From: Rhodobacterales bacterium 56_14_T64
GTDB taxonomy: Bacteria > Pseudomonadota > Alphaproteobacteria > Rhodobacterales > Rhodobacteraceae
Assembly: GCA_002162795.1 (NCBI GenBank)
Contig: MAAY01000007.1
Location: forward strand, 1-64,000
Reading direction: 5' to 3'
Length of the DNA: 64,000 bases
Positions 1 through 64,000 of this stretch are shown in pieces. Every line of letters begins with the position of its first letter. Positions within the stretch are counted from its first letter, which is position 1. The position numbers and the translations under genes were made by a program. The notes below the pieces were generated by a model, which was given only the letters and a program-made list of their open reading frames with translations, was not told the origin of the DNA and did not search any database.

Positions 1-911
1 TCCGCGAGCGCGAGGCGCTGCAGGCGGCGATTGACGAATGTTATGACGCCGGTCTGCTGGGCAAAAACGCCTGCAAATCGGGCTGGGCTTTTGATGTGTT
101 CCTGCATCACGGTGCCGGCGCTTATATCTGCGGTGAAGAAACCGCGCTGCTGGAAAGCCTTGAGGGCAAAAAAGGCATGCCGCGGATGAAACCACCGTTC
201 CCTGCTGGTGCTGGTCTGTATGGCTGCCCGACCACAGTGAACAATGTGGAATCCATCGCCGTAGTGCCGACCATTCTGCGGCGCGGTCCCGAGTGGTTCA
301 GCTCGTTTGGGCGTCCCAACAATGTGGGCACCAAACTGTTTGGCATTTCCGGCCACGTGAACAACCCCTGTGTGGTTGAAGAGGCGATGTCGATCACCTT
401 TGAAGAGCTGATTGACCGTCACTGTGGTGGCATCCGCGGCGGCTGGGACAATCTGAAAGCGGTTATCCCGGGTGGCTCGTCCGTGCCGATGCTGCCGGCG
501 GATGTGATGCGTGACGGCGCGATCATGGATTTTGACTGGCTGCGCGAACAACGCTCTGGTCTGGGCACCGCGGCGGTGATCGTGATGGATCAGTCCACCG
601 ATGTCATCAAAGCGATCTGGCGCCTGTCCAAGTTCTACAAACACGAAAGCTGTGGTCAGTGTACGCCGTGTCGTGAAGGCACCGGCTGGATGATGCGGGT
701 GATGGACCGTCTGGTCAAAGGCACCGCTGAAGTCGAAGAGATCGACATGCTGCTCGACATTACCAAGCAAGTCGAAGGTCACACGATCTGTGCGCTTGGC
801 GATGCGGCGGCCTGGCCGATCCAGGGTCTGGTGCGTCATTTCCGCGAAGAAATCGAAGACCGGCTCAAGGCCAGCAAGACCGGCCGTATGGGCGCGATGG
901 CGGCGGAGTAA
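1..911 (+). CDS. nuoF: NADH-quinone oxidoreductase subunit F (5' end outside window)
   Basis: This is the flavoprotein subunit of complex I, which binds NADH and FMN and passes electrons to the Fe-S chain on the cytoplasmic arm. The reading frame is open from position 3, so the N-terminal part is missing and about 302 residues remain. The visible stretch has the family signature [16 protein letters not shown]. Near the C-terminus are the cluster N3 cysteines, SCGQCTPC and later HTICALGD. The gene is followed 8 bp later by a DUF3291 gene and then by the remaining nuo genes on the same strand, which points to one operon. The identification is secure; only the truncation by the window edge limits it. 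Confidence 0.98.
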
Positions 912-919
912 ACCAGACA

Positions 920-1408
920 ATGACCCCCACCGGATATCAGCTTGCAGAACTTAACATCGGGCGCCTTGTGGCCGATGTTGATGACGCACGCGTGGCGCCG
1001 TTTATGGATGCGCTTGATAAGGTGAATGCGATTGCTGAGCGCAGCGAGGGGTTTGTCTGGCGTCTGGTCGGGGAGGGCAATGATGCCACCGATCTGGCGG
1101 GGGAGGCAGACGCACGTCTGATCCCAAACATGTCAGTCTGGCGCGATGTAACCAGCCTGCAGGATTTTGTGTTCAACACCGTTCACAAGGCGTTTGTGAT
1201 GCGCCGCTCGGAATGGTTTGAGACGTTAGACCACATGTTTTTTGTCATGTGGTGGGTGCCGGAAGGGCATCAGCCGACGCTGACAGAGGCTTATCAAAAG
1301 CTCGAAGCGTTGCAGAACTATGGGGACAGTGACCAGGCTTTTGGCTGGTCTTATCTGAAAGAAACACCGCTGTGGGATTCCCTCAGCCGTGTTTCCGCAG
1401 CGGAGTGA
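920..1408 (+). CDS. DUF3291 domain-containing protein
   Basis: This 162-residue soluble protein resembles the DUF3291 family, which is predicted to have a ferredoxin-like fold related to antibiotic-biosynthesis monooxygenases. Recognisable family stretches are the N-terminal YQLAELNIGRL, the central GFVWRL, MSVW and YHKAF-like region (here VHKAFVMRR), and MWWVPEGHQPT. Its molecular function is unknown. It starts 8 bp after the nuoF stop and ends 7 bp before the next start, so it is almost certainly co-transcribed with the complex I genes. Other Rhodobacter-type nuo operons also carry non-Nuo frames. Nothing in the sequence shows a direct role in complex I. Confidence 0.85.
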   Translation: MTPTGYQLAELNIGRLVADVDDARVAPFMDALDKVNAIAERSEGFVWRLVGEGNDATDLAGEADARLIPNMSVWRDVTSLQDFVFNTVHKAFVMRRSEWFETLDHMFFVMWWVPEGHQPTLTEAYQKLEALQNYGDSDQAFGWSYLKETPLWDSLSRVSAAE

Positions 1409-1415
1409 TCCCCTT

Positions 1416-1811
1416 ATGAAACGTGTCTTAATTCCCCTTCTTGTCAGTCTTGCGACGGCCTCTGTGGCCGAGACCAGCCTGCGTGATGAAAAGCAGATCA
1501 ATGACGGTTTGATCGCGGTGGCGGTGGCCGATGCGATCCGCAAGAATTGCGGCGATATCAGCCCTCGTTATTTCCGCGCGATCAGCTATATGTCGTCGCT
1601 GAAACGCCAGGCCGGTAAGCTGGGCTATTCTGCGGCTGAGATTAAAGAATTTGTTGGCAATGATACCGACAAGGCGCGGGTGGCTGCGGCGGCACAGGAG
1701 TATCTTGTGGGCCACGGTGTCAGTGCCGGTGACAGCGCCAGCTATTGCGCCGCCGGGCGTGGTGAAATTGCCGCCGGAAGCACGTCCGGCAGATTGTTGA
1801 GGGCGAAATGA
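1416..1811 (+). CDS. DUF5333-like exported protein, first copy
   Basis: This is a 131-residue protein with an N-terminal signal peptide (MKRVLIPLLVSLATASVA, cleavage probably after AVA). The mature part has two cysteines, one in KNCGDIS and one in SYCAAG, which could form a periplasmic disulfide. The start at 1416 is preferred over the in-frame ATG at 1389 because only it opens directly into a signal peptide. I recognise it as the DUF5333 type found in Rhodobacterales nuo operons; the function is unknown. The adjacent downstream gene is a paralogue: the two share a GYS, A-A-EY/EF, YCA/LCA, EIA and G-LL pattern. The stop overlaps the next start by 4 bp, indicating translational coupling. Confidence 0.82.
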   Translation: MKRVLIPLLVSLATASVAETSLRDEKQINDGLIAVAVADAIRKNCGDISPRYFRAISYMSSLKRQAGKLGYSAAEIKEFVGNDTDKARVAAAAQEYLVGHGVSAGDSASYCAAGRGEIAAGSTSGRLLRAK

Positions 1812-2212
1812 CATCGACGTTGATGACCTCTGCAAGGATGAGCCTGGCGGCATTGCTGCTGGGCGCGCCGGCTTATGCGACGACGCTGGCCGATGACGCT
1901 GTGGTGTTTGACAGCATGGTGCAGTCGGTGGTGGTCACTGAGGTCGTCGGCGGTTGCCCCGCCATTTCGGTCAATCAGCGGCGGATGAACCGGCTGACCA
2001 AAAAGATGATGAAACAGATTTCCCGGAGCGGTTACAGCACCGGGCAGATTATGTTGCTGCGCGACGAGGCCTATCTGGCCCGGATCGCTGTGGCGGCGGA
2101 TGAATTCTACCGCGCCAATGGTGTGGTCGAGAAAAATGAGAGCGCGCTTTGTGCGCTTGGCAAAAGCGAGATTGCCGGCAGAACGCCGATCGGCAAGCTC
2201 CTTCAGGAATAG
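1808..2212 (+). CDS. DUF5333-like exported protein, second copy
   Basis: This 134-residue protein has a hydrophobic N-terminal segment ([13 protein letters not shown]) that looks like a signal peptide. It aligns by eye with the protein encoded just upstream: a cysteine in the GGCPAIS region, a SGYSTGQI segment, an [11 protein letters not shown] helix, a second cysteine in [11 protein letters not shown], and a terminal IGKLLQE. The two are diverged tandem duplicates. The start overlaps the previous gene by 4 bp and nuoG begins 10 bp after the stop, so it is embedded in the complex I operon. Its function is unknown. A periplasmic location is inferred from the signal peptide. Confidence 0.8.
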
Positions 2213-2222
2213 GTTAGGTGAC

Positions 2223-4241
2223 ATGAGCGAGTTGCGCACAATCATCATTGACGGCAAAGAAGTGTCGGTCGATCCGGCCATGACCCTTATTCAGGCCTGT
2301 GAAGAGGCGGGCATTGAAGTGCCGCGCTTCTGTTATCACGAGCGTCTGTCGATTGCCGGGAACTGCCGCATGTGTCTGGTTGAGGTTGTGGGCGGTCCGC
2401 CCAAGCCCGCCGCCAGCTGCGCGATGCAGGTGCGCGATCTGCGGCCTGGTCCGGAAGGCCAGCCGCCGGTGGTGAAAACCAACAGCCCGATGGTCAAAAA
2501 GGCCCGCGAAGGCGTGATGGAATTCATGCTGATCAACCACCCGCTGGATTGCCCGATCTGCGATCAGGGCGGTGAGTGTGATCTGCAGGATCAGGCCGTG
2601 GCCTATGGTCTGTCGGGCAGCCGCTTCAATGAGATGAAACGGGCGGTGGATGATCTGGATCTGGGGCCACTGGTCTCGACCACGATGACGCGCTGTATCT
2701 CGTGTACCCGCTGTGTGCGCTTTACCTCTGAGATCGCCGGCATCACCCAGATGGGCCAGACCGGTCGTGGTGAAGATGCGGAAATCACCAGCTATCTGAA
2801 CCAGACGCTGGAAAGCAATCTGCAGGGCAATATCATTGATCTGTGCCCGGTTGGCGCGCTGACTTCCAAGCCTTATGCCTTTACGGCGCGGCCCTGGGAG
2901 CTGAACAAAACCGAGAGCATCGACGTGATGGATGCGATGGGGGCGAGCATCCGCATCGACACCAAAGGGCGCGAAGTGAAACGCATTCTGCCGCGCAACC
3001 ATGATGGCGTGAATGAAGAGTGGATTTCCGACAAAACCCGCTTTGTGGTTGATGGCCTGCGCCGTCAGCGTCTGGACACACCTTACATCCGTGAAAACGG
3101 CAAGTTGCGCAAAGCCAGCTGGCCCGAAGCCCTGTCGGCTGTTGCCAGCGCGATGAAAGGCAAAAAGATTGCCGGTCTGATCGGCGATCTGGTGCCGGTT
3201 GAAGCTGCTTATGCGCTCAAAACCCTCGTCGAGGGCCAGGGCGGTAAAGTGGAATGCCGCACCGACCGCGCCCGTCTGCCCGAGGGCAACCGCTCGGCCT
3301 ATGTCGGGACTGCCAGCATTGCTGACATCGACAGTGCCAAAGCGATCATGCTGATCGGCACCAACCCACGTCTGGAAGCGCCGGTGATGAACGCGCGCAT
3401 CCGCCGGGCCTGGATCAATGGTGCCAAGATCGGTGTTGTCGGTGAGGCGGTTGATCTGACCTATGAATATTTCCACCTCGGCACGGATCGTGCGGCGCTG
3501 GAAAAAATGGCTGCCAAACACGAGGGCGATGCCATTGGCAAAGACACCCTGGTGATTGTGGGGCAGGGCGCTCTGCAGGAAGCCGACGGCGAAGCGGTGA
3601 TGAGCCAGGCGATGCGCTTTGCGGAAATCACTGAGTCCAAATTGCTGGTGCTGCACACTGCCGCCGCCCGCGTGGGCGCGATGGATATCGGCGCCACCAC
3701 CACCGGCGGCCTGGAAGCGGCGCTTGACGGGGCTGAGGTGATTTACAACCTCGGTGCGGATGAGGTCGAAATCGACGCCGGTGCGTTTGTGATCTACCAG
3801 GGCAGCCACGGCGACCGCGGCGCGCATCGTGCCGATGTGATCCTGCCGGCCGCCGCTTATACCGAAGAAAACGGTTTGTTCGTGAACACCGAAGGCCGGC
3901 CACAGCTGGCGATGCGGGCTGGTTTTGCGCCGGGCGAGGCCAAGGAAAACTGGGCGATCCTGCGGGCGCTGTCGGCTGAGCTGGGCGCGGCGCTGCCGTT
4001 TGACAGCCTGGCGCAGCTGCGCAATGACCTGGTTGCTGCGGTGCCACATCTGGCCGGGATCGATCAGGTGCCCGCAAACGAATGGGCGCCCCTGCCGGTT
4101 GAGAAAATGGGCAAGGCGAGTTTCCGCAATGCGGTGAAAGATTTCTATCTGACCAACGCGGTTGCACGGGCGTCAGCGCTGATGGCGGAACTGTCCGCAT
4201 CGGTTGTGGCGCGCGGCAAAGAAAAGCTCGCGGCAGAATGA
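2223..4241 (+). CDS. nuoG: NADH-quinone oxidoreductase subunit G
   Basis: This 672-residue subunit carries three or four Fe-S clusters in the peripheral arm of complex I. The N-terminal 2Fe-2S ligands are C37, C48, C51 and C66. The next 4Fe-4S cluster uses H106, C110, C113 and C119 (motif [15 protein letters not shown]). The second uses C158, C161, C164 and C208. The rest is the molybdopterin-oxidoreductase-like domain, which binds no molybdenum in complex I. The ATG at 2223 starts the canonical [14 protein letters not shown] sequence; upstream in-frame codons lie inside the previous gene. The stop overlaps the start of a small lipoprotein gene by 4 bp. Confidence 0.98.
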
Positions 4242-4642
4242 ACACAGGTGTCACATATGCGCTGGCGGCGGCGGGCTTTTTGCTGCTGTCGGGCTGTGTG
4301 ACGCAACCAAACGTGGCGTTGGTCGACGACTACCGCCCCGTTTACAACGGAATTGAGACCCGTCTCTGGGATGGGGATCTGGTGAATTTTCGTGTGTCTG
4401 TGACAGGCGCACGGGACAACAATGATGTGGCCAGCTATGCGAAATGTGCGGCCGCGCAATACGCGCTGATCCGGGGATACGGATTTGCGCGTCATGTGCG
4501 GACAAATGTGACGCAAGAGGGTGGCGTTTGGCAGGGAGATGCTGTTTACACCATCTCGCCAGCGCTCCCGCGTGGAAGCAGGACGATTGACGCTGAAGTC
4601 ACCGTCCGCAACTGCGTGGCCGAGGGAATACCGACGGTGTGA
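4238..4642 (+). CDS. small lipoprotein encoded between nuoG and nuoH
   Basis: This 134-residue protein starts with a lipoprotein signal: a hydrophobic run ending in LLSGC, with the lipidated cysteine at residue 20. The mature domain has two further cysteines ([10 protein letters not shown] and VRNCVAEG) and is otherwise unremarkable. The pattern of a CAAAQYAL helix followed by a beta-rich end suggests a small alpha/beta domain, but I do not recognise a named family. The start codon overlaps the nuoG stop (ATGA), and nuoH begins 11 bp after its stop, so it is translated as part of the nuo mRNA. A role at the membrane or in the periplasm is inferred from the lipobox only. Confidence 0.8.
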
Positions 4643-4653
4643 GAGGCCAAGCC

Positions 4654-6590
<1,937 letters not shown>

Positions 6591-6594
<4 letters not shown>

Positions 6595-7199
6595 CTGTCG
6601 CAGATATCGCATTTTACATCTTTTCCCTGACCCTGGTGACCGCCGGGCTGTTCACGGTTGTGGCGCGCAATCCCGTTCATTCGGTGTTGTGGCTGATCCT
6701 GAGCTTCCTGTCGGCCTCGGGTCTGTTCGTACTGCTGGGCGCTGAATTCGTCGCCATGCTGCTGGTGATTGTCTATGTGGGCGCAGTCATGGTGCTGTTC
6801 CTGTTTGTGGTGATGATGCTGGACGTCGATTTTGCCGAGCTGAAGGCCGAGATGGCCAAGTTCATGCCGCTGGCGCTGCTGATTGGCCTGGTCATTCTGA
6901 TGCAGTTGGTGATGGGGTATGGCGCTTGGGAAAGCGCACATGGCGCGTCTGATCTGCTGGCCAATCCGATTACTGCGGACCACCACAACACCGAGGCCCT
7001 GGGCCTTATCCTTTATGATGAATATTTCCTTCTGTTCCAGCTGTCGGGTCTGATCCTGCTGGTCGCCATGATCGGCGCCATCGTATTGACCCTGCGCCAT
7101 CGCAAAGATGTCAAACGCCAGGATGTCCTGGCTCAGATGTTCCGCGACCCGGCCAAGGCGATGGAACTTAAGGACGTGAAACCGGGGCAGGGGCTGTAA
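6591..7199 (+). CDS. nuoJ: NADH-quinone oxidoreductase subunit J
   Basis: This 202-residue membrane subunit has five hydrophobic segments. Signatures include [15 protein letters not shown], the [18 protein letters not shown] helix that carries the pi-bulge in complex I, and a cytoplasmic C-terminal tail. It starts with GTG at 6591, overlapping the preceding stop, with AGGAGGGC upstream as a ribosome-binding site. nuoK begins 4 bp after its stop. Confidence 0.97.
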
Positions 7200-7203
7200 G
7201 TCA

Positions 7204-7509
7204 ATGATTGGTATTGAACATTATCTCACCGTCGCGGCGACACTCTTCGTCATCGGCATCTTTGGGCTGTTCTTGAACCGCAAGAACGTGATCATCCTGC
7301 TGATGAGCATCGAATTGATGCTGCTGGCGGTGAACATCAATCTTGTGGCCTTCTCTAGCTTCCTTGGTGATCTGGTGGGGCAGGTGTTTACCCTGTTTGT
7401 GCTGACCGTGGCCGCCGCCGAGGCTGCCATTGGTCTGGCGATCCTGGTCTGCTACTTCCGCAACCGCGGAACAATCGACGTCGAAGACATCAGCGTGATG
7501 AAGGGCTAA
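7204..7509 (+). CDS. nuoK: NADH-quinone oxidoreductase subunit K
   Basis: This 101-residue subunit has three membrane helices and is a Mrp-type antiporter-related part of the proton-translocating arm. Conserved acidic residues in the membrane are visible in [10 protein letters not shown] and [10 protein letters not shown]. Its length and position between nuoJ and nuoL are canonical. Confidence 0.97.
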
Positions 7510-7515
7510 GACATC

Positions 7516-9636
7516 ATGGAAACCATCCTCCTCTTTGCCCCGCTCATCGGGTCTATAATCTGCGGGTTCGGCTATAAATACATCGGCGAGAAAGCCGCGA
7601 TGTGGACCTCGACGGGTATGCTGTTCCTGTCGGCCTTCCTCTCGTGGATCTCGTTCCTGACATTTGATGGCGTCACCCAGCACATTGAAATCCTACGCTG
7701 GATCGAAAGTGGCTCGCTGTCGACGTCCTGGGGCATCCGTTTGGACCGTCTGACCACAATCATGCTGATCGTGATCACCACGGTGTCGTCACTGGTTCAC
7801 CTTTATAGCTTTGGCTACATGGACAAGGACCCGCAGTGGAAAGAAGACGAAAGCTATAAGCCGCGCTTCTTTGCCTATCTGTCGTTCTTTACCTTTGCCA
7901 TGTTGATGCTGGTGACCTCGGATAACCTTGTCCAGATGTTCTTTGGCTGGGAAGGCGTGGGCGTTGCCTCGTACCTGCTGATTGGTTTCTACTACCGCAA
8001 ACCAACTGCCAACGCTGCGGCGATCAAAGCCTTTGTGGTCAACCGGGTGGGTGACTTTGGCTTTGCACTGGGTATCTTTGGCCTGTTCTTCCTGACAGAC
8101 AGCATCAATCTGAACGATGTCTTTGCTGCGGCACCAAAACTGGCTGAAACTCAGCTGACTTTCTTGTGGACCGAGTGGAACGCTGCAAACCTGCTGGCCT
8201 TCTTGTTGTTTGTTGGTGCGATGGGTAAATCTGCTCAACTGTTCCTGCACACTTGGCTGCCTGACGCGATGGAAGGCCCGACACCTGTGTCTGCGCTGAT
8301 CCACGCGGCGACCATGGTGACGGCCGGTGTATTCCTGGTCTGCCGCATGTCACCGCTGATGGAGTTCGCACCAGAGGCAATGGCATTTGTAACTGTGATT
8401 GGCGCGTCTACCGCGTTCTTTGCGGCCACCGTTGGTCTGGTTCAGACAGACATCAAACGCGTCATCGCGTATTCCACCTGTTCGCAGCTGGGCTATATGT
8501 TCGTTGCCGCCGGTGTTGGCATGTATTCGGCTGCGATGTTCCACCTGCTGACCCACGCTTTCTTTAAGGCGCTGTTGTTCCTTGGCGCTGGTTCGGTCAT
8601 CAACGCGATGCACCACGAGCAGGAAATGACCGAATACGGGGGCTTGCGCAAAAAGATCCCATATACCTACTGGGCAATGATGATCGGCACGCTGGCCATT
8701 ACCGGTGTTGGCATCCCGCTGACCCACATTGGCTTTGCTGGCTTCCTGTCCAAGGACGCGATCATCGAAAGCGCTTATGCTGGTGGATCCGGATATGGTT
8801 TCTGGATGCTGGTAATCGCCGCTGCAATGACCTCGTTCTACTCGTGGCGACTGATGTTCCTCACCTTCTTTGGCAAGCCACGTGGCGACAAGCATACTCA
8901 TGATCACGCGCATGAAAGCCCGATGACCATGTTGATCCCGCTGGGCGTTCTGTCCGTTGGCGCTGTTCTGGCTGGCATGCTGTGGTACGGGTCCTTCTTT
9001 GGTCATGCTGATCAGGTGGGCAAGTTCTATGGAATCCCTGTTGCCGAAGCGTCGGCACATGGCGAGACATCAGATCACGGTGAAACCGATAGCCACGGCG
9101 AAAGCACTGGGCATAGCGATGACACGGGTCATGGTGAAGCCGCTGCTGAGGGCGAGCATCACTATGTGTTTGCTGGCGAACCTGGCGAAGGCGGACTGTA
9201 CTTTGGCAAGGACAACACAGTTCTGGACGACGCACATGCGGCTCCGGCTTGGGTCAAGGTGTCACCGTTCATTGCGATGCTGGGCGGACTGCTGATGGCG
9301 ATCTGGTTCTACATCATCAATCCATCGCTGCCCGGTCGTTTGGCGCAAGCTCAGAAACCTCTGTATCTGTTCTTCAAGAACAAGTGGTATTTCGACGAGC
9401 TCTACGACGCGATCTTCGTCAAGCCCGCAATGGCTTTGGGCCGGTTCCTGTGGAAAAGTGGTGATGGCAAGGCCATTGACGGCTTCCTGAACGGCGTCGC
9501 TATGGGCGTTGTTCCCTTCTTCACCCGTCTGGCCGGACGCGCACAAACGGGTTTCATCTTTACTTACGCCTTCTGGATGGTGCTGGGCATTGTTGCCCTG
9601 GTTACCTGGATGTCGATCGGCGGAGGAGCCCACTGA
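7516..9636 (+). CDS. nuoL: NADH-quinone oxidoreductase subunit L
   Basis: This 706-residue antiporter-like subunit has about sixteen hydrophobic helices and the lateral C-terminal helix that runs along the membrane arm. Family signatures are [38 protein letters not shown] and [15 protein letters not shown]. An unusual hydrophilic loop at about residues 457-550 is very rich in histidine, with repeated HGE units at 515-541. Its stop codon overlaps the nuoM start by one base. Confidence 0.98.
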
Positions 9637-11183
9637 TGGACAACATACTGTCTATTGTCACCTTTATTCCAGCACTGGCTGCGGGGATCCTGGCCCTGTT
9701 CCTGCGGGGCGAGGATGAGGCTGCACAGCGAAACGCCAAGTATGTCGCGCTGTTTGCCACCTCGATCACCTTCTTGGTGAGCCTGGGGATCTACTTTGAG
9801 TTTGATCCAGCCAACACCGGCTTTCAGTTTGTCGAACAGGCAGATTGGTTGCTTGGCCTGCAATACAAAATGGGCGTCGACGGCATTTCAGTGCTGTTTG
9901 TGATGCTGACCACGTTCGTGATGCCGCTGACCATTCTGGCCAGCTGGAATGTCTCCACCCGCGTCAAGGAATACATGATTGCATTCCTGCTGCTGGAAAC
10001 TTTGATGTTGGGCGTCTTCATGGCGCTGGATCTGGTGTTGTTCTACTTGTTCTTCGAGGCAGGCCTGATCCCGATGTTCCTGATCATTGGCATCTGGGGC
10101 GGCAAAGAGCGGATCTACGCGTCGTTCAAGTTCTTCTTGTACACCTTCCTCGGCTCGGTGCTGATGCTGGTGGCGATGGTGGCGATGTTTGCTGATGCGG
10201 GCACCACCGACATCGAAGTGCTGATGACCCATACCTTTGCCTCGAATAGTTTTGAGGTCTTGGGCATTCAGATTACCGGCGGTATGCAGACCCTGATGTT
10301 CCTGGCGTTCTTTGCATCCTTCGCTGTGAAAATGCCAATGTGGCCGGTGCACACCTGGTTGCCGGATGCACACGTTCAGGCGCCGACCGCCGGGTCAGTT
10401 GTTCTGGCGGCCATCCTGTTGAAAATGGGCGGTTACGGCTTCTTGCGGTTCAGCCTGCCGATGTTCCCAGTTGGCTCCGAGGTGATGACCGACATGGTGC
10501 TGTGGATGTCGGCGATTGCCATCGTCTATACTTCGCTGGTGGCGCTGGTGCAGGACGACATGAAAAAGCTGATCGCCTATTCATCCGTTGCGCACATGGG
10601 CTTTGTCACTATGGGGATCTTTTCTGTCAACCAGCAGGGCATTGATGGCGCGATTTTTCAGATGATCAGCCACGGCTTTATCTCAGCTGCCTTGTTCCTG
10701 ATCGTCGGAGTGATCTATGACCGGATGCACACCCGTGACATCAGCGCCTATGGCGGTCTGGTGATCCGGATGCCTGCTTATGCGCTGGTCTTCATGTTCT
10801 TCACTATGGGCAACGTTGGCCTGCCGGGCACATCCGGTTTTGTCGGCGAATTCCTGACCCTGATGGGAGCGTTCCAGAAAAACACCTGGGTGGCAGCGGT
10901 TGCGACCTCTGGGGTGATATTCTCGGCCTGCTACGCGCTGTATCTGTATCGCCGCGTCGTGTTTGGTGACCTGATCAAAGGTGGCTTGAAAACCATCTCG
11001 GATATGTCGATGCGCGAGCGGGTTATCTTTGCACCATTGGTGGTGATGACCATCCTGCTGGGTGTCTATCCAGCCGTGGTGACCGACATCATTGGCCCGT
11101 CAACCGAGGCGCTGGTCGCCAATTACAATCATTCTCTGGCCGCTGCGGATCTGACCCCAGCGACCCAGTCTGCGTCGCACTAA
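9636..11183 (+). CDS. nuoM: NADH-quinone oxidoreductase subunit M
   Basis: This 515-residue antiporter-like membrane subunit of complex I has fourteen or so hydrophobic segments. Recognisable family stretches include [32 protein letters not shown] and [12 protein letters not shown]. The glutamate and lysine residues needed for proton translocation are present in these motifs. It is directly linked to nuoL, and nuoN starts 13 bp downstream. Confidence 0.98.
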
Positions 11184-11196
11184 GGGGGCCGGGAAG

Positions 11197-12636
11197 ATGA
11201 TCCAAGCTGATCTCAACGTAATCTTGCCAGAAATGATCCTGGCCGTTTACGCCATGATAGCGCTGTTGTTTGCGGTCTATTCCAGCAAGGACAAGCTGGG
11301 GCCGCTGTTGATCTGGACCACCAGCGGCCTGATGGCCGTTCTGGCGCTGTGGATCGCCGGTAGCGGTAGCGGCACCAATGTGGTCTTTGGCGGCATGTTC
11401 GTTGATGACGGCTTTTCGCGCTTTGCCAAAGTGGTCATTCTGCTGTCGGCAGCGGCTGTACTGGTGATGGGGCAAGAGTATATGTCCCGCCGTGGAATGT
11501 TGCAGTTTGAATACCCTCTGCTGGTGTCGCTGAGCGTTGTTGGCATGATGATGATGGTCTCGGCCGGTGACCTGATGTCGCTGTATATGGGGCTGGAGCT
11601 GCAATCTTTGGCGCTGTATGTGGTTGCTTCGATGCGCCGCGACAGTGTCAAATCGACCGAGGCTGGTCTGAAGTACTTTGTTCTTGGCGCACTGTCTTCG
11701 GGTCTGCTGCTGTATGGCGCATCGCTGGTCTATGGTTTTGCCGGCACCACCAAGTTCGAGGGCATTATTCAGGTCGCACAACACGGCGAAGTCTCGATTG
11801 GGCTGCTGTTTGGCATCGTGTTCCTGATTTCCGGTCTGGCCTTTAAGGTTTCAGCGGTTCCGTTCCACATGTGGACACCAGATGTATATGAAGGCGCGCC
11901 GACTCCGGTAACTGCTTTCTTTGCATCGGCGCCCAAGATGGCCGCGATGGGTCTGTTTGCTCGCGTCATGCACGACGCCTTTGGCAACGCTGTGGCGGAC
12001 TGGAGCCAGGTTATTGCTATGCTTTCGGTGATGTCGATGTTCCTCGGCGCGGTGGCGGCGATTGGCCAGCGCAACATCAAACGGCTGATGGCCTATTCGT
12101 CCATTGCTCACATGGGCTTTGCGCTGATGGGATTGGCGGCAGGCACGGCATTTGGTGTGCAGGCGATGCTGATCTATATGGCGATCTATGTCACCATGAA
12201 CATCGGTACCTTTGCCTTCATCCTGATGATGGAAAAAGACGGCAAGCCGGTCACTGATATCGCATCGCTGAACCTGTTGTCTCGTCGCGAGCCAGCTAAG
12301 GCGCTGGCGATGCTGGTTCTGCTGTTCTCGCTGTCTGGTGTACCGCCTATGCTGGGGTTCTTTGGTAAGTTCTATGTGCTGCGCGCGGCCTATGATGCCG
12401 GTCTCGCTTGGTTGGCGATTGCCGGTGTGATTGCCTCGGTTATTGGCGCGTTTTATTATCTGCGCATCGTTTACTACATGTACTTCGGCGAAGAAGGAGA
12501 AGAGTTGGATCGCAATACTTCGCCAGTTCTGTGGGGTTTTCTGATGGCCTCCGCCGCAGTGATGGTCTTGGGCATTATCAACATGTTTGGTGTTGAGAGC
12601 GCGGCAGCGGCAGCAGCGGCAACGCTTGTTAACTGA
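11197..12636 (+). CDS. nuoN: NADH-quinone oxidoreductase subunit N
   Basis: This is the third antiporter-like membrane subunit, with 479 residues. Signatures include [45 protein letters not shown] and [13 protein letters not shown]. The C-terminus ends in an alanine run (residues about 468-475). It is the last nuo gene, and a strong terminator begins 31 bp after its stop, closing the operon. Confidence 0.98.
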
Positions 12637-12666
12637 GCAGCCTGACGGGCAATGTTAGAAAATTGT

Positions 12667-12696
12667 GACGCGCCCCTATGGGCGCGTCGCTTTTTT
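12667..12696 (+). terminator. rho-independent terminator after nuoN
   Basis: There is a perfect 9-bp stem (GACGCGCCC with GGGCGCGTC, loop CTAT) followed by GC and a run of six T. It lies 31 bp beyond the nuoN stop and before birA, so it should end most complex I transcripts. Confidence 0.9.
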
Positions 12697-12700
12697 GTGT

Positions 12701-12742
12701 AAGGGCCTTCGGCGAAGGTATTTGAAACAAGAAGAAGATGAG
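12701..12742 (+). repeat. GGTATTT-family repeat, copy 1
   Basis: A small hairpin (CCTTC, GGC loop, GAAGG) runs directly into GGTATTTGAAACAAGAAGAA. It lies between the nuoN terminator and birA, and its GAAGAAGATGAGGG end supplies the purine-rich region in front of the birA start. Five related copies occur elsewhere in the window. Confidence 0.7.
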
Positions 12743-12748
12743 GGTGGC

Positions 12749-13498
12749 ATGCGGCAGTGGCCAGATGGGTATGGACGTCGAATCCTGATTGAGGTGGATA
12801 GCACCTTGAACGAGGCGGCGCGGATTGCTCCGACTTTGGCTGGGCCAGAGTGGATACTGGCACGGCATCAGACCGCTGCGCGCGGGCGCAGGGGGCGAGC
12901 CTGGAGCCATCCTGAGGGGAACTTGGCCTGCACCTTGGTGTTGCGGCCCGATGCCACACCGGCGCAGGCTGCTTTGCGCAGCTTTGTGGCCTCGCTTGCC
13001 TTGTTTGACGCCTGTGTTGCGGTCAGTGGTCGGGCTGCGGGATTTGCTTTGAAGTGGCCCAACGATGTGCTGCTGAATGGTGGCAAACTGGCTGGCATTT
13101 TGCTGGAGAGCGCTGGCATGGGGCGGGGCATGCGCCATTTGTTCATCGGTATCGGGGTAAATCTAAGCGATGTTCCGCCGGTTGGTCAGTTGGAAGATGG
13201 GTCACTGCGGCCGGTGTCATTGCTGTCTGAGACCGGGGCTGCAGTGACGCCCGAGGAGTTCCTTGGCGAACTTGCCGCGGCTTATGCGCAATACGAGCAA
13301 CAGTTTGTGACTTATGGATTTGACGTGATCCGCAATGCTTGGTTGGCCAAGGCGGCCAAGCTAGGTGAGGTGATAACGGCGCGCACGGCGACATCACAGA
13401 TCACTGGTACCTTTGAAACGGTGGACGGCGAGGGCAACCTTGTTTTAAACACCGCCAAGGGCCGCGTGAATATTCCTGCGGCGGATGTCTATTTTTAG
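12749..13498 (+). CDS. birA: biotin--[acetyl-CoA-carboxylase] ligase
   Basis: This 249-residue enzyme activates biotin with ATP and attaches it to the biotin carrier domain of carboxylases. The catalytic domain is complete: a QTAARGRRGRAW loop (the GRGRRGR-type biotinyl-AMP site), KWPNDVLLNGGKLAGILLE, and a small C-terminal SH3-like domain. The N-terminal helix-turn-helix of the E. coli repressor form is missing, so it is a ligase only. The ATG at 12749 has GAGGGTGGC before it and starts the conserved part. It is followed 15 bp later by coaX. Confidence 0.95.
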   Translation: MRQWPDGYGRRILIEVDSTLNEAARIAPTLAGPEWILARHQTAARGRRGRAWSHPEGNLACTLVLRPDATPAQAALRSFVASLALFDACVAVSGRAAGFALKWPNDVLLNGGKLAGILLESAGMGRGMRHLFIGIGVNLSDVPPVGQLEDGSLRPVSLLSETGAAVTPEEFLGELAAAYAQYEQQFVTYGFDVIRNAWLAKAAKLGEVITARTATSQITGTFETVDGEGNLVLNTAKGRVNIPAADVYF

Positions 13499-13513
13499 GA
13501 GAGGCAAGGCGCG

Positions 13514-14302
13514 ATGCTTTTGGCTGTTGACTGCGGCAATACCAATACCGTGTTTTCCATCTGGGATGGCGCGCGTTTTATCGGCACCTGGCGAACGGCC
13601 ACCGAATGGCAGCGCACGGCGGATCAGTATTACGTCTGGCTGAGCACTCTGATGCGGTTGAAGGAGATTGAGGCAGATATCACCGATGTGATCATTTCGT
13701 CTACAGTGCCGCGGGTGGTGTTCAATCTTCGGGTGCTTGCGGATCGCTACTACAACACCCGTCCCCTTGTGGTGGGCAAGTCAGATTGCCTGCTGCCAGT
13801 GGCTGTTCGGGTGGATGAGGGCACGGCTGTGGGGCCCGACCGTCTGGTGAACACGGTTGCCGGATTTGATCACTATGGCGGCAATCTGATCATGGTGGAT
13901 TTTGGCACCGCCACCACGTTTGATGTGGTTGCCGACGATGGTGCCTATATTGGCGGGGCAATTGCGCCAGGGGTGAACCTCAGCCTTGAGGCGTTGCACC
14001 AGGCGGCTGCGGCGCTGCCGCATGTTGACATTTCCAAGCCGCAGTCGGTAATAGGCACTAACACCGAAGCCTGCATGCAATCCGGCGTGTTCTGGGGCTA
14101 TGTCGGACTAGTGCGCGAAATCTGTTCTCGGATCAAAGCCGAGCATGGCGTACCGATGAAAATCATATCTACAGGCGGGCTGGCGCCTTTGTTCCAGCAA
14201 TCAGCACAACTATTTGACGCTTTTGAGGATGACCTGACCATGCATGGTTTGCAGATCATTCACAAATACAACAAGGAAAACGGTCTCGAAAATGAGCACT
14301 GA
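13514..14302 (+). CDS. coaX: type III pantothenate kinase
   Basis: This 262-residue kinase phosphorylates pantothenate in the first step of coenzyme A synthesis. It has the ASKHA-fold motifs of CoaX: N-terminal DCGNTNTVFSIWDG phosphate loop, GPDRLVNTVAG, MVDFGTATTFDVV, and GGAIAPGVNLSLEAL. A ribosome-binding site (GGAGAGGC) precedes the ATG. The 3' end overlaps the rnj start by 11 bp, indicating coupled translation. Confidence 0.96.
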   Translation: MLLAVDCGNTNTVFSIWDGARFIGTWRTATEWQRTADQYYVWLSTLMRLKEIEADITDVIISSTVPRVVFNLRVLADRYYNTRPLVVGKSDCLLPVAVRVDEGTAVGPDRLVNTVAGFDHYGGNLIMVDFGTATTFDVVADDGAYIGGAIAPGVNLSLEALHQAAAALPHVDISKPQSVIGTNTEACMQSGVFWGYVGLVREICSRIKAEHGVPMKIISTGGLAPLFQQSAQLFDAFEDDLTMHGLQIIHKYNKENGLENEH

Positions 14303-15959
14303 ACGATTGATCTATCTGCCCCTCGGTGGGGCGGGCGAAATTGGTATGAACGCCTATGTCTATGGCTATGGCAAACCCGGCAAAGAGCGGCTGATCCTGG
14401 TGGATCTGGGCGTTGCATTCCCGGATATGGACAGCACCCCGGGTGTTGATCTGATCATGCCCGATATGACCTGGCTGAAAGAGCGTGCCGACCGGCTGGA
14501 AGGCATCTTTGTCACCCACGCACACGAGGACCATATTGGCGCTGTCGCCCATATGTACGGTCATCTGAACGTGCCGGTATATTGCCGCGCCTTCACCGCT
14601 AATATAGCGCGCCGCAAGATGAAGGAGCATGGCCATCCGGAAGAAGCTGTACGTACGGTATCTTCCTGGCCTGAGGTCACCAAGCTTGGCCCCTTCACCA
14701 TCGGCGTGGTGCCGATGGCTCACTCGATTCCAGAAAGCGGCGGCTTGGTGATTGATACGCCTGCCGGACGGGTGCTGCATTCGGGTGACTTCAAAACCGA
14801 TCCAACCCCGATTGTCGGCGAAGCCTTTGATCCTGATCTCTGGGCCAGCCTGGGCAAGGATGGCGTGCAGGCACTGATGTGCGACAGTACCAATGTGTTC
14901 TCGCCTAATCCTGGCCGCTCTGAGGTTGATGTCGGTCCCGAGATCACTAAGCTGGTTGGCGCTGCCAAAGGCATGGTTGTTGCCACCACGTTTGCGTCAA
15001 ACGTTGCGCGGGTGAAAACCTTGGCTGAGGCTGGCGAGCGGGCAGGGCGTTCCATCGTCTTGCTGGGTCGTGCGATGCAGCGGATGGTCGAAGCGGCGTT
15101 TGAAACTGGTGTGCTGACCGATTTCCCCAAGCTGGTCAGCCCCGAGGATGCAACGCAGATGCCGCGCGAAAACCTGATGCTGCTGGTCACCGGCAGCCAG
15201 GGCGAACGCCGGGCGGCCTCGGCGCAGCTGGCACGTGGTAAATACCGTGGCTTGCAGATCAAAGAAGGCGATCTGTTCCTGTTTTCCTCCAAGACCATTC
15301 CGGGTAACGAGCGGGGCGTGATCAGCATCATGAACCAATTCTCGGAAAAGGGCGTGGATGTGGTCGATGACAGCTCGGGTCTGTATCACGTTTCGGGCCA
15401 CGCCAACCGTCCTGATCTGGAGATGCTGCATGATCTGGTGAAGCCCAAGATGCTGATCCCGATGCACGGCGAGCACCGGCACCTGCGCGAGCACGCCAAG
15501 CTGGCGATCAGCAAGGGCATGGCAAGCGCTGTGGTGGTCAACGGCATGATGATGGACCTGACCGGCGATACCCCGGTGGTGGCCGAGTACATCGACACCG
15601 GTCGTACCTATCTGGATGGATCTGTGAAAATCGGTGCCATGGACGGCGTTGTGCGCGATCGTATCCGTATGGCGTTGAACGGCCATGTGGTAGTGACGGT
15701 CATTCTGGACGAAGACGACGCTCCGCTGGGTGAGCCTTGGTGTGATGTCAAAGGTCTTCCCGAGGTCGGACGCTCCAAGGGGGGGCTTGTCGAGGCGCTG
15801 GAGAAGGATCTGGATCAGTTCCTGAAGCGGTCCAACAAAAAGACCCTGCGCGACGATGACAAGCTGGAAGACGGGCTGCGGCGCGTTGCCCGGCAGACTG
15901 CCAACAACGAGATCGGCAAAAAGCCCGAGGTCACGGTGGTGGTCAGCCGGATGCGGTAG
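14292..15959 (+). CDS. rnj: ribonuclease J
   Basis: This 555-residue metallo-beta-lactamase/beta-CASP nuclease has 5'-to-3' exo- and endonuclease activity on RNA and acts in mRNA turnover. The zinc-binding motif HAHEDH is at residues 76-81. Other visible signatures are HSIPES, HSGDFKTDPTP, the beta-CASP stretch TGSQGE, SGHANRPDLE, and PMHGEHRHLREH. The ATG at 14292 lies inside the end of coaX and starts the conserved sequence. Gene order birA-coaX-rnj is typical of Rhodobacterales. Confidence 0.95.
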   Translation: MSTERLIYLPLGGAGEIGMNAYVYGYGKPGKERLILVDLGVAFPDMDSTPGVDLIMPDMTWLKERADRLEGIFVTHAHEDHIGAVAHMYGHLNVPVYCRAFTANIARRKMKEHGHPEEAVRTVSSWPEVTKLGPFTIGVVPMAHSIPESGGLVIDTPAGRVLHSGDFKTDPTPIVGEAFDPDLWASLGKDGVQALMCDSTNVFSPNPGRSEVDVGPEITKLVGAAKGMVVATTFASNVARVKTLAEAGERAGRSIVLLGRAMQRMVEAAFETGVLTDFPKLVSPEDATQMPRENLMLLVTGSQGERRAASAQLARGKYRGLQIKEGDLFLFSSKTIPGNERGVISIMNQFSEKGVDVVDDSSGLYHVSGHANRPDLEMLHDLVKPKMLIPMHGEHRHLREHAKLAISKGMASAVVVNGMMMDLTGDTPVVAEYIDTGRTYLDGSVKIGAMDGVVRDRIRMALNGHVVVTVILDEDDAPLGEPWCDVKGLPEVGRSKGGLVEALEKDLDQFLKRSNKKTLRDDDKLEDGLRRVARQTANNEIGKKPEVTVVVSRMR

Positions 15960-15993
15960 CCCTTTGGGCGCTGCCCAACCCTATAAGATGCAA

Positions 15994-16028
15994 AAACGCC
16001 CCGGTTGTTCCGACCGGGGCGTTTTCTT
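15994..16028 (+). terminator. rho-independent terminator after rnj
   Basis: A stem formed by AACGCCCCGGT and ACCGGGGCGTT with a short loop is followed by TTTTCTTTT. It lies 35 bp after the rnj stop. An A-run on the 5' side means it could also work in the other direction, for the minus-strand gene that ends at 16054. Confidence 0.88.
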
Positions 16029-16053
16029 TTGGGCGTGAGTGGTGGTCGTGGGT

Positions 16054-16227
16054 TTAAGCGTGACGCGGGCGATGAAATAGGCCTGCAATCTTCTGTGGTA
16101 GTGCGGCTAACTTACGGCCAAGAGCGCGCATAATGTCGTGCATCGCCTCAGAGCGCAGTTGGCGCGCATGGGCCTCGATGCTGCGGATCTCGGCGGCGGT
16201 GAGTCTGGGGCTGTCAAATTGGGTCAT
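16054..16227 (-). CDS. small conserved-looking basic protein, function unknown
   Basis: A 57-residue frame (starting MTQFDSPRL) encodes a helical, Arg/Ala-rich protein with the pattern IEAHARQLRSEAMHDIMRAL followed by a short basic tail. This resembles a family of small Rhodobacterales proteins (RSP_7527-like) that I recall only loosely. The same frame stays open to 16389, so a longer product is possible, but the upstream part looks non-conserved. It lies alone between the rnj terminator and the helicase gene. The start is uncertain and the identification is weak. Confidence 0.45.
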   Translation of the reverse strand: MTQFDSPRLTAAEIRSIEAHARQLRSEAMHDIMRALGRKLAALPQKIAGLFHRPRHA

Positions 16228-16412
16228 GCTATCTACTCGCTGCATCATCAGTTGTTTGGTCATCTCACAGAGCAGATAAGGTGGATTGGTCTTGGTGACA
16301 TCGCCCGTTTCAACATTGCCGCCATGCTGCGAGTGCAAACGTCCGGTTGCAGAATCAAAAAGGCCGCGCCCAGGGAAGGGCACGGCCAATGATAGCTCTT
16401 GAGCTGTCTGGA

Positions 16413-17936
16413 TCAGACGGCGCGGCGCTCTTCAAAGCTAAGCGCGATAAAGCTAGGCAAGTGGTCGCCAAGGCCGATCACGGTTCTGCCGTTGTCGCGG
16501 CCTCCACGTGAGCGTTGATTGGACGAACGTGACGAGGATTTGTTGTCGTTGGATCTGGCCCGGTTGTTGTCATTCGACTTTGCGCGGCGGTCGTCAGCTT
16601 TGCTCTGACGTTCTTCCGGCTTGGCTTGGGCGTCCTGAGTGACTTCGGGCGTTTCGCTCGCCTTGCCACGGGTCTCGTCCGACTTAGATGCGCGACGGCT
16701 ACGACCGGTGTATTTCTTTTCACCGCTGCTGCTGTCCTTGGCCTCGTCGTTCACTGTCACAGCCGCCGTTTCGGTCTTGGCCGATTTCAGCGGGTTCTCA
16801 AGGCGCGGAATTTCATTCTGAACCAAGCGTTCGATGTCGGCGAGGTTCTTCTCGTCCTTGGGAACGCAAATCATTATCGCAGTACCTTCGCGACCCGCCC
16901 GGCCGGTGCGGCCAATGCGGTGCACATAGTCTTCGGCGTGGCTGGGCACATCAAAGTTCAACACGTGGCTGACGTTGGGCACATCCAGACCACGGGCAGC
17001 CACATCCGAGGCCACCAGAAAGCGCAGTGACCCTTCGCGGAATGCATCCAGAGTTTTCATGCGCTGGCTCTGCTCCAGATCGCCATGTATCGGCGAGGCG
17101 TCATAGCCGTATTTCTTCAGCGATTTGGCAACGACATCCACATCCATCTTCCGATTACAGAAGATAATCGCGTTGGTGCATTTCTCACCTTCGTTATCAA
17201 TAATGGTCCGTAGCAGTTTGCGTTTCTCACTGGCTTCGCGATCACGGCGCGAGGCTTTGAACATGACCACACCCTGAGTGATAGTCTCGGATGTAGTGGC
17301 TTGGCGTGCCACCTCAATACGGGCCGGAGCCGACAGGAAGGTATTGGTGATGCGTTCGATCTCGGGCGCCATGGTGGCCGAGAAGAACAGCGTCTGACGG
17401 GTCAGCGGGTTGGTCATGCCGAAGATGCGTTCGATATCGGGGATGAATCCCATGTCGAGCATCCGGTCAGCCTCGTCGACCACCATGACTTTGACGTCCG
17501 AGAGAATCAGTTTGCCGCGCTCAAAATGGTCCAACAACCGGCCTGGTGTTGCAATCAGCACGTCGACACCACGGTCGATCAGCGCGTCCTGCTCTCTGAA
17601 CGAGACGCCGCCGATCAGCAGGGCCTTGGTCAGTTTCACGTGCTTGGAATAGGTGTCAAAGTTCTCGGCAACCTGGGCGGCCAATTCGCGTGTCGGGCAC
17701 AGAACCAGGCTGCGCGGCATACGAGCACGGGCGCGGCCACGGGCCAGCAAAGTGATCATTGGAAGGGTGAAAGAGGCAGTTTTACCGGTACCCGTCTGTG
17801 CAATCCCCAAAACGTCGCGACCTTCGAGAGCAGGCGGAATCGCTTCGGCCTGGATCGGCGTCGGAGATTCGTATCCCGCCTCCTCGACTGCTTTGAGAAC
17901 TTTGGGGTGAAGGTTTAGCTCAGAAAATTTCGTCAT
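16413..17936 (-). CDS. DEAD-box RNA helicase (RhlE/DeaD type)
   Basis: This 507-residue ATP-dependent RNA helicase has all core motifs: AQTGTGKT (motif I), PTREL (Ia), VDEADRMLDMGF (II), SAT (III) and HRIGRTGRAGR (VI). After the two RecA-like domains (to about residue 375) comes a low-complexity tail of Ser, Arg, Lys, Asp and Asn (roughly residues 395-490) that probably binds RNA. The chosen ATG at 17936 begins MTKFSELNLHPKVLKA, the usual start. The frame continues upstream to 18119 without support. Likely roles are RNA degradation, ribosome assembly or cold adaptation; the sequence does not decide among them. Confidence 0.95.
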   Translation of the reverse strand: MTKFSELNLHPKVLKAVEEAGYESPTPIQAEAIPPALEGRDVLGIAQTGTGKTASFTLPMITLLARGRARARMPRSLVLCPTRELAAQVAENFDTYSKHVKLTKALLIGGVSFREQDALIDRGVDVLIATPGRLLDHFERGKLILSDVKVMVVDEADRMLDMGFIPDIERIFGMTNPLTRQTLFFSATMAPEIERITNTFLSAPARIEVARQATTSETITQGVVMFKASRRDREASEKRKLLRTIIDNEGEKCTNAIIFCNRKMDVDVVAKSLKKYGYDASPIHGDLEQSQRMKTLDAFREGSLRFLVASDVAARGLDVPNVSHVLNFDVPSHAEDYVHRIGRTGRAGREGTAIMICVPKDEKNLADIERLVQNEIPRLENPLKSAKTETAAVTVNDEAKDSSSGEKKYTGRSRRASKSDETRGKASETPEVTQDAQAKPEERQSKADDRRAKSNDNNRARSNDNKSSSRSSNQRSRGGRDNGRTVIGLGDHLPSFIALSFEERRAV

Positions 17937-18120
17937 GTGTATCCGCGTTTCGCGGACGTTGACTTGGCCCGCACGTGTATTTGGTTGGCCGGACCCGGAT
18001 GGTCTGTGTGCGTGTTGCACAGTAGGCTCGCGGCGGGAGATAGCAAAATCCCGACCAAGGGTCAAACAAAGTCGGTTCATATCGGTATACGAGGCGTTTT
18101 TGGGGCTTTTGGGAAACATT

Positions 18121-19056
18121 TCACCCGAAATTGGGGAAGTGTTTCCGACGTTTTTCCACCAACTGCAGATTGCGATTCTTTAACAGCCCTTCGTCTTGTA
18201 GCCGGGCGCGCAGATCCGGAGTGTCCGCGCAAATCTCGTCGTAAAAGGCTCGCAGGCCAGTCTCACCTTCTTCACTCTCGATTGTCAGCATAAGCTCGTG
18301 AAGGCTGACGCCGCCTTTTTCGCGTGAACGGTTGGGTTTCATCTCGGCTCGATAAGATCCTTTTTCCAGGCGATAGCGGTAGTGTGAAAACCAGTCGTGC
18401 CAATCCTTGCCGTGCAGGTGACACAGATCCACTTGCAGCAACTCAACCTGATTGGGATTGGTGTCATTTTTGACAAAGACATTGTGAATACGAAATTTCA
18501 CGTCTTCGACACCGGTGCGGGCAAAGATCTTGCCTTGCTCGTGGCTTAGAAATCCGCCCTTAAGATAGTCGCCAAACCGGGGATACAATCGCTGGACGAT
18601 CATATTGCGGGCGGGCGCCTTGGGGACATAGGCCTTGAACGAGGTACCATCCCCGCCCAGCGATTCAATTGGGCGTGATCTGGCGCAGAACACATCTTGT
18701 GGCAGGTTTGCAAGGACGTCCTGAAGCGGTTCCTCGCACCACAGAAATTCGTCCACGTCGATGTGGATCAACCAATCCACGTCCTTGGCCTGACGGCTAT
18801 AGGCGCGAGTGGCGTTCAGGGACTGGCGGGCTTGATGTTTGACGGGGCGGGGCTTGCGGCGCTTTAGCCAATAAGCCTCATCACAGAGAGTCACCCGGAT
18901 ATTTGGATGCGCTTTGAGGAAGGGCATCGCGTCGGGGCAGGGGGCATCGAGGTAGATAAATAGACGATGGGCGCCTGCCTCAAGGTGATAGGCCGCGAAA
19001 TTCAAGATGTCGGCGGCCTCGGCCTTGATGGTGGTGACAAGGCCCCAGCGGGTCAT
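18121..19056 (-). CDS. glycosyltransferase family 2 protein
   Basis: This 311-residue protein begins MTRWGLVTTIKAEAADILNF, typical of the Glyco_tranf_2_4 group. It has the metal/nucleotide-sugar motif HIDVDEF (D100, D102) and histidine-rich LCHLHGKDWHDWFSHY further on. The start at 19056 has GGAG upstream and begins the conserved part. It stands alone, without other polysaccharide genes nearby, so the sugar donor and acceptor are unknown. Such stand-alone enzymes in Rhodobacterales are thought to modify surface glycans, but that is inference. Confidence 0.82.
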   Translation of the reverse strand: MTRWGLVTTIKAEAADILNFAAYHLEAGAHRLFIYLDAPCPDAMPFLKAHPNIRVTLCDEAYWLKRRKPRPVKHQARQSLNATRAYSRQAKDVDWLIHIDVDEFLWCEEPLQDVLANLPQDVFCARSRPIESLGGDGTSFKAYVPKAPARNMIVQRLYPRFGDYLKGGFLSHEQGKIFARTGVEDVKFRIHNVFVKNDTNPNQVELLQVDLCHLHGKDWHDWFSHYRYRLEKGSYRAEMKPNRSREKGGVSLHELMLTIESEEGETGLRAFYDEICADTPDLRARLQDEGLLKNRNLQLVEKRRKHFPNFG

Positions 19057-19140
19057 TCGATCAGGCTCCTTGCCCGACGGTGAGGCCGGGCAAAGTTTCA
19101 TCGAAACTGAGAGGTAAGGTGTTGATTTCCGAGAAACCCC

Positions 19141-20748
19141 TCAAGCCATCATCTCTTTTGTAGAGGTCAGTTTCAAATCCGGGTAATCGCGCTCAACCCG
19201 GTCGATGTCCCACTGTAGCCGTGTCAGGTAGACGATGTCGCCGTCATGATCATGGGCAATGTGCTGCGGGTTGGCGTTGATAAACTTATCAAGCGCCTGC
19301 TTTTCTCCTGCAACCCAACGCGCACTGGTGAACTGGCTTTGTTCAAACCGCACTGGCAACCCGTATTCTAATTCGATCCGGCTGGCGAGCACTTCGAACT
19401 GCAGCGGGCCAACAACGCCGACGATAAAGCCCGAGCCGATCGACGGCTTGAACACCTTGGCAGCGCCTTCTTCTGCAAACTGCATCAGCGCCTTTTCCAA
19501 GTGTTTGGATTTTAGCGGATCGCCCGGACGCACGCTTTGCAACAGTTCCGGCGCGAAGGACGGAATGCCGCTAACACGCAGGGCCTCGCCCTCGGTCAGG
19601 GTGTCGCCGATGCGCAGCTGACCGTGGTTGGGGATGCCGATGATATCGCCAGCCCAGGCCTCTTCTGCCAGTTCCCGATCCGAGGCTAAGAACAGCACTG
19701 GATTGGATATTGTCATCAGTTTCTTGGAGCGCACATGGGTTAGCTTCATGCCGCGTTTAAAGTGACCCGAGGCCATTCGGACAAAGGCGACCCGGTCGCG
19801 GTGCTTGGGGTCCATGTTGGCCTGAACCTTGAACACAAAGCCGGTGACCTTCTTTTCTTCGGGCGCGATGTGGCGGGGCTGGGCAACTTGGATTTGTGGC
19901 TCGGGGCCGAATTTGGCAATGCCGTCCATCAACTCTTTGACGCCAAAGGAATTAATCGCGGAGCCAAACCAAATCGGAGACAGGGTTCCGTCCAGAAATG
20001 CCTGACGGTCGAGTGGCGGCAGCAACTCACGCGCCATTTCCAGTTCTTCCAGGAACGTCGCCAGTAGATGCTCGGGCACGTGTTCAGCCAGCTTGGGGTC
20101 ATCCAAGCCATTGATCTCGATGCTTTCCGCAACCTTGTTGCGGTCGGCGCGGTCCATCAGTTCCAGCCGGTCGTGCAGGATGTCGTAACAGCCGATAAAA
20201 TCGCGCCCAATCCCGATAGGCCAGCTGGCTGGGGTCACGTCGATGGCCAGGTTTTCCTGAATTTCATCAATAATATCAAAGATGTCCCGGCTCTCGCGGT
20301 CCATCTTGTTACAAAAGGTCAGGATCGGCAGGTCGCGCAGGCGACAGACTTCGAACAGTTTCTGAGTCTGGCTTTCCACACCCTTGGCGCCGTCGATCAC
20401 CATCACCGCCGCATCAACTGCCGTCAGCGTGCGATAAGTATCTTCGGAGAAGTCCGAGTGGCCGGGGGTGTCAACGAGGTTGAAGCGGAAGTCCCCGTAA
20501 TCAAACGACATTGCTGAGGCCGAGACCGAGATGCCACGGTCTTTTTCCATCTGCATAAAGTCGGAGCGGGTACGGCGTGCCTCGCCCTTGGCGCGGACCT
20601 GGCCGGCCATCTGAATGGCGCCACCGTACAACAGGAACTTTTCGGTCAGAGTCGTCTTGCCCGCATCCGGGTGCGAGATGATCGCAAAGGTGCGGCGGCG
20701 GGCAATTTCAGCCGGCAGTTCGGGGCGGTTTGAGGCGGTATCAGACAT
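19141..20748 (-). CDS. prfC: peptide chain release factor 3
   Basis: This 535-residue GTPase recycles class I release factors after stop-codon recognition. The GTP-binding motifs are SHPDAGKTT (residues 25-33), DTPGHSDF and NKMD. Domains II and III follow, with GVVGPLQFEVLASRIE near the C-terminus as in RF3. The ATG at 20748 starts MSDTASNRPELPAEIARRRTF; the in-frame extension to 20811 looks non-conserved. Confidence 0.96.
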   Translation of the reverse strand: MSDTASNRPELPAEIARRRTFAIISHPDAGKTTLTEKFLLYGGAIQMAGQVRAKGEARRTRSDFMQMEKDRGISVSASAMSFDYGDFRFNLVDTPGHSDFSEDTYRTLTAVDAAVMVIDGAKGVESQTQKLFEVCRLRDLPILTFCNKMDRESRDIFDIIDEIQENLAIDVTPASWPIGIGRDFIGCYDILHDRLELMDRADRNKVAESIEINGLDDPKLAEHVPEHLLATFLEELEMARELLPPLDRQAFLDGTLSPIWFGSAINSFGVKELMDGIAKFGPEPQIQVAQPRHIAPEEKKVTGFVFKVQANMDPKHRDRVAFVRMASGHFKRGMKLTHVRSKKLMTISNPVLFLASDRELAEEAWAGDIIGIPNHGQLRIGDTLTEGEALRVSGIPSFAPELLQSVRPGDPLKSKHLEKALMQFAEEGAAKVFKPSIGSGFIVGVVGPLQFEVLASRIELEYGLPVRFEQSQFTSARWVAGEKQALDKFINANPQHIAHDHDGDIVYLTRLQWDIDRVERDYPDLKLTSTKEMMA

Positions 20749-20829
20749 GAGCGCGCGTATAGGTAAAAATGGCGTCGGAGGCAAGGATGACGGCGGCGGC
20801 CCCCAAAGCAACGCCCGGCGGCAACGACC

Positions 20830-21840
20830 CTACCGCAACGAGGCGCGTTTCAGGGCGGCTATGGCGTCGGGGCGGTCCAATAATGCCTTTTGAACGTCCA
20901 ACCCGTGGTCATCGCGGCGACCATGCGAGGTCAATTGCGCCGACAGTTGTTCCTGCAGTTCAGGCGGCAGGGCCGGTTTGGTAACAGGATCAATCAACAG
21001 GGATTCTGCGGCGATGCCCTCGGCGTAGATGATGTGATGGCGGTCGAATAGGATTTGGAAATAGTCAACAAATCCGCCGTCTTGCACCACCACGGTATCT
21101 CCGTTGACCAGATGGCGCGCCTTGACCAGCAGTTCGGCGACGCCCGCGCCAATCTCGTCGCTGCGTTGGTAGATGAACAAGCGGTGGTCGGGGCTGACCA
21201 GCAGATCGTTTTCATTGTTCAAAGCTCCGGCGCGGATCAGGATCGGGGCCATGCCACCAATAGCGCGATGGGTGGTCTGACCGATCCAGCGTACAGATTG
21301 TGGACCGTCGTCGCGGGTCAGCACCCGGTCGCCGGGCTGCAACTGTTCAATGGGCACCTGCGCCCCTGAGGCCAGGGTAATATGGGTGCCGCGACTGAAC
21401 GAAACGCTGGCAATCTGGGCCAGTTTTTTGCGCGCTCCACTGCGTTCGCTGCGCACCAGAACGTAGTCGGCCTGCGCAACCATCGGTACCAGCGGTAGCA
21501 GATATATCGCCGCGATCATGCCGTCGGCATCGACCTCGACCAGCACCAGTGCTTCGGTGATGCTGCCATCCGGCGACATCAGGCTAAGTGTGCAATCGGG
21601 ATGCAGTTGGGCGCCGGGCGTACCCAAATCAGTGTCCTCGGCAATCCACAGTTCTCCACCTGGCTGCGCCAAGAGCGCCAAGCGTTGGGGGTTCGTGCCC
21701 TGATCCAGCTGATAGGTGTCGTCCAGCATCATGTCGTCCTGAACCCCCAGTGTATCGCCGACATTGGCGCCCACCTGGACGCTGAAGCTGGAGGCCGGGT
21801 AGGCAAGGACCGATTGGATATGACCGTGTTCTGCGTGCAC
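20830..21840 (-). CDS. Hint-domain (Hedgehog/intein-type) protein
   Basis: This protein of about 336 residues has an N-terminal beta-rich domain containing LDDTYQL and CTLSLMSPDG. A C-terminal Hint_2 domain follows, from SFSRGTHITLASGAQVPIEQLQPGDRVLTRDDG to SPDHRLFIYQ, ending in a helical tail. Hint domains of inteins and hedgehog proteins self-cleave with an N-terminal cysteine. Here that position is a serine (SFSRGT), so classic autoprocessing may not happen. The start is uncertain: a GTG at 21840 with AAGG upstream fits the conserved part best, but the frame stays open to 21993. The biological role of this Rhodobacterales family is not established. Confidence 0.78.
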   Translation of the reverse strand: MHAEHGHIQSVLAYPASSFSVQVGANVGDTLGVQDDMMLDDTYQLDQGTNPQRLALLAQPGGELWIAEDTDLGTPGAQLHPDCTLSLMSPDGSITEALVLVEVDADGMIAAIYLLPLVPMVAQADYVLVRSERSGARKKLAQIASVSFSRGTHITLASGAQVPIEQLQPGDRVLTRDDGPQSVRWIGQTTHRAIGGMAPILIRAGALNNENDLLVSPDHRLFIYQRSDEIGAGVAELLVKARHLVNGDTVVVQDGGFVDYFQILFDRHHIIYAEGIAAESLLIDPVTKPALPPELQEQLSAQLTSHGRRDDHGLDVQKALLDRPDAIAALKRASLR

Positions 21841-22034
21841 TGTAAAACCTTGGACTGAAGTGAACCTAAAGAAGATATGGGGCCTATCGTTCGACCCGTC
21901 CACCTGCATTGCACGGAAATGTGGCCTCAGCAGGACCAGATGGCGCAGATTTGCAGGCAAGCGGGGCTGGTCAATCCATTGATCCCGGTGCAAGGATGGC
22001 GCAAATGTACAAAAATATCCGAGGGAGAATAGTC

Positions 22035-22814
22035 ATGGATCTGGGGATTTCAGGTAAGCGAGCGCTGGTCTGTGCAAGCAGCAAGGGTTTGGGTTTGGGC
22101 TGTGCCGAGGCATTGGCGGCGGCTGGCGTTAATCTGGTGATGAACGCGCGTGGGGCGCAGGCACTGGAAGCCTCGGCGCAGGCTATTCGCGATGAATTTG
22201 GCGTGGATGTGGTCACTGTTGCTGCGGATATCGCCACAGCTGAAGGCCAGGCAGCGGTTCTGGCGGCGGCCGAGGGCGTGGACATTCTGGTCAATAACGC
22301 TGGTGGGCCGCCTCCGGGCATGTGGACTGATTGGGACCGCGAGGATTTCATTGCCGCGCTGGACGCCAATATGCTGGCGCCGATTGCGCTGATGAAGGCG
22401 CTGTTGCCGGGTATGATGGATCGTGGCTGGGGCCGGGTGGTGAATATCACCAGTGTGTCGGTCAAGTCTCCGATTGCGGTGTTGGGGCTGTCGAACTCGG
22501 CGCGGGCTGGTTTGACCGGTTATGTGGCGGGCACCTCGCGTCAGGTGGCAAACAAGGGGGTGACCATCAACAACCTGCAGCCGGGCATTCATGCCACCGA
22601 TCGCGCCATCGCGCTGGATACTGGTGTGTCGTCGCAGCAGGGCATCACCATGGACGAGGCCAAGGCACAGCGCAGTGCCACCATTCCGGCGGGCCGCTAC
22701 GGCACCCGGACTGAGTTTGGCGCCACATGTGCGTTTTTGTGCTCGCAACATGCTGGGTTCATCGTGGGCCAGAACATCCTGCTGGATGGCGGCGCTACCA
22801 ACACGGTGATGTAG
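22035..22814 (+). CDS. SDR family oxidoreductase lacking the usual Tyr-Lys pair
   Basis: This 259-residue protein has a complete Rossmann fold: cofactor motif SSKGLGLG (residues 15-22), NNAGG at 88-91, and a C-terminal GQNILLDGGAT. It looks like a FabG-type 3-oxoacyl reductase, but the catalytic YxxxK is replaced by SNSAR (153-157) after the conserved NITS (S140). This is seen in a known SDR subgroup, so the protein is probably functional but its chemistry is unclear. The ATG at 22035 has GAGGGAGAAT upstream. It is followed by one base and then an AlkD-like gene, which implies co-transcription. Confidence 0.85.
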   Translation: MDLGISGKRALVCASSKGLGLGCAEALAAAGVNLVMNARGAQALEASAQAIRDEFGVDVVTVAADIATAEGQAAVLAAAEGVDILVNNAGGPPPGMWTDWDREDFIAALDANMLAPIALMKALLPGMMDRGWGRVVNITSVSVKSPIAVLGLSNSARAGLTGYVAGTSRQVANKGVTINNLQPGIHATDRAIALDTGVSSQQGITMDEAKAQRSATIPAGRYGTRTEFGATCAFLCSQHAGFIVGQNILLDGGATNTVM

Positions 22815-22815
22815 T

Positions 22816-23934
22816 ATGGCCGTTGGGTTTTCCTTGAAAGACCAGTTGTTTAATCGTGAAAAGGTCCGCTATTTGGCGGGCCTTTTTGCGCAGGCAGATG
22901 TGGGGTTTGACGCTGCGCGGTTTGAAGCGCGGGTGATGGAGCGGCTGGCAGAGCTGGAGCTGAAGCAGCGGATCAACTGGATTGCTGAGGTTTTGGGGGA
23001 GCTGCTGCCGGGGGAGCTGCCTGATGTGGCCGAGGTGCTGCTGCGGGCTTTGCCGGAGCCGCTGGACCCAAGCAAATCGGATGATGATTTTGGGGACTTC
23101 ATTTTTGCGCCGCTGGGCGAGTTTGTGGTGGCCAAGGGACTGCAGGACCACCCCGAGCTGGCGCTGGATTTGCTGGCGGAGCTGACGCAGCGGTTTTCGA
23201 TGGAATGGGCGATACGGCCGTTTCTGAACCACTGGAAAGATGCGGTGATGGCGCGGATGTTGCTTTGGGCCGGGCATGACAACTACCATATCCGGCGTCT
23301 GGTGACCGAAGGAACCCGGCCGCGTTTGCCGTGGGGCATGGCGGTTGGGCTAGAGCTGTCAGAGCCATTGGCGTTATTGGACGTGTTGCATGGCGATTCG
23401 ACCCGCTATGTCACGCGGTCGGTTGCCAATCATTTGAATGACATCACCAAAAAGGATCCGGATCTGGTGCTGGACCGGCTGGCCAAGTGGCAGGGCATGG
23501 CGCAACAGCAGCGGAAGGAACTGGATTGGATCACCTCTCATGCATTGCGCGGACTGGTTAAGGCCGGGCACCCGAGGGCGATGACGATGCTGGGCTATGA
23601 CCCCGAGGGCGAGGTGACGGCGCGAGTGGAGCTGAAGGCGGATGCGGTGCGGATTGGGGAGGCGCTTGAGTTCGTCTGTCATCTGGAAGCGCCGCAGGAT
23701 CTGCCGGTTCTGGTGGACTACCGGCTGCATTTCCAGCGACCCGGCGGCAAGGTCTCGGCCAAGGTATTCAAGCTGAAACAGGCAAAGCTGGGGCGCAAGG
23801 GACTGTCGCTGACTAAGCGGCATGCGCTGAAGGGCAATGCCAGCACCTTTACGCTGGTGCCGGGGCAACATCGGATCGAGGTGATGGTCAACGGACGGGT
23901 GCGCGGCGAGGTGGTGTTTGAGCTGCTGCCTTAG
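22816..23934 (+). CDS. DNA alkylation repair (AlkD-like HEAT repeat) protein
   Basis: This 372-residue all-helical protein has HEAT-like repeats in its middle part, including DDFGDFIFAPLGEFVVAKGL, FSMEWAIRPFL and RRLVTEGTRPRLPWG. These match AlkD-type DNA glycosylases, which remove N3- and N7-alkylpurines without base flipping. The C-terminal ~100 residues form a separate beta-rich domain. The RRL-EG-RPRLPWG stretch is the typical sequence for the group. It starts one base after the SDR stop and probably shares its promoter. Substrate specificity cannot be read from the sequence. Confidence 0.85.
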   Translation: MAVGFSLKDQLFNREKVRYLAGLFAQADVGFDAARFEARVMERLAELELKQRINWIAEVLGELLPGELPDVAEVLLRALPEPLDPSKSDDDFGDFIFAPLGEFVVAKGLQDHPELALDLLAELTQRFSMEWAIRPFLNHWKDAVMARMLLWAGHDNYHIRRLVTEGTRPRLPWGMAVGLELSEPLALLDVLHGDSTRYVTRSVANHLNDITKKDPDLVLDRLAKWQGMAQQQRKELDWITSHALRGLVKAGHPRAMTMLGYDPEGEVTARVELKADAVRIGEALEFVCHLEAPQDLPVLVDYRLHFQRPGGKVSAKVFKLKQAKLGRKGLSLTKRHALKGNASTFTLVPGQHRIEVMVNGRVRGEVVFELLP

Positions 23935-24059
23935 TTAAGGCCCGGTGATCGGGGGATTGGCGCGCCGTTTGTCACAGTTGTGTCAAAGCAGATGGTTTTG
24001 ATTGCTGGGGATGTTGTGTAAGGGTAGCTCGCCTGTGATGGGACCTGGAGAGCGCCACG

Positions 24060-25106
24060 ATGAAACATGAATCCGTACAGAACTACTATGGCGAGGTGCT
24101 GCAGAGCAGTGATGATTTGCAGACCAATGCCTGCTGTAGCCCCGATGATATTCCTGCGCATGTGAAGGCGGTGCTGGCGCAAATCCATGATGAGGTTCTG
24201 ACGCGCTATTATGGTTGCGGACTGATCGCACCTCTGGCGCTGGAGGGCATGCGTATTCTGGATCTGGGCTGCGGCGCGGGGCGTGATGTCTACGCGCTGT
24301 CGGCGATGGTTGGTGAGAGTGGCCGGGTTGTCGGCGTGGATATGACACCTGCGCAGTTGGATGTGGCACGCGAACATCAGGCGTATCACGCCGAGAAATT
24401 CGGGTATGCCGCGTCGAATGTCGAGTTTCATCACGGCTTTATCGAACAGTTGGATGCGCTGGAGCTAGAGCCGGGCTCGTTTGATATCATCGTGTCCAAT
24501 TGCGTGATCAATTTGGCCACCGACAAGGCGGCGGTATTGCGCGGGGTCCATCGTCTATTGAAAGAGGGCGGCGAGATGTATTTCTCGGATGTCTATGCGG
24601 ACCGGCGGGTTCCAAAAGCGATGGCCGAGGATGAGGTGCTGTACAGTGAATGCCTGTCTGGGGCGCTGTATTGGAATGATTTTCTAAGCCTGTCCAAGGC
24701 GGCTGGATTTGGCGATCCTCGGCAGGTAACGGCGCGCGAGCTGACTATCGAGAATCAGGTGTTGGAGGCGCGGGTGGCGCCGCTGAAATTCCTGTCCGCC
24801 ACTTATCGGTTGTTCAAGCTGGCAGAGCTGGAACCCGCCTGCGAGGATTATGGTCAGGCGGTGATCTACAAGGGCACTGTTGAGCATGCACCGCATCATT
24901 TTGTGCTGGATGATCACCACGTGATCGAGACCGGCAAGGTTTTTCCCGTCTGTGGCAACACCTGGATGATGCTGAAAGACACTCGGTTTGCGCCGCATTT
25001 TCAGTTCATCGGTGATTTTGATCAGCACTATGGTATTTTTGAGGGCTGTGGCGGCGAAAGTCCGTTCAATGATGACGGGACCGGTGACGCAGCGCCTTGT
25101 TGCTGA
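24060..25106 (+). CDS. ArsM-like arsenite S-adenosylmethionine methyltransferase
   Basis: This 348-residue protein has a SAM-binding domain with motif I ILDLGCGAGRDVYAL (66-80) and IIVSNCVINL. Cysteines at 25/26, 53, 148 and 198 have nearly the same spacing as the four arsenic-binding cysteines of characterised ArsM enzymes (28, about 95-102, and 50 residues apart). ArsM methylates As(III) to volatile or less toxic forms. The protein ends in CC and lacks any arsR, arsB or arsC neighbour. A ribosome-binding site (GGAGAG) precedes the start. The fold is certain; arsenite as the substrate is likely but inferred from the cysteines. Confidence 0.8.
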   Translation: MKHESVQNYYGEVLQSSDDLQTNACCSPDDIPAHVKAVLAQIHDEVLTRYYGCGLIAPLALEGMRILDLGCGAGRDVYALSAMVGESGRVVGVDMTPAQLDVAREHQAYHAEKFGYAASNVEFHHGFIEQLDALELEPGSFDIIVSNCVINLATDKAAVLRGVHRLLKEGGEMYFSDVYADRRVPKAMAEDEVLYSECLSGALYWNDFLSLSKAAGFGDPRQVTARELTIENQVLEARVAPLKFLSATYRLFKLAELEPACEDYGQAVIYKGTVEHAPHHFVLDDHHVIETGKVFPVCGNTWMMLKDTRFAPHFQFIGDFDQHYGIFEGCGGESPFNDDGTGDAAPCC

Positions 25107-25222
25107 ATACTTGCGCCATGGGGGCGGGGTTGCTATCTGCGCGGGGAAATCCGATGGTTTTCCTCGGCAATCGTCAGTGAGGCTGCATCCCGATCATGAA
25201 TACCGCTTCTGAGGCCCATCTG

Positions 25223-26299
25223 ATGCAGACCATTCCACGTTTGGAGATCCGCAACCTGATGCGACATTTTGATGGTCGCGCCGTGGTGGATGATGTGTCG
25301 CTGAGCATTCAGGCCGGTCAGGTGACCTGCCTGTTGGGGCCCTCGGGCTGCGGCAAATCGACAACCCTGCGGATGATTGCTGGGGTTGAAATGCAGGACA
25401 GCGGCGAGATCTATGTCGACGGCAAGCTGATCTGTGACACCAAGTTCCGGGTGCCGCCTGAACGGCGTGAGATTGGGCTGATGTTTCAGGATTTTGCGCT
25501 GTTTCCGCATCTGAGTGTGGCTGACAATGTCGCCTTTGGCCTGAAGGGGTCGAAGGAGTCCAAACGCACACGGGTAGAAGAACTGCTGGCGCGGGTGGAT
25601 CTGTTGCGCTTTATTGATGGCTTTCCTCATCAACTGTCAGGGGGCGAACAGCAACGGGTGGCACTGGCGCGATCCCTAGCTCCGCGACCACGGATCATGC
25701 TGATGGATGAACCGTTCTCAGGGCTGGACAACCGGTTGCGCGACGGCATTCGCGATCAGACTTTGCGTCTGTTGAAGGAAGAAGACACGGCTGTGTTGCT
25801 AGTGACGCATGAGCCGGAAGAGGCAATGCGGATGGCCGATGAAATCGCGCTGATGCGTGGTGGCAAAATTGTGCAGCAGGGCGCGCCGTATAATGTTTAC
25901 ACCCGACCGGCGGATCACGCGGCGGTGGCCTTTTTCAGCGATACCAATGTGTTGCTGGCACGGGTTCAGGGCGCATTGGCTGAAACGCCCTTTGGTGACT
26001 TTCTGGCACCGGGATTGCCGGATGGCACCGATGTGGAGATCGTGTTTCGCCCGCAGCATCTGCGCATTGATTTTGACCGTGCCGGAACTGGTCCGTTGCC
26101 AACACCCAGCGACGGTGTCGCTGCGCGCGGTACAGTCCTGCGGGCGCGTTTTCTAGGCCATGAAAGTCTGGTGGAATTCAAAATGGATCACGATGGATCA
26201 GTGCTGAAGGCGACAGTGCCAAATGTGTTCCTGCCGAAGGCCGGTCGGGTGATGTGGCTGACGGTGAAACGCAACCGGTGTTTTGTGTTTCCTCGCTGA
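25223..26299 (+). CDS. Fbp/Pot-type ABC transporter ATP-binding protein, no permease nearby
   Basis: This 358-residue ATPase has Walker A GPSGCGKST (39-47), signature LSGGEQQRVALARSL, Walker B IMLMDEPFSGLD and the switch histidine in LVTHEPEEA. A C-terminal TOBE-like regulatory domain follows (about 230-358). It resembles FbpC/AfuC (ferric iron) or PotA/CysA-type subunits. No permease or binding-protein gene is adjacent, so the transported solute cannot be assigned. I chose the ATG at 25223, with GAGG upstream; an ATG at 25196 is the alternative. The GNAT gene starts 43 bp downstream. Confidence 0.88.
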   Translation: MQTIPRLEIRNLMRHFDGRAVVDDVSLSIQAGQVTCLLGPSGCGKSTTLRMIAGVEMQDSGEIYVDGKLICDTKFRVPPERREIGLMFQDFALFPHLSVADNVAFGLKGSKESKRTRVEELLARVDLLRFIDGFPHQLSGGEQQRVALARSLAPRPRIMLMDEPFSGLDNRLRDGIRDQTLRLLKEEDTAVLLVTHEPEEAMRMADEIALMRGGKIVQQGAPYNVYTRPADHAAVAFFSDTNVLLARVQGALAETPFGDFLAPGLPDGTDVEIVFRPQHLRIDFDRAGTGPLPTPSDGVAARGTVLRARFLGHESLVEFKMDHDGSVLKATVPNVFLPKAGRVMWLTVKRNRCFVFPR

Positions 26300-26342
26300 C
26301 TGTGCCAGCCTGCTGACAGGGCAGGACAGGCCGGAGGCAAGG

Positions 26343-27197
26343 ATGGATCAATCTTACAACATGCGGGTCATGGCTGCGCAGGATCGACGGACGATGGTCG
26401 ATTGGGCGGCTGTCGAAGGCTGGAATCCAGGCTTGCAGGATATCGCCTGTTTTGCCGGTGTTGATCCACAGGGATTTTGGGGCGGCTGGATTGGGGATGA
26501 GATGGTCTCGTCAATTTCAGTGGTCAATTATGATCCGGGGTTTGCATTTCTGGGGTTCTACATCGTCACGCAGGAGTGGCGTGGGCAGGGCTACGGGCTG
26601 CAGCTGTGGAACCGGGCGTTAGACCATGCGGGGAATCGCGTGGTTGGGTTGGACGGTGTGGTGGATCAGCAAGAGAATTACCGCCATTCGGGGTTTGAGC
26701 TGGCCTATCGCAATATTCGCTTTGGCGGAGTGCCGCGGCAAATCCAGGCAAATGCTGTTGTCGGGCTGGAGCTGTGCAATGTGAATGTTCCGGAAGGGGT
26801 GTTGCTGGACATGGATCGGCAGGTTTTTCCTGCTGAGCGTGACACGTTCTGGCAGGGCTGGTTGCGGGCTGCGGGGCATGCGACGGTGCAGGCCTTACAG
26901 GATGGTGCGCTAGTTGGCTTTGGCACAATTCGCCCCTGCCGGGCCGGGTATAAGGTTGGGCCACTGGTGGCGCAAAGCCGTGCGGTGGCCAATGCGGTGT
27001 TGGCGCGGATGCTAGAGAGCGTTCCAGCCGGAGCAGAGATCTTTTTGGATGTGCCGGAACCAAATTCCGAGGCGGTGGCACTGGCGCAATCGCTGGGGCT
27101 TGAGCCGGTGTTTGAAGCGGCCCGAATGTATCGCGGCACAGCGCCGAACATTGATGTCGCAAAGGTGTTTGGTGTCACCAGTTTTGAGCTGGGCTAG
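26343..27197 (+). CDS. GNAT family N-acetyltransferase (two-domain)
   Basis: This 284-residue protein has an N-terminal GNAT domain with the acetyl-CoA loop WRGQGYGLQLW. A second, degenerate acetyltransferase-like domain follows, containing GFGTIRPCRAGYKVGPLVAQ, as in the YitH-type family. The start at 26343 is well supported by CCGGAGGCAAGG directly upstream. The substrate is unknown. It follows the orphan ABC ATPase with a 43-bp gap, possibly on the same transcript, and converges on the WYL regulator, with the stop codons overlapping by 4 bp. Confidence 0.85.
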   Translation: MDQSYNMRVMAAQDRRTMVDWAAVEGWNPGLQDIACFAGVDPQGFWGGWIGDEMVSSISVVNYDPGFAFLGFYIVTQEWRGQGYGLQLWNRALDHAGNRVVGLDGVVDQQENYRHSGFELAYRNIRFGGVPRQIQANAVVGLELCNVNVPEGVLLDMDRQVFPAERDTFWQGWLRAAGHATVQALQDGALVGFGTIRPCRAGYKVGPLVAQSRAVANAVLARMLESVPAGAEIFLDVPEPNSEAVALAQSLGLEPVFEAARMYRGTAPNIDVAKVFGVTSFELG

Positions 27198-27871
27198 GCC
27201 GACGGGTTCGGATCGTAGTCTGACAGCTGTTTGCCCGGCTCATCCACAAACAGTTCCGGCAGGGCTGTGGCAGCTTCGATCAGATCCACCCTGAAGACGC
27301 GGAAACCCGCGCGTGTTTCGCACCAGGCGGTCAGCGTCCAGACCCGGCCCCAATATTCCATGTTCAGCGGCCGGATGGTGCGAGAGGTCAGAATGCCGTC
27401 GATGCGGCGGTAGTCAAGATGCAGTTTCTGGCGCGCCTTGATGGCGGCGCGCAGGGCCGGCATGTGAGTGAAGCCTCGGGTGGCGTCGGCAAAGGGGTAG
27501 ACCGCAAACTTCCAGGCGTCGGCCTCGGCCACGGTGCTGGTGGGCAGTACGGCGTCGATCTTGTCTGCCAGGGACTGGGCGGCCTTTTTCAGATCGTCGT
27601 CAGCGGCTTCGGCGACAATGGCCATGCCAAGGTTCAGCGCCTCGAGCTCTTCGCTGGTCAGGGTGAGGGGCGGCAGGGTGATGGCCTCGCGGACCATATA
27701 GCCGACACCGCGTTCGCCTTCGACTGGCACGCCAGAAGCCGCCAGTGTGTCCATGTCGCGGTAGATGGTGCGGACCGACACTTCCAGCCGGTCCGCGATG
27801 TCCTTGGCGCGATGCAAATTGCCGTCGCGCAGGATCTGGATGATATCAAAGAGGCGGTCGGAGCGGCGCAT
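27194..27871 (-). CDS. YafY/WYL-type transcriptional regulator
   Basis: This 225-residue protein has an N-terminal helix-turn-helix (residues 1-60: RLFDIIQILRDGNLHRAKDIADRL with VRTIYRDMDTLAASG). A WYL domain lies near the C-terminus (LHLDYRRIDG, EYWGRVWTLTAWCETR). WYL domains sense ligands or nucleic acids and control DNA binding. It lies 33 bp downstream of an ABM-domain gene on the same strand, and both are preceded by a 9-bp palindrome at 28259-28282 that is a good candidate operator. It most likely regulates its own operon; the inducer is unknown. Confidence 0.88.
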   Translation of the reverse strand: MRRSDRLFDIIQILRDGNLHRAKDIADRLEVSVRTIYRDMDTLAASGVPVEGERGVGYMVREAITLPPLTLTSEELEALNLGMAIVAEAADDDLKKAAQSLADKIDAVLPTSTVAEADAWKFAVYPFADATRGFTHMPALRAAIKARQKLHLDYRRIDGILTSRTIRPLNMEYWGRVWTLTAWCETRAGFRVFRVDLIEAATALPELFVDEPGKQLSDYDPNPSA

Positions 27872-27904
27872 GGGGGTATCCTTGTGCCGCTCTGACCTGT
27901 TTCG

Positions 27905-28213
27905 TCAAGCTGCCATGTCCCACAGCAGGTTTTCATGCCGCATATTGGCGCTGTCGGGAACGATGGACTTCATCAGTTCGGCGGTACAGCCGTCCGCCAT
28001 AAAGGCTGCCGCGGCGGACTTGGCATTGTCCATCGTTTCCCAGACCACATAATCGGTCCAGCGGCCGTCTTCGCCACGGCTGAGTTGGCGGTGTACAAAC
28101 CCGGGTTGTGCGCGGACAAAGGCCTCGGTTCCCTTGCTGATCTCAACAAAAGATTCGTTGGTGATGCCTTCGGCCAGAGCGAAGGTCACGATTTCGGCTA
28201 CTGCGTTTTTCAT
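27905..28213 (-). CDS. ABM-like dimeric alpha/beta-barrel protein
   Basis: This 102-residue protein has the look of antibiotic biosynthesis monooxygenase-type barrels: EIVTFALAEGITNESFVE, QPGFVHRQLSRGEDGRWTDYVVWETMDNA. Members oxidise quinols or aromatic compounds without cofactors, or simply bind small molecules. The ATG at 28213 has AGGAGATGAC upstream and is clearly better than the upstream in-frame start. The gene is the first of a two-gene unit with the WYL regulator and lies directly downstream of a palindromic operator. The substrate is unknown. Confidence 0.8.
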   Translation of the reverse strand: MKNAVAEIVTFALAEGITNESFVEISKGTEAFVRAQPGFVHRQLSRGEDGRWTDYVVWETMDNAKSAAAAFMADGCTAELMKSIVPDSANMRHENLLWDMAA

Positions 28214-28258
28214 ATTGTCATCTCCTAAATATGTTGACGCTCTGGACCTAGCAGGGGG

Positions 28259-28282
28259 CAACTGACATAAACCTGTCAGTTG
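28259..28282 (-). promoter_or_regulatory. candidate operator for the ABM-WYL regulator operon
   Basis: A perfect inverted repeat, CAACTGACA - 6 bp - TGTCAGTTG, lies 46 bp upstream of the ABM gene start. Its symmetry fits binding by a dimeric regulator. The nearest regulator is the YafY/WYL protein encoded two genes downstream. The assignment rests on position and symmetry only. Confidence 0.7.
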
Positions 28283-28434
28283 AGGTTCGCGCTCGTGCAA
28301 AAAGTTTGAATTCCGCCATGGAACTGACGGTAATTCCGGGGTTGTTGCTTTCGAACAATCAACACCGGGCGTAGAACCACTAGTGAAACGAATACACGGC
28401 GCGGATGGGCGCCGAACTTAAAGGAGACATTCTC

Positions 28435-28650
28435 ATGTTGAACAATATTGGCCCAATGGGCTTGCTGCTGATCGCTGTTGTGGTGCTGGTGCTGTTTGGT
28501 CGCGGCAAAATCAGCTCGCTGATGGGCGAAGTCGGCAAAGGCATCACCTCGTTCAAAAAAGGCATCAATGAAGGCACCAAAGAGCTGGAAGACGATATTG
28601 CTGAGGATGCTAAGAACGTGACCCCGGAAACCGACAAAGACAAGGCGTAA
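28435..28650 (+). CDS. tatA: Sec-independent translocase subunit TatA
   Basis: This 71-residue protein has one N-terminal membrane helix ([22 protein letters not shown]), an amphipathic helix ([20 protein letters not shown]) and an acidic tail. TatA oligomers form the pore for folded twin-arginine substrates. The ATG at 28435 has AAGGAG at a good distance. It is followed by tatB with a 6-bp gap. Confidence 0.95.
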
Positions 28651-28656
28651 ACGCTA

Positions 28657-29142
28657 ATGTTTGATTTGGGTTTGACCGAAATGCTGGTGGTCGGCGTTGT
28701 TGCGCTGATTGTGGTTGGTCCCAAAGACCTGCCGATGATGTTCCGCACCGTTGGACGGTTTGTCGGCAAGGCTAAGGGCATGGCGCGCGAATTCAGTAGC
28801 GCCATGAACGATGCTGCTGACCAGTCCGGCATGAAGGATGTCGCCAAGGGGTTGAAAACCGCGGCCAACCCGATGTCCACAGCGATGGATGGGGTCCGCG
28901 ACGCGGCGCAGGATATGGCCAAAAGCATGGACCTGACCGGTACTGGGCCTGGCGCTGGGAAAATTGATCCCAATAGCGAGACTGGCAAACTGGCCGCTGA
29001 GCGGGCTGAGGATGTTAAAAAGATCCACGCCTCGACTGCCCGTGCAGCCGCAGAGCGCAAGGCGCGTGAAGCCACCGAAGCTTTGGCCAAGGCGGATGAG
29101 GCTGAGGCGGCGCTGAATACGGATAATGAGAGTAAATCATGA
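28657..29142 (+). CDS. tatB: Sec-independent translocase subunit TatB
   Basis: This 161-residue protein starts [26 protein letters not shown], the TatB signature including the GPKDLP hinge. A long amphipathic and then disordered, Lys/Ala/Glu-rich region follows. TatB works with TatC in recognising twin-arginine signals. Its stop overlaps the tatC start by 4 bp. Confidence 0.96.
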
Positions 29143-30116
29143 GCCAGACTGAAGAGATCGAGGACAGCTCGGCCCCGCTGATCGAGCACCTGGCTGAATT
29201 GCGGACGCGGTTGATCCGGGCTGTGGCAGCTTTTGCTGTTGGGGTTATTCTGGCGTTTGTCGTTGCAGAGCCGATTTTGCAGTTCCTGTTGGGACCGATT
29301 GAGGCCACGTTGAGAGACCTTGGCGACCCGTCGCCCACCCTGCAATATACCAGCCCGCAGGAATACCTGTTTACGCTGTTTCGTATTTCTATGGTGTTTG
29401 GCTTTGCGCTGACCTTTCCGGTGATTGGTTTTCAGCTTTGGCGGTTTGTGGCTCCGGGTCTGTACAAGACTGAAAAGTCGGCGTTTTTACCGTTCCTTGT
29501 GGCCTCTCCGGTGATGTTCCTGATCGGTGCATCTTTTGCACATTTTGTCGTGACACCCTTGGCAATGGCCTTTTTCTTGGGCTTTGCGGACGTGTCGTCG
29601 ATTTTTGCCAATTTGATGTCCGGCGCGGTGAGTGGCTTGCCTGCTGACGCAGCCGTGGTGCCGGAAACCAACGACGGAATACGCATTACTTTCTTTGGTA
29701 AGGTGAACGAGTCGCTGGATATTACGCTGAAATTCATCATGGCTTTTGGCCTGTGTTTCCAGCTGCCGGTTCTGTTGACCCTGATGGGCAAGGCGGGTCT
29801 GGTCAGCGCTGATGGGCTGAAGTCGGTGCGCAAATACGCGGTGGTGGCGATTCTGCTACTGGCCGCGCTGGTGACACCGCCGGATGTGATCACGCAGATC
29901 ATCCTGTTTACGGTTGTATACGGCTTGTACGAGATTTCGATCTTCCTGGTTGGCCGTGTCGAAGTGAAACGTGAGGCCAAACTGCGCGCCGAAGGGTATT
30001 ACGACGACGAGGACGAAGACGAGATTGATCCTGCTGATATGGAGCCCCACTTTGACGACCCGCTGTTGGCGGAGTTCGATGAGGACGACGAAGTTGACGA
30101 CAGCAAGGACAAGTAA
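29139..30116 (+). CDS. tatC: Sec-independent translocase subunit TatC
   Basis: This 325-residue protein has six hydrophobic segments and the signatures [28 protein letters not shown] and [11 protein letters not shown]. It binds twin-arginine signal peptides. The last ~40 residues (about 286-325) form a strongly acidic tail, mostly Asp and Glu, that goes beyond the minimal TatC of E. coli. The gene ends with a rho-independent terminator. Confidence 0.96.
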
Positions 30117-30135
30117 GTCCGAAGCATAAGTTGAG

Positions 30136-30170
30136 AAAAAGGCGTTCCAGAGATGGTGCGCCTTTTTTGT
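30136..30170 (+). terminator. rho-independent terminator after tatC
   Basis: Stem AAAAAGGCG / CGCCTTTTT with a 14-nt loop is followed by further T residues. It begins 20 bp after the tatC stop. Confidence 0.82.
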
Positions 30171-30258
30171 TTGTAGGCAGCTGAACTGCATTCAAACTGC
30201 CTCTTGTTGAGCGCTTTGGAACATGGTTGAAACGGGTGTGATTATTGAGAGGACCACG

Positions 30259-31104
30259 ATGGACCAGAACGCATTGACCCGCATCGCCGACGCTTTGGAG
30301 CGGATCGCTCCGGCACCATTGGACGCGCCTGATTTTGGGTCAGCATCGGCGTTTGTCTGGCATGTGGAGCCTGAACGGCTGGAGCCGGTGCAAGACATCA
30401 GCCGAGTTGATCTGGACCTTCTGGTTGGGATCAACCGCTCGCGTGATACGCTGCTGGAAAACAGCCGCCGTTTTGCCCGAGGTCACGGCGCCAACAACGC
30501 GCTTTTGTGGGGCGCGCGTGGCATGGGCAAGTCAAGCTTGGTCAAGGCGGTGCACGGGGCGCTACAGGCAGATCATCCGGAGTTGAAACTGGTCGAGCTG
30601 CAGCGCGAAGATCTGCCTTCGGTGTCGCGACTTCTGCATCATCTGCGCAGCGCGCCGCATCGTTTCATTCTGTTCTGCGATGACCTGTCGTTCAGCCATG
30701 ATGATCAGCACTACAAAAGCCTTAAGGCGGTGCTGGATGGTGGTATTGAAGGACGGCCAGAAAACGTGGTGTTCTACGCCACTTCAAACCGCCGCCACCT
30801 GATGCCGCGTGAGATGATCGAGAACGAACGCTCCAGCGCCATCAGTCCCTCTGAGGCGGTCGAGGAAAAAGTCTCGCTGTCCGATCGATTTGGCCTGTGG
30901 TTGGGCTTTCACCCCTGCGATCAAGACGAATATCTGGCAATGATCAGCGGTTATTGCGCGGCGCATGGGGTCGTGATTGACAGCGATACCCTGCGGGGGG
31001 AGGCCCTTGAATGGCAGGCCACGCGCGGTGCCCGGTCTGGCCGCGTCGCCTGGCAGTTCTTTGTTGACTTGGCAGGGCGTCAGGGCATTGCCCTGCGTGA
31101 ATAG
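30259..31104 (+). CDS. DUF815 family ATPase
   Basis: This 281-residue AAA-type protein has the Walker A motif GARGMGKSS (85-93) and Walker B FILFCDDLSF. It is followed by the conserved SHDDQHYKSLKAVLDGGIEGRPENVVFYATSNRRHLMPR stretch, split across the sensor region. This is diagnostic of DUF815, an uncharacterised family widespread in proteobacteria. The ATG at 30259 has GAGAGGACC upstream; another in-frame start at 30223 is less likely. It is a single gene bounded by the tatC terminator and a GGTATTT repeat. The function is unknown. Confidence 0.9.
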   Translation: MDQNALTRIADALERIAPAPLDAPDFGSASAFVWHVEPERLEPVQDISRVDLDLLVGINRSRDTLLENSRRFARGHGANNALLWGARGMGKSSLVKAVHGALQADHPELKLVELQREDLPSVSRLLHHLRSAPHRFILFCDDLSFSHDDQHYKSLKAVLDGGIEGRPENVVFYATSNRRHLMPREMIENERSSAISPSEAVEEKVSLSDRFGLWLGFHPCDQDEYLAMISGYCAAHGVVIDSDTLRGEALEWQATRGARSGRVAWQFFVDLAGRQGIALRE

Positions 31105-31117
31105 AACTGCCCGCGCG

Positions 31118-31163
31118 CCAGTTTCTTCTTGTTAAAAATACCTGCGCCGCAGGCATGGTGCCC
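31118..31163 (-). repeat. GGTATTT-family repeat, copy 2
   Basis: Read on the minus strand, a small hairpin (CCTGC, GGC loop, GCAGG) is followed by GGTATTTTTAACAAGAAGAA. It fills the gap between the converging DUF815 and M23-peptidase genes. Confidence 0.7.
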
Positions 31164-31185
31164 GTGGCGCCAATATCTCTACCCG

Positions 31186-32400
31186 TTATTTCAAATATGG
31201 GAGCGGGTCGACGGAGTCAAAACCGTCGCGGACCTCAAAATGCACATAGGCGTTGTCGCCGCCGCGCAGAGTGGCGATGGTCTGGCCACGCTTGACCTTG
31301 TCGCCTTTGTTGACCTCGATGTTTTCAACATTGGCATAGACCGTCAGCAGTTTTGCGTCGTGACGAATGACAATGATAGGCACCTTGTTTGAATCGGCGG
31401 TGATGGCGGCGACAGTGCCGCTGCGGGCGGCTTTGACTGGGGTTCCGGCGGCTGCCGCTATGTCGATGCCGTCATTCTTGCCCTGGGAATAAGTGCGGAT
31501 GATTTTGCCCTGAACCGGATAGCTCATCGCGGCCTGACTGCTGCGGGTCGGGTCGGGAACGTCGACTTGGGGCACGACCTGCGCCGCCGCCGCTGGGGCC
31601 ACGGTTTCCTGAGGCAAAGGCTTGGTCGAGCTGGGCGGCGTTGGTGTATCGGTGCCTTGGCCGGGGACGGTCACTGCTGTTGCAGCCGCCGGGGTGACCG
31701 TTGCAGGTGCCGACTGATCTTTGATCGGGATCAGCAGATATTGGCCCTCACGGATGGCAAAATCACTACCCAGACCATTCCACTCGGCCAGCGCCTTAAC
31801 CGGCACCTGGTACAGCCGCGAGACGGTATAAGCGGTTTCGCCGCGGGCTACCTTGTGTCGGACCGGCTCGGGGCCGTCCTGAACCTGAGGTTTTGCGACC
31901 TTGGCCGGTGTGGGCTGCAATTGGGTGGTGGTCACGGAACCGGGGTTGGGAGAGGTTGCAGCTGCCCCGTCAATGGCAGATCCGGCCAGAGACTCGATGT
32001 CCACCGAGCCCGGGTTTGCAGTGCCAGAGGAAATCACCTGATCCGGAGCGCGTCGTGGCAGGGCCAAGACTTCACCCGGGCGCATTTTGTCGCTGGCTTG
32101 CACGCCGTTGAAACGGGCAATCTCGTCGACCGGCAATCCGACACGGGTGGCAATATCAGCAACAGTATCACCGCGCCGTGCCACCGCCACCTGATAGGTG
32201 GGGTAGGTGATCAAGCCACGATCGTCCGCATCAGGGCGCCCGGTGGTGGCATTCTGCGCCGCGTTTGTGGTGTTGAAGGCGCCGACCTGACCGCGCAGAT
32301 CATAGTCCAGCGGCCCATCGCAGGCTGCCAGTAGCCCCAGCACTGACACCACAGCAGCACTGCGGCGTGTCAGGCGGGAAAGGGGAAAACTCACGGTCAT
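31186..32400 (-). CDS. nlpD: LysM/M23 murein hydrolase activator, NlpD-like lipoprotein
   Basis: This 404-residue protein has a lipoprotein signal with lipobox LAAC (C27). Two LysM peptidoglycan-binding modules follow: YQVAVARRGDTVADIATRV and HKVARGETAYTVSRLY. A Pro/Thr/Ala-rich linker leads to a C-terminal M23 (LytM) domain from about residue 290. In that domain the zinc ligands are incomplete: NDGIDIAAAAGTPV has no histidine, while VHFEVRD keeps one. The same loss is seen in NlpD/EnvC, which activate amidases instead of cutting peptidoglycan. The ATG at 32400 has AGGAGCGC upstream. It is third in the surE-pcm-nlpD cluster. Confidence 0.9.
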   Translation of the reverse strand: MTVSFPLSRLTRRSAAVVSVLGLLAACDGPLDYDLRGQVGAFNTTNAAQNATTGRPDADDRGLITYPTYQVAVARRGDTVADIATRVGLPVDEIARFNGVQASDKMRPGEVLALPRRAPDQVISSGTANPGSVDIESLAGSAIDGAAATSPNPGSVTTTQLQPTPAKVAKPQVQDGPEPVRHKVARGETAYTVSRLYQVPVKALAEWNGLGSDFAIREGQYLLIPIKDQSAPATVTPAAATAVTVPGQGTDTPTPPSSTKPLPQETVAPAAAAQVVPQVDVPDPTRSSQAAMSYPVQGKIIRTYSQGKNDGIDIAAAAGTPVKAARSGTVAAITADSNKVPIIVIRHDAKLLTVYANVENIEVNKGDKVKRGQTIATLRGGDNAYVHFEVRDGFDSVDPLPYLK

Positions 32401-32518
32401 TCTGCGCTCCTGAAAATGCGATCCCCCTTGTGGTCCGGAGGTATACAATCACTCATTCATGTGGTCAGCCAATTTGGCTGCTGGTCTGAACACCGAGCGG
32501 GTCCAGACTGCGTTACAC

Positions 32519-33166
32519 TTATGTCTCTTTGCCCAGACCCTCAAGCAGCGGTACAAAACGAACCGGGCGCAATTCATCATATTCCAGACCGTCTTGGGTT
32601 TTATGAACCCGGATCAGGGTCTGCACCGTATCGGACTGGCCGACGGGCACCACCATGATACCGCCGATTTTCAGCTGCGCCAAGAGCGGTCCCGGAGGGT
32701 CCTCGGCAGCGGCGGTGACAAGAATGCGATCAAACGGCGCCTGATCGGGCAGACCAAAGCTGCCGTCGCCAACCAACGAGGTGATATTGCTAAGGTGGAG
32801 GTCGTCAAAAATCTGCCGCGCCTCGCGCACCAGCCGGGCATGACGGTCAACCGTATAGACCCGACGCGCCAGTTTTGACAGGATTGCGGCCTGATAGCCC
32901 GAGCCGGTGCCAACCTCGAGCACAGTATCGCGCGGTGAGACCTGCAGGGCCTGCGTCATCAACCCAACTACTGAGGGCTGCGAGATGGTCTGGCCACAGG
33001 CAATGGGCAGCGGCATATCTTCATAGGCCCGCTGGGCAAACAGGCCGCGAATGAAGGGGCCGCGGTCGACCTCTTCCATCGCATTCAGCACCCGCGTCTC
33101 GGTCACCCCTTTAGAGCGCAGGGCAAACAGGAATTGCATTTTGGTTTCGGGATCGGGGCTGCTCAT
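32519..33166 (-). CDS. pcm: protein-L-isoaspartate O-methyltransferase
   Basis: This 215-residue enzyme repairs isoaspartyl residues in damaged proteins using SAM. The SAM-binding motif [14 protein letters not shown] and the upstream [21 protein letters not shown], which is highly conserved in PCMT, are visible. Its start overlaps the surE stop by 4 bp, and nlpD follows downstream after a 118-bp gap. Confidence 0.96.
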
Positions 33167-33945
33167 TGGATGACCTTCAGGGCCTCCAGCGCGTCGTGAG
33201 CGGTCAGGTCGGCGCGCATAGGCGTGACCGAGATATAGCCGTCCAGATTTACTGCGGCGTCTGTTCCGGGGGCGGTTGGGATATGCTGGTCACCGCCTTT
33301 GATCCACAGATAAGGGCGCCCGGTTGGCGACAATTGTGGTTCGGCGGTGAACGAGGTGCCGGGGCGCAACCCCTGTGCGGCGACGCGGGTGCCTTTGACA
33401 TCTGCAGCGGGAACAGGCGGGAAGTTGACGTTGTAAAACAGCCCGTAGGCCTGATTTGACATCACACCAGCCTCGATAATGCGCGAGATCAGCGAGGCGC
33501 CATGCACTGCGGCGGCTTCAAACGGGTTGGCTTGCTCGTAGTTCTTGGGGCCAAAATACTGTGACAGCCCAATGGCAGGCACGCCCTGCAGTGCGGCCTC
33601 TATGGCAGCCCCCAAGGTGCCTGAATACAGCGCGTTCTCGGCCGAGTTGTTGCCTCGGTTCACACCGGAGAGCACCAGATCAGGTGGTGTGTCCTTCATC
33701 ACCACATGCAGGCCTGCGAGAACGCAGTCGGCTGGGGAGCCTTCGGCAGCAAAGCGGCGTTCGCCCAGTTTGGTCATCATGGTGGGGTGGGTATAGCTGA
33801 TGCAGTGGCCGACACCGGATTGTTCAAAGGCCGGGGCCACAGTCCAAACTTCGCCCTGCGGTCCGGCCAGCATTTTGGCGATGTTTTCCAGCACCACCAG
33901 CCCCGGAGCGCTGATGCCGTCGTCATTGGTGATGAGAATGCGCAT
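33163..33945 (-). CDS. surE: 5'/3'-nucleotidase SurE
   Basis: This 260-residue metal-dependent nucleotidase hydrolyses nucleoside monophosphates. It starts [16 protein letters not shown], with the metal-binding NDDG motif. [25 protein letters not shown], the family core, is also present. It is the first gene of the surE-pcm-nlpD unit; the gene order matches the stationary-phase survival cluster of enterobacteria but no rpoS follows. Confidence 0.96.
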
Positions 33946-34051
33946 GGGTCGCCCTTAGCTGGTGTTTTTTACTGCATAGGCGGTGGCGGCAAATGGGGCA
34001 AGTCTTTGCAGTGTTTGACAGACATCCGGGTGATGCTGCTGGCAGCAGGGC

Positions 34052-34070
34052 CACAGACTCACAGTCTGTG
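34052..34070. repeat. palindromic hairpin next to the REP-like element
   Basis: Perfect 8-bp inverted repeat CACAGACT - CAC - AGTCTGTG, directly followed by the REP-like hairpin at 34071. The two together form a double hairpin between surE and the SDR gene. Confidence 0.6.
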
Positions 34071-34093
34071 TAGGGTGCGTGTTGCCACGCACC
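34071..34093 (+). repeat. REP-like element, copy C
   Basis: TAGGGTGCGTG followed by TTGC and CACGCACC forms a perfect 8-bp stem. The same sequence occurs twice near 57.3-57.4k. It lies upstream of surE in a 285-bp gene-free stretch. Confidence 0.75.
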
Positions 34094-34230
34094 GCAGTCA
34101 TTGCGCCCGCGTGGGCAGATAACCGCATTTCTGTATTTCCAACGCAGCGGGGCGGCTAAACAAATGACGCCGGTGATCCGGCGCAAAGCGAGCAGGGACA
34201 GGTGGCGCTGGCGCCAGCCTGTCGTTCAGG

Positions 34231-34878
34231 TCAAGCTAGTTGAAGTTCTGTCAGCAGGCGTTTTGCCTCAGCCATCGGAGCGGTCAGCTTGTCGCGGTCC
34301 TCGCCCGGGAAAAACCGAGCGCGCAGGGCGGTTGGCATGGGGTTCGGCGCGACGATCGACACTTTGGGACCGGTTTTCACGGTCTCGGCGGCCCAAGATC
34401 GGGCCAGCGAAATCTGGGCGGCCTTGGTGGTGCCATAGGTGCCAAAGAATTTTTCGCCCGCGCGAGGATCATCAAAGAAAGCAGCCTGGCCGGATTGTCC
34501 CAACAGCGGGGCAATGTAGGAAATCAGCTGCGCGGTGGCGCTGGCGTTGACGGCGAGGGATTTGCCCCAGTCTTTGCCTGCAGCAAAGTTCGCCGGGCTA
34601 AGCGGGGCTGCATAGATGGCACTGTGCATCCACAGGTCCAGCTGCCCCCAACGGTCGTGAATGCCACGACACAGTGTTGCCATGGCGCCTGCGTCGGTGA
34701 CGTCCATTGGGGCCAGCGTGGCGCTGCCGCCTGCGGCCTGGATGCGATCATCCAACTCCTCGAGTGCGCCGGTGGTGCGGGCCACCGCGATAATGTGGTG
34801 GGTTGGTGCCAGGGCTTCGGCCAGAGCAGCACCCAATCCGCGCGAAGCGCCGGTGATAAGAGCAAGTTTCTGTGTCAT
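34231..34878 (-). CDS. SDR family oxidoreductase
   Basis: This 215-residue short-chain dehydrogenase/reductase has TGASRGLGAALAEAL (cofactor loop) and the catalytic Tyr-Lys in YGTTKAAQISLARSW. The usual NNAG is altered to MHSAIYAAP, so it is a somewhat divergent member. It stands alone on the minus strand. The substrate is unknown. Confidence 0.85.
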   Translation of the reverse strand: MTQKLALITGASRGLGAALAEALAPTHHIIAVARTTGALEELDDRIQAAGGSATLAPMDVTDAGAMATLCRGIHDRWGQLDLWMHSAIYAAPLSPANFAAGKDWGKSLAVNASATAQLISYIAPLLGQSGQAAFFDDPRAGEKFFGTYGTTKAAQISLARSWAAETVKTGPKVSIVAPNPMPTALRARFFPGEDRDKLTAPMAEAKRLLTELQLA

Positions 34879-34932
34879 GGCTGTCTTTTGATCCGAGTGC
34901 CTCTGCGGGTCAAGGGGGCATCCTGCGGCGGA

Positions 34933-35181
34933 TTAACTTCCGGGGATGGCAAGGCGGTGGGTGGTGCCGTTTTTCTCGAGCAAGACACCGTTGGCATCAA
35001 TGCCGACGACCCGCCCCGAGGGCAGGCGGGTGCCGCGGGTCACCTTGCGCACGCGACCGCTGGGCAGACGCATCAGGGCACTTAGATCTTCAGAGGGGCC
35101 AAACACGCCCATCAAGGTCAGTGACTTTTGGTTCAGTGCTTTGTCTTGGGTGGCCAATCGGGCCACATTGGCATTGGTCAT
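34933..35181 (-). CDS. small conserved hypothetical protein with a PilP/GspC-like pattern
   Basis: This 82-residue protein has a hydrophobic LMGVFGP start followed by two LPSGRV segments: LMRLPSGRVRKVTRGTRLPSGRVVGIDANGVLLEKNG. The alternation GD/GT - GRV - I - GV - L - NG resembles the small beta domain of PilP and GspC homology-region proteins, but no secretion genes are near. The ATG at 35181 has GAGGA upstream, and a 7-bp palindrome sits just before that site. The frame extends to 35364 without support. The function is not known. Confidence 0.6.
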   Translation of the reverse strand: MTNANVARLATQDKALNQKSLTLMGVFGPSEDLSALMRLPSGRVRKVTRGTRLPSGRVVGIDANGVLLEKNGTTHRLAIPGS

Positions 35182-35195
35182 CGTCGTATCCTCAT

Positions 35196-35213
35196 AACCG
35201 CAATGCTGCGGTT
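35196..35213 (-). promoter_or_regulatory. palindrome upstream of the 82-residue gene
   Basis: AACCGCA - ATGC - TGCGGTT forms a perfect 7-bp inverted repeat ending 15 bp before the start codon, directly upstream of the GAGGA site. It could be an operator or a 5' hairpin that affects translation; nothing distinguishes the two. Confidence 0.4.
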
Positions 35214-35389
35214 GCACATGTGTTTCAGCCGCGGCGCTTAGCAGCCGTGGGCATCGGGGAACAGGATGAGGAAAAAAGCGGTGCGCGGGTTGTCGCAGAG
35301 GAGGGTGCCATCGGGCAATTCTCTGCGCATACCTTTGCAAATAAGGGGCGGGTGGTCGCACCACCCTTGAAACTTAAATCAGCCTGAGC

Positions 35390-35932
35390 TCAGGCGTCGT
35401 AAACCAGCGAGGCCACGTCATGACCATAGGAATAAAGCAACTCGAACAGTTCTTCCAGCTCAGCGCCGTTCTTTTGCAGCGGGTAAAGCGGGTGGCCAGT
35501 TTCAGAGATCTTCATCTCGGGGTATTGTCCCAAGGGGCGCATATGCAACATGCCCGCCACCGGCTCGCTAACGCCCGGCGGGATGGCGTTGGACAGCCAA
35601 GCGGGGCGGTTGCCCAGGCTCTCGCCCTCTTGCATGTCGAACAGGTCGAGATAGTCGATGAAATCTTCGGCGCTGACGCTGGCCCAGGTGCCGAGAATAA
35701 ACTCCTCGTTGTCGCTGCCGATCAGAGGCACCGCCAGCACGCAACGCAGGAAGTGCAAGTCGCCCAGGCGGCAGAAGTCATCCGTTAGAATATCGCCGCG
35801 CTCAGCCAGAAGGGCCGAGTTGTCCTGCTGTGGCATATCCTCGGGGCACAGGTCCGGGCGATCACAAGCCAGGCTGAGCAGTTGCGCAAAGGTGGCGCCA
35901 CAGCAGCGGCATTGACGTGACGAGGTCAACAT
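35390..35932 (-). CDS. DUF2199 domain-containing protein
   Basis: This protein of about 180 residues starts with a zinc-ribbon-like CRCCG motif. It continues with the DUF2199 core: LACDRPDLCPEDMP, LTDDFCRLGDLHFLRCVLAVPL, GTWASVSAEDFIDYLDLFD. The function is unknown. The start is uncertain: an ATG at 35932 is chosen, with a TTG at 35953 as alternative, and neither has a clear ribosome-binding site. It lies between the purF terminator and the small gene above. Confidence 0.82.
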   Translation of the reverse strand: MLTSSRQCRCCGATFAQLLSLACDRPDLCPEDMPQQDNSALLAERGDILTDDFCRLGDLHFLRCVLAVPLIGSDNEEFILGTWASVSAEDFIDYLDLFDMQEGESLGNRPAWLSNAIPPGVSEPVAGMLHMRPLGQYPEMKISETGHPLYPLQKNGAELEELFELLYSYGHDVASLVYDA

Positions 35933-35985
35933 ACGGGCGAGATGCGCGTCCAAAGGGGGAGGCCTTTCGTTGGCGTAATGGAAAA

Positions 35986-36010
35986 GGCGCTGACCGTTTG
36001 GTCAGCGCCT
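35986..36010 (-). terminator. rho-independent terminator, likely of purF
   Basis: A perfect 10-bp stem (GGCGCTGACC with GGTCAGCGCC, 4-nt loop) is followed on the minus strand by TTTTCC. It lies about 130 bp after the purF stop. No other gene on this strand ends closer. Confidence 0.8.
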
Positions 36011-36140
36011 CCAAAACTGGATGAGTCGGCTCTTACTCTGGTGTCGCGGAGATTTCAAACATTCGCTGCATCAGAGTGGGCATAAGCATTTTTTTGCCGG
36101 TTCCTGAGCAGGCACCAGCGGTGAAGGGCCTAGGAAGGGC

Positions 36141-37667
36141 CTAGCCGGATGTGGCTAGTTTGGCACCGTTCCACGAGTCGCCGGTGATTGGCATATCCTT
36201 GACCTTTTTACTGACGCGGCTGCTGTTTTCCAGCGACGCCAGATATTCTTCGCTGACACTGCCGGTCAGATAATTGCCGTCAAAACATGAGCAATCAAAC
36301 TGTTCGATGTCTTTGTTGCCCTCTTTGGCAGCCCAGATCAGGTCTTCGAGTTTTTGATAGATCAGCGCATCCACCCCAAGCTCGACCCGGATTTCTTCGA
36401 GCGAGCGGCGGTCCGCGATCAGTTCGCGCTTTGTTGGCATGTCGATGCCATAGACATTGGGGAACTTCACTGGCGGCGAGGCGCTGGCGACATAGACCTT
36501 TTTGGCACCGGCAGCGCGGCACATCTGCACGATCTTTTTGATGGTGTTGCCGCGCACAATCGAATCATCGATCAACAGAATGTTCAGCCCCTTCATCTCC
36601 AGCGGGATGGCGTTCAGCTTGCGGCGTACCGATTTCTGACGTTCTTCCTGACCGGGCATAATGAAGGTCCGCCCGATATAGCGGTTCTTGACCAACCCCT
36701 CGCGGTAGCGAATGCCGGTGGCATTAGCCACTTCCAGCGCCACGGGACGCGCTGAATCAGGCACCGGGATGATGCTGTCGATTTCCAGTCCGGCCTCTTG
36801 GATCTGCTTGGCAAGCGTTTGGCCCATGCGCAGCTGCGTCTTGTAGACGGAAATCCCGTCCAGCATGGAATCTGGCCGCGCCAGGTAGACATATTCAAAA
36901 ATGCAGGGGGTCAGTTTGCCCTCAACCGCCTGAAAGCTGTGCATATTGCCGTCGAGGTCGATCAGCACTGCCTCGCCTGGGTTCACATCGCGCAGTTTTT
37001 CGAAGTCATTGATGCCAAAAGCTACGTCTTCGGACGCAAAAGCGTAGTCAATCCCGCCACCGTCGTTGGTACGCTGGGCGATGGATAGTGGGCGGATGCC
37101 GTGGGGGTCGCGGAAGGCCATCATGCCAACACCGGCGATCAGGGTGATGACCGAATAGGCGCCTTGAATACGTTCCATGGTCATTTTAACGCCCAAGAAC
37201 AGATTTTGCTTGGGGTCGCCGTTGCCGTTGACCTTGATGCTGTCCGAGATTTTGTCGGCCAGAACATTCAGCAGGATTTCTGAATCCGAAGTCGTGCGCA
37301 GATGACGGCTGTATTTGCCGGTAATCTTTTCGCGTTGTGCAGTCGTGTTGGTGATATTGCCGTTGTGAACCAGATAGATACCATACGGCGCGTTGACAAA
37401 GAAGGGCTGAGCCTCGGAGGCGTTCAGCGAGCCCGCAGTCGGGTAGCGAACATGCCCGATGCCGACTTTCCCGGCCAGAGTTTCGGCGTCTTTTGCACTG
37501 AAGACATCCTTGACCAGACCGGTGGCCTTGTGCTCGCGAAAGTTTTCGCCGGTATAGGTCACAATGCCAGAGGCATCCTGACCACGATGCTGCAGCATCA
37601 GCAAACCGTCATAGATTTCCGCAAAGACCTGATTGGTCCGGTTTGCGATCCCCAAAATCCCACACAT
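36141..37667 (-). CDS. purF: amidophosphoribosyltransferase
   Basis: This 508-residue enzyme makes 5-phosphoribosylamine from PRPP and glutamine, the committed step of purine synthesis. It starts MCGILGIAN with the catalytic Cys2 of the glutaminase domain. The PRTase domain has IIPVPDSARPVALE, and the PRPP loop ILLIDDSIVRGNT. The gene stands alone and ends with a terminator at 35986. Confidence 0.97.
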   Translation of the reverse strand: MCGILGIANRTNQVFAEIYDGLLMLQHRGQDASGIVTYTGENFREHKATGLVKDVFSAKDAETLAGKVGIGHVRYPTAGSLNASEAQPFFVNAPYGIYLVHNGNITNTTAQREKITGKYSRHLRTTSDSEILLNVLADKISDSIKVNGNGDPKQNLFLGVKMTMERIQGAYSVITLIAGVGMMAFRDPHGIRPLSIAQRTNDGGGIDYAFASEDVAFGINDFEKLRDVNPGEAVLIDLDGNMHSFQAVEGKLTPCIFEYVYLARPDSMLDGISVYKTQLRMGQTLAKQIQEAGLEIDSIIPVPDSARPVALEVANATGIRYREGLVKNRYIGRTFIMPGQEERQKSVRRKLNAIPLEMKGLNILLIDDSIVRGNTIKKIVQMCRAAGAKKVYVASASPPVKFPNVYGIDMPTKRELIADRRSLEEIRVELGVDALIYQKLEDLIWAAKEGNKDIEQFDCSCFDGNYLTGSVSEEYLASLENSSRVSKKVKDMPITGDSWNGAKLATSG

Positions 37668-38098
37668 TCAGTGGCTCCACTTTCACATTGCGTGTTGCAT
37701 CAGTTGAGCAGGCCCAACTGAGTTTGTCTTGATCATGTCTGGCACCATAACGCTGGTGACGCTGTCCCAGCCAACGGTTTGAAAACCGTGGAGTTCCATC
37801 TTGTCGGGCCTGAAGATTCGCACAGCATTCACCACATCAGATAAGTCAAAAATACCGCATGTCTTATGCGATCTTTTGGTCCGACTGGTGGGAATGGGTG
37901 TCAACTTCGGTATCGGCAAGGCGGGTGGCTTCGAATCCGTTTGGGACGTTGGCCTCGACATAGAGGCTTAGGCGACAGTTGTCACCAAAGGATCACATTT
38001 TTCGGATGTCTCAATTGACGCAGTATGGCGTAAGAGACGGATCTGAAAAGAAAAGGCCCGCACAAGGCGGGCCTGACAGTCGGGGAGCAATTGGGGAA
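37668..38098. other. gene-free stretch between purF and the second Hint gene
   Basis: This 431-bp stretch contains the upstream region of purF and, at its far end, the terminator of the Hint gene. A minus-strand frame of 92 codons (37683-37961) shows no recognisable features and no ribosome-binding site, so I treat it as non-coding. No known riboswitch is recognisable. Confidence 0.6.
38054..38074 (-). terminator. rho-independent terminator of the Hint gene
   Basis: AGGCCCGC / GCGGGCCT stem with a 5-nt loop, followed on the minus strand by TTTCTTTTC. It lies 25 bp after the stop of the minus-strand Hint gene. Confidence 0.85.
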
Positions 38099-38773
38099 TT
38101 AGGCGGCCATCGGGGCCAGCACCAGATCCAGTGGGCTGGGCTCGGGGGCGATTACTGGGGTTTTACCGGTCAACGCCAGGGCGCGGCCATCTTCACTGGC
38201 CAGGATCTGACGGGTTTCAGCCAAGGACAATTTGCGGAATGCCGAGTCGATGCTGTCACCAGCGGCCTGCAGCAACATGCCACTTTCGGCCCAGATCAGT
38301 TCTTCTTCTTCGAATTTCAAATGAATACGGGCCATACGCTCGGGCAGGGAGGGGCTGATGCCCTTGTAGCCTACCAGCGAGATGAGGCGGGTCATCACCA
38401 GCGGAACGTCAAACAGGCGCTCGGCAACGTCCAGTTCCAGTGCGACCATTTGGTCGGACGGCAACAGAAGATCAACGTCGTTGCCAAGTGCGCCAGCTGG
38501 AACGTGAACCAGAGTGGTGAGGCGTGGAACACCGTGTTTGACAGATTTCACTTCCTGAGCACCGCCATCAAAGGTGTAGATGCTGTCACCAACCTTGACG
38601 TCGCGCATCTGCACAAAGCCGCGATCCGTTTCAACCAGGGTGTCAGGCAAAAAGCCGCCAGCCTGAGGCCGGGGACGACGAGTTGGACGTGGCACAGGCT
38701 TGGATACCGGGAGGTCCATCAGCAGGTTCACCGACTGAAAGTCCGCGAAAGAATTGAAGTGATCCAGCAGCAT
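38099..38773 (-). CDS. Hint-domain-like protein, probably not self-processing
   Basis: This 224-residue protein has a short Pro/Arg-rich N-terminus followed by a Hint_2-like domain (FLPDTLVETDRGFVQMRDVKVGDSIYTFDGG ... LPSDQMVALELD). The nucleophile position before the first strand is Gly-Gly-Phe rather than Cys or Ser. The block with the expected S/TPxH is LPSDQMV, without histidine. Autocleavage is therefore unlikely. A CtrA-like box lies about 240 bp upstream. The function is unknown. Confidence 0.75.
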   Translation of the reverse strand: MLLDHFNSFADFQSVNLLMDLPVSKPVPRPTRRPRPQAGGFLPDTLVETDRGFVQMRDVKVGDSIYTFDGGAQEVKSVKHGVPRLTTLVHVPAGALGNDVDLLLPSDQMVALELDVAERLFDVPLVMTRLISLVGYKGISPSLPERMARIHLKFEEEELIWAESGMLLQAAGDSIDSAFRKLSLAETRQILASEDGRALALTGKTPVIAPEPSPLDLVLAPMAA

Positions 38774-39014
38774 GATGTCGTTCCTTCTGGTCGGGAGTAC
38801 CTGACGTTCTGTCTTAGGACTACATGGCCAGCGAAATTGGTCCGAAATGAGGCACGGATGGGGCCGATTGCGGATTTGGTTTCTTTTTCGGGGACAAATG
38901 GGCTTTTTTACCGCGGTTTGTTAACGAATTGCCCCCCCTAAGGTAGAATTTGTTAACTATTGGCTCGCCTCGAGTTCCCAATGCGGAAACGTCGAATCAA
39001 ATGATTCTTCTTCA

Positions 39015-39030
39015 TTAATAAAAGGTTAAC
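39015..39030. promoter_or_regulatory. CtrA-like binding box (TTAA-N7-TTAAC)
   Basis: TTAA, seven bases, then TTAAC matches the consensus defined for the cell-cycle regulator CtrA in Caulobacter. Its right half overlaps the left arm of the inverted repeat at 39020-39054. The Hint gene starts 242 bp away in the minus direction; the start site of transcription is unknown. Confidence 0.5.
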
Positions 39031-39054
39031 GGCCTCATTGGGTGTTAACCTTTT
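39020..39054. repeat. inverted repeat AAAAGGTTAAC / GTTAACCTTTT
   Basis: A perfect 11-bp inverted repeat with a 13-nt loop. With its flanking A and T runs it could act as a bidirectional terminator, or as a pair of GTTAAC binding sites. Confidence 0.6.
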
Positions 39055-39100
39055 AGAATGTGCGGCACGCGATGATGGCAAAAGTAGGGTGGCGGCACGA

Positions 39101-39124
39101 AAAAGGGCGCCCAGTGGGCGCCCT
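39101..39124 (-). terminator. rho-independent terminator after cvpA
   Basis: GGGCGCCC / GGGCGCCC stem with a 3-nt loop, followed on the minus strand by CTTTTTCG. It lies 23 bp after the cvpA stop. Confidence 0.82.
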
Positions 39125-39146
39125 GTCATTCGCCATAGTGGCTGCT

Positions 39147-39701
39147 TTATTTCTCGCAATTGCCGATCAGTTGCTCGTATTGCTGAGTGACCCAACCCAG
39201 TGCTTGCTCGGGGTCGCGGTCTTCGATTTTACCGATCATCCGTTCAAACACCACCGCCGAGCGGCTTTCGTCAACCAGTGAATAGCTCTGCCCAGTCATC
39301 ACGACATTGTACAAAAAGAAGCCAATAGCCACTAGAAGAATGCCGCGTAACACACCGAAGAAAAATCCAAATCCTTGATCCAAGCCGCCAATCGCCGAGC
39401 GTTGAACCATCGACGAGAACAGAGGGGTAAAGAATGAGACGACAATTAGTGCCAAGGCAAACACCGCTGCGAAGGCGGCGATGATCGACAATTCGCAACT
39501 GTCCGAGATGAATTCGCCGACCACCGGGATCTCACCCATCAGTGGTTCGACTTGGGGTGCAAAGATAAAGGCCAGCACTGCGGCTGCGACCCATCCGGCA
39601 ATGGCCATGGCTTCGCGGGCAAAGCCGCGCGCATAGGCCAGCAATGCCGAAACTACGATGATCAGGGCAACTACCCCGTCAATTATTGTGAAACCTTCCA
39701 T
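39147..39701 (-). CDS. cvpA: CvpA family membrane protein
   Basis: This 184-residue protein has four hydrophobic segments and the CvpA pattern MEGFTIIDGVVALIIVVSALLAYARGFAREAMAIAGWV. CvpA was first described as needed for colicin V production and is linked to envelope homeostasis. It starts 40 bp after the radA stop and probably shares its transcript. In many proteobacteria cvpA precedes purF; here purF is separate, 1.5 kb downstream. Confidence 0.92.
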   Translation of the reverse strand: MEGFTIIDGVVALIIVVSALLAYARGFAREAMAIAGWVAAAVLAFIFAPQVEPLMGEIPVVGEFISDSCELSIIAAFAAVFALALIVVSFFTPLFSSMVQRSAIGGLDQGFGFFFGVLRGILLVAIGFFLYNVVMTGQSYSLVDESRSAVVFERMIGKIEDRDPEQALGWVTQQYEQLIGNCEK

Positions 39702-39741
39702 GTCCCTCGCCCGTTAATTCGCGATCAAAATTTGTGCGACC

Positions 39742-41106
39742 TTAGCCGGCCCCAAAGAAATCGCCAACAAAACCTGTTAAATCGGTTACTCGGCGCAAGC
39801 CGATCCCTTTGATTGAGACAGGTTTGCCACCGCTTGGTGCTATTGCGGCGGTAAAACCAAGTTTCTGCGCCTCTTTCAACCGGTTTTCCGTCTGTGGAGC
39901 CGGACGAAGGGCCCCAGACAGCGATATTTCTCCGAAAAGGACGGTGTCAGCGGGCAGGGCTGTGTCTTCGCGGGCGCTGAGCAAGGCGGCGGCCACTGCC
40001 AGATCTGCGGCGGGTTCCGATATTTTCATGCCACCGGCCACGTTCAAATAGACATCCAGCCCCGCAAAAGGGATTCCACAGCGTGCTTCGAGCACGGCGA
40101 GAATCATCGCCAACCGCCCGCCATCCCAGCCAACCACGGTGCGTCGGGGCTGGGAGTGGGGTGACGGAGCCACTAGCGCCTGCATTTCGACCAGCACCGG
40201 GCGAGTGCCTTCGATGCCGGCAAAAACCACAGATCCGGCAGTGGGTTCGCCGCGCTCGGACAGGAACAGGGCGGACGGATTGAGCACCTCGGCCAGGCCA
40301 CGGCCGGTCATTTCAAAGACGCCGATCTCATCCGCCGGGCCAAAGCGGTTTTTCACTGCGCGCAAAATGCGGAACTGATGGCCGCGTTCGCCCTCGAAAT
40401 AGAGCACGGTGTCGACCATATGCTCGACGATACGCGGGCCGGCGATTTGACCGTCTTTGGTGACATGGCCGACCATGATGATCGAGATGTTATTGCGTTT
40501 GGCAAAGCTGGTCAGCTCGTGCGCGGCAGCGCGGACCTGACTGACGGAGCCGGGCGCACTGTCGACATTGTCGACCCACATGGTTTGGATCGAATCGATA
40601 ATGGCCAGCTGCGGCTTCTCGGCTTCAAGCGTGGTGAGGATGTCGCGCAGGTTGGTTTCTGCCGCCAGCTGGACCGGCGCCTGCGACAGTTCCAGCCGTT
40701 GCGCCCGCATGCGAACTTGGGCGGTGGCTTCTTCACCACTGACGTAGATGGTTTTCACACCGGTTCGGGCGAACTGCGCCGCGGCTTGCAACAGGAGTGT
40801 TGATTTACCGATGCCGGGGTCACCGCCAACCAATATGGCTGATCCAGCGACCAGACCGCCGCCCAACACCCGGTCTAGCTCGCCCACTCCGCAGAGGGTG
40901 CGGGGGGGCGGTGTTTCGTTTGTTGCCAGATCGCTGAGGGTGATTTTGTTGCCACGGGTGTTGCCCAGAGCCTTTTTGCCCGGCCCAGTCGACAGGGCGG
41001 TGGCTTGCGCGATGGAGTTCCATTCGCCACAGCCCTCGCAGCGCCCCGACCATTTCGAGAAGCTGGCATTACAGGCGGCGCAGGTGAAGGTTTTTGATTT
41101 GGCCAT
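39742..41106 (-). CDS. radA: DNA repair protein RadA
   Basis: This 454-residue RecA-like ATPase acts in branch migration during recombinational repair. Features are an N-terminal zinc finger (C9, C12, C23, C26), Walker A GGDPGIGKST, the RadA-specific KNRFG motif and a C-terminal Lon-protease-like domain. The ATG at 41106 starts MAKSKTFTCAAC. An upstream in-frame start at 41124 would add six residues. A structured leader with competing hairpins lies upstream. Confidence 0.96.
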   Translation of the reverse strand: MAKSKTFTCAACNASFSKWSGRCEGCGEWNSIAQATALSTGPGKKALGNTRGNKITLSDLATNETPPPRTLCGVGELDRVLGGGLVAGSAILVGGDPGIGKSTLLLQAAAQFARTGVKTIYVSGEEATAQVRMRAQRLELSQAPVQLAAETNLRDILTTLEAEKPQLAIIDSIQTMWVDNVDSAPGSVSQVRAAAHELTSFAKRNNISIIMVGHVTKDGQIAGPRIVEHMVDTVLYFEGERGHQFRILRAVKNRFGPADEIGVFEMTGRGLAEVLNPSALFLSERGEPTAGSVVFAGIEGTRPVLVEMQALVAPSPHSQPRRTVVGWDGGRLAMILAVLEARCGIPFAGLDVYLNVAGGMKISEPAADLAVAAALLSAREDTALPADTVLFGEISLSGALRPAPQTENRLKEAQKLGFTAAIAPSGGKPVSIKGIGLRRVTDLTGFVGDFFGAG

Positions 41107-41248
41107 TTGGGCTTTGTGCCCCATGTTCAGGGTTTGTTCAAGATGTTCTCGGGGGGCTCCCGCCGATCGCTGAATGCCCGGCGGTGCCGGACAAGGCGGC
41201 CGTTGGGCGTGGCGCCGCTGCGTGGCGAAGGAGATTGTTGGGGAAGCG

Positions 41249-41308
41249 GTTCAGGGGCGGGTCTGCCCTGAACGCGCCGTGTTGAGTGTTTGGCAGGTCA
41301 GACCCGCC
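41249..41308. promoter_or_regulatory. two competing hairpins upstream of radA
   Basis: GTTCAGGG pairs with CCCTGAAC (41249-41256 with 41266-41273). GGCGGGTCTG at 41256-41265 also pairs perfectly with CAGACCCGCC at 41299-41308. The second pairing uses the loop of the first and shares one base with its 5' arm (41256), so the two largely exclude each other, as in attenuators. They lie between the pqiA-like gene and radA. Whether the RNA folds this way is untested. Confidence 0.45.
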
Positions 41309-41349
41309 TCAACGATCGGGACCTTGCTGCGCAAGGCGACCTGCGGTCG

Positions 41350-41829
41350 TCATTGACCCGGGTCCGACCTGCGGCCCCTTTCGGTGATCAGGCCAAGGAT
41401 GATGGAGGCGAGGATGCAACCGGTGAACATATAGAGTCCCCAGGCGATCTCGATTGTGGCGTAACTGATGCCTTTGGCGACAGTGATATAGAGCGCGATC
41501 AGGAAAACATCGGCCATCGCCAGTTTGCCGAGGATGTGTAGGGCTGGCGTCGTGCGCGCATCCAGCAGGTTCCATTGCACAAGCGCCAGGCCGATGGTTT
41601 TCAGGTAGGGGGCGAAAATTGCGAAACAAGTGACGATAAGGGCAAGGATGACGTCACTGCGCCAAAGGCTTTGCAGGCCTGTCACAACCGAGATTTCGCT
41701 GAGGCCGAAGATTGGCAGCAGGCCGGCGCGCATCAGGGGCGCGAACCAGGCCACGGGGTAGAGGATCAGCAGCGAGAGGGTGGCGAGGCGCAGGAGCATA
41801 GGGCGTGGTGTCGCTTTGGTTATTAACAT
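41350..41829 (-). CDS. paraquat-inducible protein A-like membrane protein
   Basis: This 159-residue protein has four hydrophobic helices and the PqiA-domain pattern (YPVAWFAPLMRAG, LVQWNLLDARTTPALHILGKLAMADVFLIALY). PqiA proteins are inner-membrane parts of lipid-transport (MCE) systems. Here only a single PqiA domain is present and no pqiB gene is near. The radA gene follows after a 243-bp gap. Membrane location is clear; a role in lipid transport is inferred. Confidence 0.8.
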   Translation of the reverse strand: MLITKATPRPMLLRLATLSLLILYPVAWFAPLMRAGLLPIFGLSEISVVTGLQSLWRSDVILALIVTCFAIFAPYLKTIGLALVQWNLLDARTTPALHILGKLAMADVFLIALYITVAKGISYATIEIAWGLYMFTGCILASIILGLITERGRRSDPGQ

Positions 41830-41892
41830 GTTGCAAGACTTGGGGATTTTGACCGGGAATGGAAGAGGGGAAAAGCGGCGTAGTTTTCCCGG

Positions 41893-42276
41893 CTAGTGCA
41901 TGAAGGCACCGGGGCTGATCAGGACATGTGGGGCGGGCGACAGGATCCAGAACACGATGGCTAGGATTAGAAGGACGCCCCGGCCGTGATCGCGGTTCCA
42001 GCGCAGGCGGGCCAGCACGGTCAGCACAAAGGTGGTGACATAGAGGGCCATGAAGAAGGCTTGGAAATCGGCGCTGAGTTGGTCGTAGGTGAACATGTTT
42101 GAGATTATGGAGATGTCAAAGCGCAGTTCCCACAGGAGGGAGGCGGCGGCGAGCAGGCTGGTGATCAGGAGGGCGCTGCCGAGGGGGCGGTTTTGTTTCA
42201 GGACGGTGAAGCTGGCGAGGAAGGAAAAGAAGATGGCCAGCGGCAGGCAGAGGAACATCAGGAGAATGAGGATCAT
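41893..42276 (-). CDS. small integral membrane protein, function unknown
   Basis: This 127-residue protein has four hydrophobic segments (about residues 1-24, 34-50, 70-88, 98-115) and no recognisable domain. It starts MILILLMFLCLPLAIFFSF and lies 63 bp upstream of the pqiA-like gene on the same strand, so the two may be one operon. No cysteine pair or conserved polar motif is obvious. I cannot assign a family. Confidence 0.65.
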   Translation of the reverse strand: MILILLMFLCLPLAIFFSFLASFTVLKQNRPLGSALLITSLLAAASLLWELRFDISIISNMFTYDQLSADFQAFFMALYVTTFVLTVLARLRWNRDHGRGVLLILAIVFWILSPAPHVLISPGAFMH

Positions 42277-42337
42277 TTTGGGTAATTTCCGTGTGGAATT
42301 ATTGTTGACGTTCTTGGGGCGTGTCGCAAAGCGGCTC

Positions 42338-42400
42338 GGCCCGCGCCTGACCTTCCCCCCGGGAAGGCGCTTTGCACCTCCCCAAGGTCAGGCGCGGGCC
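42338..42400. repeat. long perfect inverted repeat (17-bp arms)
   Basis: GGCCCGCGCCTGACCTT at 42338-42354 is perfectly complementary to 42384-42400, with a 29-nt inner segment. It sits between two minus-strand genes. It could be a strong terminator-like hairpin without a T-run, or part of a mobile repeat. I see no second copy in the window. Confidence 0.75.
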
Positions 42401-42407
42401 TAGTGTT

Positions 42408-42447
42408 GGGTGCCTCCGGCGGGGGTATTTGGGAAAAGGTGAAGCTT
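42408..42447 (+). repeat. GGTATTT-family repeat, copy 3
   Basis: CCTCC, GGC loop, GGGGG, then TATTTGGGAAAAGGTGAAGC. It overlaps the stop region of the minus-strand hypothetical gene by two bases, reading in the opposite direction. Confidence 0.65.
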
Positions 42448-43078
42448 AGTCGGTGCTTTCTGCTTCGTTTGGCTTGGGCAGCTGTTTGACTTCTTCTGGT
42501 GCAGGTATTTGATCGTACTCCTTGGAGTTTGATCGTGCAATTTGCGCTACTTCTTTCATTCGTTTTGTTAACGGTTCAATATCAGTTCCAAATTTCCCCA
42601 GTGTTTCGCCGACATCGGAAACGCCTGCACGCACAATATCTAACAGCCCTTTGGGTTGCTCAACTTGATGTTCAATGCCAGCGATGCGATTGAGAAGTCT
42701 TCTTTTGTGGGGTTGGTCAAAGATATCAGAAGCGAGAATGATTTTCCTCATTTGAATGCAAAGTTCGACGACGCGATCTTTGTCTTTGGTACCTAACTCA
42801 AACTGTGGGGCAAACTCGGGAGGCGGCGACTTCCCTTTTAGAGGTTCTTTTAAGTCTCGAATACCTTCCAGAAGGCCGAGTAGCCTCCCCATTTGTTCAA
42901 GTGCAGCACGATCCTGGCCTTGGCTGAGCCAATGTTCATATTGTTCGACTATTTGATTAACGTCTCTTCCGACGGTCTCCTCGAAAGAGCATGAATAGGC
43001 TTTCGCCCGGTAAATCAAGCGTGTGTTGACCGTGTTTTCATCAATATAGAATTCGAGCTCTTTAATGAGTTCTTCCAA
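42446..43078 (-). CDS. AT-rich hypothetical protein downstream of mlaF
   Basis: This 210-residue, hydrophilic, mostly helical protein has no family that I recognise. It starts MEELIKELEFYIDENTVN and ends in a Pro/Lys/Glu-rich tail. Cysteines at two positions (AYSCSFEE, LCIQMRK) show no zinc-finger spacing. The gene begins 14 bp after the mlaF stop, so it is probably on the same mRNA. Its base composition is clearly poorer in GC than its neighbours and its codon choice differs, which suggests recent acquisition. The repeats just downstream mark the other border. Confidence 0.7.
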   Translation of the reverse strand: MEELIKELEFYIDENTVNTRLIYRAKAYSCSFEETVGRDVNQIVEQYEHWLSQGQDRAALEQMGRLLGLLEGIRDLKEPLKGKSPPPEFAPQFELGTKDKDRVVELCIQMRKIILASDIFDQPHKRRLLNRIAGIEHQVEQPKGLLDIVRAGVSDVGETLGKFGTDIEPLTKRMKEVAQIARSNSKEYDQIPAPEEVKQLPKPNEAESTD

Positions 43079-43092
43079 AGCAATCTCCGCTG

Positions 43093-43839
43093 TTACCTTA
43101 CCGCCTCAATCGGCCCCTCTGCGCGACCATGAATAAACTGATCCAGATAGGGATCACCCGAGGCATCCATGTCGGCCACTGGCCCAGTCCACTGGATCAC
43201 GCCGTCGTGCAGCATGGCGACGTTGTCGGCGATGGCGCGGACCGAGGACATGTCGTGGGTGATGGTCATGGCGGTGGCGCCCATTTCAACCACGATCTCG
43301 CGGATCAGGTCGTTGATGACGCCGGACATGATGGGGTCCAGTCCGGTGGTGGGCTCGTCGAAAAAGATGATCTCGGGCTCGGCAGCGATGGCGCGGGCCA
43401 GGCCGACGCGTTTTTGCATGCCGCCCGAAAGCTCGGCTGGCAGGCGGTCGGCGACATCTGCTTTCAGGCCGACGCGGCGGAGTTTCTCGATGGCGATCTC
43501 GCGGGCCTCGGCCTCGGGGCGTTTCAGCGAGCCGCGCAGCAGGCGGAAGGCGACGTTTTGCCAGACGGGGAGCGAGTCAAACAGCGCGCCACCCTGAAAC
43601 AACATGCCAAAGCGGGCCAGGAAGGCGTCGCGGTCGCCGCTGTCAGAGGGTTTTCCATCGACCAGAATGGTGCCGGAGTCAGGTTTGATCAGGCCGAGCA
43701 CGGATTTCAGGGCCACGGATTTGCCGGTGCCCGAGCCGCCGATGATCACCATCGAGGTGCCCTTGGGGATGTGCAGGTCCATGCCGCGCAGAACGCGGTT
43801 GTCGCCAAAGGCCTTGTGGACGTTTTGCATGTGGATCAT
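43093..43839 (-). CDS. mlaF: phospholipid-transport ABC ATP-binding protein (MlaF-like)
   Basis: This 248-residue ATPase has Walker A GGSGTGKSV, signature LSGGMQKRVGLARAI, and Walker B EIIFFDEPTTGLDP. The sequence VHKAFGDNRVLRGMDLHIPKGTSMVIIGGSGTGKS is typical of MlaF (Ttg2A). Its partner permease is encoded directly upstream with a 4-bp overlap. It powers transport of phospholipids between inner and outer membrane. No mlaD, mlaC or mlaB lies in this cluster. Confidence 0.92.
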   Translation of the reverse strand: MIHMQNVHKAFGDNRVLRGMDLHIPKGTSMVIIGGSGTGKSVALKSVLGLIKPDSGTILVDGKPSDSGDRDAFLARFGMLFQGGALFDSLPVWQNVAFRLLRGSLKRPEAEAREIAIEKLRRVGLKADVADRLPAELSGGMQKRVGLARAIAAEPEIIFFDEPTTGLDPIMSGVINDLIREIVVEMGATAMTITHDMSSVRAIADNVAMLHDGVIQWTGPVADMDASGDPYLDQFIHGRAEGPIEAVR

Positions 43840-44618
43840 AGCGAGAAGAACATCCCTGTGAGCACGAAGTTGGCGGCGAGGATCAGAATTGCGGCGGCCT
43901 CGACTGAGGATTTGGTGGCGGCACCTACGCCTTGGGCACCGCGGCCTGATTGCATGCCGTAGTAGCAGCCCATGGTGGCGGCGATGCCGCCGAAGGCGCA
44001 GCCTTTGACCAGGCTGGACATCATGTCGTTGAATTCGAGGAAGTCGACGGTGTTCTTGATATAGGCTGCGGAGTTGAAGCCAAGGTTCTCGGTGGCGACC
44101 ACATAGCCGCCCGCAATGCCGATGATATCGCCGACGGCGACCAGCAGTGGTACGGTTATCAGTGCGGCGGCAACTCGGGGGGCGACGAGATATTTCATCG
44201 GGTGGGTCGAGAGGGTGACCAGCGCGTCGATCTGCTCGGTCACTTTCATGGTGGCGATTTCAGCGGCAATGGAGGAGGTGACGCGGGCGGCGATCATCAG
44301 CCCAACTAAAACGGGGCCGAGTTCGCGCACGATACCAATGGCAACGATCTGGGGGACCACGGCCTCGGCATTAAAGCGGGCGCCGCCGGAGTAGATTTGT
44401 AGCGCCAGTGCCCCGCCGGTGAAGACGGCTGTGAGGCCTACGACGGGTATGGATAGCCAGCCGATGTTCAACAAGGCTGAGAAGAACTCGCGTGGGTAGA
44501 ACGGTGGGCGCAGCATGTGGGTCAGGGTGCCGCCCGCGAACATTGACAGGCGGCCAAGGGCGGCGAGCGCGGTCAGGACCACGCGGCCAAGTTGGGCCAG
44601 AAGGGTGATTGGGTTCAT
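43836..44618 (-). CDS. mlaE: phospholipid-transport ABC permease (MlaE-like)
   Basis: This 260-residue membrane protein belongs to the MlaE family: [71 protein letters not shown] and [16 protein letters not shown] are conserved stretches. It has five or six hydrophobic helices. It overlaps alr by 4 bp upstream and mlaF by 4 bp downstream, forming a tight alr-mlaE-mlaF unit. Confidence 0.92.
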
Positions 44619-45649
44619 CCGGAAAAGCCCCGCGCGTAGCGGTGGCCTAGGGATGTCAGGATCTCATAGCCGATTGTGCCTGCTGCATCTGCGACCTGGT
44701 CGATGGTTTGACGCGGGTTGATCAGGCTGAGGCTATCGGGGTCAGCGTCCAGATCTGTGATATCTATGGTGATCAGATCCATCGACACCCGGCCAACTAC
44801 CGGGCAGGCGGCGTCACCCACATAAGCGTTTATGCCAGCACCCATTGCGCGGATCAGGCCGTCGGCATAACCCGCAGCAACCGTGGCAATGCGGGACGGT
44901 CGCCGGGCGATCCAGGTATTGCCGTAGCCGACGCTTTCGCCGGGGAGTACATCGCGGACCTGGATCACTGGCAGAGCCAGAGTGATCACTGGCAGGGCAT
45001 CGCTAAAGGGCCGCCCACCGTAAAGGCCAATGCCTGGACGGCAGAGGTCAAAGTGATAGTCAGGCCCCAACAGGATGCCGCCGGTGGCCGAGAGCGAACG
45101 TGGTAAGTCGATACCATCGGTCATCTCGCGGAACACTTTGAGTTGCAGGGCGTTCATTGCATGACCCGGCTCATCGGCGCAGGCCAGATGGGACATAATC
45201 AGCACCGGGTTTTGCCCAAGAGCAATGTCGCGCAGGGCGGCCCATTCGGCGGGCTCCATGCCCAGACGGTTCATGCCGCTGTCGAGTTGCACACCAAAAC
45301 TGTGGCCCGGCAGGCTCTCGAAATGGCGCAGCATCTGGTCAACCGAGTTGAGCATCGGCGTCAGGTTGAATTCCTGCAGCAGGCGGGCGTCGCCCTCCAT
45401 GTGGCCGGAAAACACCGAGATGCCCAGATCAGGTCCAATGGCGCGGCGCAGGGCTACACCTTCTTCGGCGGCGGCGACAAAGAAATTGCGCGCTCCGGCC
45501 TTGGCCAGGGCTACGCCAACGCGCCCGGCGTCCAGGCCATAGCCGTTGGCTTTGACCACGGCTGCGGTTTCGGCCGAGCTGAGAGCATCAAGGTTACGCC
45601 AGTTGGTTGCTAGGGCATCCAGGTTGATTGATAGTTTTGCTGTACTCAT
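44615..45649 (-). CDS. alr: alanine racemase
   Basis: This 344-residue PLP enzyme makes D-alanine for peptidoglycan. The PLP lysine is K33 in [11 protein letters not shown]. Further signatures are [27 protein letters not shown] and [15 protein letters not shown]. The gene lies downstream of dnaB and an NTF2-like gene and overlaps mlaE. No ribosome-binding site is obvious before the ATG. Confidence 0.95.
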
Positions 45650-45745
45650 GGGCCGTTCATGACATGCGCGGGGGAGGGGTCAAGGGGGGAATAGGCGCTA
45701 TGTCCAGTTTGCGGGTTACAGTTGCGCCGACGCGGTGATTGGGAT

Positions 45746-46195
45746 TCACACGCCAGTAGCCTGATCTTCATTTGGGTGGGGCATTGAATGCCACCAGATG
45801 CGTGCGGATGTCGCCAGACCTTGTTTGTCAAACTCGGCGAGAAGGGTTCCGTCCAGTTCCATTCTGGGGAGTGGGTCGCCGGGACTGCGATCTGGCAGGC
45901 CAGTGCCAGTTGAAACCGCCCAGATTTGGAACAGTTCTTCGCTGGTGACCTGGTAGGTCACATTCCAATGCGCGACACCTGCGTCTTCGGATGTGCCCAG
46001 TATTTGATAGGACAGTGAAATGTCGTCCTGCAGTAAAATTCGTTCCCAATAGGCTGCCAGCTCGGATGGGCCAGACTGGACCTGGAACGGTGTGTTGTAA
46101 TAGCTGCCATCTGGCGTGAATAGGGCGGCAAATCCGACTGGGTCTTTTGCTTCCCAGACCCGTTTATAACCCGCCATAAAGTTTTGAATGCTCAT
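45746..46195 (-). CDS. SnoaL/NTF2-like protein
   Basis: This 149-residue protein has the cone-shaped NTF2 fold pattern: MSIQNFMAGYKRVWEAKDPVGFAALFTPDGSYYNTPF followed by a strand-rich core with WERILLQDDISLSYQIL and AHWNVTYQV. Such proteins are small-molecule binding domains, isomerases or hydrolases. No catalytic residues can be singled out. It lies between dnaB and alr on the same strand, with an ACTGCA palindrome 18 bp upstream of its start. Confidence 0.8.
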   Translation of the reverse strand: MSIQNFMAGYKRVWEAKDPVGFAALFTPDGSYYNTPFQVQSGPSELAAYWERILLQDDISLSYQILGTSEDAGVAHWNVTYQVTSEELFQIWAVSTGTGLPDRSPGDPLPRMELDGTLLAEFDKQGLATSARIWWHSMPHPNEDQATGV

Positions 46196-46213
46196 CGTTT
46201 TGAAATCCTCTGC

Positions 46214-46230
46214 ACTGCAATACCTGCAGT
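46214..46230 (-). promoter_or_regulatory. short palindrome upstream of the NTF2-like gene
   Basis: ACTGCA - ATACC - TGCAGT, a perfect 6-bp inverted repeat ending 18 bp before the start codon. Could be an operator; the arms are short, so chance is possible. Confidence 0.3.
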
Positions 46231-46324
46231 TGTTCAGGGGATCCTGTCTGCGTCAAGCTGTTGCACTCATCACTGAGTCGGATCGGTTGGCTGATCGCAA
46301 ATAAGGCCAGCGGTATGAGTGGGG

Positions 46325-47851
46325 TTAGTACTCGTCTTCACGCGGGCCGTTCTGCCAGGCCTTGGCGAGGTTGCCAAAGCGGGTGAACTGCGCCTCAAAG
46401 GACAGCTCAATGATGCCAATGGGGCCGTGGCGCTGTTTGCCGACGATGACTTCGGCACGGGCGTGTAGCCGTTCCATCGCCGTTTTCCACTCTTCCATCT
46501 TGTCCAGCTCGTGATCGCCGGGCTTTTCACGCTCTTTATAGTATTCCTCGCGGTACACAAACATCACCACGTCGGCATCCTGCTCGATCGAGCCAGATTC
46601 CCGAAGATCCGACAGTTGTGGCCGTTTGTCTTCACGCTGTTCTACCTGACGCGACAGCTGGGATAGGCCAATCACCGGGATCTGCAATTCCTTGGCGATG
46701 GCCTTCATGCCCATCGAAATCTCGCCGATTTCGTTGACCCGGTTTTCAGCAGTGCCGCGGCAAAGCTGCAGGTAGTCGATCACCAACAGGTCGAGCCCAT
46801 GAGTTCGTTTCAGGCGGCGGGCACGGGCGGCCAGTTGCGAGATTGGCAGGGCGGGCGTGTCATCAATGAATAGCGGGCAGCTTTCCAGCGTCTTGGCGGC
46901 CTCGACAAATTTGCGGAATTCGGCCTCGGTCATGTCCCCCTGGCGGATCTTGTGCGAGGAGATTTCCGAGGCTTCAGCGAGAATACGGCCTGCCAGCTGC
47001 TCGGCGCTCATTTCCAGGCTGAAAAAACCAACCACACCGCCATCAATGGCGCCTTCGGTGCCGTCGGGTTTGATGCCACGTTTATAAGCTTTGGCGACGT
47101 TATAGGCGATGTTGGTGGCCAGCGAGGTTTTCCCCATCGAGGGACGACCGGCAAGGATCAGCAGATCCGACGGGTGCAAACCGCCAAGCTGTTTGTCGAG
47201 ATCAACCAGACCGGTGGAAATCCCGGCCATACCGCCGCCACGCTGGTAAGCTGCGTTGGTGACGTTGACCGCTTCGGTGACCGCTTTGAGGAAGGATTTG
47301 AAGCCGCTTTCGGTCTGGCCCTGCTCGGCCAGCTTATACAGCGATTGCTCAGCCTCGACGATTTGCTCTTTGGGTTCAGATTCGACATCGACGCGGCGCG
47401 CCTTTTCGGCAATATCCTGGCCCAGGCCGATCAGCTCGCGCCGGATCGCCAGGTCATAGATCATCTGAGCATAGTCGCGTACCGCAAAGGCCGAAATCGA
47501 GGCGCCAGCCAGTTTGGCCAGATAAGCCGGACCGCCCAACTCTTTCAGACCTTCGTCGTCTTCCATGAACGCCTTGAGCGTCACTGGCGAGGCCAGCGCG
47601 TTTTTGGAAATCCGCGCGGCGGCAATTTCATAGATTCGGGTGTGCACCGGATCGTAGAAATGGTCAGCCGTGATGATCGACGCAATGCGGTCGTAGACAT
47701 CATTGTTGGTCAGAATCGCCCCGAGCAACTGTTGTTCGGCCTCAACCGAGTGCGGCATCGGGTTTTCCGGTGCGGCTTCAACATTGGCTGGCAGTTGATC
47801 TGGCATCGGCGCGAGGGGCTGATGGCCGTCAAATGGGGTCAGTTCGTTCAT
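46325..47851 (-). CDS. dnaB: replicative DNA helicase DnaB
   Basis: This 508-residue hexameric helicase unwinds DNA at the replication fork. The N-terminal domain contains PHSVEAEQQLLGAIL, and the RecA-like domain has Walker A GRPSMGKTSLATN and DYLQL. No intein is present. The ATG at 47851 starts MNELTPFDG; the upstream in-frame codon at 47938 lies in the AT-rich leader. DnaA-box-like sequences occur in that leader. Confidence 0.96.
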   Translation of the reverse strand: MNELTPFDGHQPLAPMPDQLPANVEAAPENPMPHSVEAEQQLLGAILTNNDVYDRIASIITADHFYDPVHTRIYEIAAARISKNALASPVTLKAFMEDDEGLKELGGPAYLAKLAGASISAFAVRDYAQMIYDLAIRRELIGLGQDIAEKARRVDVESEPKEQIVEAEQSLYKLAEQGQTESGFKSFLKAVTEAVNVTNAAYQRGGGMAGISTGLVDLDKQLGGLHPSDLLILAGRPSMGKTSLATNIAYNVAKAYKRGIKPDGTEGAIDGGVVGFFSLEMSAEQLAGRILAEASEISSHKIRQGDMTEAEFRKFVEAAKTLESCPLFIDDTPALPISQLAARARRLKRTHGLDLLVIDYLQLCRGTAENRVNEIGEISMGMKAIAKELQIPVIGLSQLSRQVEQREDKRPQLSDLRESGSIEQDADVVMFVYREEYYKEREKPGDHELDKMEEWKTAMERLHARAEVIVGKQRHGPIGIIELSFEAQFTRFGNLAKAWQNGPREDEY

Positions 47852-47918
47852 TGCTGCTCTCGTTTTTTGAGCTTTAGTAGATAGGCTGTTCGCCGGGTTT
47901 TGGCCAAATGTATATTTC

Positions 47919-48080
47919 TGTGGGCAAGTCGTGGACAACTGGCGGTCCCGTTGAAATGATCCCAGCGGGTGACTCTGTCAGGCTTGAGAAAAGTCTACAT
48001 GAAGTAGTGAAAAACTCAACACCCACGACATACCCGTACGCCTTTGCGCTCGGATTGCGATTCGAGGAACGTTATCCACA
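47919..48080. promoter_or_regulatory. cluster of DnaA-box-like sequences upstream of dnaB
   Basis: A perfect TTATCCACA is at 48072-48080. On the minus strand, TTGTCCAC at 47931-47938 and TTGCCCACA at 47919-47927 are two-mismatch relatives. They lie in the 255-bp gap between dnaB and pyrE. DnaA control of dnaB is possible but inferred. Confidence 0.45.
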
Positions 48081-48106
48081 GGGTAACGCTCCCCGAACCG
48101 TTTTTC

Positions 48107-48787
48107 TTAGGCGGATTTATGCGCGTCCTGCCAGGCGCGCGGATCTTTCAGAAAAGTTTCCACCTCGTCCAGAGTTTCAGTGCTGAAGGACTGTTGCGCG
48201 CGGGCCTCGGCCAGCACATCCCACCATGTGCACAGGTGATGCAACTCAACACCATGATCGCCCAGGGTTTTGAGTGTCTCGGGGAATATGTCGTAATAGA
48301 AAATGACGGCTGTGTGGCCACATGTGGCGCCAGTTTCGCGGATCGCATCGACAAAGGACAGCTTCGAGCCGCCATCGGTGGTCAGATCCTCGACCAGCAA
48401 CACCCGTTCACCTTCGCTCATCACACCTTCGATGCGGGCGTTGCGGCCATAACCTTTGGGCTTTTTGCGCACATAGGTCATCGGCAGCGCCATACGCTCG
48501 GCCACCAGGGCAGCAAAGGGAATGCCTGCGGTTTCGCCGCCTGCGATGTTATCAAATGCCTCGAACCCGGCGTTGCGCATCACGGTGACGGTCATGAAGT
48601 CCATCAGGGTGGAGCGGATACGAGGGTAGGAGATCAACTTGCGGCAGTCGACATAGCTGGGCGAGGGCAGGCCCGAAGCCAAGGTGAATGGAGTATCAGT
48701 GTTGAAATCCACCGCTCCGATTTCCAGCAGCATGCGGGCAGACAGGCGGGCGATTTCTTCGCGCGTGGGGTAGGACGTGGGGGTCAT
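48107..48787 (-). CDS. pyrE: orotate phosphoribosyltransferase
   Basis: This 226-residue enzyme converts orotate to OMP in pyrimidine synthesis. The PRPP-binding loop [14 protein letters not shown] is visible, with [17 protein letters not shown] upstream. The ATG at 48787 has GAGGATGACC in front. It follows pyrC after 75 bp on the same strand, with a GGTATTT repeat in the gap. Confidence 0.95.
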
Positions 48788-48825
48788 CGGGTCATCCTCG
48801 GTTGGTGGCGCCGGAGGCAAGGGCA

Positions 48826-48865
48826 GGAGCCTCCGGCGGGAGTATTTCTGGCAAAAAGAAGCTTA
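48826..48865 (+). repeat. GGTATTT-family repeat, copy 4
   Basis: GCCTCCGGCGGGAGTATTT followed by CTGGCAAAAAGAAGCTT. It lies in the pyrC-pyrE gap and touches the last codon of pyrC, reading in the opposite direction to the genes. Confidence 0.65.
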
Positions 48866-49903
48866 GGAGGCGGTCCAATAAATCGGATAGCCGGGATCAA
48901 AAACGGTGACGGGTCCGTCGTCGGATGTGATCTGGTTTGGGAACAGGGTTGCGATGTCGGATTTGGTAAGTGTCAGTGTGGTATTGTTTACTGGCAGGCC
49001 ATAAAACACCGGTCCATTGCGCGAGGCGAAGGCCTCTAATTTGTCCAGAGCGCCGTCTTCTTCAAAAATATGGGCCAACAGGGGCATGGTGTTGGTGGCT
49101 GTGAAGCAACCGGCGCAGCCGCAGGCGCTGAGCTTGTTGGGATCGGTGTGGGGTGCTGAGTCGGTGCCAAGGAAGAAACGGGCATCACCGGACGTGGCGG
49201 CGGCGCGCAGGGCCAGACGGTGTTCTTCGCGTTTAGCAACGGGCAGGCAATAGTAGTGAGGTTTGATACCACCAACCAGGATGTGGTTGCGGTTGATGAT
49301 CAGGTGATGGGTAGTAATGGTCGCGCCCAGGTCGCTGTCGTTGGATTTGACATAGTCAACCCCGTCAGAGGTGGTGATATGCTCCATAATCACACGCAGG
49401 CCCGGAGTGGCTTTGCGGATCGGGTCCAGCACACGGTCGATGAACACTGCCTCGCGGTCGAAAATGTCGACATCGGCGTCTGTCACCTCGCCGTGCACAC
49501 AGAGTGGCAGGCCGATTTCCGCCATTTTTTCGAGCACACCGCGTACTTTGTCGAAATCTGCAACACCGCTGGCCGAGTTGGTGGTGGCCCCAGCCGGGTA
49601 AAGTTTGACTGCCTTGATCAAACCACTGGCATGGGCCTCTGCGACATCTGCCGGATCGGTTTCCTCGGTCAGATAAAGCGTCATCAGCGGCTCAAACACC
49701 ATGCCGTCGGGCAGCGCCGCCAGGATGCGGTCACGATAAGTCGCGGCCTGAGCTGCGGTGACAACAGGTGGCACCAGATTGGGCATAATGATGGCACGGG
49801 CAAAATGGCGCGCTGTCTCTGGCAGCACAGCGGTCAGCATAGCGCCGTCACGCAGGTGCAGGTGCCAGTCGTCGGGGCGGGCGATTGTAAGGCTTTGGGT
49901 CAT
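48863..49903 (-). CDS. pyrC: dihydroorotase
   Basis: This 346-residue zinc amidohydrolase makes dihydroorotate. The HxH zinc motif is in [13 protein letters not shown] (H14-x-H16 region), with [16 protein letters not shown] and GTDSAPH further on. Length and motifs match class II (E. coli type) enzymes. It is the first gene of the pyrC-pyrE pair. Confidence 0.96.
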
Positions 49904-49966
49904 GGCGCCGCCCTAGCACAGCTCCTACACAAGGGAAAGCGCTGCCGAACTTAGCTGGGCTCAATA

Positions 49967-50923
49967 TCAGAGCTTTGGCGGCATGGAAAATTCACCGGCT
50001 TCGGCACGTCTCTCAAGTCTTTTATAGCGGCGGCGGAACCGCGGCGCGCGCAACCGTTCTGCAACATTGCGGCAGAGCAGCGCGCAGAGAAAGGGGCGGT
50101 CCTGATCTTCCAGCCTGGCCACCATCCGGCGCAGATAAGTCATATTGGTGCGTCGTGCCCGGTATTGTTGCCAGAACCGATGCGCCGTCAATTTGCCGGA
50201 CCCGGCCAGCGAGAGTACATGATACAGGATATCCATTTCGATCAGCCGGGTTTGCAAGGTGTCGCCCATATTGGGGAGACGCAAGCGGGTCACATTGGAG
50301 CGATTGAATAGAGCTGCATGCATGGCATCCAGCTTCTCACGCGGGTCATAAATGACAAAGGCATGATCCGCAGCGTCGAGCATGTCCGGGGCATAGCCGT
50401 AGCGGTCGGTGAATGAGGTGAGGCGCATTTCGACAAAGCGGTCATCCCACTCTGACATCTGCGGATCCAATGTGGCCTGAGGTTGGATTGCCAATACGGT
50501 GGCGCCGGGGGCCGCCACTGAAAAGGCAGCGGCTGCATAGCCGCAGGGCCCGGCACCATAAAACACCACCCGGTCGAATTCCTCAAAGAAGCCATCGTCG
50601 ATTAACTGATCAAAGAAGCCATAGACTCGGTTGTCGCGGAACCATGTGTCGCCATCCGAGATCACGCAGAGATGCGACCAGCCCAAGTTCTTGATCAGGT
50701 CAAACCCAAGCGGTTGCGCCTGGTCGGACAGATTGTGAATACATTGTACGGTCTCAAAGGTGACCAACAATGTGTTGTCCTGATCAATGAAGGTGGCAAA
50801 ATGCCGATCCCCCAGAGATTGGTACATGCCATGTTGCTCGGCCAGTGCCGCCATGCGTTGGCGCCACTGCTCTGGAGCCAAATCGGCCAGGCTCTCGTCC
50901 AGATTTTCCAGTCCGTCCTGCAT
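49967..50923 (-). CDS. conserved hypothetical protein, alpha/beta-hydrolase-like core
   Basis: This 318-residue protein has a central RVVFYGAGPCGYAAAAFSVAAPG (about 118-140), which resembles a nucleophile elbow but with Pro-Cys in place of the usual Gly-x-Ser-x-Gly. The C-terminal third is helical and basic, with LRRMVARLEDQDRPFLCALL. Homologues in this group are often labelled phosphoadenosine phosphosulfate reductase, but I see no PAPS-reductase motif, so I leave the function open. The ATG at 50923 has GAGGA upstream. It stands alone. Confidence 0.7.
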   Translation of the reverse strand: MQDGLENLDESLADLAPEQWRQRMAALAEQHGMYQSLGDRHFATFIDQDNTLLVTFETVQCIHNLSDQAQPLGFDLIKNLGWSHLCVISDGDTWFRDNRVYGFFDQLIDDGFFEEFDRVVFYGAGPCGYAAAAFSVAAPGATVLAIQPQATLDPQMSEWDDRFVEMRLTSFTDRYGYAPDMLDAADHAFVIYDPREKLDAMHAALFNRSNVTRLRLPNMGDTLQTRLIEMDILYHVLSLAGSGKLTAHRFWQQYRARRTNMTYLRRMVARLEDQDRPFLCALLCRNVAERLRAPRFRRRYKRLERRAEAGEFSMPPKL

Positions 50924-51583
50924 AGATATAATCCTCACAGTCCAGCCACGTTGCGGGCCAGTTACTCACAGACATCACTAGGTGCAAATTGCGGCTAAAT
51001 TGGGAAAAACTCGTGCAAGTTTTCCGACTATTCAAAGTTTATACACTTGTTGCCAGCGAGGCAAAGCAGAGTAAATTCAGTGAGGGTGTGAACGGTGGTG
51101 GCATTGATCAGCCGCGAGGGAGGCATCATCATCCGTTGGGAAAATAGGCTGCGATTCTTTTCTTGTGTCATCAGCTCATGAAAAGGGGCATGCCGCCAGG
51201 CCACCGCGTTTTCATGCAGGGTGAACAGTGCGTCGTCCAATCCGCGCTCGCCCAAGATTGCAGCTATGGCCGTCGTATAATGCCATACAGTTCTGTCTGT
51301 GTCTCTGCATTGGTTACATCCTGGAAATTGTTGAAAACACCGGGGAACCGGTAAAGTGCCATCTCGTGCTGATGGCCCAGCTATGCCAGAAGAAAGGTGG
51401 CCTCGTTGCATTGGGCTGCAATGGTGAGACAACGCATGGATCACTGATCTGGGTGGGCGGATTGGTGTTCGTGTCAGACCATACGCGGGCAGCACTGTTG
51501 CGCATAAGACCAAAGTACCAGCACAGCACGCTTGACCCTCAGGCTAGTGCATGGCCTGTTTGGGAAGCTACAGGAGGGTGCAG
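50924..51583. other. stretch without an intact gene upstream of the MoxR gene
   Basis: This 660-bp stretch includes the promoter region of the minus-strand 318-residue gene, a GGAAAA/TTTTCC inverted repeat near 51004-51025, and a possibly frameshifted minus-strand gene at 51028-51362. The plus-strand frame from 51228 to 51764 runs into the MoxR gene and looks spurious. Confidence 0.55.
51028..51362 (-). pseudogene. possible frameshifted gene remnant
   Basis: On the minus strand an ATG at 51362 opens a protein-like frame (MALYRFPGVFNNFQDV...) that stops near 51264. A different frame then runs on with YTTAIAAILGERGLDDAL, HAPFHELMTQEK and ends at 51028. Joined by one frameshift around 51288-51298, they would give about 110 residues. 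No family is recognised, so this may be chance. Confidence 0.25.
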
Positions 51584-52492
51584 ATGCGGCAAACAGAGAC
51601 AATCGAACATGTGCAGGCGTTACTGGCAGAGCAGGGCTATGTCTGCGGCCGGGCGCTGGCCGTGGTGGTGTTCCTGGCGCTGCGACTGGGTCGGCCGCTG
51701 TTCCTTGAGGGCGAGGCTGGCGTTGGCAAGACCGAAATCGCTAAGGCGCTGGCCGCCGGGCTGAACCGCCGCCTAATCCGGTTGCAATGCTACGAAGGAT
51801 TGGATGCCTCCTCGGCGGTCTATGAGTGGAACTTCCCGGCGCAGATGGTGGCTATCCGTACCGCTGAGGCAGCTGGCAGCGCGGACCGCGGTGCGCTTAA
51901 GGCCGAGCTGTTTTCCGATGAATTTCTGATCGAGCGCCCGCTGTTGCAGGCCATGCGCCCGGACGAGAACGGCTCTCCGGTTTTGCTGATCGATGAGCTG
52001 GATCGCACAGATGAGCCATTCGAGGCCTTCTTGCTTGAGGCGCTGTCAGATTTTCAGGTCACCATTCCAGAGCTGGGCACCATCAAGGCCCCCGAGCCGC
52101 CAATTGTGATCCTGACCTCAAACCGCACCCGCGAAGTGCATGACGCGCTGAAACGCCGTTGCCTGTATCACTGGGTGGATTATCCTGACTTCCAACGTGA
52201 GTTAGAAATCTTGCAAGCCCGCGCGCCTGAAACCAGCGCCAAGCTCAGCCGCGAGGTAGTGGCTTTTGTCCAGGGCCTGCGCACCGAGGATTTGTTCAAA
52301 AAACCCGGTGTGGCGGAAACCATCGACTGGGCCAATTGCTTGTTGGCGCTGGACGTGATCGATCTGTCCCCCGAAGTCATCGCCGATACCCTCGGCGCGA
52401 TTCTGAAATACCAGGACGACATCACCAAGCTGCAAGGATCCGAGGCCAAACGAATCCTTGATCAGGCCAAGGCCAGCCTGGTCCCCACTTAA
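51584..52492 (+). CDS. MoxR-type AAA ATPase (CoxD-like)
   Basis: This 302-residue MoxR-family ATPase has Walker A GEAGVGKTE (43-51), Walker B LLIDELDR and SNRTREVHDALKRRC. In carboxydotrophs the related CoxD works with a VWA protein (CoxE) to insert the metal centre into CO dehydrogenase. The next gene is such a VWA protein, and coxSLM lies 4 kb downstream, so a maturation role is likely. The ATG at 51584 has AGGAGGGTG upstream. Confidence 0.9.
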   Translation: MRQTETIEHVQALLAEQGYVCGRALAVVVFLALRLGRPLFLEGEAGVGKTEIAKALAAGLNRRLIRLQCYEGLDASSAVYEWNFPAQMVAIRTAEAAGSADRGALKAELFSDEFLIERPLLQAMRPDENGSPVLLIDELDRTDEPFEAFLLEALSDFQVTIPELGTIKAPEPPIVILTSNRTREVHDALKRRCLYHWVDYPDFQRELEILQARAPETSAKLSREVVAFVQGLRTEDLFKKPGVAETIDWANCLLALDVIDLSPEVIADTLGAILKYQDDITKLQGSEAKRILDQAKASLVPT

Positions 52493-52496
52493 TGCT

Positions 52497-52545
52497 TATT
52501 CTTGTTAAAAATACCTCGGGGGTGCGGGGGCTGGCCCCCGCGACT
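52497..52545 (-). repeat. GGTATTT-family repeat, copy 5
   Basis: Read on the minus strand: hairpin GCGGGGGCC-AGCCCCCGC, then ACCCCCGAGGTATTTTTAAC, then AAGAATAAGC. It occupies the gap between the MoxR and VWA genes and reaches the start of the VWA gene, reading against the direction of both. Confidence 0.7.
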
Positions 52546-52549
52546 GCCT

Positions 52550-53797
52550 TTGCCTGAACTGCCCCCATTGGTGATCCCCAATCAGCCAAAACTCGCGCAA
52601 AACATCACCCATTTTGCACGCGCCCTGCGCAAGGCCGGTTTGCCGATCGGTCCGGGGCGGGTGGTGGATGCAGTTGAGGCGGTGGCGGCCGCCGGTTTTA
52701 CGTCCCGTACAGACTTCTACTGGGCCTTGCACGCCTGTTTCGTCAGTAAACCCGAGCACCGGGTAATCTTTAGCCAGGTGTTTCGCCTGTACTGGCGTGA
52801 TCCGCGGTTTCTGGAACATATGATGGCAATGCTACTGCCTGCTATGCGAGGCGTTCAGGAAGAGAAACCCGCCAAACCGGGCGAAAAGCGTGCAGCCGAG
52901 GCGCTGCTGGACGGCACTCAGCCGGATCCCGAGCAAATCGAGAATGAAGAGGGGACTGAGGTTGAGTTCGAGGCGACACTCACCATGTCTGCCGAGGAAC
53001 GGCTGCGTACACTCGACTTTGAACAGATGAGCACCGACGAGGTTGCCCGAGCAAAACGCATTTTGGCGCAACTGTCGCTACCAGTGAAACCTATTCAGTC
53101 CCGCCGCCTGATTGCGGCCCCACGTGGCCCGCGACCGGATTGGCGCCGGACCCTGCGTAATGCGGCGCGTCACGGCGGGGAAATACAGACCATGGCGCGG
53201 GCCAAACGGCGCATTCGTTGGCCCAATCTGGTGGTGATCTGTGACATCTCCGGCTCGATGAGCCAATACAGTCGCATCATTCTGCATTTCCTGCACGCGG
53301 TCTCAAACGCCAAAGGGGCGGGCTGGGCAAAGGTGCATGGCTTTACCTTTGGCACCCGGCTGACCAATATCACTCGCCATCTGGCCCAACGCGACGTGGA
53401 TGCGGCGCTGGCTGCTGCAGGCGCAGAGGCGCAGGACTGGGAGGGCGGCACCCGGATTGGCGAATGCCTGCATCAGTTCAATCGCGACTGGTCGCGGCGG
53501 GTGATGGGCCAGGGCGCTGTGGTGCTGCTGATCACTGACGGGTTGGACCGGGACGACCCCGAGGCATTGGCGCGTGAAATGCAGCGGTTGCAGCTATCGG
53601 CGCGTCGATTGATCTGGCTGAACCCGCTGTTGCGCTGGGAGGGGTTTGCGCCCAAGGCTCAGGGCATTCGTGCCATGCTGCCACATGTAGACAGTTTTCG
53701 CGCTGGTCACTCTATTGCCTCGCTTGAAGAATTGGCACAGGTGATTTCCAATCCCGATGATCTCGGCGAAAAGGCGCGGTTGATGGGTTTGCTGTAG
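52550..53797 (+). CDS. VWA domain-containing CoxE-like protein
   Basis: This protein of about 415 residues has an N-terminal helical domain (NITHFARALRKAGLPIGPGRVVDAVEAV) and an acidic middle. The C-terminal von Willebrand A domain has the MIDAS motif CDISGSMSQY and VVLLITDGLDRDD. CoxE-type proteins pair with MoxR ATPases. The start is uncertain: a TTG at 52550 fits homologues best, a GTG at 52571 is possible, and an ATG at 52502 lies in the repeat. No classic ribosome-binding site is visible for the chosen start. Confidence 0.88.
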   Translation: MPELPPLVIPNQPKLAQNITHFARALRKAGLPIGPGRVVDAVEAVAAAGFTSRTDFYWALHACFVSKPEHRVIFSQVFRLYWRDPRFLEHMMAMLLPAMRGVQEEKPAKPGEKRAAEALLDGTQPDPEQIENEEGTEVEFEATLTMSAEERLRTLDFEQMSTDEVARAKRILAQLSLPVKPIQSRRLIAAPRGPRPDWRRTLRNAARHGGEIQTMARAKRRIRWPNLVVICDISGSMSQYSRIILHFLHAVSNAKGAGWAKVHGFTFGTRLTNITRHLAQRDVDAALAAAGAEAQDWEGGTRIGECLHQFNRDWSRRVMGQGAVVLLITDGLDRDDPEALAREMQRLQLSARRLIWLNPLLRWEGFAPKAQGIRAMLPHVDSFRAGHSIASLEELAQVISNPDDLGEKARLMGLL

Positions 53798-53809
53798 TCA
53801 GCTCAGACC

Positions 53810-54322
53810 CTAGGGGTGGCAGGCAGTGTCCGGCAATCGGTGCAGCAGAAAAACCTTGTCATCAGGCTCGCGGCGCAGCACCCGCTCTTCCTCACCGCAG
53901 TCTGAAAAGTAGAGATTGCTGCCGGTTTTAACGATGATCGACTCTGGGTTGCGGTCGACGACGTAAAAATGACCAGCATCACATTCCAAGCCACAGTGCA
54001 GACGGTCACCGTCTTGGGTACAGTAAACTTGGGCATCTCCGAGGGCTTGGCTGCGCAGTTGCACCGTTAGCATAAGCGACAGCACCGGAGTTTCGGGATA
54101 GCTGTGATAATCACCGCCCAGGCCGAGAAACTGTTGATCACCTGGAAAATGGTTCAGTCGAATCTCAACCACCTGCTGCTGCGGGTGTTCACTCATGTGC
54201 GTTTCTGAATAGTGACGTCCATAACAGCTGTTCGATCCTGAAAAGTTCTGTGTTAGCGGAGCTTGGGCCAATGTCGGGCCTGCCACAACGAGGGCCGCTA
54301 GAAGATTAGAAAACCGGAACAT
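53810..54322 (-). CDS. exported hypothetical protein
   Basis: This 170-residue protein has a signal peptide (MFRFSNLLAALVVAGPTLAQA). The mature part has six cysteines in the motifs NSCYG, VYCTQDGDRLHCGLECDAG, SDCGEEE and ACHP, so a disulfide-stabilised periplasmic or secreted domain is likely. The VYVVDRN and GSNLYFSDCG pattern gives a beta-rich impression. No family is recognised. It converges on the CoxE-like gene, and its strand is opposite to the surrounding cox genes. Confidence 0.72.
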   Translation of the reverse strand: MFRFSNLLAALVVAGPTLAQAPLTQNFSGSNSCYGRHYSETHMSEHPQQQVVEIRLNHFPGDQQFLGLGGDYHSYPETPVLSLMLTVQLRSQALGDAQVYCTQDGDRLHCGLECDAGHFYVVDRNPESIIVKTGSNLYFSDCGEEERVLRREPDDKVFLLHRLPDTACHP

Positions 54323-54640
54323 CTTGATCTCCGTTCTGAGACGATGCGGCAGCTTACCTTAGATAGTTCAAATTCAGAAATGGGAATATATTTAGTGTAA
54401 ACCATTGAGGTGAGGCAGGAATTTTATTCTGATATCTATATGTAGGCATTTAGGTGTGATTGGAACACCGATCTCCGTGGACATGTCCATGAATTGAAAA
54501 TGCAGGAGACCTGTAGCTTTCGTTTGGTGACCGTGGGGCCAATCAGGCCGCTTTGCAGTTTGGATAAATATCTCCACTACGACCAATTGGGGGCAGACGT
54601 CGCATCGGGATGGGGGCATAGTTGCCGACGGAGGATGACG
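54323..54640. other. AT-rich divergent promoter region before xdhC
   Basis: This 318-bp stretch lies between two divergently oriented genes and is richer in AT than its surroundings. It contains a 12-bp perfect palindrome TGGACATGTCCA at 54478-54489. No molybdenum-cofactor riboswitch is recognisable by eye. No gene is convincing. Confidence 0.55.
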
Positions 54641-55624
54641 ATGACCAATACCCACACCCGATTTGAAGACGCACCGGAAACTGCTCTGACATGGCACCGC
54701 GCAGGATATGGAGCCGCGCTGGCGACTGTGGTTCAAACTTGGGGTTCGGCGCCCCGGCGGACCGGATCTATGCTGGTGATCAGCGGTGACGGGCGCATGC
54801 AGGGCTCGGTCTCGGGCGGATGCGTCGAAGGCGCTGTGGTGCTGGAGGCGCAGGAGGCGTTGCAAGACGGCAAGCACCGTCTACTGGAATATGGCGTCAG
54901 CGACGAAGACGCTTTTGCGGTTGGGCTGGCCTGTGGTGGTACGATCAAGATTTTGGTCGAGCCGGTGGGATCGGCGATGCCGGTTGACCTGTTGGAGCAA
55001 CTGGTGGCGGCGCGCACCACGCGGCAGGTGCTGGCTTATGAAGTGAATATCCAAAGCGGAGTGCGACGACTTCTTCATAGCAGCTATCCGAACCGGATGC
55101 GGTTGGACCGCTCGGGGATGGAAGAGGACGAAGAGACCTTTGTTGCCGTGCACAATCCACCGCTGCGATTGATCTGTGTGGGGGCGGTGCATATCGCACA
55201 GGCTTTGGCCCCAATGGCGCGGATTGCGGGGTATGACCCTGTGTTGATTGACCCACGTGAGGCCTTTGCGTACTCGGACCGTTTTCCCGGCGAAGTCATT
55301 CTGGATGATTGGCCGGACGAGGCAGTGGCGAAACTGGAGCTGGATGCCCGCACGGCTCTTGTTTTATTGACACATGATCCCAAGCTGGATGATCCGGCCT
55401 TGCTGGCGGCCTTGGCTGGCGAGTGTTTCTATATTGGCGCGCTGGGATCAAAACGGACCCATGCCAAACGGGTAGAGCGGATGCTGGCTGCGGGGTTCAG
55501 TGAGGCGCAGATAGGGAGGATCCATGGGCCGATTGGTCTGGATATTGGTGCTGCGGGACCGGCAGAGATTGCTGTCTCTATTCTGGGTGAAATGACTGCC
55601 GTGCTGCGGGGCAAGGCAGAATGA
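54641..55624 (+). CDS. XdhC/CoxF-like maturation protein
   Basis: This 327-residue protein has the XdhC N-terminal domain (AGYGAALATVVQTWGSAPRRTGSMLVI, SVSGGCVEGAVV) and a C-terminal Rossmann domain (IGALGSKRTHAKRVERML, HGPIGLDIGA). XdhC family proteins bind molybdenum cofactor and deliver its sulfurated form to xanthine dehydrogenase-type enzymes. The start at 54641 is preferred over 54635 because of the GGAGG spacing. Its last 4 bp overlap the next gene, and coxSLM follow. Confidence 0.9.
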   Translation: MTNTHTRFEDAPETALTWHRAGYGAALATVVQTWGSAPRRTGSMLVISGDGRMQGSVSGGCVEGAVVLEAQEALQDGKHRLLEYGVSDEDAFAVGLACGGTIKILVEPVGSAMPVDLLEQLVAARTTRQVLAYEVNIQSGVRRLLHSSYPNRMRLDRSGMEEDEETFVAVHNPPLRLICVGAVHIAQALAPMARIAGYDPVLIDPREAFAYSDRFPGEVILDDWPDEAVAKLELDARTALVLLTHDPKLDDPALLAALAGECFYIGALGSKRTHAKRVERMLAAGFSEAQIGRIHGPIGLDIGAAGPAEIAVSILGEMTAVLRGKAE

Positions 55625-56619
55625 AGTTTGGCCAAGTACCGCTGAGTGAGGCCGCAGGGGCAATTCTGGCCCATTCCTTGCAAGCCGGTGGGCGCAAAAT
55701 CGCCAAGGGCACGGAACTGACAACTGTGGATCTAGCAGATCTCGAGGCCGAAGGGCTTAGCGAAATCACAGTAGCGCGTTTGGAAGTTGGAGATGTGCAG
55801 GAGAACGAGGCTGCGCTGGCGCTAGCCCAAATGATTGTTCCCGATCCGGAGGCTCAACATGTGCGGATCTCGGGGGCAGGCGCTGGGCGGGTGAACTTAT
55901 ACGCCGCGACCTGTGGTGTTGTCCAACTGGATGCCGAACAGCTGAAGGCCGTGAATGAAGTGGACCCAATGATTTCGATTGCCACTGTGCCGGGCTGGCA
56001 CAGGGTTGATGCAGGGGGCATGATTGCCACTATCAAAATCATCTCCTACGCAGTGCCTCAGTCCGCATTGCTGCGTGCCGGGGCGGGGGCTGGTGGCGCA
56101 CTAAAGGTGACAGCTCCGGCTTATGGATCAGCGACATTGATCGAGACACGGGTCAGCGATGACACGCCGTCAGACAAGGGCCGCGCTGCTATGGCTGGTC
56201 GGTTGGATCGCATGGGGCTGGAGCTGAGCCCACGGGTGGTTGTGCGCCATCACGAGGCGGAGCTGAGGCAGGCGATAGTGGAGGCTCCCGGAGACTTGGT
56301 GTTGATCCTGACTGGATCTGCTACCTCGGACCCCTTGGATGTGGCGCCGCAAGCCTTGCGATTGGCTGGCGGCGAGGTGACACGGTTTGGCATGCCGGTG
56401 GATCCGGGCAATCTGTTGTTCCTAGGCGCTCTGGGCGACAAGCCTGTGGTGGGCTTGCCGGGCTGTGCGCGATCTCCGGCACTGAATGGTGCCGATTGGG
56501 TGCTAGAACGGGTGATCTGTGGGATTGAAGTAGGTAACGGTGACATTGCGGCCATGGGAGTCGGCGGTCTGCTGAAGGAAATTCCCACCCGGCCAATGCC
56601 ACGCCGCAGTGAAAGTTGA
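55621..56619 (+). CDS. molybdopterin-binding protein (MoeA/MobA-related)
   Basis: This 332-residue protein starts MKFGQVPLSEAAGAILAHSLQAGGRKIAKG. In its C-terminal half is a MoaB/MogA-type domain (LVLILTGSATSDPLDVAPQALRLAGGEVTRFGMPVDPG, VVGLPGCARSPALNGADWVLERV). It lacks the NTP-transferase domain that some homologues carry. It is coupled to xdhC and precedes coxS by 196 bp, so it probably helps to make or hand over the molybdenum cofactor for that enzyme. Confidence 0.82.
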   Translation: MKFGQVPLSEAAGAILAHSLQAGGRKIAKGTELTTVDLADLEAEGLSEITVARLEVGDVQENEAALALAQMIVPDPEAQHVRISGAGAGRVNLYAATCGVVQLDAEQLKAVNEVDPMISIATVPGWHRVDAGGMIATIKIISYAVPQSALLRAGAGAGGALKVTAPAYGSATLIETRVSDDTPSDKGRAAMAGRLDRMGLELSPRVVVRHHEAELRQAIVEAPGDLVLILTGSATSDPLDVAPQALRLAGGEVTRFGMPVDPGNLLFLGALGDKPVVGLPGCARSPALNGADWVLERVICGIEVGNGDIAAMGVGGLLKEIPTRPMPRRSES

Positions 56620-56815
56620 TCCGCCACTCGGCGGGAGGCCTCCTACTTTAGTCTATGGTGATATTTAGATAAGCACTTTAATTTCAATTGGTTAGCTTTG
56701 CATTTCTGTAGGGATCACCCTGTGGGAGAGCTTGTGAGCGTTCAAATCACTTCGCAGATGTCCGATCCCGTGCTTAACTCGCTGTAGCCAATAGAAATAG
56801 CTAAGGGAGGGGTTC

Positions 56816-57301
56816 ATGGCGAAGGTCTCAATGACCGTGAACGGCAAAGCTGCCAGTGCAGAGGTCGAGGGGCGCACGCTCCTGGTCTCGTTTTTGCGCG
56901 AGGAGCTTGGCCTCACGGGGACACACGTCGGATGTGATACCAGCCAATGCGGTGCCTGTGTGGTGCACGTGGATGGCAAAGCAGTGAAAAGCTGTACGAT
57001 GCTGGCGCTGGAAGCTGAGGGGGCCGAGGTGGCCACCATCGAAGGACAAGCAGAGCCTGATGGGACACTCAACACGATCCAGGCAGCGTTCCGGGAACAC
57101 CATGGTTTGCAGTGCGGATTTTGCACGCCTGGCATGGTGATGTCAGCGGCGGCTTTGTTGAAAGACAATCCAAAGCCCTCGGAACAGGATGTTCGTGAAT
57201 ATCTGGAGGGCAATCTGTGCCGCTGCACTGGTTATCATAATATCGTCAAGTCGATCATGGCAGCCAGCGGGCAGGATGTTTCTGCTCTCGCGGCGGAATG
57301 A
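56816..57301 (+). CDS. coxS: CO dehydrogenase-type (2Fe-2S) small subunit
   Basis: This 161-residue subunit carries two 2Fe-2S clusters: C40, C45, C48 and C60 in the plant-ferredoxin-like domain, and C100, C103, C135 and C137 in the helical domain ([14 protein letters not shown]). It belongs to the xanthine oxidase family. The ATG at 56816 has GGGAGGGG upstream. coxL follows after a 145-bp gap with two REP-like elements. Confidence 0.95.
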
Positions 57302-57327
57302 CAGCTCAGCGACGATCAACGGCTCAA

Positions 57328-57353
57328 GGTGCGTGATGAACACGCACCCTACA
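57328..57353 (-). repeat. REP-like element, copy A
   Basis: GGTGCGTG - ATGAA - CACGCACC, followed by CTACAC. Read on the minus strand it is the same TAGGGTGCGTG element as at 34071. It lies 26 bp after the coxS stop. Confidence 0.75.
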
Positions 57354-57398
57354 CAAGGCGCATGGCTTGGGTGGTTTTGCCCCAAAGGTCAGCTGTAG

Positions 57399-57424
57399 GT
57401 GTAGGGTGTGTGCTTGCACGCACC
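57399..57424 (+). repeat. REP-like element, copy B
   Basis: GTGTAGGGTGTGTG - CTTG - CACGCACC. One G-T pair interrupts the stem. It is in opposite orientation to copy A, 45 bp away, so the two could pair as a doublet. Confidence 0.75.
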
Positions 57425-57446
57425 ATTCAGGGAGAGGATATAAAAC

Positions 57447-59810
57447 ATGCCTAAGGATAGTGGCATTGGCGCTAGCCCAAAGCGGCGCGAAGACGTTAGG
57501 TTCCTGACCGGGAACGGCAATTATACTGATGACATCAACGCCCATGGCCAAGCCTATGTGCATTTTCTGCGCTCTGATCTGGCCCACGGTAAAATCAACG
57601 GCATTGATACGGCTGCAGCCGAGGCAATGCCCGGTGTTGTGAGGATCTTCACTGCGGCTGATTTCGAGGCCGTCGGCGGCGTGCCCTGCGGCTGGCAGAT
57701 CACTGATCGCCATGGCGAAGTGATGCAAGAACCCAAGCATCCGATCCTAGCCGAAGGCAAAGTGCGCCATGTTGGCGAAGCGATTGCTGCGGTGGTTGCG
57801 GATAGCCCCGAGCAGGCGCGCGACGCCGCCGAGGCGATTGAGCTGGATATCGAAGAGCTGCCCGCGGTCATTGATATGAAGGCCGCGGTAGCAGACAGTT
57901 CGGTCAAAGTTCACGATGATCTGACCTCGAACCTTTGTTTTGACTGGGGATTTGTCGAGGAAAACCGCGAGGCGGTGGAGCAGGCGTTTCAAGACGCGGC
58001 GCATGTCACCACTTTAGAGTTGATCAACAACCGGTTGATCGCCAACCCAATGGAGCCGCGGGTGGCAATTGGCGAGTATAACCGGTCCAGCGATGACAGT
58101 ACGCTGTACACCACCAGCCAGAACCCGCATGTGATCCGGCTGCTGATGGGCGCCTTTGTGCTGGGTATCCCTGAGCATAAGCTGCGTGTTGTGGCGCCAG
58201 ATGTGGGCGGTGGCTTCGGCACCAAGATTTTCCACTACGCAGAAGAGGCTTTTTGTACCTTTGCTGCAAAGGCCTGTAACCGGGCGATCAAGTGGACCTC
58301 GTCGCGATCCGAGGCGTTCATGTCAGACGCCCATGGCCGCGATCATGTGTCTAAAATCGAGTTGGCGCTGGACGCGGACAATAACTTTACGGCGGTGCGC
58401 ACTGATACCTACGCCAACATGGGCGCTTATCTGTCGACCTTTGCGCCAGCTGTGCCAACCTGGTTGCATGGCATCCTGATGGCCGGCAATTACAAAACGC
58501 CTCTGGTCTATGTGAACGTCAAGGCGGTGTTTACCAATACGGTGCCGGTGGATGCTTACCGCGGCGCTGGGCGGCCCGAAGCGACGTTCCAGTTGGAGCG
58601 GGTGGTTGATAAGGCCGCACGAGAGTTGGGCGTTGATCCGATTGCGCTGCGGCGGCAGAACTTCATCACCGAATTCCCCTATGCCACCCCAGTGGCGGTG
58701 GAATATGACACCGGTGATTACAATGCGACCATGGACAAGCTGGAAGAGATTGCCGACCTGTCTGGATTTGCAACGCGCCGCGCCGCAAGCGAGGCAAAAG
58801 GTAAGATCCGAGGGCTTGGCGTCAATTGCTATATCGAGGCTTGCGGCATTGCGCCGTCAAATCTGGTTGGACAACTTGGGGCACGCGCTGGTCTGTATGA
58901 AAGTGCGACAGTGCGGGTGAATGCGACGGGTGGTCTGGTGGTGATGACCGGATCACACAGCCATGGTCAAGGTCACGAGACCGCGTTTCCGCAGGTGATT
59001 GCCGAGATGATCGGCATCGACGAGAGCATGATTGAGATTGTGCACGGTGATACTGCAAAAGTGCCGATGGGTATGGGTACCTATGGTTCGCGGTCGCTGG
59101 CTGTTGGTGGCTCTGCCATGGTTAAGGCAACCGAGAAGATCATTGCCAAGGCCAAGAAGATTGCCGCCCATCTGATGGAGGCCGCGGACGCTGACATTGA
59201 GTTGAAAGATGGCCAGTTTTCGGTTGCGGGGACGGATAAGTCGGTGGCTTGGGGCGATGTGACCCTGGCGGCTTATGTTCCGCATAATTATCCGTTGGAG
59301 GATATTGAGCCGGGGTTGGAAGAGACCGCGTTTTATGATCCGTCCAACTTTACCTACCCATCTGGGGCTTATGCTTGCGAAGTTGAGGTTGATCCTGACA
59401 CAGGTAAGGTCAGCATCGAGCGGTTCTCGGCTGCGGATGATTTTGGCAATATCGTCAATCCGATGATTGTGGACGGTCAGGTGCATGGCGGTATTGGCCA
59501 GGGCATTGGTCAGGCGCTTCTGGAGGGCTGTGTCTATGATGAGAACGGTCAACTGCTGAGTGCATCCTTTATGGACTACGCAATGCCGAGAGCGGATGAC
59601 CTGCCATTTTATGCGGTGGATCATTCCTGTCAGACTCCCTGTACGCACAACCCATTGGGGGTCAAGGGCTGTGGTGAGGCAGGGGCCATTGGCTCGCCGC
59701 CTGCCGTCGTGAATGCGGTGGTGGATGCGCTGCAATCGGCGGGCAAGAATGTCACTCATATCGATATGCCACTGAGCCCGGGTCGGGTTTGGGCGGCGAT
59801 GAATGGCTGA
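57447..59810 (+). CDS. coxL: form II CO dehydrogenase-like large (molybdenum) subunit
   Basis: This 787-residue subunit binds the molybdenum cofactor. The active-site loop is AYRGAGR (370-376), which marks form II. True CO dehydrogenases (form I) have AYRCSFR, whose cysteine binds copper. GGGFGTK (254-260) and the C-terminal catalytic glutamate in [12 protein letters not shown] are present. It probably oxidises an aldehyde, purine or aromatic N-heterocycle, and CO oxidation is not supported. The gene order S-L-M is also that of form II. Confidence 0.95.
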
Positions 59811-59819
59811 TTTGGAGAG

Positions 59820-59875
59820 CGCCGGGGGGGCAGCCCCCCGGACCCCCCGAGGTATTTGGAACAAGAAGAACGAGG
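59820..59875 (+). repeat. GGTATTT-family repeat, copy 6
   Basis: GGGGGGCAGCCCCCC hairpin, then ACCCCCCGAGGTATTT and GGAACAAGAAGAACG. It fills most of the gap between coxL and coxM, reading with the genes. Confidence 0.72.
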
Positions 59876-59911
59876 GAGATGTCCCTTTGATTTTTGGGAA
59901 GGAAGGACGAA

Positions 59912-60697
59912 ATGTATAATTTCGATTATGAGGCGCCTTCGAGTGTTGCTGAGGCCGTGGCGGCACTGGCGGCGGAAGATGCGCAAGCGTTGGGCGGTGG
60001 TCAGACGTTGATCCCTACTATGAAGCAACGGCTGGCGATGCCGTCGACCTTGGTGAGTCTGAGCGGAATTGCTGAGATGAAGGGTTTTGACGTGGGAAAT
60101 GGAGCTGTTACGATTGGTGGGAACGTGACCCATGCAGTGGTTGCGGCCGGCGCGGGTGCCTATCCGGCACTGGCAGAGTTGGCCAGTCACATTGGCGATC
60201 CAGCGGTGCGCAACCGCGGCACGATTGGTGGGTCTTTGGCCAACAATGACCCATCGGCGGATTATCCGGCGGCGGCGCTGGCCTCGGCTGCGGTGATTGT
60301 CACCAATGCGCGCGAGATTGCAGCGGATGACTATTTTCAGGGCATGTTCACCACAGCATTGGAAGACGGCGAGATCATCACTGGCGTGCGGTTCGCGGTT
60401 CCTGAGGTCGCGAACTATCAGAAGTTCGTTCAGCCAGCCTCGCGCTTTGCGCTTGTTGGGGTGTTTGTTGCCAAACACGCTGATGGAGTACGGGTGGCGG
60501 TGACTGGCGCCTCGGAAGAAGGGGTGTTCCGCTGGGCTGCGGCTGAGGCTGCGCTGAACGATTCGTTTAGTGCAGATGCAGTGGCTGATTTGGCTGTGGA
60601 TCCGGCGAATATGATCGGCGATCTGCATGGCACCAAGGCGTATCGTGCCCATTTGGTTGGGGTGATGACCAAGCGTGCGGTTGCTGCTGCAACCTGA
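59912..60697 (+). CDS. coxM: FAD-binding medium subunit
   Basis: This 261-residue FAD-binding subunit has ALGGGQTLIPTMKQRLA (FAD loop) and SHIGDPAVRNRGTIGGSLANNDPSADYPAA, the typical signature of the family. It passes electrons from CoxS to the acceptor. The ATG at 59912 has GGAAGGACG upstream. It ends with a terminator at 60719. Confidence 0.95.
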   Translation: MYNFDYEAPSSVAEAVAALAAEDAQALGGGQTLIPTMKQRLAMPSTLVSLSGIAEMKGFDVGNGAVTIGGNVTHAVVAAGAGAYPALAELASHIGDPAVRNRGTIGGSLANNDPSADYPAAALASAAVIVTNAREIAADDYFQGMFTTALEDGEIITGVRFAVPEVANYQKFVQPASRFALVGVFVAKHADGVRVAVTGASEEGVFRWAAAEAALNDSFSADAVADLAVDPANMIGDLHGTKAYRAHLVGVMTKRAVAAAT

Positions 60698-60718
60698 TTT
60701 GTTCTTAACGAGTGAACG

Positions 60719-60752
60719 GGGTTCTTCGCTGAATTGGCGAAGAGCCCTTTTT
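60719..60752 (+). terminator. rho-independent terminator after coxM
   Basis: GGGTTCTTCGC / GCGAAGAGCCC stem (one G-T pair, 7-nt loop), followed by TTTTTA. It begins 21 bp after the coxM stop. Confidence 0.85.
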
Positions 60753-60877
60753 ACTGACCCCAACAAGTGGATCAGCTTTGTTTTGCCTGCTCCAATATTG
60801 AGGCGAGGAGAAAGGTAACGTCGTTGCCATGGTGAGTTGAGCTTAAGGCCGCGGTATCAATATCCTTGTCTGAAACG

Positions 60878-60913
60878 CAAAACGCCCTGTCCAACATAAT
60901 GGACAGGGCGTTT
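60878..60913 (-). terminator. rho-independent terminator after infC
   Basis: AAACGCCCTGTCC / GGACAGGGCGTTT, a 13-bp perfect stem with an 8-nt loop, followed on the minus strand by TGCGTTTC. It lies 32 bp after the infC stop. Confidence 0.85.
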
Positions 60914-60945
60914 CAGAGTGCGTTTCCTCGTAGGGAAGCGAAATT

Positions 60946-61512
60946 TTATCTGGGCAGGGGGCCGATCAGCATGATCATCTGGCGGCCTTCCATCTTGGGC
61001 ATGTTTTCGACTTTTCCATGCTCTTTGATGTCGACTGCCACCCGTTCCAACAGCTGGCGGCCCAGGTTCTGGTGCGCCATCTCGCGGCCGCGGAAGCGCA
61101 GGGTAATCTTCACCTTGTCGCCATTCTCCAGAAACTTGTAAACGTTGCGCATTTTGACGCCGTAATCATGGATATCAGTGTTGGGTCGAAATTTGACCTC
61201 TTTGATCTCGATGATCTTTTGCTTCTTGCGCGCTTCGCTTTCCCGCTTTTGCTGTTCATACTTGAACTTGCCAAAATCCATGATCTTGCACACAGGCGGT
61301 TTGGCATTGGGCGAGATCTCAACAAGATCCAATCCAGCCTCTTGCGCCATTAGCATGGCTTTGGCCGGGTGCACGACACCGACGTTTTCGCCTTCGGCGC
61401 CGATCAGGCGGATTTCGGAATCACGGATCTTTTCGTTGACGCGCGGGCCGGTGTCGCGTTGCGGCGGCGCATTGTGGGGTCTGCGGGCTATGACGGCAAT
61501 CCTTTTTGTCAT
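60946..61512 (-). CDS. infC: translation initiation factor IF-3
   Basis: This 188-residue factor prevents 70S assembly and checks the start codon. Visible signatures are [23 protein letters not shown] (N-domain), [24 protein letters not shown]-type linker (here [19 protein letters not shown]) and [14 protein letters not shown]. The start uses ATG at 61512; alternatives such as a downstream start at GTG-free positions are not indicated. rpmI and rplT are not adjacent in this window. Confidence 0.96.
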
Positions 61513-61814
61513 TGCATAATATCACCTGAAAAATAGCGCTGTCGGGCGCATGATTCAAGCTGTTTGGCCCCGTATGACCGGGGAGAATGAGGTTTTCAAG
61601 GCATCATTCTGACAATATGCCGGTGAAGTGCCCCAGATCAGAAGATTTTTGCTGCTTTTATGAAAGTTGGGGCATCGGCCAGTTTTGGCCGTTGAGGCTT
61701 GGTTGAGATTTTTCCCCCTTGAGGAGGCCAATCGACGGGGCCATTTCGCTACCCTGAAGCACAGTAATATTATTGCGTTGTGGTTCGTGCGAATGTTTTT
61801 GAGGAGATTGAATA
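61513..61814. other. divergent upstream region between infC and the Ala/Glu-rich gene
   Basis: This 302-bp stretch must hold both promoters. It contains a CGGCCA-GTTT-TGGCCG hairpin at 61676-61691. No gene or known leader element is visible. Confidence 0.6.
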
Positions 61815-62498
61815 ATGAAACCTGCTGTGATCGCTCTGGTTGTCGGCGCTGCTGCTGTCGGTGGTTATGTTTATTACACCAATATGGAGGCGCCAGACGT
61901 TTCCGTGGCGGAACCGGCTGGCGATACTAACGTATTGGAACAGGCCGCTGAGGCTGTCGAGAGTGCGGTAGAGACTGCGACTGAAGCAACAACCGAAGCT
62001 GTAGAAAATGCGAGCGAGGCTGCGGTTGAAGTTGTCGAGGATGCGGGTGAGGCTGTGTCGGATGCTGTAGAAGCAACCACCGAGACTGTTGAAGAGATTG
62101 CGTCTGAAGCTGCAGAAGTCGCAACAGATGTGGCGACCGATGTTGAAGCTGCAGCTGAAGAGGCCGTTGCAGACACCGCAGCGGAAGCAACTGAAAGTGC
62201 GGCAGAGGTGGTGGAGCAAGCGACTGAAGCCGCGTCCACTGCCACAGATGCGGCAAGCGAAGCTGTGACTGATGCCGCTGAGGTGACCGAAGGTGTCGCT
62301 GCAACTGCTATGGACGCTGCTAGCGGCCTGATGACCGCAGAGGGTTTTGATCTGGATAAGGTTGTTGATCTTATTTCCAGCTCATCGCTGGATGAAACCA
62401 AGAAGCTGGCTCTGACAACTGCGGTGACCCAAGCCAAGGACAATCCTGAATTGTTGAGCGTTGCGCTGGATCAGGTCAAATCGGCTTTGGGTCTGTAA
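61815..62498 (+). CDS. membrane-anchored Ala/Glu/Val/Thr-rich repeat protein
   Basis: This 227-residue protein starts with a signal or membrane anchor (MKPAVIALVVGAAAVGGYVYY). A long low-complexity region of about 135 residues follows (from about 40 to 175), built on degenerate AxEAVExA units, strongly acidic and without aromatic residues. A short, different C-terminal domain (FDLDKVVDLISSSSLDETKKLALTTAVTQ) ends it. The repeats look like an amphipathic helix of the apolipoprotein or LEA type, or a coiled coil. GAGGAG precedes the ATG. The function is unknown. Confidence 0.75.
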   Translation: MKPAVIALVVGAAAVGGYVYYTNMEAPDVSVAEPAGDTNVLEQAAEAVESAVETATEATTEAVENASEAAVEVVEDAGEAVSDAVEATTETVEEIASEAAEVATDVATDVEAAAEEAVADTAAEATESAAEVVEQATEAASTATDAASEAVTDAAEVTEGVAATAMDAASGLMTAEGFDLDKVVDLISSSSLDETKKLALTTAVTQAKDNPELLSVALDQVKSALGL

Positions 62499-62516
62499 TT
62501 TCAGTAGACCCAAGAA

Positions 62517-62549
62517 AAAGGGCACCTTCCGGATGGAAAGGTGCCCTTT
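62517..62549. terminator. bidirectional terminator between the repeat gene and fpr
   Basis: AAAGGGCACCTT / AAGGTGCCCTTT, a 12-bp stem with a 9-nt loop, with A and T runs on both sides. It lies between two converging genes and could serve both. Confidence 0.85.
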
Positions 62550-62570
62550 GTTGTTTTCAACGTCAGAGAA

Positions 62571-63455
62571 TTAGTCGAGGAAGGCTTTTTCTACCACGTA
62601 TTGCGCCGGCTTGGAATTTGCGCCTTCTTCCAGACCGTAACCTTCGAGCAGATCTTTGATTTCTAGGTTGAACGCCAGATTGCCACAGACCATGGCGCGG
62701 TCACTGTCGGGGTTGATTGGATCAACACCAAGGTCAGTAAAGGCCTCGCCCGAGCGCATCAGATTGGTGATGCGGCCCATCTTTGGGCTCTCTTCGCGGG
62801 TGGTGGTTGGGTAATAGCGGATCTTGTTGAGGTTCTCTTCGCCCAGCAGTTCGAGCATCATTTCGTCCTGCTTGAGGTTCTCGATCAATTCAGCCCCATA
62901 AGTCAGCTCACCAGCCGTGCGGCAGGTGTGGGTGATGATGATCTCGTCGTAGTCTTCATATGTTTGCGGTTCGCGCAGAAGCGAGGCGAAGGGGGCAAAG
63001 CCGGTGCCGGTGGCGAAGAACCAGATGCGTTTACCGGGGATCAGCGCGTCATGCACCAGGGTGCCGACGGGTTTGGGGCGCAGGATGATTTCATCGCCGA
63101 CCTGAATGTGCTGCAGACGCGAGGTCAGCGGGCCGTCCTGAACTTTGATCGAATAGAACTCCAGCTCTTCATCCCAGCTGGGAGAGGCGATGGAATAGGC
63201 GCGCAGCAGCGGTTTTGGCTTGCCGGTCTTGGGGTTCACGTCGCCCATCAGGCCGATCATCACAAACTCACCCGAGCGGAAGCGCATCGTCGCTGGCCGA
63301 GTCATCCGGAAGGAGAACAGTTTATCCGTCCAGTGTTTCACTGCGGTAACAGTCTGCGTATCGGGCAGCTTTGGGGCGGCCTTTACTGGAGCGGCATTAG
63401 GGGCGGCATCGGTCACTTTTGTAATCTCGTTCATCGGTTTCACTGCCGGCAGCAT
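62571..63455 (-). CDS. fpr: ferredoxin--NADP reductase
   Basis: This 294-residue flavoprotein exchanges electrons between NADPH and ferredoxin or flavodoxin. The FAD motif LLRAYSIASP and the NADP motif FATGTGFAPFASLLREP are present. The start is chosen at 63455, with AGAGGTG upstream. An ATG at 63434 and an upstream frame to 63479 are alternatives. It lies downstream of a DUF934 gene on the same strand, the arrangement seen in assimilatory sulfite-reduction loci. Confidence 0.93.
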   Translation of the reverse strand: MLPAVKPMNEITKVTDAAPNAAPVKAAPKLPDTQTVTAVKHWTDKLFSFRMTRPATMRFRSGEFVMIGLMGDVNPKTGKPKPLLRAYSIASPSWDEELEFYSIKVQDGPLTSRLQHIQVGDEIILRPKPVGTLVHDALIPGKRIWFFATGTGFAPFASLLREPQTYEDYDEIIITHTCRTAGELTYGAELIENLKQDEMMLELLGEENLNKIRYYPTTTREESPKMGRITNLMRSGEAFTDLGVDPINPDSDRAMVCGNLAFNLEIKDLLEGYGLEEGANSKPAQYVVEKAFLD

Positions 63456-63574
63456 TGGCCGACACCTCTGATTAGTCATTGATATGGGTCAGGGAAAGGA
63501 TTTGTTTTGCAAGTTTTCGGCACAAGAAAGATGTGATGTGCCGAAAACACAATTGTTAGTATGCAAATGATATC

Positions 63575-63982
63575 CTATGCCGCAGCGGGAGAGCCTCCGC
63601 GCATGCGGGCCTGATAGTCGTTTTGCTGCCAGTTGGCACGGGCCAGCCATTGGGCTTCGGGTTGACGGGCGGCCAGCTCTTCACTGATCTCGACATCGTC
63701 AAAGCCGGAACGGCGTGCCATGGCGTATTGATCGGCGATCACATGGCCGTAGGCACGGATGTGGCCCTTGTAGCCGGACAGGCGCAATTGGCGGGCGATT
63801 GTAAAACCGCGGCCATCTGCAAAGCTGGGAAACGCGATGCGGATCATTTGCACCTGAGCCGCCAGGCGTTCAACAAGTTGCACCGGATCGGTATCCGATG
63901 GCAGGTCGAGCGCGGTGTCGCCGCCGTAGCCAGCGGTCCAGGTGTCGGGCCCAAAGCCCGTGTCGGTCACGATCACAGTCAT
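63575..63982 (-). CDS. DUF934 domain-containing protein
   Basis: This 135-residue protein contains the DUF934 signature IRIAFPSFADGRGFTIARQLRLSGYKGHIRAYGHVIADQYAMARRSGFDDVEI. Members are regularly found with cysI and cysH and are thought to assist assimilatory sulfite reduction, although the biochemical role is unknown. GGAGC lies before the start, and the upstream gene (likely cysH) would lie outside the window. Confidence 0.92.
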   Translation of the reverse strand: MTVIVTDTGFGPDTWTAGYGGDTALDLPSDTDPVQLVERLAAQVQMIRIAFPSFADGRGFTIARQLRLSGYKGHIRAYGHVIADQYAMARRSGFDDVEISEELAARQPEAQWLARANWQQNDYQARMRGGSPAAA

Positions 63983-64000
63983 GTATTTGCTCCTGTGCGA

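Follow-up and report, generated by a model that had tools for sequence, protein, structure and literature searches.

Genome comparison suggests that helper proteins thought to insert copper more likely serve the activation of molybdenum enzymes in a way that does not depend on copper

The window, by which we mean the whole 64,000-nucleotide stretch of contig MAAY01000007.1 of Rhodobacterales bacterium 56_14_T64 that was analysed, carries between positions 51584 and 60697 a form II cox locus, which is of an already known kind (Table 1). The preliminary description had placed a MoxR ATPase, a VWA protein, an XdhC-like protein and a molybdopterin-binding (MPT) protein beside coxS-L-M, and all of these genes were found, open and on the + strand. 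The CoxD-like ATPase is of the AAA+ type with intact Walker A (GEAGVGKT) and Walker B (LLIDELD) motifs, is adjoined by the VWA gene and belongs to the form II clade of CoxD in our trees, while the CoxE-like protein combines a VWA_CoxE domain with a MIDAS-type motif (DISGSM...GGTRIG...TDGLD). XdhC consists of an XdhC_CoxI and an XdhC_C domain and matches PDB entry 2we7 (E 1.6e-54); an RGD motif is absent both from it and from form I CoxF. Its gene overlaps that of the MPT protein by 4 bases. The ORF lying between coxE and xdhC has no match in Pfam or NCBIfam and, because it is on the - strand, the helpers need not share one transcript. An inverted-repeat element holds the TTG of CoxE and has a second copy in the coxL-coxM gap, which makes the starts of both CoxE and CoxM uncertain; the true CoxE start is probably downstream of the element. 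The idea of a genome-wide repeat was dropped, as just four places were found at up to two mismatches.

Table 1. Features of the form II cox locus, with positions counted within the 64,000-nt window
Feature	Position	Strand	Basis or remark
MoxR-type AAA+ ATPase, CoxD-like	51584..52492	+	ORF from 51551, ATG 51584; PF07728 E 1.3e-10
VWA_CoxE protein, CoxE-like	52502..53797	+	PF05762 E 1.4e-65; start uncertain
170-aa ORF in CoxE-XdhC gap	53810..54322	-	also in same-genus locus L054
XdhC/CoxI-family Moco chaperone	~54635..55624	+	PF13478 E 1.8e-40, PF02625 E 6.8e-26
Molybdopterin-binding (MoCF_biosynth) protein	55621..56619	+	PF00994 only, E 1.5e-7
coxS, two [2Fe-2S] subunit	56816..57301	+	PF01799 E 3.4e-33; 8 Cys
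coxL form II, Mo subunit	57447..59810	+	PF02738/PF20256/PF01315; form II clade
AYRGAGR active-site loop, CoxL residues 370-376	58554..58574	+	Gly where form I has Cu-binding Cys
coxM, FAD subunit	59894..60697	+	FAD_binding_5, PF00941 E 5.8e-41; likely start ATG 59912

The genes for D, E, XdhC, MPT, S and L lie together in the same orientation in all seven same-genus relatives examined, so the grouping is not due to chance; M is part of the group too, with L057 as the one exception, where the contig breaks off at that point. The same preliminary description had called the maturation set complete, which is too strong locally, as MocA and CoxG are encoded elsewhere. A MobA-like NTP-transferase (MocA-type) domain is absent at the locus, its closest genomic match, of 41% identity, being on contig C20; in one relative (L056) the MPT protein has 541 residues and a fused MobA-like domain (PF12804). 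The second CoxG of the genome is on contig C47 (56%), and a separate form I cluster (SYRCSFR) has its own D, E, XdhC and G.

The assignment to form II stands on the coxS-coxL-coxM order, which is that of form II CoxSLM, on the AYRGAGR loop and on the position of CoxL in a Gly-type clade apart from the Cys-type (support 100/100). Form I is defined by (A/S)YRCS(F/L)R with its copper-binding cysteine, which this CoxL lacks, as had been described: AYRGAGR aligns with AYRCSFR of 1n5w, and Gly373 takes the place of the cysteine. Glu744 lies within GCGEAG. Judged by its motif, the enzyme would be copper-free.

Form II-type CoxE (CoxE-II) and form II CoxL (CoxL-II) are inherited together across the family. 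A hand count over 246 genomes, one per genus, gave 182 with both, 12 with CoxL-II only, 3 with CoxE-II only and 49 with neither, that is, CoxE-II in 182/194 genomes with CoxL-II as against 3/52 without (Fisher p 2.3e-36, uncorrected for phylogeny). Exactly one CoxE match was tallied by hand in 112 of the 185 genomes with CoxE-II, so that no form I copy was seen there by that search; of the CoxE ORFs called automatically, 81/95 have DxSGS by regular expression, a count we left aside because the caller may take wrong frames or parts. Among the 12 CoxL-II genomes lacking CoxE-II, CoxD is not matched at E 1e-30 in four (G092, G156, G198, G204), is matched at 34-35% only in two (G152, G245), reaches just a form I-like score (53-55%) in five and is CoxD-II in G250; the pair is therefore not strictly required.

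Co-inheritance does not imply proximity, since CoxE and CoxL are at most 12 kb apart in 41 of 130 scorable genera; in the other 89 the distance is larger or the two are split between contigs. A location of the MoxR and CoxE-like genes mainly away from cox genes had been named beforehand as speaking against a partnership: by position this is what is seen, but the genome-wide link persists. Form II CoxL was also found elsewhere in 19/19 genomes drawn from the 36 named CoxD loci without CoxL or CoxS near, at least 4 of these genomes having CoxL coordinates identical to those of genomes in the family sample. The commonest near neighbour of detached coxSLM is CoxG, within 6 kb in 23/48 loci at a median distance of 52 bases; MPT occurs in 11, XdhC in 8 and every other family in 13 or fewer, in a count that left out 3/51 L-set and 6/52 E-set loci in which the gene caller found no anchor gene. 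Reading the substrate from neighbouring genes was given up, as no family besides CoxG exceeded 13 of the 48. TRAP-TAXI transporters lie near coxSLM in two records, which are too few to use. CoxG-S-M-D-E without L makes up 10/80 loci; we rejected a split enzyme here, because the S/M pair is a second one and full CoxS-L-M of form II identity (55-59%) is present elsewhere in 6/6 searched genomes with such loci.

CoxD and CoxE also adjoin other Mo hydroxylases whose loops have no Cys (AYRAPGR in kdhC of pAO1, AMRGFG in Yoonia, AYRGAGR in archaea), and the trees of helper and enzyme disagree. Whereas the CoxL tree splits cleanly by Cys and Gly motif (100/100) and rejects a single clade of four haloarchaeal CoxL (p 5e-43), the CoxD tree unites the haloarchaea across both client types (100/99) and rejects one clade of Cys-type CoxD (AU, p 4.7e-7 and 1.8e-8, tested after the tree had been seen). 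The CoxE tree likewise groups the haloarchaeal sequences, and sets a Deinococcus Cys-type sequence apart from other bacterial Cys-type ones. The archaeal discordance sets a single Cys-type operon (Natronorubrum) against four of Gly type, three of them intact; its CoxD shares 65-77% identity with Gly-type haloarchaeal CoxD and 49-55% with that of bacterial Cys-type operons. The fourth Gly-type operon, of Halalkalicoccus, looks cut down, with only a C-terminal CoxL piece (longest ORF 411 aa, left out of the CoxL tree) and no coxS annotated. The outgroup for CoxD consisted of CoxD-like proteins that have no Mo enzyme in their vicinity, since a distant MoxR root gave branch lengths of 10. CoxD/E are neither restricted to Cys-type clients nor of one lineage with them, as would be expected of a copper-insertion device, the discordant Cys-type case being a single operon. 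It speaks against the reading preferred below that the form I cluster of Thermomicrobium has no CoxD/E within 6 kb and that MoxR-VWA pairs of the same kin also occur without a Mo enzyme near; for it, in one case, the sulfur-relay genes TusA, DsrE and YeeE/YedE adjoin an archaeal Gly-type operon.

Enzymes of the Mo hydroxylase family need a sulfido ligand on molybdenum; for other members XdhC-type chaperones alone have been described, and other MoxR-VWA pairs act as enzyme activases. From the gene content, motifs, co-inheritance and tree discordance observed here, we infer that CoxD and CoxE rather probably carry out a copper-independent activation step, probably sulfuration or remodelling of the Mo site. 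MocA and the MPT protein would provide the cytosine-dinucleotide form of the Mo cofactor and XdhC would hold it; the ring of CoxD, coupled to CoxE as its VWA partner, would then open or remodel the folded apoenzyme in an ATP-driven manner, allowing the sulfido ligand to be put on, or restored to, the molybdenum. Electrons would pass from Fe-S to FAD and on to the membrane, probably with CoxG acting in trans. Copper would be an extra step added by form I enzymes, and CoxD/E thus no copper device as such. More tentatively, at somewhat below an even chance, we speculate that CoxD/E activate a large group of bacterial and archaeal Mo hydroxylases in general, independently of metal, and that the pair predates the copper site, copper having come later, in form I. 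On this reading the pair may in addition restore the sulfido ligand to enzyme from which it has been lost, which would explain why it is kept in 185/246 sampled genera, mostly away from the enzyme genes.

Published mutants, in the parts of the reports available to us, bear on this. In favour, the enzyme of a coxD mutant has a [MoO3] site (PMC4240915), a client lacking Mo=S without the helper being reported in these papers for form I coxD only. Against, the enzyme of a coxE mutant is complete in sulfur and lacks copper, CoxE (with CoxF) being assigned to copper and not to sulfur (PMC3471820, PMC4240915); as CoxE is kept with Cys-less enzymes, it needs another or a broader role. The preliminary description had asked why a copper-free enzyme needs such partners: the partners are present, but the puzzle weakens if handling copper is not their task, a view favoured by the trees and by their context on the nicotine plasmid.

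The two proteins could instead act after cofactor assembly, joining CoxG in bringing the enzyme to the membrane or to the pool of quinones and taking no part at the Mo site. Reports describe CoxD as associated with the membrane and CoxE as bound to it (PMC4240915, PMC3471820, in part), and CoxG is the favoured neighbour of detached coxSLM; we nevertheless consider this unlikely, because in O. carboxidovorans the metal site is defective when coxD or coxE is mutated, whereas the enzyme of the coxG mutant is reported as functional. Somewhat less probable still is a module that assists Moco enzymes throughout the cell and is not dedicated to form II CoxSLM. The distance between CoxE and CoxL would suit it, and other MCD enzymes might make use of XdhC and of the MPT/MocA parts, the source genome encoding 8 MoCoBD proteins; on the other hand, CoxE-II is nearly confined to genomes with CoxL-II although 51 of the 52 others have another CoxL-query match, and the genome of the window holds a second CoxD/E for form I.

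Insertion by CoxD/E of copper or another second metal, bound in form II through other ligands, would agree with the discussion of CoxD/E/F together as a possible Cu-chelatase (PMC3471820, in part), but we regard it as very improbable: the form II CoxL loops examined have no cysteine, and a like pair adjoins Kdh, for which the structure paper names MCD, Fe2S2 and FAD and never uses the word copper in its main text. CO dehydrogenases are among the large subunits of solved structure closest to this CoxL (8uem, 570 bits), and some authors speculate that form II is a true CO dehydrogenase and list form II-only CO oxidisers (PMC5747140, in part). Even so, CO is an unlikely substrate and a true low-affinity CO dehydrogenase scarcely credible, as the copper-binding cysteine is missing and CoxL scores 604.6 against the CODH model TIGR02416, below its cut-off of 991.15. 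Our first guess is an aldehyde.

Finding CoxE or CoxD in a genome should not be taken as a marker of CO oxidation. Other form II organisms have been described with accessory coxD/E/F or coxG, and a 2024 paper that refers back to earlier work states that form II-only roseobacters lack the accessory genes (PMC11411561, in part), with which our finding of CoxE-II in most CoxL-II genomes contrasts; operon surveys would miss CoxE-II, as it is more often unlinked than linked to CoxL-II. New here are this co-occurrence, CoxD/E beside other Cys-less Mo hydroxylases and the discordance of the CoxD and CoxL trees; a distinct shared CoxD/E lineage with genome-wide co-inheritance is not stated in the portions of the form II literature at hand.

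Among known systems, the locus does not differ in kind from roseobacter and rhizobial form II coxSLM, with which it shares AYRGAGR and the S-L-M order, and its CoxL is 76-98% identical to form II CoxL of seven same-genus genomes. The archaeal glyceraldehyde dehydrogenase models NF041018-NF041020 are the best NCBIfam matches of all three subunits (634, 201 and 224 bits), yet all below the curated cut-offs (790, 350 and 290; 634.2 for NF041018). The form I cluster coxMSLDEFG of O. carboxidovorans (pHCG3) shares the MoxR, VWA, XdhC and CoxG helpers around a heterotrimeric Mo enzyme, with a CoxD 51% identical, but differs in its M-S-L order, its AYRCSFR copper ligand and its separate CoxD and CoxE clades among bacteria. 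The nicotine cluster of pAO1 (L271, L279) surrounds the Cys-less kdhC with SRPBCC, MoxR, VWA and XdhC genes and has a 'nicotine blue oxidoreductase', named mocA in a sister plasmid; it differs in its AYRAPGR loop, its known pyridine substrate and a long-branched CoxD, 51% identical over 80%. COXD and COXG of pAO1 appear in a table of plasmid proteins differentially regulated under nicotine (PMC6214936, in part).

All seven genes that the preliminary description had named are open and lie where it had placed them, and the AYRGAGR motif (CoxL residues 370-376) aligns with the AYRCSFR loop of CO dehydrogenase 1n5w, with Glu744 (the Glu of GCGEAG) and the Gln of TSQNPH retained in the same alignment. 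CoxD is 85-88% identical to that of its six closest loci among the matches listed, from Roseobacter, Tateyamaria, Pseudophaeobacter, Leisingera and Primorskyibacter. The "complete maturation set" that had been claimed is not present at the locus, as the matches to a MobA-like domain and to a second CoxG lie on other contigs. The molybdopterin-binding (MPT) protein of the window has 332 aa, the ORF being about 540 aa in several relatives; in the only relative scanned (locus L056) it carries the MobA-like NTP-transferase domain PF12804, whose closest match in the genome is on contig 20 (41%); contig 47 holds the second CoxG (56%). The small ORF between CoxE and XdhC clusters with an ORF of locus L054 and with none in the other same-genus loci compared. 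A GC-rich palindromic element is found in inverted copies in two gaps of the locus, its core occurring at four places genome-wide (≤2 mismatches); as one copy falls in the coxD-coxE gap, the TTG start of CoxE is doubtful.

Positions of features in the window and in two other records
Feature	Sequence	Position	Strand	Remark
Seven genes of the cox locus	window	51584-60697		
Intergenic element, GC-rich palindrome	window	52496-52539		coxD-coxE gap
Intergenic element, inverted copy	window	59825-59870		coxL-coxM gap
170-aa ORF, no family match	window	53810-54322	-	between CoxE and XdhC; signal-peptide-like N-terminus by eye
Form II CoxL match in two frames	G016, contig 3	134657-137015		residues 1-555 and 554-787
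YeeE/YedE, MBL-fold, TusA and DsrE-like genes	L278 (Halobaculum)	10674-13928		adjoin Gly-type SLM-MoxR-VWA-XdhC operon

The genome (4.34 Mb, with the window on contig 54) holds eight MoCoBD matches, one of which, on contig 25, has SYRCSFR and is grouped with homologues of M, S, D, E and XdhC and a CoxG. This is a form I cluster with helpers of its own, so the genome keeps two separate CoxD/E pairs; a third CoxD match, on contig 35, we take to be CobS-like.

Form II-type CoxE and CoxL are mostly inherited together. We searched one genome per genus of the family (246 genomes, completeness ≥95%) with both proteins; no more than four candidates for CoxL and seven for CoxE were scored in each genome, so that a few may have escaped. 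CoxE fell into clear score classes (E ≤ 1e-100 in 185 genomes, 1e-38 to 1e-50, a form I-type score, in 9 and none in 52), as did CoxL (E ≤ 1e-250 in 194, at best 9e-181 in 52). Counted by hand, 182 genomes have both form II-type proteins, 12 only CoxL, 3 only CoxE and 49 neither (Fisher p = 2.3e-36, related genomes not being independent). Once all CoxL candidates of the three CoxE-only genomes were scored, one of them (G164) proved to hold a form II CoxL fragment (294 residues, 83%). The CoxL query still finds a match in 51 of the 52 genomes that lack form II CoxL, so this CoxE does not, as a rule, accompany the rest of the enzyme family. Among the 12 genomes with CoxL only, four (G092, G156, G198, G204) have no CoxD match at E 1e-30, two (G152, G245) have one of only 34-35%, in the class of the contig 35 match, five have a best CoxD of 53-55% with a form I-like score, and one (G250) has a form II-type CoxD. 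Outside the family, G028 (with a distant CoxE) and G035 (77% complete) likewise hold form II CoxL without form II-type CoxE; these exceptions imply that the CoxD/E pair is usual and not strictly needed.

Inheritance together does not mean proximity. The preliminary description had named as evidence against itself a finding that the MoxR and CoxE-like genes lie mainly away from cox genes in relatives, and by position they do: in 130 genera with both genes among the up to 150 matches listed for each, CoxE is within 12 kb of CoxL in 41, farther away on the same contig in 19 and on a different contig in 70, a class inflated by contig breaks. In its sense the objection fails, given the company of the two genes in 182 of the 194 genomes with form II CoxL. 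Around CoxD itself (best 80 loci of the matches listed, in named genomes, alphaproteobacteria by title, several truncated by contig ends) we found CoxE in 74, XdhC in 62, the MPT protein in 59, CoxS in 43, CoxL in 34 and CoxG in 25; 36 loci have neither CoxL nor CoxS within the stretch fetched, and all 19 genomes searched from among these carry form II CoxL elsewhere, although at least four of the 19 share CoxL coordinates with genomes of the family sample, so that the two counts overlap. Loci of Bradyrhizobium, Rhodopseudomonas and one MAG (L177-L180, L182-L184, L186, L188, L189) have the order CoxG-CoxS-CoxM-CoxD-CoxE-XdhC-MPT with no CoxL nearby; all six of these genomes searched have a CoxS-L-M set of form II identity at another place, so that S and M are duplicated there without L. 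In another genome, G016, the CoxL match runs over two frames, which could reflect a frameshift, a sequencing error or a gene that is truly split.

Do CoxD and CoxE follow the metal of their client? In a CoxL tree of 26 rows the Cys-type and Gly-type proteins separate fully (100/100), and in a larger one of 37 rows the Cys-type rows form one clade. Bacterial form II CoxD rows are a clade in two trees (100/100 and 100/99); the bacterial Cys-type CoxD clade has weaker support (83/59, or 97/94 in the other tree, without Deinococcus). The CoxD of Natronorubrum, whose client is Cys-type, falls within a haloarchaeal clade of Gly-type clients (100/99) as sister to that of Halorientalis (96/80). It shares 65-77% identity with the CoxD of three Gly-type operons of haloarchaea and 49-55% with four Cys-type CoxD of bacteria. 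For the Natronorubrum CoxL the relation is reversed, with 45-48% identity to the haloarchaeal Gly-type and 54-60% to the bacterial Cys-type proteins. Forcing the four haloarchaeal CoxL into one clade was rejected (p = 5e-43), as was a single clade of all Cys-type CoxD (p = 4.7e-7, 12 such rows of 43; p = 1.8e-8 with long rows left out, 11 of 37), these p values being descriptive and no proof because the tests were run after the trees had been seen. In the CoxE tree the haloarchaeal rows likewise fall together (SH-aLRT 99), and Deinococcus stands away from the remaining Cys-type rows of bacteria. A CoxD/E lineage that is kept while its client switches between Cys and Gly is most simply read as having a task that would not involve copper, a reading of the sequences that hinges on one haloarchaeal Cys-type operon, that of Natronorubrum.

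Other clients are found as well. On plasmid pAO1 a MoxR-VWA-XdhC run inside the nicotine cluster accompanies kdhC, an SRPBCC gene and a "nicotine blue oxidoreductase" gene, whose product goes by the name mocA on a sister plasmid. The KdhC loop is AYRAPGR; the paper on the structure of Kdh reports MCD, Fe2S2 and FAD, and the word copper is absent from its searched text (PMC8305194). COXD (ORF76) and COXG (ORF78) of pAO1 appear in a proteomics table of differentially regulated plasmid proteins (PMC6214936). MoxR/VWA genes also adjoin a third type of Mo hydroxylase with its large subunit split over two genes (L282, L086, L087); in Yoonia (L282) the motif is AMRGFG and the catabolic-looking cluster includes SRPBCC, flotillin-like, amidohydrolase and FAH genes. 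Three haloarchaeal plasmids, of Halobaculum, Halococcus and Halorientalis (the last spanning the record start), carry SRPBCC-S-L-M-MoxR-VWA-XdhC with AYRGAGR; the sulfur-relay-type genes in Halobaculum are a possible sulfur supply. A Halalkalicoccus plasmid (L287) keeps SRPBCC, MoxR, VWA and XdhC, but its CoxL is reduced to a C-terminal piece (411-aa ORF) and neither coxS nor coxM is annotated. Other observations speak against an exclusive tie: MoxR-VWA pairs of CoxD/E kin also occur without a Mo enzyme nearby, and within 6 kb of the Thermomicrobium roseum form I cluster (L292, AYRCSFR, XdhC present) there is neither CoxD nor CoxE, its plasmid being absent from all 53 records matching CoxD.

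As to the substrate, the best NCBIfam match of all three subunits is archaeal glyceraldehyde dehydrogenase, below the cut-off, and among solved structures those of CO dehydrogenases, quinoline oxidoreductase and Kdh come closest. No catabolic partner gene stood out near detached coxSLM (48 loci), and form II CoxL occurs in 194 of 246 genera; this would suit a general role, such as the oxidation of small aldehydes, more readily than a niche pathway. CoxG lies beside detached coxSLM in 23 of the 48 loci, which would fit electron transfer to the membrane. A Ruegeria and an Azospirillum plasmid (L275, L283) have TRAP-TAXI transporter genes close to their form II coxSLM, possibly a hint at the substrate.

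Form II enzymes are well known, as are their motif and the doubts about their activity on CO (PMC13240472, PMC6794299, PMC13203968), with coxG rather than D, E or F as the usual accessory gene (PMC5747140). SAR202 MAGs with form II contain coxD/E/F, such genes being sited in other parts of the genome, and the same paper, citing earlier work, has form II-only roseobacters without them (PMC11411561). In a table of PMC13203968, CoxE and CoxG are recorded for many genomes that lack form I coxL, in every genome of some species clusters (60/60, 5/5) and in no genome or one of others, which agrees with, without itself showing, a helper set proper to form II. In the open-licence literature we found no published statement of the co-inheritance of form II-type CoxE and CoxL or of the discordance between CoxD/E and CoxL, and both appear to be new.

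According to the published form I model, sulfuration of the Mo site depends on CoxD, and copper on CoxE together with CoxF (PMC4240915); the three have jointly been suggested to be a "Cu-chelatase" (PMC3471820). Enzymes of this family require a sulfido ligand on Mo (PMC8305194; PMC2997495). The common task of CoxD/E may be this sulfuration, or an ATP-driven opening of the Mo site, and CoxE would then belong to this machinery without being a copper protein in itself. Against the latter half stands the enzyme of the coxE mutant, in which sulfur is present and copper absent (PMC4240915). These data could be reconciled with a copper-independent CoxD/E if CoxE serves the last step in both cases, or if the loss of coxE acted through CoxF, which is also missing from the coxE mutant.
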